32,783 bases of DNA from a virus. Positions 1 to 32,783 of the stretch are shown in pieces (the first letter of the stretch is position 1; every line of letters starts with the position of its first letter). Made by a program: the position numbers and the translations under genes. The DNA lies in the IMG/VR virus record IMGVR_UViG_3300004448_000417, positions 1 through 32,783 of that record; one strand, 5' to 3'. Below the pieces are notes generated by a model that searched no databases, had not been told where the DNA came from, and was given only the letters and a program-made list of their open reading frames with translations.

Positions 1-378
1 ATTAATATCTAAATTACCACCAAGTTGTGGTGTTGTGTCCTCAACAACATTCTTAAGAAATGTACTTGCCAACTTACCATCGGCAATAGATCCTGCTAAT
101 TGATCATTCGTGATTGTACCACTTAAGGATGATGTTGGATAGTTAGTTGCATCACTTAAGTTAAATGCTGGTGTCGCATCGGAACCACCCAATGCTAAAC
201 TTACTCCACCATAATTTACTGATGAATTTGATAATCCAGAGTTGGGAATTGATGTCAAATTAGCACCAGAACCACTAAAAGTGGTTGCAGTAACAATACC
301 CGTAAAAGATGCTCCTATACCATTGATGATATTTCTACCGTCATCAATGACTGTTATGCCCTGAACCTTAATAGCCAT
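1..378 (-). CDS. Tail fibre-like structural protein, N-terminal part (runs off the window)
   Basis: An open frame of 126 codons starts at ATG 378 and has no stop before the window edge, so only the N-terminus is present. It opens with MAIKVQGITVIDDGRNIING, a start I recall from fibre genes of marine T4-like phages, followed by IVTATTFSGSGANLTSIP. The same VTATxFSGSG motif occurs in the next gene upstream. Near the edge the sequence ends KNVVEDTTPQLGGNLDI, also typical of phage fibre repeats. A GAGG ribosome binding site lies about 8 bases before the ATG, which supports this start. The gene is separated from the S74 fibre gene by 49 bases holding a TAAATA late-promoter-like element. The likely role is a virion fibre or adsorption component. 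The receptor specificity cannot be read from this part. Confidence 0.75.
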   Translation of the reverse strand, partial: MAIKVQGITVIDDGRNIINGIGASFTGIVTATTFSGSGANLTSIPNSGLSNSSVNYGGVSLALGGSDATPAFNLSDATNYPTSSLSGTITNDQLAGSIADGKLASTFLKNVVEDTTPQLGGNLDIN

Positions 379-416
379 CTACCGTCCTCGTATACACTGG
401 GTAGTTTTAGTATAGG

Positions 417-424
417 TATTTAGT
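417..424 (-). promoter_or_regulatory. Possible late promoter (ACTAAATA) before the terminal fibre gene
   Basis: The minus strand reads ACTAAATA, 6 of 8 matches to the T4 late octamer TATAAATA, in a 49-base gap and 38 bases upstream of the ATG at 378. The match is weak. It gains support only from the parallel elements in the other gaps of this window. Confidence 0.3.
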
Positions 425-427
425 TAA

Positions 428-1960
428 TTATTCTAATTTGGAAATTTTTTCATTTAAAGTATCAATTTGCTTTTGCTGTTCTTTAACAGTTTCAATCAAA
501 AGTCCTATAAGTCCATTATAATTGACCGTTTTTGTATTTTGACCAGTAACAAGTTCGGGTAGAACTTTTTCCACTTCTTGAGCAATAACACCCGCAGATG
601 CTTTGTTACTATCTTTCCATTCAAAGTTCACACCACGAATACTAAGAACTTTTGATAATGGGTTTTCAATTGTTTTAATATTATCTTTTAAATTTTGATC
701 AGATGTTGTATTAAAATCTGTTGCCTTAACAGATCCAATGACATCAAGAGATTCCGTTGGTGTTGCGGAATTTATACCAACACGATTATTTGAGTCGTCA
801 TAAAAAAGTTGTGTCGCACCACCAAAAGCACCTCCATTATTATATTGTATCTGTCCATCAGAACCACCAGGACTTCCACCACCACCTCCTCCAGAGATAG
901 TGACCTCACTAATACCAGTTATTCTACCATTAGAATCTACTACAATTTGAGCTACATTAGATGCATCCCCATAAGTTGCAGCAGAGGCACCAGTCAATCC
1001 TGTAAGTCCAATTCCAGAACCACTGAAAGAAGTGGCAGTTACTACACCAGTAACATTGATACCATCAGAGTTAATAGTTACTCCAGATCCTATTACTATA
1101 GAAGTAAATGTTGGTGTATCTGATAATGTAATGGTGGCACCAATACCAGATCCGGATGCCGTTAAATTATCACTAACAAAATTAATATCTCGAATACTAT
1201 TTGAAGTGCCAATAACAGACCCTTCTTCTTTAATGGTTATTCCACTTATACCTCCACCTCCTCCTCCGGAAGCATCAGCACCAATCCACTTGCCAGTTGA
1301 AGACTGATATTTTAAGAACTTGCCATCAACCTTTGCGGTATTTTTATCGACATCATCTAAGAACTCAAGACGAACTTCACCTCCACCACCAAGTGAAGAT
1401 AACTGCTGTTGAATACGAGAAAGAAATACTTTATAATGTCTATCTAAATCTTCTAAAGTTGCAAACTTTTTATCAGGTTCTTTAATATTTTCTGATTGAT
1501 TATTTCCTATTTCAGTGAGAACTTTTAATGATCCATCAACAAAAGTTTTTTCTTTTATTTCTTCTGTTTTTTCTAGTTTTTCTTCATTTTCTTCAATAAC
1601 CTCAAGAACTTCATCCAGAGACTTTTCTATAACTTCATTAATCACTTCTTCTTCTTCTTTTTCAGAATCAGAATATAACCATTTTTCGAAAGCTTTAACC
1701 GTTTTTTCTTCTTTTATTTTTTTCTTTTTAGTTTCTTTTTTTAGATTTGATACTTCTTCAAAAACAGAATTTAAATTAATATTACCTATAGAAGGTTCTT
1801 TCTTTTTAGATTTTTTTTCTTTTTCTTTCTTTTTCAATCCAGCAAATTCATTGAAGAGAGCATCTAATCCCAGATCTCCCACCATAGAATCAAATTCTTC
1901 CTTCTTTTTCTTCTTATCTTCTGATATTAATTTGAAAAAATTATTTAGATCTTCGGACAT
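428..1960 (-). CDS. Tail fibre-like structural protein with C-terminal S74 intramolecular chaperone domain
   Basis: 510 residues in three parts. Residues 1-165 are extremely rich in Lys and Glu and probably helical or coiled. Residues 175-235 hold FLSRIQQQLSSLGGGGEVRL and LDDVDKNTAKVDGKFLKY, signatures I recall from marine T4-like virion proteins. Residues 235-415 are Gly/Ser/Thr-rich fibre sequence with several poly-Gly linkers and VTATSFSGSG at 307-316. Residues 420-510 match the peptidase S74 (endosialidase-type) chaperone: SDQNLKDNI, then GVIAQEVEKVLPELV, then a helical tail. In that family the domain trimerises the fibre and then cuts itself off. Ser420 and Lys425 have the five-residue spacing of the known Ser-Lys dyad. 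The start at ATG 1960 has only a weak AAGA upstream. The gene lies 25 bases after the Cys-rich gene. Confidence is high for S74 and moderate for fibre identity; the charged N-terminus is odd for a fibre. Confidence 0.85.
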   Translation of the reverse strand: MSEDLNNFFKLISEDKKKKKEEFDSMVGDLGLDALFNEFAGLKKKEKEKKSKKKEPSIGNINLNSVFEEVSNLKKETKKKKIKEEKTVKAFEKWLYSDSEKEEEEVINEVIEKSLDEVLEVIEENEEKLEKTEEIKEKTFVDGSLKVLTEIGNNQSENIKEPDKKFATLEDLDRHYKVFLSRIQQQLSSLGGGGEVRLEFLDDVDKNTAKVDGKFLKYQSSTGKWIGADASGGGGGGISGITIKEEGSVIGTSNSIRDINFVSDNLTASGSGIGATITLSDTPTFTSIVIGSGVTINSDGINVTGVVTATSFSGSGIGLTGLTGASAATYGDASNVAQIVVDSNGRITGISEVTISGGGGGGSPGGSDGQIQYNNGGAFGGATQLFYDDSNNRVGINSATPTESLDVIGSVKATDFNTTSDQNLKDNIKTIENPLSKVLSIRGVNFEWKDSNKASAGVIAQEVEKVLPELVTGQNTKTVNYNGLIGLLIETVKEQQKQIDTLNEKISKLE

Positions 1961-1985
1961 ATTCTTTTTATATAATATTTTTTAA

Positions 1986-3365
1986 TTAACAATTCCAAGC
2001 TCTTAATGATTTGGACAATCTATCATCACCAGTGTTATTAGAAGGTTTTTGTCTCTTTCGCATTCCCTTCATTCTTGCACAAAAACTTTTCCTACGAGGA
2101 TTACCAACTTTTTTACTAGGTGCTTTTAGATCAGAACCAGGATTTTCTCTTTCATAAGACTTACGACCCTTCTCATTTAATCCTCCGGATTTATTTTTAC
2201 CAGATTTTTTAGTCCAGGCAGCACCTTCTTCAAGTTCATTTCTCCAATCAGATTGTTCAAATCTCACCTTTGGTTTTAATTTTTTCTTTCCATCAGGAGA
2301 AGGAACAAACACTCCAGTTTCGGGCGATTTCATATCTATACTATCAATATCGCCATCAACATCAGCATCAATTCTTCTTACTGCTTTTGCCGTAAGTTTT
2401 TTTAAGTTGCCACCACCGACTTTAGATTCTTCTTTTTCTTCCTTGCGAACGCAGTTATTGACAAGTTTACCACCCTTCATCTTCATACCCACCTTCTTAT
2501 GGGTATCCCAACAATCCTTTGCCTTTTCTTCAATTTCTATTTCTTCTTTCTTCACACAGTTATTATAAGTTTTACCAAACATTTTTTTGGTTCCTTTCTT
2601 CTCATATCCCTTCCAACACTTCTGTCCTTCATCAATCTGTTCTTGTCCACCTTTGATTGGTTCTGGTTTGATAATATCAACGAACTCATATTCAGTTGCT
2701 TGAAAATCATTTCTCCAATCAGAATACTCTACAGACTCTGACTTATTTCCCCAGTTAGCAGCACCAACCTTACGACACTTTACAAGTGCTCCAGAAGCAT
2801 ATGCAGAAGGCCAGACACTGTATCTACTCTTGACTTTCTTATAACAGGCATCTTTCTCACCTGCCTTTTCTACTACAGTTTCTTCTGTCTTCACGTTGAT
2901 TGCCTTCCCTTTTCTATCTGGATTTGGATCTTGACGTTGCTTTCTGTTAAATGCTTTTTTCTCTTCCTTATCGTCTAAATTTGCGGCCATTTTGCTGGAT
3001 CCACATTTTGGTTTTGTGGTTTGTCCTGGTTGTTTAGCACAGGGTTTTCCGGCATATTTACCACCCAATTGAACCCAACCAGGCTTGCCATCACTAGAAC
3101 GACTCTTACCAAACCAGTCACGCAAAGAACTATCACCACTTTTCGATTCACTTACTCCTCCACCATTTCCATTTCCACCATTACCATTACCGTTTCCATT
3201 TCCACCATTTCCATTACCGTTCCCATTATTATCACCATCTTCTCCAGATTCTTCTCCGTTTTCTTTGCGAAGATAACCACTAGATGCCACACGATATCCT
3301 AATGGAATTCGTTTACACTTTTTATCAGTATAACAATAATAATATCCTTGCTTACACTTTTTCAT
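1986..3365 (-). CDS. Cys-rich composite virion-associated protein with an EF-hand-like loop (function unknown)
   Basis: 459 residues, very basic, built from short modules. Residues 4-17 have Cys4, Cys11 and Cys17 in CKQGYYYCYTDKKC. Residues 47-70 are a Gly-Asn tandem repeat. Residues 84-160 include DWFGKSRSSDGKPGW and a basic region. Residues 172-207 hold ACYKKVKSRYSVWPSAYASG followed by ALVKCRKVGAANWG, resembling a short domain of unknown function (probably DUF5872) seen in marine phages. Two C-x19-C repeats follow (Cys250/270, Cys285/305). Residues 333-344, DADVDGDIDSID, match an EF-hand/dockerin calcium loop. Residues 383-459 (AWTKKSGKNKSGGLNEKG, then RRKSFCARM, ending RAWNC) resemble DUF6321. 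SDWRN occurs at 216-220 and 372-376. The domain names are from memory. I see no signal peptide and no obvious ribosome binding site. It follows gp16, so late expression is likely. It could be a packaged or DNA-associated protein, but the function is unknown. Confidence 0.8.
   Translation of the reverse strand: MKKCKQGYYYCYTDKKCKRIPLGYRVASSGYLRKENGEESGEDGDNNGNGNGNGGNGNGNGNGGNGNGGGVSESKSGDSSLRDWFGKSRSSDGKPGWVQLGGKYAGKPCAKQPGQTTKPKCGSSKMAANLDDKEEKKAFNRKQRQDPNPDRKGKAINVKTEETVVEKAGEKDACYKKVKSRYSVWPSAYASGALVKCRKVGAANWGNKSESVEYSDWRNDFQATEYEFVDIIKPEPIKGGQEQIDEGQKCWKGYEKKGTKKMFGKTYNNCVKKEEIEIEEKAKDCWDTHKKVGMKMKGGKLVNNCVRKEEKEESKVGGGNLKKLTAKAVRRIDADVDGDIDSIDMKSPETGVFVPSPDGKKKLKPKVRFEQSDWRNELEEGAAWTKKSGKNKSGGLNEKGRKSYERENPGSDLKAPSKKVGNPRRKSFCARMKGMRKRQKPSNNTGDDRLSKSLRAWNC
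3160..3233 (-). repeat. Short tandem repeat encoding a Gly-Asn linker
   Basis: Imperfect 6-base units of the type GGNAAY on the coding strand are repeated about 12 times. They encode alternating Gly and Asn (residues about 47-70 of the Cys-rich protein). The repeat probably makes a flexible linker between its N-terminal Cys module and the rest. Interruptions by GGTGGA break the run into blocks. Confidence 0.8.
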
Positions 3366-3379
3366 CGATGAAAAGTAGT

Positions 3380-3799
3380 CTATTCTTTATTATTTAGAAA
3401 ACCTTGCTTGAGCATTTTTTGGAGTTCTGATGTAGAACCAACAAACACTGCATTATTAGTAACATTATTTGTGGTCTTCTTAGTTTCGTCTTCTACATCC
3501 TTAAGTTTCTTCTGCAAGTCAATCAACTTATCGGTAGTATCAGCAACACTCTTAATCAACTGCCCTGCGACCTCGTATGCCCTTGGACTGCCTCCTTCCC
3601 CTGCTACCTCCATAATGCCGTTAATTGCCTCCTGACCCTTCTCTATGAGGGAGTAGAGGTTCGCACGACTATAGACATAATCTTTCTCTATATCATCATC
3701 CTTCGATTTTATAATCTCTGGTTTTTTGATTGGTTTTGACTCTATAATATCACTATCAATATTCAGAGCCTCATCTATTGAATCATAATTATTATTCAT
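3380..3799 (-). CDS. gp16: Terminase small subunit (DNA packaging)
   Basis: About 139 residues, slightly shorter than T4 gp16 (164). The small terminase binds the concatemeric genome and stimulates and regulates the large terminase motor (gp17) at the portal. Diagnostic sequence, recalled from marine T4-like gp16 proteins, is YSRANLYSLIEKGQEAING, then SPRAYEVAGQLIKSVADT, then LIDLQKKLKD, and near the end FVGSTSELQKMLKQ. The middle is predicted to be mostly helical, as in the family. I chose ATG 3799. An in-frame TTG at 3808 overlaps the gp15 stop and would add three residues. A GAGG lies 4 bases before the TTG but 13 before the ATG, so the true start is uncertain. The position directly after gp15 is as in T4. 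The large terminase does not follow within the window. Confidence 0.88.
   Translation of the reverse strand: MNNNYDSIDEALNIDSDIIESKPIKKPEIIKSKDDDIEKDYVYSRANLYSLIEKGQEAINGIMEVAGEGGSPRAYEVAGQLIKSVADTTDKLIDLQKKLKDVEDETKKTTNNVTNNAVFVGSTSELQKMLKQGFLNNKE
3391..3398 (-). promoter_or_regulatory. Possible late promoter (TCTAAATA) before the Cys-rich gene
   Basis: The minus strand reads TCTAAATA, 7 of 8 matches to TATAAATA, ending 25 bases before the ATG at 3365. It lies within the last codons of gp16. The spacing resembles that of the exact late octamers upstream of gp25, gp8 and the 111-residue gene. Confidence 0.4.
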
Positions 3800-3804
3800 A
3801 ACAA

Positions 3805-4608
3805 TCAAATATCCTCTTGTCTGGTAGGACTATAATCTTTAGAGTCTCCTAAAGATTCCCAACTCTCTGTAAATCCAAAATCATCACCAGGTTCTGCAGT
3901 AATGGGATCGGGAACAGCAGTATATCTCATTTCACGTTTTGCAGTCTTTGTATTAGTATTGGCATAAAGATCTGTCTGGACTTTACGAATGAGTCCATCA
4001 GATGTATCGGCAATAGAACCGAACAGGTAAGTTTTAGCAGTAAATCTTAAAGTGTAAATTAATGCTCTTCTCGTCTGAAATGATCCTTCATAATCATCTT
4101 GAAAATCAATACTATCAAGAACAATTGGAATATCTCTTTTTTCTCCAATAGAACTGACTAAATCAACAGTTAAATTAAAAGATGGTTGGAAAAAAGGAAG
4201 TATCTGCTCAACAATTTGAAGAGCATCATCATTTAACTTGGTAAAAATATTAAGTTCGAATCCAATATTATATGGGACCGGCATAAAAACTTTCTTTGTT
4301 TTATTATCAGTAGTATCGTTTGCCTTAAATGTTTGAGTAACTCCAGTTTTTCTAGTAGAATCATACTGAATATTTGTCATTTCAAATGACATTCTAGGAA
4401 GAGTGATTGCAACAGATTTTGTTAACTGTTCTTGCTGTTCAATTTTTGCAAGAAATTTTTGCATTGGTCCATAAGAAAGACCAACTTTTGTTTCATCTAA
4501 AATGCTACCATCTTTCTTTGTATGTCTGATAGAAATATCATTGAATAAAGTTCCAAAACTAATAATAGTTTTTCTTATGATTTCGTGATAAAAGTAAGTT
4601 CCTAACAT
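3805..4608 (-). CDS. gp15: Tail sheath stabiliser and tail terminator
   Basis: 267 residues, close to T4 gp15 (272). gp15 caps the finished tail tube and sheath and forms the surface that joins the neck (gp13/gp14) and head. It opens MLGTYFYHEIIRKTIISFG, then LFNDISIRHTKKDG, aligning with the T4 start (phage T4: MFGYFYNSSFRR...LFSNIQIKR, from memory). The most diagnostic block is FELNIFTKLNDDALQIVEQI followed by LPFFQPSFN, which corresponds to T4 IFTRYEDDMFQIVEQILPYF. A further match is the region KRDIPIVLDSIDFQDDYEG near residues 158-176, with LIRKVQTDLYANT close to the C-terminus. The start codon overlaps the gp14 stop (TAATG), so the two genes are likely translationally coupled. Confidence 0.92.
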   Translation of the reverse strand: MLGTYFYHEIIRKTIISFGTLFNDISIRHTKKDGSILDETKVGLSYGPMQKFLAKIEQQEQLTKSVAITLPRMSFEMTNIQYDSTRKTGVTQTFKANDTTDNKTKKVFMPVPYNIGFELNIFTKLNDDALQIVEQILPFFQPSFNLTVDLVSSIGEKRDIPIVLDSIDFQDDYEGSFQTRRALIYTLRFTAKTYLFGSIADTSDGLIRKVQTDLYANTNTKTAKREMRYTAVPDPITAEPGDDFGFTESWESLGDSKDYSPTRQEDI

Positions 4609-6011
4609 TAATAATTACCAAATGGATTTGACTCTGAGAAATCTAAAATATCATCCGCCTCTAATTCAAATTCTTCATTTGAATCGTATGGATTCTCATA
4701 ACTTTCATTATTATAATTTTGAACCACATATCTGGCTGATGAAATTGATCCTACTACAACTTCATCGGAACCAAATTCACCAGTATTTAGTGAAACTGTC
4801 AATATCTTACTATCAGGAACAAAATTTCTGACTACTGCTGTTGTTCCAGAAGTTTCTCCTGTTACAGTTTCATTATAAACATAAGTTCCTACACCAATTG
4901 CAGATAATCCTGTTATAGAAATAGTAGGTGCCTCAGTATATCCAATACCTGGTTTCAGTATTCTAATAGAATCGATTTCAGTATTCGAATTTATTCTTGC
5001 AACTGCAGTTGCAGTTACTCCAGTTCCAGGTCCACTAATTGTAACTATAGGTGATGCTGTATATCCACGACCAGATCCAGTAATCTCAATTTCAGAAACA
5101 CTAAATTGTGTTACTCCAACAGAACATGTGGCAGCTGCACCCGATCCACCACCTCCACTTATCGTAATTGTTGGGGGTGTTACATATCCAGAACCAGAAT
5201 TAGTTATTTCAAGTCTTTGAATAGATTGAACATTGCCAATATTAGTCGTAATAGCAACTGCTTCAGCAGTCTTACCACCACTTTGAAAACTGGATGGATC
5301 TGAAAATGTCACAATCGGTGTAGAACTATATCCACTACCATCATTATTCAAAAATATTTCACTAATAGCACCAGAAGAAATTGAAGTTTTTGCAAAAGCA
5401 GTAATTGCTATTCCAACAAGATTTAAGGATGTAATGTATCCTTCATCCTCAACAGTACTGTCAACTTCTTCAATACTTGTATCAATAAGTTCATTTTCAT
5501 ATTCATAAAGTTCGCAACTTAATTCATAAACATAATTTGTTCCTAATTGGTAGAAAGGTTTTTCAGATTCGACTCTTTTAATTTCAAAAAGTCTTTCTCC
5601 AAGAGGAAAGTAAATTAAATCTCCCTCTGTGGGTCTTTCAATTAATCCTAGAAAATCGGCATCATTTGCCGACGAACCTGATTGAATACCATTTAAAAAT
5701 GGTGCAATAAATTCTTCATATCTCTCTCTCGATATAGTTAAATTTATTTCATTTTTCAATCTAAGACCAAATTTAGTCATGATATCACTATCAGGAGCAT
5801 ATCCATCATAATTATTCAAATATGCTTCTATTAAAAAACTATCATCAAATTTTGATGATTGTATTTCTTTAATAATATTGTCAGTTTTAAAAACTTTTCT
5901 AGGCAAATAATAAACTTCTATACCATATATTTTTAATTGCTCATTAATTAAATCCTGAACAAGAAATTGTTCATTTGGGGATCCTTGAAGAAAAAATGGA
6001 TTTAATGTCAT
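4608..6011 (-). CDS. gp14: Neck protein gp14 with a repeat-bearing extension
   Basis: 467 residues, against 256 in T4. With gp13, gp14 forms the neck that closes the DNA-filled head and receives the tail. Residues 1-190 are the conserved neck part: NPFFLQGSPNEQFLVQDLIN, IYGIEVYYLPRK, KFDDSFLIEAYLNNYDGY and DIMTKFGLRLKNEINLTISR, all typical of marine T4-like gp14. Residues 224-367 hold four repeats: GSGYSSTPIVTF, GSGYVTPPTITI, GRGYTASPIVTI and GIGYTEAPTISI, 41-49 residues apart. The C-terminus (ADDILDFSESNPFGNY) again looks like the normal family end, so the repeats appear inserted before it. ATG 6011 lies 5 bases after the gp13 stop with only a weak GGAT upstream. The repeats probably form a beta-rich decoration on the neck, an inference. 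Confidence 0.9.
   Translation of the reverse strand: MTLNPFFLQGSPNEQFLVQDLINEQLKIYGIEVYYLPRKVFKTDNIIKEIQSSKFDDSFLIEAYLNNYDGYAPDSDIMTKFGLRLKNEINLTISRERYEEFIAPFLNGIQSGSSANDADFLGLIERPTEGDLIYFPLGERLFEIKRVESEKPFYQLGTNYVYELSCELYEYENELIDTSIEEVDSTVEDEGYITSLNLVGIAITAFAKTSISSGAISEIFLNNDGSGYSSTPIVTFSDPSSFQSGGKTAEAVAITTNIGNVQSIQRLEITNSGSGYVTPPTITISGGGGSGAAATCSVGVTQFSVSEIEITGSGRGYTASPIVTISGPGTGVTATAVARINSNTEIDSIRILKPGIGYTEAPTISITGLSAIGVGTYVYNETVTGETSGTTAVVRNFVPDSKILTVSLNTGEFGSDEVVVGSISSARYVVQNYNNESYENPYDSNEEFELEADDILDFSESNPFGNY
4911..5342 (-). repeat. Four degenerate GSGY...P..TI protein repeats inside gp14
   Basis: Four coding repeats with the pattern G-x-G-Y-x-x-x-P-x-[VI]-[TS]-[FI] start at gp14 residues 224, 273, 314 and 355. 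They are divergent at the DNA level, so they are old or under selection as protein repeats rather than recent tandem copies. Related motifs occur in gp8 and both giant proteins. Confidence 0.75.
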
Positions 6012-6016
6012 AATAA

Positions 6017-6859
6017 TTATCCAATAAAATCTAGAGGTGGCAATTCATATTCGGAGGACATTCTCTGTTTAATATCTTCTAAATCTCTTTGTCCATCTTC
6101 TAATATTACACGACCATTTAATTCAATTCCACCAGGAAGTTTTACACCTTGAAACTTGATTAAATTTTGTCCCCACTGTTTTTTTATCAATGCAGTGAGA
6201 TATTTTTTAACAAAACTATCATTATAAACTTGAGAAAAACTTTCAGGATCAAGTGCTCTATAACATTCGAGAACAAGGTAAGTATCCTTAGTTTGCGCTT
6301 TCCAATCAATATCTAAATATAATCTATCTTGCCTCTTATTAAATCTTACCTGTTTTTCTGTCGTTAGTAAAAAATCAATATCTTCCAGATAGGATTTGGT
6401 CATTGCATATGTCAATAAATCAACTGAATTGAAATAATAAAGATCATTTAAAAACAATTGATATTTAATACTAAACATTCCTCCAGAGATTGTGCTAGTA
6501 TCAAACTTAAATATTTTTTCGACTCCTATAACAGAATCTGGAACTTGAATATAGTTTGAAGTTTCATAAAAATTAAAGGTGGTTGTACCAAAACCAACAA
6601 CATTTGCAGTTCCAGTTGTTGTTACAATACCTACTCCAGTTGTTCCTGTAGATCTTCCTCTGTTGATATCATCCTCAGTAATTTTATACTTGAGATACAT
6701 TTTCTCAACCCCATCATAATGTCTCTCATTAAAGTATTGGAGAGTATCATCAACCAAGTCATCTACTTGTTCGTCGGCAACATTTATTTCAAGAACCGGA
6801 GCTCCAAGTTGTCTTAAACAATAATCGACAAGTTCTTTTCTAGTAGTAGGTTTTGCCAT
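6017..6859 (-). CDS. gp13: Neck protein gp13
   Basis: 280 residues (T4 gp13 has 309). gp13 binds the portal after packaging and, with gp14, makes the neck. The N-terminus TTRKELVDYCLRQLGAPVLE, then INVADEQVDDLVDDTLQYFN, then ERHYDGVEKMYLKYKIT, aligns with T4 (LVDYALRRLGDPLLEVYVSPEQ, HFDGLNKAYY, from memory). Later blocks QLFLNDLYYFNSVDLLTYAM and LYLDIDWKAQTKDTYLVLEC are also family-like. A short Gly/Thr-rich segment at residues 69-95 looks like a loop insertion. The ATG overlaps the previous stop by one base (TGATG), and a strong GGAGG lies about 11 bases upstream. It is followed directly by gp14, the T4 order. Confidence 0.92.
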   Translation of the reverse strand: MAKPTTRKELVDYCLRQLGAPVLEINVADEQVDDLVDDTLQYFNERHYDGVEKMYLKYKITEDDINRGRSTGTTGVGIVTTTGTANVVGFGTTTFNFYETSNYIQVPDSVIGVEKIFKFDTSTISGGMFSIKYQLFLNDLYYFNSVDLLTYAMTKSYLEDIDFLLTTEKQVRFNKRQDRLYLDIDWKAQTKDTYLVLECYRALDPESFSQVYNDSFVKKYLTALIKKQWGQNLIKFQGVKLPGGIELNGRVILEDGQRDLEDIKQRMSSEYELPPLDFIG

Positions 6860-7749
6860 CAGTATGTGCCTCCATCAATAAGTCCAGCAGTTAATGTTCC
6901 CGAAACAAATAAATTATCAGAATATGTTGCAACACCAACAAAAGTGGATACTCCTGATACATTCAAATTACCATTAAGATCTAATAAATTTCCTATAGTT
7001 GCAATACCAGATAAATTTAAATTTCTACCAATAAAATTACCAGTTACTGACCCAACAATATCACCAATAACATTTAAACTTCCATCAACATATAAATCAC
7101 TCTTAAAAGTAGATACTCCAACAAAAGTAGATATTCCAGAAACATTTACTTTAGTAAGGTTAGTATTTCCACTTACATTCAGTAAGGTTCCTACAGTTGC
7201 AATACCAGAGATATTCCAATTTCTTGCACTAGCTTCATCATAAACAAGATCACCATTTACATTAAGATCACCCGCAACATACAAATCTCCACCAGTTGTG
7301 GTAATACCTCCAGAAGAAGCAAGAGTCGTAACTCCAACAGACTTGAACGTCGATTGTGCGGTAACTCCATTGAGAATATCAACGGCAGCATTTATATCTA
7401 CATTAGAAGAGAAAGTTGCAATACCTGCAACCGAAACACTTTCACCAATATGAACTTGTTTTGCTATTCCAATTCCACCATTAATAACTAATGCACCATT
7501 TGTAGGTGCGGAAGAATTGGTAGTATTTGAAAATGTTACAATGCCAGCAATACTAAGAGTTGTCGAATCGAGTTGATCCGTCATAAAAAATTTTGATTGG
7601 TCAAGGTCCCATACGAGGATCATCCCATCTCTAGTTTTTAGAGTGGAATCTACATCACTTAACGAAATTACACTTGATGGTGGTGCTGAAGCATTGGATA
7701 AAACACGAATTACATTCTGAGATCCAATTCTGTCGTTAATACTAGGCAT
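6859..7749 (-). CDS. Fibre-like structural protein in the whisker (wac) position
   Basis: 296 residues with no enzyme signature. Residues 1-70 (INDRIGSQNVIRVLSNASA, then TRDGMILVWDLDQSKFFM) look like an attachment domain seen in marine T4-like phages. The rest is a run of about 30-residue beta repeats centred on G-[IV]-[AS]-T-[FVI]: SVAGIATF, NISGIATV, NVSGISTF, NLSGIATI and NVSGVSTF, with TNGALVINGGIGI near residues 83-95. Such repeats usually form trimeric beta-helical fibre shafts. It lies directly before gp13, where T4 has wac (fibritin), but the coiled-coil heptads of fibritin are absent. Whisker or collar function is therefore a positional inference only. It overlaps the 111-residue gene (TAATG) and gp13 (TGATG), so all three are probably coupled. 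Confidence 0.8.
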   Translation of the reverse strand: MPSINDRIGSQNVIRVLSNASAPPSSVISLSDVDSTLKTRDGMILVWDLDQSKFFMTDQLDSTTLSIAGIVTFSNTTNSSAPTNGALVINGGIGIAKQVHIGESVSVAGIATFSSNVDINAAVDILNGVTAQSTFKSVGVTTLASSGGITTTGGDLYVAGDLNVNGDLVYDEASARNWNISGIATVGTLLNVSGNTNLTKVNVSGISTFVGVSTFKSDLYVDGSLNVIGDIVGSVTGNFIGRNLNLSGIATIGNLLDLNGNLNVSGVSTFVGVATYSDNLFVSGTLTAGLIDGGTY

Positions 7750-8084
7750 TACCTGGTTACTCCCCCTCGTACTAGTGCTGCACCCTCTACAGCTTTATAT
7801 TCTCTACCAAAATTCGTAATTTTCACATCAAATACATATCTTCCAGGTTTTAGATCAACAGATAAAGTTGAACCTAATGATACTTGAATAATACCCAAAT
7901 TTGGGTCAGTAATTGATGATGCAAAAGATACTGCCGTAGTTGATCCATAATGCTTTCTCAATTTTGCTTCAAGAGAAGCATTAGTTAGTATTAATGGAGT
8001 TCCGGATCTAGTATCTTCTAACTGAAAAGACGTATCAAAATCATATCCCTGCTCAATCACAATATTTGATACATAAACAGACAT
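7749..8084 (-). CDS. Small beta-rich virion protein (tail or fibre attachment, hypothetical)
   Basis: 111 residues. It opens MSVYVSNIVIEQGYDFDTSF, then LEDTRSGTPLILTNASLEAKLRKH, then LGIIQVSLGSTLSVDLKPG, then RYVFDVKI. This pattern of strands (a gain-of-type field, 'ltnasleaklrk', 'l.pGrYvfDvki') resembles the N-terminal Ig-like domains of phage baseplate and receptor-binding proteins such as the BppU type. The resemblance is by eye and the family is not certain. An exact TATAAATA late promoter ends 28 bases before its ATG, making it the first gene of the wac-like/13/14/15/16 transcription block. It overlaps the next gene at TAATG. A role as an adaptor for the fibre-like protein encoded next is plausible. 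Confidence 0.75.
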   Translation of the reverse strand: MSVYVSNIVIEQGYDFDTSFQLEDTRSGTPLILTNASLEAKLRKHYGSTTAVSFASSITDPNLGIIQVSLGSTLSVDLKPGRYVFDVKITNFGREYKAVEGAALVRGGVTR

Positions 8085-8112
8085 TATTTTGTGGTGCTAA
8101 CATACCTTTAGA

Positions 8113-8120
8113 TATTTATA
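8113..8120 (-). promoter_or_regulatory. T4-type late promoter (TATAAATA) of the 111-residue/neck gene block
   Basis: The minus strand reads exactly TATAAATA in the 49-base gap between the 65-residue and 111-residue genes. By T4 rules transcription would start about 6 bases downstream, giving a leader of roughly 22 bases. No sigma-70-like -35 box is apparent, as expected for a late promoter. Confidence 0.7.
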
Positions 8121-8133
8121 TGAATTTGATTGA

Positions 8134-8331
8134 CTAGTTATTTTTAATTAATTCTTTAAGAAGTGTTTTAATTTCCTCAATATCATTTTTCATATCATTC
8201 AATTCTTTTTTACGCAAATCTTTTTGTACAAGAGAATTTACATATTGATTATAATTGGTAGTATCGCAGTTTATAATACTACCAGTATTTTCATCTCTAT
8301 ACAGATTTGAATGTCCCTTTACTTTTATCAT
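8134..8331 (-). CDS. Conserved small coiled-coil protein of marine T4-like phages (hypothetical)
   Basis: 65 residues. The first half, MIKVKGHSNLYRDENTGSII, then NCDTTNYNQYVNSL, matches a small protein I recall from many marine T4-like phages. The second half (ELNDMKNDIEEIKTLLKELI) has heptad-spaced hydrophobic residues and should form a coiled coil. The ATG overlaps the stop of the DUF4815 giant (ATGA), so it is probably translated by coupling. No separate promoter is seen. The coiled coil and position suggest a small baseplate or fibre assembly factor, but nothing in the sequence gives a function. Confidence 0.8.
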   Translation of the reverse strand: MIKVKGHSNLYRDENTGSIINCDTTNYNQYVNSLVQKDLRKKELNDMKNDIEEIKTLLKELIKNN

Positions 8332-11300
8332 CTTAGTGCAATTACTCTAAGGTCTGCTAAACGAGGTGCTTGTGCCTGATTTGAACTATTCATTACAATT
8401 TTAATACCGTATCCAGTGAATAAATCTAAATTTTCAACTGTAAATTCATATTCTAAAAATTCTCCATCAAGACTTGCTTTAACTTTTGTGTCCGGTAATC
8501 CACTATTTTTAGATTCATCAACAACTAAAAATCCTTCAGTAGTTTCTTTCAAATTATTATATCCTGGAAATAGTTCATAAGATTGACTAATTTCACTAGA
8601 ATCTGCTTTTATTGTAGTATAAAGAACTCTAAAATCAGAATCTCCTGGTCTTTCTGCAGCAATAATAACTTTTAGTCCAGAAGCTGGATTTTTAAGAGTG
8701 TTTATATTTGAATAATATACAGAAGCATGTGGATCGAATAATATTGAATTGACACGATTATCACTGGAATAATCATCAATTGGTTTGTTTAAACGAGACA
8801 GATTAAATTCTGTTCTTGCTTGATTAAGATTAAGTATTGGAGATAATGCACTATTAGGATCATTAGAATTAAATACGATTGCAGTAGTAAATGATTTTTT
8901 TCTTGGTAAAGAAGTCAAATATTCATTTTGATTTGCCTCTGATGCAACCATCCTTACAGAATTTAAAGAATTTAATTCATTTAGTTGAATTTGTTGATAT
9001 CCATTATCATTAAACGAAACTTCATTTCCACTAACACTTGTTGCAGTTACAGTTCTGACTTGTCCAGTCACAGAAGTTGTTGAACCTGGTGTCAAAATAC
9101 CATATATTGGATTTACTGCATCATACATTATGTTTTGGGAAGCAGTGACATTATCTCCACCAATTAATCTTTCATCATTAAATGATAACTGAGGAGTTCC
9201 TGCTGTAGTTCCATCATTCAATCTTGAACTTCCTTTATTGGATGACCTATCAATTCTTACATGATAACTGTCAATATCTATTGGAGAAGCAATAGAGGTT
9301 GTTATCCCATTAACTCTTCTTAACGAAACTCCGCCAAATTCATATTTTTCTACATCAGCATCTACAAAGTGATTAACTGCAATAGTATTATCAATTCCTC
9401 TACCATTACTACTAATATTTAATATTCCAGATCCGAAACCTTCATATTTGATAATTTCATTTCCAATTTTTACATATCCTGGATATGATCCAGAAACATT
9501 TTTTCCTTCAAAAGTTACGAAGTTTGCTGTAGAAGCAACACTGATTGTTGTCACATCATCAACATTTAGTTGAGAACTTAACACAGTTGTCGGAACATCA
9601 GATTTAATGTTATCTACTATCAATTTATTAGTAGTAGAATACATTCCATGATTAAAATGATCTACCTTAAAATAATCACCAGAGTACACTCCACCATCTG
9701 AAGAGGCATTTAAAATATTTGTTCCTGCAGCAGATACAATTGTAGAAGCATCACTATAATAACTAACTGCAGCACCAACTGCAAATTCCTTTCCACTTCC
9801 ATTTCCACCAAATTCACCTTGAACATTTGAAAGATATAAAGTATTTAATCCTGTGATTCCAGTAATTGTAACTGTAGCATCTCTACCAGTTTGTTTAGAT
9901 GTTGTTGAAGTTTGAATTCCTACAACATTTCCTACTTGATACCCACTTCCAAAATCGAGAGTAGAATGTCCAACACCAGTAATTACTCCATTAGAGTTAG
10001 TAGTAATAAGAAGTTTAAGATTTTCACCTTTTCCAGATATATTATAAGTACTTACAATTTGATTAGTAACACTTGCCGGATAATTTGCACCTGCATCTGT
10101 GAGACTAACACTACTAACAGAACTTCCTTGTCCAACAACAATAGCAGATCCTCCATTATTGGATCCTGCAAGTTTTCTACCCACAGTTACAATACCAATA
10201 AAACTAGAATTTTCTGTTGTAACAATACCAATTTTTCCTGTTTTAGGAAGAATAGTAATTGGACTACTATTCAATCTTCGAATATATCCATTACTTTCAT
10301 CTAATGGTGGATTGTAAAAATATACGGATCCTGTTGTTTCAGTAAATTCTGCTTTGTATAATTTAAATTTAAGATCTTGATTTTGATCTGTTGTCCAAAC
10401 AGAACCGTTTTGAGATTTAAATAATGCACCAAGAGCAAACTGTTGAGTATAAATTACCTGATCAACATCTGGAAGAGATTGTGTATTAACAGTTTTTTCT
10501 CCCATAACTGCAGTCCATACTTCATATTCATCACTTTGAGCAGAAAGTAGAACAATCGCGTATTCTCTTCCTGGTGCCAAGAAAATAGGTTCGGGGAACT
10601 TAACATTAGTTGCAATTTCTCCAGTATCTGATGTTTGAATGAGTTGAGTTTCAACACCATTTGCATCAACAGATCTAGGTCTAAGAGTTACTGATGAATT
10701 ACCAATAACTTCTAACGTAGGAGTTCCTAGTAATGTAGATCTAACTTGAACTGTAACAGGTGCAGTACCACTATCAATAGATGCAAAGTATACGTCTACA
10801 GATGTTAAAAATACTCCATTCACATCGTCTTCAGTATCAATATCAGATTTAACTTGGATATTTCCACCAACAGTAAAGGTTTGGGCAAGAGGATCAACAT
10901 ACCCTACCTCAACAGTTCCTCCAATAGTTGCATTTATAGTATTATTAATTGTGGTAGTTGTGGTATTTGTTGTTACCGTAGCTTGGAAGTTGATTAAAGT
11001 TGCAACTGCAGTATAATTTGTTTCCGCAAAAGAAACGGAATTGCTTCCAGGTAATCCAGGAGTATTTGTAGAACTTGATGTAAGTCTATAAGTTTTTGTT
11101 CCTGTAGATATTCTTGTTGAAGGTCTTGGTGTTGCATTTGGATCTCTTAAGAAGAAAGATCCAATAAGATCTCCATAATTATCTGATATCAATCTAATAT
11201 CCTTTACAAATGCAATTGCTTGGCTAGTTTGCCCCACCAACTGCATCCCACTTTCAAGATATCCGAAAAAGTCCCCTTGAGAATTTTGTGCAAGTGCTGC

Positions 11301-14300
11301 GGTATCTACATTAAGAATTTTCGATGATGAGTTATAATTGTTGGATATAGTGGGATTATTTGGATCGTATGGATTCTGATTGTAAATTGATGTTGGTGAA
11401 TTAAAAGGTCCTAATTTATGATTTGGAGTACAAACTCTAAATCTTATTCTTTCTTGACCATTAACAGTTCCAATTACAGTTTCTCCAATCCTAAATGCAC
11501 CGGAAGAACCATTTCCAGTAAGTCCTCTATTATTAGAAATTTCAATTAGTTTAGGGATTAAATCAACAGCACTATTACCATCCAGGAATTGATAAAATCT
11601 GGTGTTTGGTTTGAGACTAGAAGCACTGAACTCAACATTTCTAGACCTCATAAATTCTTCATCAGGTGTACCAACCACCTCATTACGAATAAATGTATCT
11701 ACAGTATCAAAACTATCACTTGCAGTACTACTCCTTCTCTCAGTGCCACTGAGTCCTTGAGCAAAAGCCTGTAATGCTCCACCAGTATTTCCTCCACCTC
11801 TAAATCTTGGAGCTAACGGAAGATCGAAAGATCTATTTTGAGTAAGATCCAGATTATTGACAAGATTAACTTCTTGTGTAAATCTATTGTTTACATTTAC
11901 ATCCTGCAATTGAACTGTTCTAGTCCAACTATCAACCTCTGGTTGTAATTGAACTACTCCATCATAAACAACAATATTGAAAGGGTTTACATTTTCTACT
12001 TTAGTTGCAAATGGTTGTTCTAGCCAATCAACTTCGTTATATGCAAGAGTTAATGCTTGACCAGTTTTTTGAATCGCAGAATCCAATAAAATTAAACTAT
12101 CATCATTCAAATCTAGTTCTTGTGGTGACAACTCATCTAAAGTTGCTACCAGTGAATTTAATGAATTTCTACTAATGTTTGGATTTAAAGTTCTAGTAGA
12201 TTGATCAACCAAAGTTGTTGAAAGAAATGAATCAAATTTAGAATTATCAGAAAATGAGTCAACAAAGAAACCACTTTTAAATCTATCTCTACCTTCAGTA
12301 TCTTGAATTCGCAAAGTGTTCGCATTTATTTCCAGAAGAGATAATGTTGTTACTCTTTCTAAATTTTCAACTCTATCTTCAATAATACCAATGTCTCTCA
12401 TCGTGTATCTTCTATTATCAGTTAAGATAATACCCGCATTAGATGTATTATAAAGATATGCAGGATATGTAATTGTTGCAAGTTCTATGAAATCTCCTCT
12501 CTTAGTAGGTGGTTTTGGATTTTTTGAGGAAATTCCTTTTTCAATAACAAAATTGCCAAGAATATCCAAATAAACTTTGTCCATTCTTGGAAGATAAAAA
12601 CTTTGACTGACTATTGCATTCTCTTTTGGTGCTAATAATCTTAATGGAGAAGTATTAAATGCCGAAGTTCTAGCATTAAAATCGAATGGTGATTTATCAG
12701 TTGTTACTGCAGGATTAAATATTGCCACTCTAGGTCTAAAGTCTAAAGTATCTGTTGCCCTAATAGACCCTCCAATATTCGGAATATCTTTAGAAAATCT
12801 TTCTGCATCATAACTATCGACGGTAAATACATCTCCAGAATCAGTCGTTGGAACTGAATAATGGTCGAAAACTATCAATAAACGACGAGATGGTTCATGA
12901 ATATTTTTTCTTCTCTCAATTCTTGAATAATCATAATATTGATTTTTCTGTCCTCTGTTTAACACATATGATCCGGTTATATCATTATAGTTGCCCCTTG
13001 TTATAGAATCAATTTGAGAATTAATTTTTGTCTCCTCAAATACTACTGCTTCACCTATAGAAAATTTGTTTTCATTTAAATAAACAACTCCCAATTTATT
13101 TGCACTTCCCGACGAAGGAGATGTAGTGTTATTAGTAACAATTCTGGCTACAGTATTACTTTTAGTTCCTATAATATTTTCACCAATTAATGCATTTGCT
13201 CCAACATTTGATATAACTGGAAAATCAACTATATCTAAAGTCGGAGTAGATTCATTTAAAGATTCATAAATTGAAAGAACCTTCACCACATCAGGATAAT
13301 TTAATGATATTTCTTCGTCTTGAATTCTCAGACCATAATATTGATTATATGTTAACCCATCATTTTTAGAGGTTGCGACATTATTTCCAGACTCTTTTAA
13401 TTTTGACCCATTTACAGATAAAATTCTACTTCTACTATAAGTTTTAGTTTTACTCTGAATATTATTTTTTACTGCTGTTACATTAACAACAGTATCATTA
13501 TTTGAAAGACTGTTGTCTAGACCTCTAATAGTTACTGTATTTCCACTAATACTGAATGCATCTGAAGTAATCTTTCCTATACCTCCTCCACTATATCCAA
13601 TACCAAATCTCTCTTGATCAAAATTAACCCAAGATATATCAGTAATACCACTAACATCACTAGTATTGATAGTTATAGCATTATCAGTGCCATCAACGTC
13701 TTTTCCAGTTAACTGTTCAGTAATGAATAGTTGAGAATTGGAAAGATCAATACTAGATGTATTTCGTTCTGCTAGGGGAGCAAATAAAGTTCCGGAACCT
13801 CTTACTATTGGTGCTCCTAAAAATCCATTAACTTGAATATCTGATGTTGGAAGTGCTCCATTAAATACTCCAGCAACAGTTGATAATGCAGAAATTTCGA
13901 ATGATAATGCATCTGCTGCAATACTGGATATTCTATTAAAATATTCTAATGAAGAACCAGATTGTTGATATCTGATTACAGTATCAGTTCTAATACCAAC
14001 AAAAGTTCTACCTGGAGAAGTTACTGTAGAGATACCTCCCCCAGTTGCAGTAATTGTTAATTCAGATACTGCTCCTGGAAAATTAAATTTATCTAAAATT
14101 GAATCCGCTTGAAAATTACTATAACTAAAAGGTGCTGTTTGTTTTACTGACTTAATGTTTTGAGTGTTATATGTACGAACTTCAGTTATAGATCTTGAAG
14201 ATTGTATTCCATTAATAGTTAAACTTTCACCTTTTGCAAAAGTTCCAGAAGTTTGTCTTAAAAATATTTGATTTGATGATCCGTCTGCTGTAGCAAATCC

Positions 14301-15758
14301 TGTTGATCCAGTACTATTCCCTTTAACAAAGAATGACTGTTTTATTTCATCTGAAGAAACAGATTGATTTAATGTTAATCTTGTATATGTCTGAATATCA
14401 TACAATCTCAAATCCCAACTAGTTGCCGCATTAGAATATGCTGCATCAGTTAAAGTAAATGAATATACTCTTGCTTCTCCAATTTGAGTTCCTGAACATT
14501 CAAATTGTGCATAAAGAGCGATTGTTTCTCTTACCTTTGCTACTCCAGTTACATTATTAACTCTCAGTATATTTCCCATTTCAAATGGGACTGTAGTATT
14601 CTTAATATCTGCAGTATCTCTAGGTTTATCTACATCTACAATAGAAGTAGATACTTTTTCAATATCATACCCTTGGACATATGCCTTTCCGGGGGATATT
14701 TTTAATACTGCTAAACTTTCCGATGGGATATTTCCTTGATCTGTTGTTTCATTACTGAAAAAAGTTCCATCACTGCCCAATCTATCATTTAAAGATTCTT
14801 CTACATGTAAATCGAATTGATTTATAGTATAATTGCCAGATTCATCAAAAGTTCTTTCTGCAAGATAATCACGAATTCTATTATATTCAGTTTTGGTTGT
14901 AATTTTTTTAATTTTTCCATTTTTTACTCTAAGTAACTCTACAAAATCAGTATCATTTGTATCTGTTAGAGGTCTTTTGGTAAGTGTTAAAGATATTTTT
15001 AATCTATCAGCACCTGGTGACGAATAGTTTGAAAATCCTTTTGCATTATCATATAAAGATTCGTCTTCTTTTGCATTAATAAGAGATTCGTCAATTTTTA
15101 ATCCAACTCTATATGATGGGGTATTTGTATAATAATCTAAAATAATTGTTTGTTTTGGAACTTTTACAAAGTAACCTCTTATAAAAAATATACCTTCTCC
15201 GACTGAAGATGCCGATGCGATAGCAGTTGAATTTGAATTAATTGCAGATGCAAAAGGTGATCCTGCACTTATAGTCGTATTTCCATAAACAATATTTTCA
15301 TTTGCCGATAATAATTCTCCATCAATAAACTGCGAAAATTCAAAATCTTCATTTGATTTTAAATATTTTACATATAGAGTTATATTATCTACTTCATCAC
15401 TTTCTGACGGAAGAACTACTTTCTGAACCTTTGCGGTAACTCCAGAAACCTGTCCAGATATAGTTTTTCCAACAAAATTCTCAATATATACCGATAAGTC
15501 AACTCCAAATTGAGTCGTATTTACTCTAACGGAATAGAATTGTCCATCATAACCAATGTTTCCAGGGACCACTATCGATCCTTCTTTAAACATATGACTT
15601 CCAAAATCTTCTACTTGATTTTGAAGTATAGATTGTAAGGTTGTTAATTCTCTAGTTTGAACAGGATATCCTGGTTTAAATAAAACTTTTAAAAAGTTTT
15701 TTGACGAATCAAAATCATCATAATATGGATTGATATTTAAATTTGTTTTTTGCGACAT
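8328..15758 (-). CDS. Giant virion structural protein with DUF4815-type N-terminal region (baseplate/fibre)
   Basis: 2476 residues. Residues 1-75 (NLNINPYYDDFDSSKNFLKV, LFKPGYPVQTRELTTLQSIL, QNQVEDFGSHMFKEGSIVVP) are the hallmark start of DUF4815 phage proteins. The same region probably ends near 950-1010 with RRLLIVFDHYSV and LDFRPRV. Around 1618-1740 lies a second conserved block, DPLAQTFTVGG ... VDVYF ... REYAIVLLS, common in marine phage tail proteins. Further on are a GSGYQVGN repeat (about residue 1940) and a NEIIKYEG ... RG module (about 2095). The C-terminus (SYELFPGYNNL ... LADLRVIALR) is also family-like. It lies between gp8 and the wac-position gene, where T4 encodes gp9 to gp12, so it probably replaces the fibre socket, pin and short-fibre parts. 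That role is inferred. The ATG is 6 bases after the gp8 stop. Confidence 0.85.
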   Translation of the reverse strand: MSQKTNLNINPYYDDFDSSKNFLKVLFKPGYPVQTRELTTLQSILQNQVEDFGSHMFKEGSIVVPGNIGYDGQFYSVRVNTTQFGVDLSVYIENFVGKTISGQVSGVTAKVQKVVLPSESDEVDNITLYVKYLKSNEDFEFSQFIDGELLSANENIVYGNTTISAGSPFASAINSNSTAIASASSVGEGIFFIRGYFVKVPKQTIILDYYTNTPSYRVGLKIDESLINAKEDESLYDNAKGFSNYSSPGADRLKISLTLTKRPLTDTNDTDFVELLRVKNGKIKKITTKTEYNRIRDYLAERTFDESGNYTINQFDLHVEESLNDRLGSDGTFFSNETTDQGNIPSESLAVLKISPGKAYVQGYDIEKVSTSIVDVDKPRDTADIKNTTVPFEMGNILRVNNVTGVAKVRETIALYAQFECSGTQIGEARVYSFTLTDAAYSNAATSWDLRLYDIQTYTRLTLNQSVSSDEIKQSFFVKGNSTGSTGFATADGSSNQIFLRQTSGTFAKGESLTINGIQSSRSITEVRTYNTQNIKSVKQTAPFSYSNFQADSILDKFNFPGAVSELTITATGGGISTVTSPGRTFVGIRTDTVIRYQQSGSSLEYFNRISSIAADALSFEISALSTVAGVFNGALPTSDIQVNGFLGAPIVRGSGTLFAPLAERNTSSIDLSNSQLFITEQLTGKDVDGTDNAITINTSDVSGITDISWVNFDQERFGIGYSGGGIGKITSDAFSISGNTVTIRGLDNSLSNNDTVVNVTAVKNNIQSKTKTYSRSRILSVNGSKLKESGNNVATSKNDGLTYNQYYGLRIQDEEISLNYPDVVKVLSIYESLNESTPTLDIVDFPVISNVGANALIGENIIGTKSNTVARIVTNNTTSPSSGSANKLGVVYLNENKFSIGEAVVFEETKINSQIDSITRGNYNDITGSYVLNRGQKNQYYDYSRIERRKNIHEPSRRLLIVFDHYSVPTTDSGDVFTVDSYDAERFSKDIPNIGGSIRATDTLDFRPRVAIFNPAVTTDKSPFDFNARTSAFNTSPLRLLAPKENAIVSQSFYLPRMDKVYLDILGNFVIEKGISSKNPKPPTKRGDFIELATITYPAYLYNTSNAGIILTDNRRYTMRDIGIIEDRVENLERVTTLSLLEINANTLRIQDTEGRDRFKSGFFVDSFSDNSKFDSFLSTTLVDQSTRTLNPNISRNSLNSLVATLDELSPQELDLNDDSLILLDSAIQKTGQALTLAYNEVDWLEQPFATKVENVNPFNIVVYDGVVQLQPEVDSWTRTVQLQDVNVNNRFTQEVNLVNNLDLTQNRSFDLPLAPRFRGGGNTGGALQAFAQGLSGTERRSSTASDSFDTVDTFIRNEVVGTPDEEFMRSRNVEFSASSLKPNTRFYQFLDGNSAVDLIPKLIEISNNRGLTGNGSSGAFRIGETVIGTVNGQERIRFRVCTPNHKLGPFNSPTSIYNQNPYDPNNPTISNNYNSSSKILNVDTAALAQNSQGDFFGYLESGMQLVGQTSQAIAFVKDIRLISDNYGDLIGSFFLRDPNATPRPSTRISTGTKTYRLTSSSTNTPGLPGSNSVSFAETNYTAVATLINFQATVTTNTTTTTINNTINATIGGTVEVGYVDPLAQTFTVGGNIQVKSDIDTEDDVNGVFLTSVDVYFASIDSGTAPVTVQVRSTLLGTPTLEVIGNSSVTLRPRSVDANGVETQLIQTSDTGEIATNVKFPEPIFLAPGREYAIVLLSAQSDEYEVWTAVMGEKTVNTQSLPDVDQVIYTQQFALGALFKSQNGSVWTTDQNQDLKFKLYKAEFTETTGSVYFYNPPLDESNGYIRRLNSSPITILPKTGKIGIVTTENSSFIGIVTVGRKLAGSNNGGSAIVVGQGSSVSSVSLTDAGANYPASVTNQIVSTYNISGKGENLKLLITTNSNGVITGVGHSTLDFGSGYQVGNVVGIQTSTTSKQTGRDATVTITGITGLNTLYLSNVQGEFGGNGSGKEFAVGAAVSYYSDASTIVSAAGTNILNASSDGGVYSGDYFKVDHFNHGMYSTTNKLIVDNIKSDVPTTVLSSQLNVDDVTTISVASTANFVTFEGKNVSGSYPGYVKIGNEIIKYEGFGSGILNISSNGRGIDNTIAVNHFVDADVEKYEFGGVSLRRVNGITTSIASPIDIDSYHVRIDRSSNKGSSRLNDGTTAGTPQLSFNDERLIGGDNVTASQNIMYDAVNPIYGILTPGSTTSVTGQVRTVTATSVSGNEVSFNDNGYQQIQLNELNSLNSVRMVASEANQNEYLTSLPRKKSFTTAIVFNSNDPNSALSPILNLNQARTEFNLSRLNKPIDDYSSDNRVNSILFDPHASVYYSNINTLKNPASGLKVIIAAERPGDSDFRVLYTTIKADSSEISQSYELFPGYNNLKETTEGFLVVDESKNSGLPDTKVKASLDGEFLEYEFTVENLDLFTGYGIKIVMNSSNQAQAPRLADLRVIALR

Positions 15759-15764
15759 TTTTCT

Positions 15765-17342
15765 TTAGAATTCCAGAATAATTTTGATGTCTTCTTTTTG
15801 CCTAGAGTCTCTCGTTACTATAGAACGATTATCAATGTAAATAACATCTCCTGTATTCTTATTTATCTCTGGATTAGAGAGACCAGATGAAAAAGTTACT
15901 CCCAAATTAATTTCTTTGGATCCAACTGTAGTTGTAATCCCAGTGAAATCAGTATCAATTGATGCTACATATGAGACATTAGAAACTGTATTTGATGATG
16001 ATTCAAAATTAATAACATTTGCTTTACTAGTAACATCATTCCTATCAGTTTGATTTAAAGTATTGGCAAAGTTTAGAGATCTATCTTGATAATACTTTAA
16101 TACTCTAGTTTCTGCATCATATGATGCAACATATCCTCTTGCAGTGCCATTTGACGTGGTTTGTTCAATTTTATCACCAATACCAGGATTGCTAATAAAA
16201 TTTGACGTTAATTTAATTGCTCCTAATGATGAATATTCATTTGCTGTGTAAAGACTTGTAGATTCGTATTTTTCTGGATTTTTTATAATTCCCACTTGAG
16301 AGAATTTTGTGTCTGTTGGGAAATCTTTTGTTGAATCATCAAATCTTGAATATGCAAGAACTTTATCTGATCCCAATTCCTCATATATGTTATAACCATG
16401 ACCTCTAGATGGAGGTATAATTGGAATCAACTTTGCAGGGTTTGAAATAGTATCTGTTGTTGCATGTCCAAAATCAACAATTCCAAATGTATATCCACTG
16501 CCACCAGAAACAACTGTTGTTTTAGTAATAGTTCCAGACGTATCAACTTCTATATTTACTTTTGCTCCTGACCCATCACCTTTAATGTCATAAGTACCTG
16601 CCGTATATACACTTCCTCCTCCATCTTCAATATAAACATATTTTATTTGATTGTTGTTTATTGCAGAATCTCCAGAATCTCTTACAGATTGAATTTGGAA
16701 ATCAGTTGAAGTTGACCAATCACTCGGAAGAACAATATATTCAGTAGAATCAAATTTAATAATATCACTTGGAGATATAGTAAACAAATACTTCCAAATA
16801 TATCCGTCTCCACTTATTCCTGCAGCAGATGATTCTAAATCTGTAAAAGTTGGCTCATCTTGAGATGTATTTCCATTTATGTTTGATGTTCCTCCAATAT
16901 CACCATGAGACCCATTAGAGATACATATGTAAACTTTAAAATCACTATTAATAACAAAATAATTACTGTCATAAAGTCTTGCACTTTGAGAAATTGGTGC
17001 TAAATTTCCAATACTATAATCGTGACGATACATTTCGTAACGAGTATTTGAAGTCCAATTAATTTTTTTTACAATTCTTCTAACATTCAAACTATTTAAT
17101 TTTTTACCAAATAATGCAGTATTTCTATAATGACTTAAGTACTGTTGATTATCAATAGGACTTGGTGGACTTGATGGAGTGTTTCCCCATGCTGCAGTCC
17201 TACCAAATCCTACAGGAGTAGATGTTGTTCCGGGATTTGAAAGTCCTAAAAATACATAATAATTATTATCAGTGCTCAACACAGAATCTACAAAATTATT
17301 AGCATTAGCAATTCTAAATTGATCTGTTACTATAGCAGACAT
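15765..17342 (-). CDS. gp8: Baseplate wedge protein gp8
   Basis: 525 residues, against 334 in T4. gp8 is a dimeric wedge component that ties gp6, gp7 and gp10 together. It opens with AIVTDQFRIANANNFVDSVL (T4: AIVTSKFRTEKMLNFYNSI, from memory). INWTSNTRYEMYRHDYS and FKVYICISNGS follow. The most diagnostic block is SGDGYIWKYLFTISPSDIIK, then STEYIVLPSDW, at residues about 173-207, matching T4 GDGYVWEYLFEIPP and EYIVVPW. The C-terminus GDVIYIDNRSIVTRDSRQKE, then DIKIILEF, matches the T4 end. The extra length is mainly a Gly-rich insertion near 230-300 (DGGGSVYTAG, SGGSGYTFG) and a later beta-rich segment. A late promoter precedes it; no clear ribosome binding site is visible before ATG 17342. 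Confidence 0.92.
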   Translation of the reverse strand: MSAIVTDQFRIANANNFVDSVLSTDNNYYVFLGLSNPGTTSTPVGFGRTAAWGNTPSSPPSPIDNQQYLSHYRNTALFGKKLNSLNVRRIVKKINWTSNTRYEMYRHDYSIGNLAPISQSARLYDSNYFVINSDFKVYICISNGSHGDIGGTSNINGNTSQDEPTFTDLESSAAGISGDGYIWKYLFTISPSDIIKFDSTEYIVLPSDWSTSTDFQIQSVRDSGDSAINNNQIKYVYIEDGGGSVYTAGTYDIKGDGSGAKVNIEVDTSGTITKTTVVSGGSGYTFGIVDFGHATTDTISNPAKLIPIIPPSRGHGYNIYEELGSDKVLAYSRFDDSTKDFPTDTKFSQVGIIKNPEKYESTSLYTANEYSSLGAIKLTSNFISNPGIGDKIEQTTSNGTARGYVASYDAETRVLKYYQDRSLNFANTLNQTDRNDVTSKANVINFESSSNTVSNVSYVASIDTDFTGITTTVGSKEINLGVTFSSGLSNPEINKNTGDVIYIDNRSIVTRDSRQKEDIKIILEF

Positions 17343-17361
17343 ATTACACAGTTTTTTTAAA

Positions 17362-17369
17362 TATTTATA
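17362..17369 (-). promoter_or_regulatory. T4-type late promoter (TATAAATA) of gp8 and the DUF4815 giant
   Basis: Exact TATAAATA on the minus strand in the 36-base gap after the 4119-residue gene, ending 19 bases before the gp8 ATG. The predicted leader would be only about 13 bases and has no obvious ribosome binding site. Confidence 0.7.
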
Positions 17370-17378
17370 TGGATAAAA

Positions 17379-20300
17379 TTAACTTAAAGTTTCTGGAAGT
17401 GATCCAGTAAGTCTAAGTCCCTCACCTCTTCTCTGAATTGTTGGAAACGTTGATAATCCAACATCTACAGTTTTTCCAGTAACACCAATAGAAATTGGAG
17501 TAGAGGATCTTGTAATTGATGTAAATAATCCCCAAGAAAATTCACCAACATAATCTCCACTTGTAGAAAGACCTGTTATATCGGTTCCAGAATCAATATT
17601 GCAAGTAACGATACCAACATGATCACCAAAACGGGATAATTGATGAATATAGTAAATATTATCTAAGAAGGTAGTTCCAATACCAACTACAGAAGTATTT
17701 GAACTATCCACTGACGTAACACCAGATCCAATTATAGTGTCTTTAACGAATATTGGATACCCAACCTCCAAATCATCTCCAAAATTTGCTGTTCCTGTAT
17801 TGAGGAACAATTTAAGTGCTAATGAATGTCCACCAGATCCAGAAGTAGTTCCAATTCCTGTTATAATTCCAGAAAATCCTTTAATAAATTCAATATTATT
17901 TACAGTTTCAGTATTCGAATCTGGTAGAGGTGTAATTGTTTTAGGTTCTATAGTATATCCAAATCCAGGATCTGTAATCGTAGTTCCAGTAATTACCCCA
18001 TTAGTTATTGTTCCTGTAGCTTGAGCAGTAGTTCCAATTCCAACGCCAATTTGAAGTGGTGATTGGAACTTAATATCTACTGTCGATCCTACATATTCAT
18101 TGCCACCATCTACAATTGTAAGAGCAGAAACTGTTCCTCCTACACCAATAGATGCGGTAATATTAGCAGGTGAGGGATCCAATTTACCATCAACAATAAT
18201 ACCTTTCATGTTCTGATATGGTCCTTCTGCGGAAACTCCATAATTAAAATTACTTATGTCATCAACAAAAATACTAGCATCAGAAGTTGTAATATCTTTA
18301 ATAATTTTTGCAGTTGGATAAATTTGAGCAATTGTAGATTTTCTTGTCTTATGAACAAACACCCCATTAATTATTCTATCAGTTTTTTGCTTCGTCCATG
18401 ATATTGGTTTAAGATTAACTTCATCAATACCTTGATCTACATACAAATTTGTTTCAAATTTATCCGAAAAAGATACATCAAAAACTGTTCTTTGATCTTG
18501 AGTGATGGTTTCTAGAATAGTATCATTTTTAAATACTCTAATATCATCACCTCTTTCTAATGTTGGAATAACATCATCTACAACTAAATCATCTTCACCT
18601 CTAGTTCCTCTATAGAAGAAAACATCAATCTTATCTTCAGGTTTTGGTGCGACACTAAATGAGAATGAAGTTCCACCCTCGAATTGATAAGAAGAACCGG
18701 GATCTTGAATAATTCCATTAATAATTACAATTAAGATATTTTCAAGTTCTATTATAGAATTATCAGGTTTTTCAAAACTCAATATTGAACCATTGTAAAA
18801 AAGTGGAAATCTTATCCTAGTTCCATCTTGATAATTTTTGATAGAATCGATATAATCTAGTTCTCCAAACTGCCATGAACCGAAATTATCACTGAAAGTT
18901 TCCAATACTGTAAATTCAAACTCTGAGATCGGAGATGTTAAACCTTTGGCAGTAACAAGTCCAACTGGTTTAAATACATCACCTTTTCTAAATGAATATC
19001 CAGATCTTGAGATGAAGTAATTACTAACTTCAAAATAAGTTGATCCAATACCAGTTACAGGACTTGGATCAACATCGACACTTACTAACAATCCAATTCC
19101 TGTATCAGTTGTCGCCCCAACACCGATTCTAGAAATACCTTGAACTTCAAGATTTTCATATGTTGGTTCGGAAACAAATATTTCTGGATTTACGTAGTTG
19201 GTTCCAGCAGAACCAACATTAAATGATAAAGTTCCACCAACACCTATAGAAGCAACCGAAATTGTTGCTCCTGCACCAGCACCTCCTCCAGGACCTACAT
19301 TGATTTGAACTGTATTCAATGTAGTTGATGCAATTGATACTTGTTGGTTATGAATAGGATCTCCCCCAGATTCCCCTCTTCTTAATTTGGTTTTAGAAAT
19401 TGCTCTTGGATATGGATGATTTGTTGCATGACTATCCTTAGAACAAGTAAACACTAGTCCATCAGTAGCAATACCAATTGTATTTGATGTTGTTAACCCA
19501 TGATTGAGAATAGTTAAAGTTAAATCTCCCGACACAGAATTATAAACAGCATTTGTTGCCGTATAAGTGTTATTTTCATCATCAGTAATTGAACTTGTTC
19601 CGGAACTTACAAATTTATAATTATATTCTATATCTACTACAGTTACTCCAATAGAAACTAAACCATTATATCCAGAACCATTATCATCAGTAATTCCAAG
19701 TCCAGCAGAGACAATTGAACCTCCAGCACCAACGACAGCAGTTACTGCCGCACCAGCAAGAGGTGCATAACCAATTCCTTCAGTAGATCCTAAAGAAACA
19801 ATAATACCTCCTCTAGGAATTTGATTCTGATTTACATCAGATTCGGAAGAAAAAACGCTATTCGCATCTGATGTTTCGGTTCTAATACCACTGAATACAA
19901 TGGAAGATATTCCCGTAGGTGATGTCTGCTCAATAATACTGAAGTTGTTTAATGGATTGTTCGTAGTGGTTGGTGTTTGAAATACTCCATTAATGAATAA
20001 AAGTCCATTTCCACCACTTACCCCAATACCTGCAGTGTTTGCTCCACCGACAGTGAGAGTGAACGTTCTACCAATTCCAGTAAACTCTCTAGAAATGTCA
20101 TCGTAAACTGAATTTGTAGCATAATTCTTTCTTAAGAAGACTCTACCAGAAAATTTTGATGTTTCGAATACTAAATTATTATCTCTTCTTGAAACATTGG
20201 GATTACCTCTAGGTGATTTTGTAAAGAAAATACTGTCACCTACAATATTATAAGATCCTTTATAAATTCTAGATAATGTTGAATCTGTGTGGGATGCTCC

Positions 20301-23300
20301 AGATGATCCAACAAACCCCCTCTCAACCTCAACCAAAGTTTCTGTTCCGGAATTGGAAATAGGTCCAATATTTGTTGTCCCCAATCCAACATTAACAACT
20401 TTCATATATTCATCATCAACTCTCAATATATCAAGAGGATATATGGTTGTAATACCACTCAAAGAGAAAATAGTTGCGGATTCTGAAATACTTCCACCAT
20501 TTCCAGATAAAGTTTGTGAAACTTTAGCAAAAGCAATTGGATATTGTGCAACATTATTAATAGTAATGATAGCCTTTTCATTTCTCTTTGCCATTGAAAA
20601 TTCATGAGAATTTCCTTCACCAACAGATGTAAATGTAACAGCTGTTCCTGATTTAACTGTTGATATTGAGAAACTGTTATTATTATTAACGACAGCAAAA
20701 ACTTGAGAAGGAAGTTGTGCAACAGCAGAACCATTTTTATACATCATTGGAGTTGATCCAACACCAACAAAAGTGGATTTTGGAGTATATATTAATTCTT
20801 CACCATTACTGAAGAAGTGATTATCAATTGAAAATACTCCTGTTGAAAGATTGAGAATATCAACATCTGAAGGATTAAATGATTTTGCAAAAATTGGAAT
20901 AGTTTTTGATCTCAATACAAAATCTTCTTTATTAATTCTATCACCATTAATTGCTAAGTATGATTTAGTATTTACTGTTTCAACAGAATTTCCATATATA
21001 AGATTTGGTGCTTGATTGATAAAATCAACTGTGGTGTATAAACACTCACTATAAGAATTAATTCTTATATCTCCAGTAAAATTAGAATCTGGATAAAACT
21101 TAACTAAAATATCATCCCCAGAATATTCTCCTCCAAAAGTTCCTATTCCTAGTGGAGTGGACTCTCCACTCGTACTTCCTATTGACAGTAATGAATATTG
21201 TTGAGTGTAAATATCAGTATTATCTTGAACCATCATAACTTGATGGATTGATTTTGTAGATCCAATACTAACTTCAACTAAAGATCTTGCAGAATCAAAA
21301 TTATTCTTATTCAATCTCAAGAAAGAAGTAGAAACACCAGAAGTAGTCGTAGATACTCCAGATTCATAAATTGCAGATCTTTCACTACCTTCTGGTTGAT
21401 TTAGTAACTTGTATCTAAATGTTCCAATTCCAACAGAATCTGATAGATTTTTTGTTCCAAATCCAACTATACGTGTTTTAACAATTACATCTTCATCTGT
21501 ATCATTAGTATAATTTAAATTAAATGATCCAGAATCTATATTGGAATCAAAATGCCCCAAAAGATTAGACGATCTTGAAAAATCTTCAGTATCAAAATAG
21601 AATTCTGAAATATTTGTATCTATCCCATCATGAGTTACATACAACTCTACAAAATTCATCTCATTAGTGACTTCTTTATAAACTTGTGCATTAACATGGA
21701 AAGATACAAATTTATCTGTTGAGACTCCAATAACATTGATTGTAGTACCTGTAAGAATTTCTTGACTACGAGAAGTTATATCAATAAATCCTATCGATGT
21801 CGTACCTACTCCAATATTTTCATTATTAAATTCTTTATCAATATACTTAATATCATATTCAGTATTGAAAGCATCTTTAGGAGTAAATCTCACATACTTA
21901 TCACCAAACTCATCAATTTCTATTGAAAAATCTCCATATTGCTCTCCATCAGTTGTAGTAAATCCAGATCCTACATTAACTAAAGATTGTTTTTCTAAAA
22001 AAGCAATATTATTTTCGTTGGTATTGGTTGAATTGTTAAGAAACAATAAACTTGTTAATTGGACCTGATTTTTTCCACTTACATCAGAAACTTTAAACAG
22101 ATAGTTATTGTAAATATCTTCATCATTAATTTTTAAAATGTTTATATATGGTAAAGGTTCGTCTTCAAAGTTAGAAAATTGTTCTTTAATGTCATCAATT
22201 TTTAATCCAACATTAGATATTGATTCTTGATAGTTTGTAAGTTTTTTATTTTTTAACTTTAAGAATTTAGATTTATTTGATACTAGATCTATATCTCTCA
22301 CAAAATCAAAACTATTGATAGTGTCAACTCTCTTTTCACTAATATAATCTCTTATAATAGTCGTTGCATCAGAAGAACTCTCAATTCCAACTCTTCCGTC
22401 TCCATCAGAAATTATTTCTGTATCTGCGAAATTTTTAATACCAATTGAATGAACTAAACTATTGATGGGTGTTCTAATATCATTCCATTGCTGTTTACTC
22501 TTGACAGAATATGAAAGATTTTGATAATAATCATTATCTGCAAGAACTTGGTAATTTTCACTCAATTTTCCAGTTTGATTTTCCCAACCTTGATTCTTTC
22601 TATTAGAGAATTTGATTTCAAAAATTCCATCATAAGGTGTTAAAGATTCTATAGTAGCAACATTTCCTGAAGACTTGCCGACAATTATTTCATTAACAGA
22701 AAGATCATATGTTCCAAGCACTTTAAGAGATCCTGAATCATCATAATCAGTAACTTTGAGATCTGTCTCAATACCATCAGATATTAATGCCTCACCAATT
22801 TCGAATCCTGATGGAGATAATAACAATGAAAAAGTTGGATAATCTTTCTTGGCAATAATGTTTCCAAATGAATCTTGAATTGTTTTTGCAACTCCTACAT
22901 TTGTTCCCAATCCTGCAATACTAATAGTAACTTGATCATCAAATAATCCAGGTGTTAATTTATTTTCATATTTTACCACTTTAAAAAATTTATATCCATA
23001 ATCACTAGAATTAAATCCATCTCCAGTAGTGCTAGACTTTTGTATTCCTTCTACAAAAACTTCTTCACCCACAGAAAAAACATTCTCATCAAATCCTAAA
23101 GATGGTGTTGTAAGAATACATGTAAAAATTCCACTATTTTCTTGTGATTCAACTTTAGTAATACTAATTCCATTAGTGTTGTTAATAGCAAAAAGTTCTG
23201 CTGATTGGTCGGATATTCCTTTAGGTGGAACATCAATAATTAAATCGGTAATTGAATTACCAGTCAGTTTTGCCTCAATCACTCCATTTTTTACTTCAGT

Positions 23301-26300
23301 TCTTGTGCCACTGTTAATAATGACAATTGTTGGTGGCAATGTATATCCAGATCCACCAGAAGTTATAGTTACAATACCAATTGTATTTGAATCTTTTAAA
23401 ATAATTTTTGGGGATATAAAAACTTTTGGATTTAAAGTTTTATCCGAAGAATATTCAAATTTTTCATTAATAGATCTAGTTTCTTTAACTAAACCAATAC
23501 TATTAGATTTTAAGGAAACAGATAAATTCTTGCCATTTATTGTATTGACATTTGAAAGTGAAGGTAATTTTTTATACTGAGATCCACCAGATATAAGTTT
23601 AACATTATTTACTGGGCCAGATGCTGATATTGAAGTTGTTGTATATTCTAAATTATCGCACTCAGAAGAAGTATATGTCAATTTTTCTGGAGATTTTTGT
23701 AAAGAAATTTGGAAAGTAGTTGATCCTATACCAAAAACATTATAAGTTTTATTATATGCACTATCAATAAATAAAATTTCTGAAAAATTGTTCACATCTT
23801 TATCAGAAGAACTTATATACCCAGATTTCTCTAAAGAGTAATAAAGTTTTTTAGGTAATTCAGAACTACTATTAATAGTAATTGAAGCATTAGTAGTTAT
23901 TCCTATTGTTCCAACATTAGATATGCTAAACGTTTCTGTAGAACCTGTTGATATAAACTCATTATTAAAATCTTTATCATAATAAAGTTTAAATGAATAC
24001 CCCTCTAAAGAAGAATCTGTAAGATCAAATACTAAATTATTATTTGATACCGATTGTATTCTTGGATTAATTAAAGATATAGTTTGAGATGATCCTCCAG
24101 TTTCACCAATACTTACGACTACTGGTGGATTTTGATTTACATTAATATTACTATGACCTAATTTAATACTGTCTGAATTGACCCTATATACAAAATATGA
24201 TCCAGTATCTAAACCAGAAGATACTGAATCAGATTCGTAATATACTTTATCTCCAGTTTCTAGACCATGATTTTCGATGGTAATTTGATTTGAAATTGTA
24301 TTAATTCCTAGAGAGTTAAATCCTATAGGATTAATTTGTAAATTATTTGTAAATAAATTCCTATTTAATCTTACTGCTGTAGAAGTTCCAATACCGACAG
24401 AAAGGTTTGGATTTATATCCATGGTGATCGAATCACCTTTAATTAATCCATGATAATAAGAAGTTGATATTGAAACTGTTGATAAAATTTTCTCAACTTT
24501 TGCAAGTTTTTGTACGTTATTAGTATCGAAATAATAATCGTCAACATTATCACCTCCTGCTACAAAGAAAACTTCGTCAGAAGTCAAAGTAGTTTTTATA
24601 CCAATAGTGCTTGGAGATTTATTAACTGCATAAACTGTTGTTGGCAAATCAAATTGTGTTCCTGTAGGAGATGTTGAAATTGAAATAACAGAATTGCCAT
24701 TTTGATTAAATGTAATCCTTTGATTAGTTTCGAAAGGATGATTTTTAATACTAATTCTTTGTGTGGGAATGGATCCCGTAATTATCTCTTCTCCAAAAGA
24801 ATATGATACCTTACGTCCAGTTCCTGCTGTTGTTCCGAAACCAACCGATTCTTGTGGATTAAAGTAAACTTTATTGTTCACTTTAGACTCAAAATAATCT
24901 ACCTTTTTATCAATTATAAATGTTTTTGGTTTAAATGATACTGCAACCCCTATAGTATGTCCAGTTCCAGGAAGACCTCTATTTACTCTAAAAACATTTT
25001 TATCTGGATATACATTTAAAATTTCTAAAGTTTCAGTTCCAATTCCAATACTACTGCCAACAGAAACTCCTGGTGGAACCTGTGTTACATATATTTCTGT
25101 TGTAGCCGCTCCAGATGATGCAATTTCTGTTGTTAATCCCACATTTGGAATAGGTGGGACATTAATTTTATAAAATCCATTTAATATGGAAAGATTTGAA
25201 GTGCTAAATCCAGATATTGAGATGTAATCATTGTCTAATAGTGTATGGAAAGGAGAAATTGTTATGTTTACTTTATCATCTCCTCTCCAAGTAAATACTG
25301 CATCATTATAAACTTCATATGAAGTATCAATTCTATCAATGCCCCTTCCTTTTAAAGATAAAACCTTAGCATAAATTCCTCCACCATTAGTATCATCATT
25401 ATCAAAATTCAACAAATCATTTACTTTATAATTATCTCCACTATTGATAACAGAAATACCAGAAATTGATCCTTCACTAATGTGATCAACACTTACTTGC
25501 TGCTGTTTAATTGCATCATTTTCAATAAGAAAATCATTACTAGCATTCAATTCTATAATTTTATACCCTAAAGTATTTCTGGAAAGAGATGAATTATTAA
25601 AATCAAATTCTTGATTTAAACTTTGATTTTCATCAATCGTATTTGATCTAAAAGAATTTCCAATAAAGTACGGGAATTGTGGTTCTCCTGTAATAGAATC
25701 TATAGATGCATAATATGCATATACTCCATTTGGAAAATCTTCTGTCCTTACAAATGCTCCATTATTTTTATCGAGAGTTCCATTTTCACTATTAAAACTA
25801 TAATCTTCAACAAAAAATCCTAAAGGAAAATCTGACGTTGATGGTCTATTGTAAACATTGGATGCATTTTTTGCATAACCAGATGTCATAGTCTTAATAC
25901 CAGAACTTATATTCTCTGGATCTACAATCGAATATGGTCCGTAAATAGGATTTCCATCATATGCCCATCCAATAATATTAGACAAAGTTGAATCGGTATC
26001 ATTAAATGAAGATTGTAAATCTTTAAAATATCCAGATACTGAATATGATAATTCATCATTTTCATCTTTTAATATTTCATTTTGTAGTGTATTAAATTTT
26101 TCGACTTGGTTGCAAGTAAGTTCTCTTATAGATGCATCTAAAATTTCACCATCCCCACTAGGAACAACTTTAATTGTGCTTGAAGTAGAGTACCCTATTC
26201 CTGCATTAATAATATTTGCTCCAGTTATTCTTTCATTAGTAACTATAGCTCTTAACTTAGCACCACTCCCCGCATTAGTTGGATCTGAAACTATCAAATC

Positions 26301-29300
26301 TGGAATCGAAAAATATTCATACCCACCAAATTGCATATTTATTTCATTAATAGATCCATTAACTATAACGGGAGATATTTGAGCATCTCTACCATTTTTA
26401 ACTGTGAAAGAAGGTTTCTTTTCAAAATTAAAAATATTTGAACCATATTCAGTTCCTGGTTCATAAACATAAATTTCTTCAATAGATCCTTTAACAATTG
26501 GTGTTGCAGTTATGGATTGAATTTGTGTTAATGTTGAAATACCAACTGTTGTAAACTCAATATTTGCTTTTATATCCGGATATTTAAATTGTTGAAAACC
26601 AGTTCCAACAGAAGAGAATTTTACAAAATTATTTTGATCGTAATTTGTAGTATTTGTTCCTCCAATACCAGCATCACATACTCTGAAAGATTTTTCATCA
26701 CTTCTTAAAATAAAATATTGATTAGTTGTAGTTAATCCAGAAATAGTTTGTGGTTGTGTAGTTCCTAATCCAACAACAGTAGAATATTCTACAATTTCTC
26801 CACTCAAAAATCCATGATTATCAAAGTTTATAGAATTTTGCGAAGTGGAAATTCCTGTTGGTTTGACTAAGAGTTTTCTATTTGTAAATGATCCACCTTC
26901 TATAATTTTTACTTCTGAAATAGTATTTGTTGATAATTCTGTTAAAAATTTATGCACTCCACTTATTGAAGTGGTTGCAAAAGAAATTTGATTAGTTTCA
27001 TTTGAATAATCATCAAAGGTATTAAATAACTTTATTGTTGTATTATTATCAACTTTTGCAAAATAATTTGCATTGTCAGATAATGTGGATGATCCTACCC
27101 CAATTACAACACTTTGATTGCCATTATTTCTATAGGTAATTTTTTGGCCATTAGAAATATTATGGTCACTCAAAAATGTTAATTGATTTGTGGATGTACT
27201 TATACCACCACCCTGTGCAGTCGTTCTTGCGTCAAATAATATTTCTCTTTTTCTTTTAATTAATACTGGTTCGAAGGATCCTCCAGATCCGTTTCCACCA
27301 GTAACATTAATTGACAATACCTCTTTAATATCAAAATCTTGCTTATCTACAAGAATATCTGTTACTTTACCAGTTATAACTGGTAAAACTAAAGATGTCG
27401 TTCCAGCACTAGTAGATACTCCTATGTATGGATTATTAATAACATCAAAATTAGATCCACCATTCAAAACTTTAACATTTTTGATTGGACCATAATAAAC
27501 TTTATCAAAAGTTTTATAATTAGAAATTTCTACACCATTAATCAACATTCCGATTGATCCTGGTACTGTTTCTTCTCCAATACCATCTTTAATATTAGGA
27601 TTTAAAGAAAATTTCTTTAAAATTTTCTGAGGATTTATTATTCTTGATTTTTGAGAAAATAAAGTAAATGTGTGAGTTTCTAATACTGAAGTAGTTGATT
27701 TAAATTGAACAGCATTTGCATCAGAAATTAAAAAGGAGGGGGAACTAAAAAGTTTTATTTTTTTGCCACCACTATTAGGTACAATCTTAACATAATAAGA
27801 ACCATATTCTAATCCCTTTAAAAGTTCTCCAGATGAAGTATATTGAACTTTCTCTCCACTTATAAAAGGGACAGGAGTATCAAAGAAAATAGTGGAATAT
27901 AAACCAGTGTTAACATCTAAATCAACAATACTTCCAGAAGAAGAAGAGATTGATGCCGATTTAATTTTTTCTTTTATTTGATATGCATATGAATTTGTAA
28001 GTTCATTTCCCCAGGATGGAAGTGAATTTGATGCTATGTATGCAAAATTATTATCATCAACATACATGTTCTGAACATCAGAAATAATACTATTATTTTG
28101 ATATTTAAAATCAACAAAGGCACTATTTGCCTTATTGATTTTTCTTCTCAATTTTATAGATTGTCCTTCATTTGGAGAAAAAGAACTTAAATTTCCTATA
28201 AAAACTGAATTGGATGTAATATCAGCATTCACAAAGGGTAGATCTGAAGTATCTGTGGGGTATATTACATTATTTGTTTGTTCATCTATAAATTCTACTC
28301 GATCACCTCTTTTCAATTGAGATCTATCGACAGAAGTTTTTAATATAACACCAGTTGGATTTGATCCTCCAATAAAACTATCAATTTCTATTGAAGAACT
28401 AGTATTGTAAATCCAAGAATTTGCAAAAATTTCTGTATATGTTTTATTTTGTTCTGGATTTTCAATTAAAGTTCCAATACTCTTAACTCCTAAGATTTGC
28501 CCTTCATTAACAGAAATTGAATTTGATTTTTGAACAAAATTTGAAAGGACTCCCGTTAACCTGAGAACAACTTGTTTTGTTACATCCCCATCTTCATAGG
28601 AAAAATATGTATCATCTGAAAAAATATTATCTGTGGCAGTAATGGTATCAACAACTCCAGAACATCCTAAAAACTGATTAATACTCTTATCAACATATGC
28701 AATAGTATTATTTCCGGAATATACTGTTCCAGCCTGTCCAAATCCAATTGTAGAATCTACAGATATTATAGAAGCACCAATACTGACATTCTCCAAAACT
28801 TTTGAGTTGGGAGTAATTATAAAATTACCTTGAACATTACTATTATCACCATACCCAACAAATAACCCTACTTTGTAATATACCTTTTGATCTCTTGTAA
28901 ATATTTCAACTGAAGATATAGAGGCATTAGTTGTAGGATCTGTTGATTTTGTTAATGTTTGTCCAATTATTTTTGCAGGGTCACCACTAATAGCTTCGGC
29001 AATACATATTTCTTTTCTAATAAACCTTGCATCTGATGGTTTTATTAGATATTCCTCAAGATTAATTATTCTTGGAGTTTCTCCAAATAACACATTAAAT
29101 AATATTCTAAAAGAATCATCAGTACCTTTAGATTCGTAAAATGATCTAGATTCTTTTATAAAGTTTCCAGCATCTAATTCAGGATTAAAAACTCTATTCT
29201 CAAATCCAGGGGTATATGTAGATTTTAATTTTTTGTAAAATTCTTTTAAAAATAAAGAACTTAAATTCTGCACTGAGGAATTTGAAGTATGAGAATCAGC

Positions 29301-29738
29301 AGTTGTATCCGAAAATACTAATTCTTCTGCATTTAGATCATGATGATAACTAGTAATTCCACTAAAACCACGAATACATCCAGTAAAAGTGTTTGTAGTA
29401 ACTCCAGTGTATGTTATAATTTCATTATCAATCTTTAACAATCCATATTGTTCAGGAAATCCTTTTGTATTAGGAACACTAATTGTGTTATCATCAGATC
29501 CGATATCGGAGGATAAAGTTGTAAATCCTACAACTACTTCTGGAGTTAAATTATCTACTTTTAAATACTGATCAAGGTTTTCTGCAATATCAACAGGACC
29601 ACCTTGATACTCTTGAGAAATATAATATTGTTTTAAAAACTCTAATGCCTTTGGACTTTCATCCAAAACATATTCGGGTAATTGATTAGAAATTATGTCC
29701 TGAATCTTGACTCTAGATTCAATTCCAGTTTGTATCAT
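17379..29738 (-). CDS. 4119-residue giant baseplate protein in the gene 7 position
   Basis: One uninterrupted frame of 4119 codons between gp6 and gp8, the T4 gene 7 slot (T4 gp7 is 1032 residues). Residues 12-60 and 160-240 include SLFLKEFYKKLKSTY and SRSFYESKGTDDSFRILFNV, which align by eye with the C-terminal part of T4 gp7 (FYSTKGIEASYKFLFKVLY, from memory). Residues 73-132 are an IDNEIITYTG ... GCIRGFSG module. About residues 1255-1362 form a YHYH-type domain (GWAYDGNPIYGPYS ... PNGVYAYYASID ... FPYFIG). At least eight NHG-type motifs and ten GGSGY-type motifs are spread over the protein. Near 3425-3445 is a CSKDSHATNHPYPR module. Two INGV-x-Q-x-P modules lie in the last third. The role is probably wedge core plus large surface decoration. 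GAGAG lies 4 bases before the ATG, 1 base after the gp6 stop. Homology to gp7 is limited to the N-terminus. Confidence 0.85.
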   Translation of the reverse strand: MIQTGIESRVKIQDIISNQLPEYVLDESPKALEFLKQYYISQEYQGGPVDIAENLDQYLKVDNLTPEVVVGFTTLSSDIGSDDNTISVPNTKGFPEQYGLLKIDNEIITYTGVTTNTFTGCIRGFSGITSYHHDLNAEELVFSDTTADSHTSNSSVQNLSSLFLKEFYKKLKSTYTPGFENRVFNPELDAGNFIKESRSFYESKGTDDSFRILFNVLFGETPRIINLEEYLIKPSDARFIRKEICIAEAISGDPAKIIGQTLTKSTDPTTNASISSVEIFTRDQKVYYKVGLFVGYGDNSNVQGNFIITPNSKVLENVSIGASIISVDSTIGFGQAGTVYSGNNTIAYVDKSINQFLGCSGVVDTITATDNIFSDDTYFSYEDGDVTKQVVLRLTGVLSNFVQKSNSISVNEGQILGVKSIGTLIENPEQNKTYTEIFANSWIYNTSSSIEIDSFIGGSNPTGVILKTSVDRSQLKRGDRVEFIDEQTNNVIYPTDTSDLPFVNADITSNSVFIGNLSSFSPNEGQSIKLRRKINKANSAFVDFKYQNNSIISDVQNMYVDDNNFAYIASNSLPSWGNELTNSYAYQIKEKIKSASISSSSGSIVDLDVNTGLYSTIFFDTPVPFISGEKVQYTSSGELLKGLEYGSYYVKIVPNSGGKKIKLFSSPSFLISDANAVQFKSTTSVLETHTFTLFSQKSRIINPQKILKKFSLNPNIKDGIGEETVPGSIGMLINGVEISNYKTFDKVYYGPIKNVKVLNGGSNFDVINNPYIGVSTSAGTTSLVLPVITGKVTDILVDKQDFDIKEVLSINVTGGNGSGGSFEPVLIKRKREILFDARTTAQGGGISTSTNQLTFLSDHNISNGQKITYRNNGNQSVVIGVGSSTLSDNANYFAKVDNNTTIKLFNTFDDYSNETNQISFATTSISGVHKFLTELSTNTISEVKIIEGGSFTNRKLLVKPTGISTSQNSINFDNHGFLSGEIVEYSTVVGLGTTQPQTISGLTTTNQYFILRSDEKSFRVCDAGIGGTNTTNYDQNNFVKFSSVGTGFQQFKYPDIKANIEFTTVGISTLTQIQSITATPIVKGSIEEIYVYEPGTEYGSNIFNFEKKPSFTVKNGRDAQISPVIVNGSINEINMQFGGYEYFSIPDLIVSDPTNAGSGAKLRAIVTNERITGANIINAGIGYSTSSTIKVVPSGDGEILDASIRELTCNQVEKFNTLQNEILKDENDELSYSVSGYFKDLQSSFNDTDSTLSNIIGWAYDGNPIYGPYSIVDPENISSGIKTMTSGYAKNASNVYNRPSTSDFPLGFFVEDYSFNSENGTLDKNNGAFVRTEDFPNGVYAYYASIDSITGEPQFPYFIGNSFRSNTIDENQSLNQEFDFNNSSLSRNTLGYKIIELNASNDFLIENDAIKQQQVSVDHISEGSISGISVINSGDNYKVNDLLNFDNDDTNGGGIYAKVLSLKGRGIDRIDTSYEVYNDAVFTWRGDDKVNITISPFHTLLDNDYISISGFSTSNLSILNGFYKINVPPIPNVGLTTEIASSGAATTEIYVTQVPPGVSVGSSIGIGTETLEILNVYPDKNVFRVNRGLPGTGHTIGVAVSFKPKTFIIDKKVDYFESKVNNKVYFNPQESVGFGTTAGTGRKVSYSFGEEIITGSIPTQRISIKNHPFETNQRITFNQNGNSVISISTSPTGTQFDLPTTVYAVNKSPSTIGIKTTLTSDEVFFVAGGDNVDDYYFDTNNVQKLAKVEKILSTVSISTSYYHGLIKGDSITMDINPNLSVGIGTSTAVRLNRNLFTNNLQINPIGFNSLGINTISNQITIENHGLETGDKVYYESDSVSSGLDTGSYFVYRVNSDSIKLGHSNINVNQNPPVVVSIGETGGSSQTISLINPRIQSVSNNNLVFDLTDSSLEGYSFKLYYDKDFNNEFISTGSTETFSISNVGTIGITTNASITINSSSELPKKLYYSLEKSGYISSSDKDVNNFSEILFIDSAYNKTYNVFGIGSTTFQISLQKSPEKLTYTSSECDNLEYTTTSISASGPVNNVKLISGGSQYKKLPSLSNVNTINGKNLSVSLKSNSIGLVKETRSINEKFEYSSDKTLNPKVFISPKIILKDSNTIGIVTITSGGSGYTLPPTIVIINSGTRTEVKNGVIEAKLTGNSITDLIIDVPPKGISDQSAELFAINNTNGISITKVESQENSGIFTCILTTPSLGFDENVFSVGEEVFVEGIQKSSTTGDGFNSSDYGYKFFKVVKYENKLTPGLFDDQVTISIAGLGTNVGVAKTIQDSFGNIIAKKDYPTFSLLLSPSGFEIGEALISDGIETDLKVTDYDDSGSLKVLGTYDLSVNEIIVGKSSGNVATIESLTPYDGIFEIKFSNRKNQGWENQTGKLSENYQVLADNDYYQNLSYSVKSKQQWNDIRTPINSLVHSIGIKNFADTEIISDGDGRVGIESSSDATTIIRDYISEKRVDTINSFDFVRDIDLVSNKSKFLKLKNKKLTNYQESISNVGLKIDDIKEQFSNFEDEPLPYINILKINDEDIYNNYLFKVSDVSGKNQVQLTSLLFLNNSTNTNENNIAFLEKQSLVNVGSGFTTTDGEQYGDFSIEIDEFGDKYVRFTPKDAFNTEYDIKYIDKEFNNENIGVGTTSIGFIDITSRSQEILTGTTINVIGVSTDKFVSFHVNAQVYKEVTNEMNFVELYVTHDGIDTNISEFYFDTEDFSRSSNLLGHFDSNIDSGSFNLNYTNDTDEDVIVKTRIVGFGTKNLSDSVGIGTFRYKLLNQPEGSERSAIYESGVSTTTSGVSTSFLRLNKNNFDSARSLVEVSIGSTKSIHQVMMVQDNTDIYTQQYSLLSIGSTSGESTPLGIGTFGGEYSGDDILVKFYPDSNFTGDIRINSYSECLYTTVDFINQAPNLIYGNSVETVNTKSYLAINGDRINKEDFVLRSKTIPIFAKSFNPSDVDILNLSTGVFSIDNHFFSNGEELIYTPKSTFVGVGSTPMMYKNGSAVAQLPSQVFAVVNNNNSFSISTVKSGTAVTFTSVGEGNSHEFSMAKRNEKAIITINNVAQYPIAFAKVSQTLSGNGGSISESATIFSLSGITTIYPLDILRVDDEYMKVVNVGLGTTNIGPISNSGTETLVEVERGFVGSSGASHTDSTLSRIYKGSYNIVGDSIFFTKSPRGNPNVSRRDNNLVFETSKFSGRVFLRKNYATNSVYDDISREFTGIGRTFTLTVGGANTAGIGVSGGNGLLFINGVFQTPTTTNNPLNNFSIIEQTSPTGISSIVFSGIRTETSDANSVFSSESDVNQNQIPRGGIIVSLGSTEGIGYAPLAGAAVTAVVGAGGSIVSAGLGITDDNGSGYNGLVSIGVTVVDIEYNYKFVSSGTSSITDDENNTYTATNAVYNSVSGDLTLTILNHGLTTSNTIGIATDGLVFTCSKDSHATNHPYPRAISKTKLRRGESGGDPIHNQQVSIASTTLNTVQINVGPGGGAGAGATISVASIGVGGTLSFNVGSAGTNYVNPEIFVSEPTYENLEVQGISRIGVGATTDTGIGLLVSVDVDPSPVTGIGSTYFEVSNYFISRSGYSFRKGDVFKPVGLVTAKGLTSPISEFEFTVLETFSDNFGSWQFGELDYIDSIKNYQDGTRIRFPLFYNGSILSFEKPDNSIIELENILIVIINGIIQDPGSSYQFEGGTSFSFSVAPKPEDKIDVFFYRGTRGEDDLVVDDVIPTLERGDDIRVFKNDTILETITQDQRTVFDVSFSDKFETNLYVDQGIDEVNLKPISWTKQKTDRIINGVFVHKTRKSTIAQIYPTAKIIKDITTSDASIFVDDISNFNYGVSAEGPYQNMKGIIVDGKLDPSPANITASIGVGGTVSALTIVDGGNEYVGSTVDIKFQSPLQIGVGIGTTAQATGTITNGVITGTTITDPGFGYTIEPKTITPLPDSNTETVNNIEFIKGFSGIITGIGTTSGSGGHSLALKLFLNTGTANFGDDLEVGYPIFVKDTIIGSGVTSVDSSNTSVVGIGTTFLDNIYYIHQLSRFGDHVGIVTCNIDSGTDITGLSTSGDYVGEFSWGLFTSITRSSTPISIGVTGKTVDVGLSTFPTIQRRGEGLRLTGSLPETLS

Positions 29739-29739
29739 A

Positions 29740-31668
29740 TTACTCTCTGATTAAACTTCCGTTTGAATAGCTTGATGTGTAAAAATCTCTGTTAAAGACT
29801 GTACCTGATATTTCATCTCCAGATGAAATAACATCCTTAATCATATTTATTTTACTTTTTCCAATGTCAAAATTGATATAAAGTTCTTTCAATCCAACAA
29901 CATCATTTGATTCTGGAAATGCTTGCATCTCTATAATATTATTTGGTCTAACAGTTGATGTGATATTTACTGTCCCTAGATTAATTTCACCTCTAATATA
30001 ATCAACTGTTCCTACAGACTTTGCAACAACTCTTATAGTTCCATCTGATAAATTCTTGACAATTGAAAGAATACCAGTTTTTTTATCGGCATTTGGTATA
30101 TCAGTCAAATAAACAATATCACTCTCTCCAGATATTCTAAATCCAGTAGATTTGATATTTCTTCCATCTTCAGAAACATGAAACTGATTTCCAAAACACA
30201 ATTCATACTGTGCAAATTGATTAAGCAGTGCAAATAAATTTCTTCTTATCGTAACTCTAGTAATATTTGATGTTATGGAAGTATCTGTGCCGTCAATAGT
30301 TCGTAATACTTGACTATACCTAATCCTCCCTCCAAATTTATTCAAGTTAGCTGATTCGGAATAATTTGTAAGTGAATTGACTATTTTAGATTTTAAATCT
30401 TCAGATGTTGATACCATCGAATCATTATAATAAACAAATGAGTTAATCTCAACATATAAAATTTTAAGATCTACAATTTTTTGATTAATTCCCGATATTG
30501 AATATTGCTTAAGTTGTGATAAAATCCTAGATTTATTAAACTCAGATACTAAAAATCCATTTTTAGGTTTAATTGAAATTTGAACTGTCCCAAACTCCGG
30601 AGGATCTAATTCTTCACCACCAACAACAGATACAGATTCAGTATCTGGATATATTGTTTTTATAATCGACTCATAATCTCTTCCAGTAACTGCTCTATTC
30701 TGTGCAGAATATATTCTTGGAGCAAAATATTTAACAGAATCTATAGATTCAATCTCTCCACCATTCGCAGATGATTGGTTTGTAGTTACAGTAAATGGTT
30801 CTGGAGAAATTGTATTGTCATCACTATCAACTACATTTCCAGAAAATGAAAATCTATTCGCACCATTACCTTCCTTTCCACTAGTAATAAGATAATTTAC
30901 AGTGATTATTTCTCCTGTCTCCAGTTTTCTTCCAATTAAACCATCACCAAATAAAAGTTCGTACTTTTCATCTTGAACTTCTTGTATTAAATAAACAAAA
31001 GAAGTTCCTGTAACATTAGTGATATTATTAATTAATTTATATTCTATCCCTAATCCGGATTCCCCTTCTTTCTTTACATATACTTTTATCGTTGAAGTAT
31101 CAATAAATGAATTATTAAGAATAAAGTTTTGATTTAAGGATGAATCAACTAAAAATTGTTTAGTAAGAAAAGTTCCTTCATAAACATCAATATTTGAAAA
31201 CGTTGCAAATCTTCCAGTAGTAGGAACACCACCAACATCAAAATTTACAACACCAGCTGGTCTCTGTATGTCTTCTAATATTGAAAATGTATATGAAGTA
31301 TCGTTTGAATTTCCAACACAAACTAATCCTTTTTTTAATGTTAAAGTTGGTGATGTGGATCCAGTAACATTTGCTGTAAAGGTTATAGATGCCTTTGCAG
31401 CACTTCTTGACTTAGGAACATACCCAATATTCCTTGCAAGGGAAACAACGTTCTCACGGAGTGTTGCAGAGTCCAAGAAGGACTCATTCACAACCATGTT
31501 TGAGTTGAATGCTGTTATATAAGTATTATATGCTAAAGTATCGATCAATACTGAAAGATTAGAACCCTCAAAGTCAAATCCTGTGAAATCTGAATTTGCA
31601 CGTAAATAATCTTTGATAGATTCTTTTATTTGATCGAAATCTAAATTGGCGAATTTTGTAAAAGGCAT
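29740..31668 (-). CDS. gp6: Baseplate wedge protein gp6
   Basis: 642 residues (T4 gp6 has 660). gp6 is the core wedge protein whose dimers form the inner ring that holds the baseplate hexagon together and rearranges on contraction. The N-terminus is diagnostic: FANLDFDQIKESIKDYLRAN, FEGSNLSVLIDTLAYNTYIT, NMVVNESFLDSATLRENVVS and LARNIGYVPKSRSAA. Similar sequences occur in the wider baseplate J family. Further family-like parts are YELLFGDGLIGRKLETGEII and the APRIYSAQNRAVTGRDYESI block, followed by YPDTESVSVVGGEELDPPEFG. The start lies 1 base after the gp25 stop with AAGG 4 bases before the ATG, and the stop is 1 base before the next gene. gp25, gp6 and the giant form one tightly coupled unit. 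Confidence 0.94.
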   Translation of the reverse strand: MPFTKFANLDFDQIKESIKDYLRANSDFTGFDFEGSNLSVLIDTLAYNTYITAFNSNMVVNESFLDSATLRENVVSLARNIGYVPKSRSAAKASITFTANVTGSTSPTLTLKKGLVCVGNSNDTSYTFSILEDIQRPAGVVNFDVGGVPTTGRFATFSNIDVYEGTFLTKQFLVDSSLNQNFILNNSFIDTSTIKVYVKKEGESGLGIEYKLINNITNVTGTSFVYLIQEVQDEKYELLFGDGLIGRKLETGEIITVNYLITSGKEGNGANRFSFSGNVVDSDDNTISPEPFTVTTNQSSANGGEIESIDSVKYFAPRIYSAQNRAVTGRDYESIIKTIYPDTESVSVVGGEELDPPEFGTVQISIKPKNGFLVSEFNKSRILSQLKQYSISGINQKIVDLKILYVEINSFVYYNDSMVSTSEDLKSKIVNSLTNYSESANLNKFGGRIRYSQVLRTIDGTDTSITSNITRVTIRRNLFALLNQFAQYELCFGNQFHVSEDGRNIKSTGFRISGESDIVYLTDIPNADKKTGILSIVKNLSDGTIRVVAKSVGTVDYIRGEINLGTVNITSTVRPNNIIEMQAFPESNDVVGLKELYINFDIGKSKINMIKDVISSGDEISGTVFNRDFYTSSYSNGSLIRE

Positions 31669-31669
31669 A

Positions 31670-32071
31670 TTACCTTGTTGCCTCTAAAAGGAATGAATAT
31701 TCTTGTGTTGGAAACTCTTGACCAATAATATCAAATACTACAGTAATATCAAATGCATTACGGTCTGGTCTTGGTAGAACCTCGACTTGTAAATTATTAA
31801 CCCTTGGTTCAAAATTATTAATGGATATCATAATTTGATCACTGATTACAGAGGCAGTACCGAAATCAACAAACTCAAATAAACTTCCTCTTACATCAGA
31901 TCCGAATATTGAATTAAAGAATTTTTCGGTAGGTATTGTCTGAACAATATTTCTCACAGATCTACGAATTGCTATCTCGTTTTTGAGAATGGGTAAGTCT
32001 TTTGTCACAGGATGGGGCTCAAAAGACAAACTAATGTCCTTAAATGCCCGTGATATCCTCTGAATTGCCAT
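31670..32071 (-). CDS. gp25: Baseplate wedge protein gp25
   Basis: 133 residues, almost the T4 length (132). gp25 is a small lysozyme-like-fold protein conserved from T4 to R-type pyocins and type VI secretion (TssE). It joins the gp6 ring and starts sheath assembly. Visible family signatures are FKDISLSFEPHPVTKDLPIL, IAIRRSVRNIVQTIPTEKFF and SIFGSDVRGSLFEFVD; the EPHPVTKD and RSV.NI...... G....S.LFE pattern is the gp25/GPW motif. An exact late promoter ends 22 bases upstream of the ATG, so gp25 starts the wedge transcription unit. Only a weak ribosome binding site (AAGAAAA) is visible. Confidence 0.95.
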   Translation of the reverse strand: MAIQRISRAFKDISLSFEPHPVTKDLPILKNEIAIRRSVRNIVQTIPTEKFFNSIFGSDVRGSLFEFVDFGTASVISDQIMISINNFEPRVNNLQVEVLPRPDRNAFDITVVFDIIGQEFPTQEYSFLLEATR

Positions 32072-32093
32072 TGTTAAAGAGTTTTCTTAATTA

Positions 32094-32101
32094 TATTTAT
32101 A
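32094..32101 (-). promoter_or_regulatory. T4-type late promoter (TATAAATA) of gp25-gp6-giant
   Basis: Exact TATAAATA on the minus strand, 2 bases after the stop of the 58-residue gene and 22 bases before the gp25 ATG. Expected transcription start is near 32088, giving a leader of about 17 bases. Confidence 0.72.
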
Positions 32102-32103
32102 CT

Positions 32104-32280
32104 CTATTCCTGAAGATTCTTCTGTCCTTCCTTTAAATCGTCGTGCATAATCTCTTGGAGCACTCTTTCTTCTGGATCATTCGTTTTTTTAGGTAATGAC
32201 CAGTAATCTGTGGTCAAACTTGTTGTTCCCCACACTTCTTTCATATAATTTTTGTTTCTATCAACTGGTGAATTGCCCAT
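32104..32280 (-). CDS. Small hypothetical protein, 58 residues
   Basis: ATG at 32280 to TAG at 32104. The product starts MGNSPVDRNKNYMKEVWGTT, continues SLTTDYWSLPKKTNDPEERV and ends LQEIMHDDLKEGQKNLQE. It is acidic at the end, probably helical over the last 25 residues and has no recognisable domain. A strong ribosome binding site TAGGAG sits 4 bases before the ATG, the best in this part of the window, which is the main reason to accept the gene. It fills the otherwise empty space between the neighbouring genes, on the same strand. An AATAAATA late-like element lies upstream. I do not recognise the function; a small baseplate assembly or late regulatory protein are both possible. Confidence 0.7.
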   Translation of the reverse strand: MGNSPVDRNKNYMKEVWGTTSLTTDYWSLPKKTNDPEERVLQEIMHDDLKEGQKNLQE

Positions 32281-32333
32281 TTTACTCCTATTTTGTTAGA
32301 ATAGAACTTTTTGAGGGGTTTCTATCCCTATTT

Positions 32334-32341
32334 TATTTATT
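32334..32341 (-). promoter_or_regulatory. Possible late promoter (AATAAATA) of the 58-residue gene
   Basis: AATAAATA on the minus strand, 7 of 8 matches to TATAAATA, overlapping the TAA stop of the gene before it and 53 bases before the ATG at 32280. The sequence also occurs by chance inside coding regions of this AT-rich window, so the call is tentative. Confidence 0.35.
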
Positions 32342-32780
32342 TTTCACCCTCTTCGGATGAATTTTCACGTTCTTGTGCGGTCTTCCAAAAATATTCGTCC
32401 TCTCTACCCATTCCAAGTCGTTCAAATCCATTTTCAACTTGATAATATTGAGTCGAAACCTTAAAATCAGGCATTTTGGGATCAACAGGAGTCAGACTAT
32501 TGTCAAAAATACGTAATCTGTTGTTTGGATACAGTGCATACTGTCCATTCTCAAGTTCAATCAGGTTATGAGATTTGTGTTCCGCAGGATTCTCACTCGT
32601 TGCCCAATCAACATAGTCTGGATCATGGTGATAGTTATCAATTGTACAGACATATGTACCTTTTACATTACCAAAGTCCCGAGTATAACATTCAAAGTCC
32701 ATTGAACCAATAAATTTCTTATCCACCGAGACAACCCCGTAGTCCATACAATTCCAAAACTGAAGGTTTGGTAGGTTCAT
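32337..32780 (-). CDS. Conserved hypothetical protein of marine T4-like phages (possibly incomplete)
   Basis: 147 residues from ATG 32780 to the stop at 32337. Recognisable but uncharacterised sequence includes NLPNLQFWNCMDYGVVSVDK, IGSMDFECYTRDFGNVKGTY, SENPAEHKSHNLIELENGQY and ALYPNNRLRIFD. I recall similar proteins in cyanophage structural regions, without a known role. Aromatic residues are frequent, and the HHDPDYVDW and HKSHN segments could be metal or ligand sites, but that is a guess. The C-terminal 20 residues are charged and probably disordered. The frame stays open to the window edge (one further codon, GAC), so the true start may lie outside and no ribosome binding site can be judged. 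It lies 56 bases before the 58-residue gene, on the same strand. Confidence 0.75.
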   Translation of the reverse strand: MNLPNLQFWNCMDYGVVSVDKKFIGSMDFECYTRDFGNVKGTYVCTIDNYHHDPDYVDWATSENPAEHKSHNLIELENGQYALYPNNRLRIFDNSLTPVDPKMPDFKVSTQYYQVENGFERLGMGREDEYFWKTAQERENSSEEGEK

Positions 32781-32783
32781 GTC

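Follow-up and report, generated by a model that had tools for sequence, protein, structure and literature searches.

The gene immediately following that of the terminase small subunit (gp16) in the window (the whole stretch analysed, 32,783 nt of the uncultured virus record IMGVR_UViG_3300004448_000417) raises the question of what a modular, cysteine-rich protein encoded at this site does for a T4-like phage. The minus-strand genes of the window lie in T4 order: gp6, a 4119-aa ORF, gp8, a 2476-aa ORF, the neck genes, gp14, gp15, gp16, the gene considered here and an S74-chaperone fibre gene. The ORF begins with ATG 14 nt past the gp16 stop, in line with the location directly after gp16 given in an earlier account of this DNA (the sequence-only reading), from which the minus strand and the repeated junction motif described below were absent. 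By profile search, the protein matched phrog_727 (E 4.6e-144) and, having the same locus and modules, it is a member of T4-GC119, a cyanophage cluster defined by Sullivan et al. (PMC3037559) and previously described only as a hypothetical protein. Syn33, S-SM2 and S-SM1 carry GC119 in the same gp16-adjacent position. Relatives were found in 464 phage records, for the most part cyanophages; the window protein had no match in S-PM2 or HTVC008M. The S-SKS1 homologue, as deposited, is split between beads D and E, giving two ORFs (L084:6820-6990). Elsewhere in the window, the gp14-like neck protein (4608-6011) has a Gly/Ser-rich insert matching fibre and baseplate profiles. We consider it likely that the window protein is a precursor in the prohead core, from which gp21 releases small proteins to be packaged with the DNA.

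Iterated profiles defined beads N, A, B, D, E and F (Table 1), bearing out the earlier description of a modular protein. The relatives range from 182 to 1246 aa (some are cut by contig ends) and vary in bead number and, in part, in bead order. The DUF6321 (PF19846) match that had been suggested for checking is present, with 76.8 bits (E 2e-21; cutoff 28.5 bits) over residues 389-457 within bead F; this family, which has no assigned function, accounts for only one of the several beads. The suggestion of DUF5872 held in part: bead B resembles this domain, and a protein named DUF5872 in UniProt was among the fold matches, but one relative (L152) scored 16.4 bits (E 0.014), under the Pfam cutoff of 27.5 bits, and the window protein itself gave no match. 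Bead B is followed by a linker, SDWRNDF..EYEFVDIIKPEPI, running up to the putative IDE246 site. The SDWRxEL segment was rejected as a general cyanophage tag, since its occurrences outside the family were a single protein in S-CREM2 and none in S-SM1. AMOP (E 0.028, under its cutoff) was likewise rejected, and the defensin likeness of bead N was considered to be noise (weak PDB matches, E 2 or worse). Searches of the PDB by sequence and by fold returned nothing significant, and the BFVD fold search returned chiefly homologues. The AlphaFold model of the whole chain is of low confidence (mean pLDDT 55.6); beads N, B, D1 and F reach moderate confidence, the spacers and the Asp loop only low.

Table 1. 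Positions in the window of gp16, the bead-protein gene and its parts; the residue ranges of the bead rows are those of the predicted cleavage pieces.
Feature	Position	Strand	Residues	Description	Putative site at end
gp16, terminase small subunit	3380..3808	-		Pfam DNA_Packaging match	
Whole gene	1986..3365	-	459 aa	Cyanophage cluster T4-GC119 / phrog_727	
Bead N	3147..3365	-	1-73	CKQGYYYCYTDKKC and Asn/Gly tail; HMM matches, tagged stand-alone relatives	VSE73, then S
Bead A	2868..3146	-	74-166	Cys 109/121	VVE166, then K
Bead B	2628..2867	-	167-246	DUF5872-like; Cys 174/197	IDE246, then G
Bead D1	2526..2627	-	247-280	C250-x19-C270	IEE280, then K
Beads D2 and E	2226..2525	-	281-380	C285-x19-C305 and Asp loop	LEE380, then G
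Asp loop	2334..2369	-	333-344	DADVDGDIDSID	
Bead F	1989..2225	-	381-459	DUF6321; Cys 429/459; tagged stand-alone relatives	

The protein has 13 cysteines (4, 11, 17, 109, 121, 174, 197, 250, 270, 285, 305, 429 and 459), one pair per bead and three in the first bead. The C-x6-C-x5-C start, both C-x19-C repeats and the other sequence features named in the sequence-only reading are all present. In an alignment of 30 sequences, the cysteines of beads A, B and F (109, 121, 174, 197, 429 and 459) are invariant, and conservation of C250/C270 is 90% or higher. The canonical Asp loop is also present, beyond chance expectation, and is kept in every complete E module: 24 of the 26 E modules of relatives have exactly D1, D3, D5, G6, D7, V/I8, D9 and D12, with positions 2, 4, 10 and 11 variable; of the remaining two, one is truncated by a contig end and the other has T at position 8. 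The loop and cysteines are conserved in homologues, but the module containing the loop was found in only 11 of the 81 proteins of the first set, so most homologues lack it. The pattern DxDxDGD[VI]DxxD has dockerin-like spacing, with Asp at position 12, but the profiles of EF-hand and dockerin proposed for it gave no match at E<1, and the window protein has one loop only, with no following helix or second loop to pair with it. The loop region has a pLDDT below 40 and is therefore predicted to be unfolded. The loop may bind calcium in bead E alone. EF-hand-like loops, such as DKNNDGVINEAD, occur in other ORFs, at gp16 loci (L306-L382) and in tagged proteins.

These features had been taken to indicate an outer protein of the virion that calcium and disulfides would stabilise outside the cell. 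The conservation of the Asp loop and cysteine pairs and the presence of relatives in virions are consistent with such a protein, which we nonetheless consider highly improbable here: searches gave no match to EF-hand, dockerin, fibre or decoration proteins, and most relatives have no loop module. A location inside the head is favoured over an outer one because the junctions between beads are of the prohead-protease type and relatives bear the T4 internal-head targeting sequence.

Evidence for processing of a core precursor comes from the junctions. The window protein has five [ILVMF]xE junction sites. The 22 residues preceding each bead were compared with shuffles of their own composition, and the motif was found in 159 of 177 non-redundant stretches (shuffled 73, s.d. 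6), in 86 of 92 stretches of an independent set from gp16 loci (z 9.9) and in 117 of 130 junctions after pooling and thinning to 35% identity (z 10.6), z values that overstate independence, as the junction sequences are related. Requiring Ala, Gly, Ser or Lys at P1' ([ILVMF]xE[AGSK]) raised z to 17.4; reversing the motif left hardly any enrichment (z 2.7), and an Asp version with the same P1' residues showed none (z -2.0). Enrichment, less strong, was also seen with a spacing of 2 or 3 from the hydrophobic residue to Glu. Internal sites were depleted from bead A (3 observed versus 37 expected in 118 copies) and bead E (3 versus 13); bead D was neutral, and the DUF6321 bead was an exception, often having one LNE inside. 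Single whole proteins were weakly enriched (S-SCSM1_29, z 1.0; S-SM1 GC119, z 1.9).

Prohead proteases of the gp21 class cleave after Glu (PMC5694885), and the bead junctions resemble, from their sequence, the type of site cut by T4 gp21. When the scorable virion proteins of S-CREM2 were ranked for the motif, the top four were ORF137, the gp22 scaffold, ORF160 and gp21. Cyanophage major capsid proteins have LSE or LTE followed by A near the N terminus (in one case, LTE followed by T), which we take to be the counterpart of the T4 gp23 cleavage site. The N-terminal part of S-CREM2 ORF160 (L123:3843-4736; GATGFTGAAAPEGPVAGYDPLM) resembles the capsid segment immediately past this presumed site (GADGFTGAAAPGGPNAGFDPVM).

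The same protein might instead remain intact as an internal head or core protein, the junctions being mere acidic flexible spacers between beads. AlphaFold does predict folded beads and disordered spacers, and the virion presence and targeting-sequence links described below would be unchanged. We nevertheless judge this explanation unlikely, because it leaves unexplained the exact spacing of the motif, its direction, the use of Glu and not Asp, and its near-absence from bead A.

A link between the putative precursor and the prohead core is suggested by the N-terminal sequences of its relatives. T4 IPII and IPIII start with MKTYQEFIAE, followed by the cut point and A (T4 record); residues 4 and 7 of this sequence count most for targeting and residues 8 and 10 for processing, which is inhibited by Asp at position 10 (PMC9026906). 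Bead-A/B proteins of the gp16-gp17 locus in three relatives (L152, L184 and L196) start with MKTFQEFILE followed by A, or a similar sequence. Among the matches listed, bead N occurs alone behind such a tag in L163, L178, L182 and L226, and DUF6321 in L188 and L223; these stand-alone first and last beads are 80-95 aa long, and that of L182 is encoded directly past the major capsid gene. After trimming at the tag, bead N as encoded alone in L163 would have 74 aa and the stand-alone DUF6321 protein 85 aa, the predicted end pieces of the window protein having 73 and 79 aa. The window protein itself and the gp16-adjacent relatives of the 77-locus survey lack an N-terminal targeting sequence. Some internal junctions of relatives mimic the tag (KKFQDFMDE then GQKCW; MKTFAEFQAE then CWKTH), with nine tag-like matches within the bead family versus 1.0 expected, and they are candidates for mediating core entry of the untagged copies.

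The specificity of the tag was assessed at the DNA and protein levels. Across 11 genomes, a strict DNA pattern matched three times in T4 and once per genome in seven cyanophages, with zero matches when reversed; the T4 matches, serving as a positive control, were ipII, ipIII and 61.1, and those in six of the cyanophages corresponded to a cytidylyltransferase/NMNAT-type virion protein. Of the frames that a looser protein motif at ORF starts identified in S-CREM2, three belong to the published virion proteome (the SAM hydrolase ORF6, the hypothetical protein ORF136 and the cytidylyltransferase ORF154); the others were gp30, which is annotated and not in that proteome, and two short frames that lack annotation. 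In S-SM1, the sole match of the motif was T4-GC190, a cytidylyltransferase reported as a virion protein. IMG/VR yielded at least 120 pattern matches, and an in-frame stop no more than 27 codons upstream in all 81 examined indicated that these were ORF starts; when one residue of the pattern was moved, there were 27 matches in total, of which 10 lay at ORF starts.

Relatives of the protein are present in virions, as the sequence-only reading had anticipated, according to published mass spectrometry, which was carried out on phages other than that of the window and does not distinguish head from tail. Both ORF137 (encoded between gp16 and gp17, with DUF6321) and ORF160 (beads A, D and B) belong to the published S-CREM2 virion proteome, the coverage of ORF137 being low (4 peptides, 4.1%). 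The S-SCSM1 orthologue, SSCSM1_29, is named “virion protein” in the record of a phage whose virion was analysed by mass spectrometry, and paper and record together suggest that this name marks detection by that method. In the Syn33, S-SM2 and P-SSM2 records, GC119 is noted as similar to an S-SM1 protein; this note tracks virion proteins, skips gp16 and gp17, and is also found on the cytidylyltransferase known from the S-SM1 virion, and thus appears to be a sign of virion proteins.

The virion data also bear on the possibility that the protein is a terminase partner, co-encoded with the terminase and aiding DNA packaging. The bead-protein gene is directly downstream of gp16, overlapping it or no more than 20 nt away, in 67 of the 77 loci encoding a close gp16 (open frame beginning -35 to +18 nt from the gp16 stop), and it lies between gp16 and gp17 in isolates. 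Such a role is improbable, however, as the S-CREM2 virion list contains the bead family but neither gp16 nor gp17, bead number and length vary widely, and the P-SSM2 gene sits before gp16.

Under the core-precursor reading, the protein would enter the prohead core, where gp21 would cut after Glu at the [ILVMF]xE junctions, to judge from their sequence, releasing the small, mostly Lys-rich beads, each with a cysteine pair, as the pieces delimited in Table 1. The pieces would then accompany the DNA inside the mature head and would probably be ejected into the host, like T4 internal proteins, which bind DNA and counter host restriction (PMC3012670). By analogy with these proteins, the likeliest role of the beads would be DNA binding or protection against host defence. 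The T4 proteins IPI, IPII, IPIII and Alt (capsid-targeting sequence and gp21 cleavage) include small Lys-rich virion proteins like the beads, share their targeting sequence with bead relatives and have the same type of protease site; unlike the window protein, which strings several beads together with a site at every junction and bears no N-terminal tag, each T4 internal protein is one unit that has a propeptide at its N terminus. As it lacks the tag, we do not classify the window protein as a full T4-type internal head protein, and suggest instead that it would work like one. The ejection proteins of the giant phages phiKZ and SPN3US are also cargo processed by a prohead protease, cut after Glu at head maturation, but their sites (SxE and AxE, respectively) and sequences are different, and they have propeptides rather than bead chains.

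More broadly, we give even chances to the proposal that the head cargo of marine T4-like phages includes a polyprotein that the prohead protease splits into several different mini-proteins, some also encoded as separately tagged genes, and that the same tag packs cytidylyltransferase and SAM hydrolase, delivering a mixed cargo to cyanobacteria at the start of infection. This would account for the presence of metabolic enzymes, such as the two S-CREM2 enzymes, in cyanophage virions, and would supply a function for T4-GC119, which adjoins gp16 in nearly all the relatives examined and had none. In the open literature searched, we found no mention of DUF6321, one of DUF5872 (in an algal virus paper), no link between Kyanoviridae and internal head proteins, and only the T4 review linking capsid-targeting sequences or internal head proteins to cyanophages. 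A prohead-processed internal protein is of a known kind; the novelty appears to lie in the bead-chain form, a precursor made up of beads and cut sites, and in its spread among marine phages.

The short N-terminal signature also provides a search tool for head cargo in uncultured ocean phages. Among the matches listed, the tagged proteins of uncultured viruses (L149-L227) included matches to CTP_transf_like (18 of 76), DUF5661 (6) and Zeta_toxin/AAA_33 (3), with a single lytic transglycolase (DPBB) and a single GNAT match. The start of the S74-chaperone fibre gene of the window (428-1960; MSEDLNNFFKLISEDKKKKKEEF) has a Phe-rich LISE segment resembling the targeting sequence; this likeness may be a coincidence, which would show that the loose motif is not fully specific. 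Finally, the hypothetical T4 protein gp61.1 (AF158101, 18966-19130; 54 aa) has a targeting-like start, MKTFKEFIKE, and is possibly an unrecognised internal head protein.
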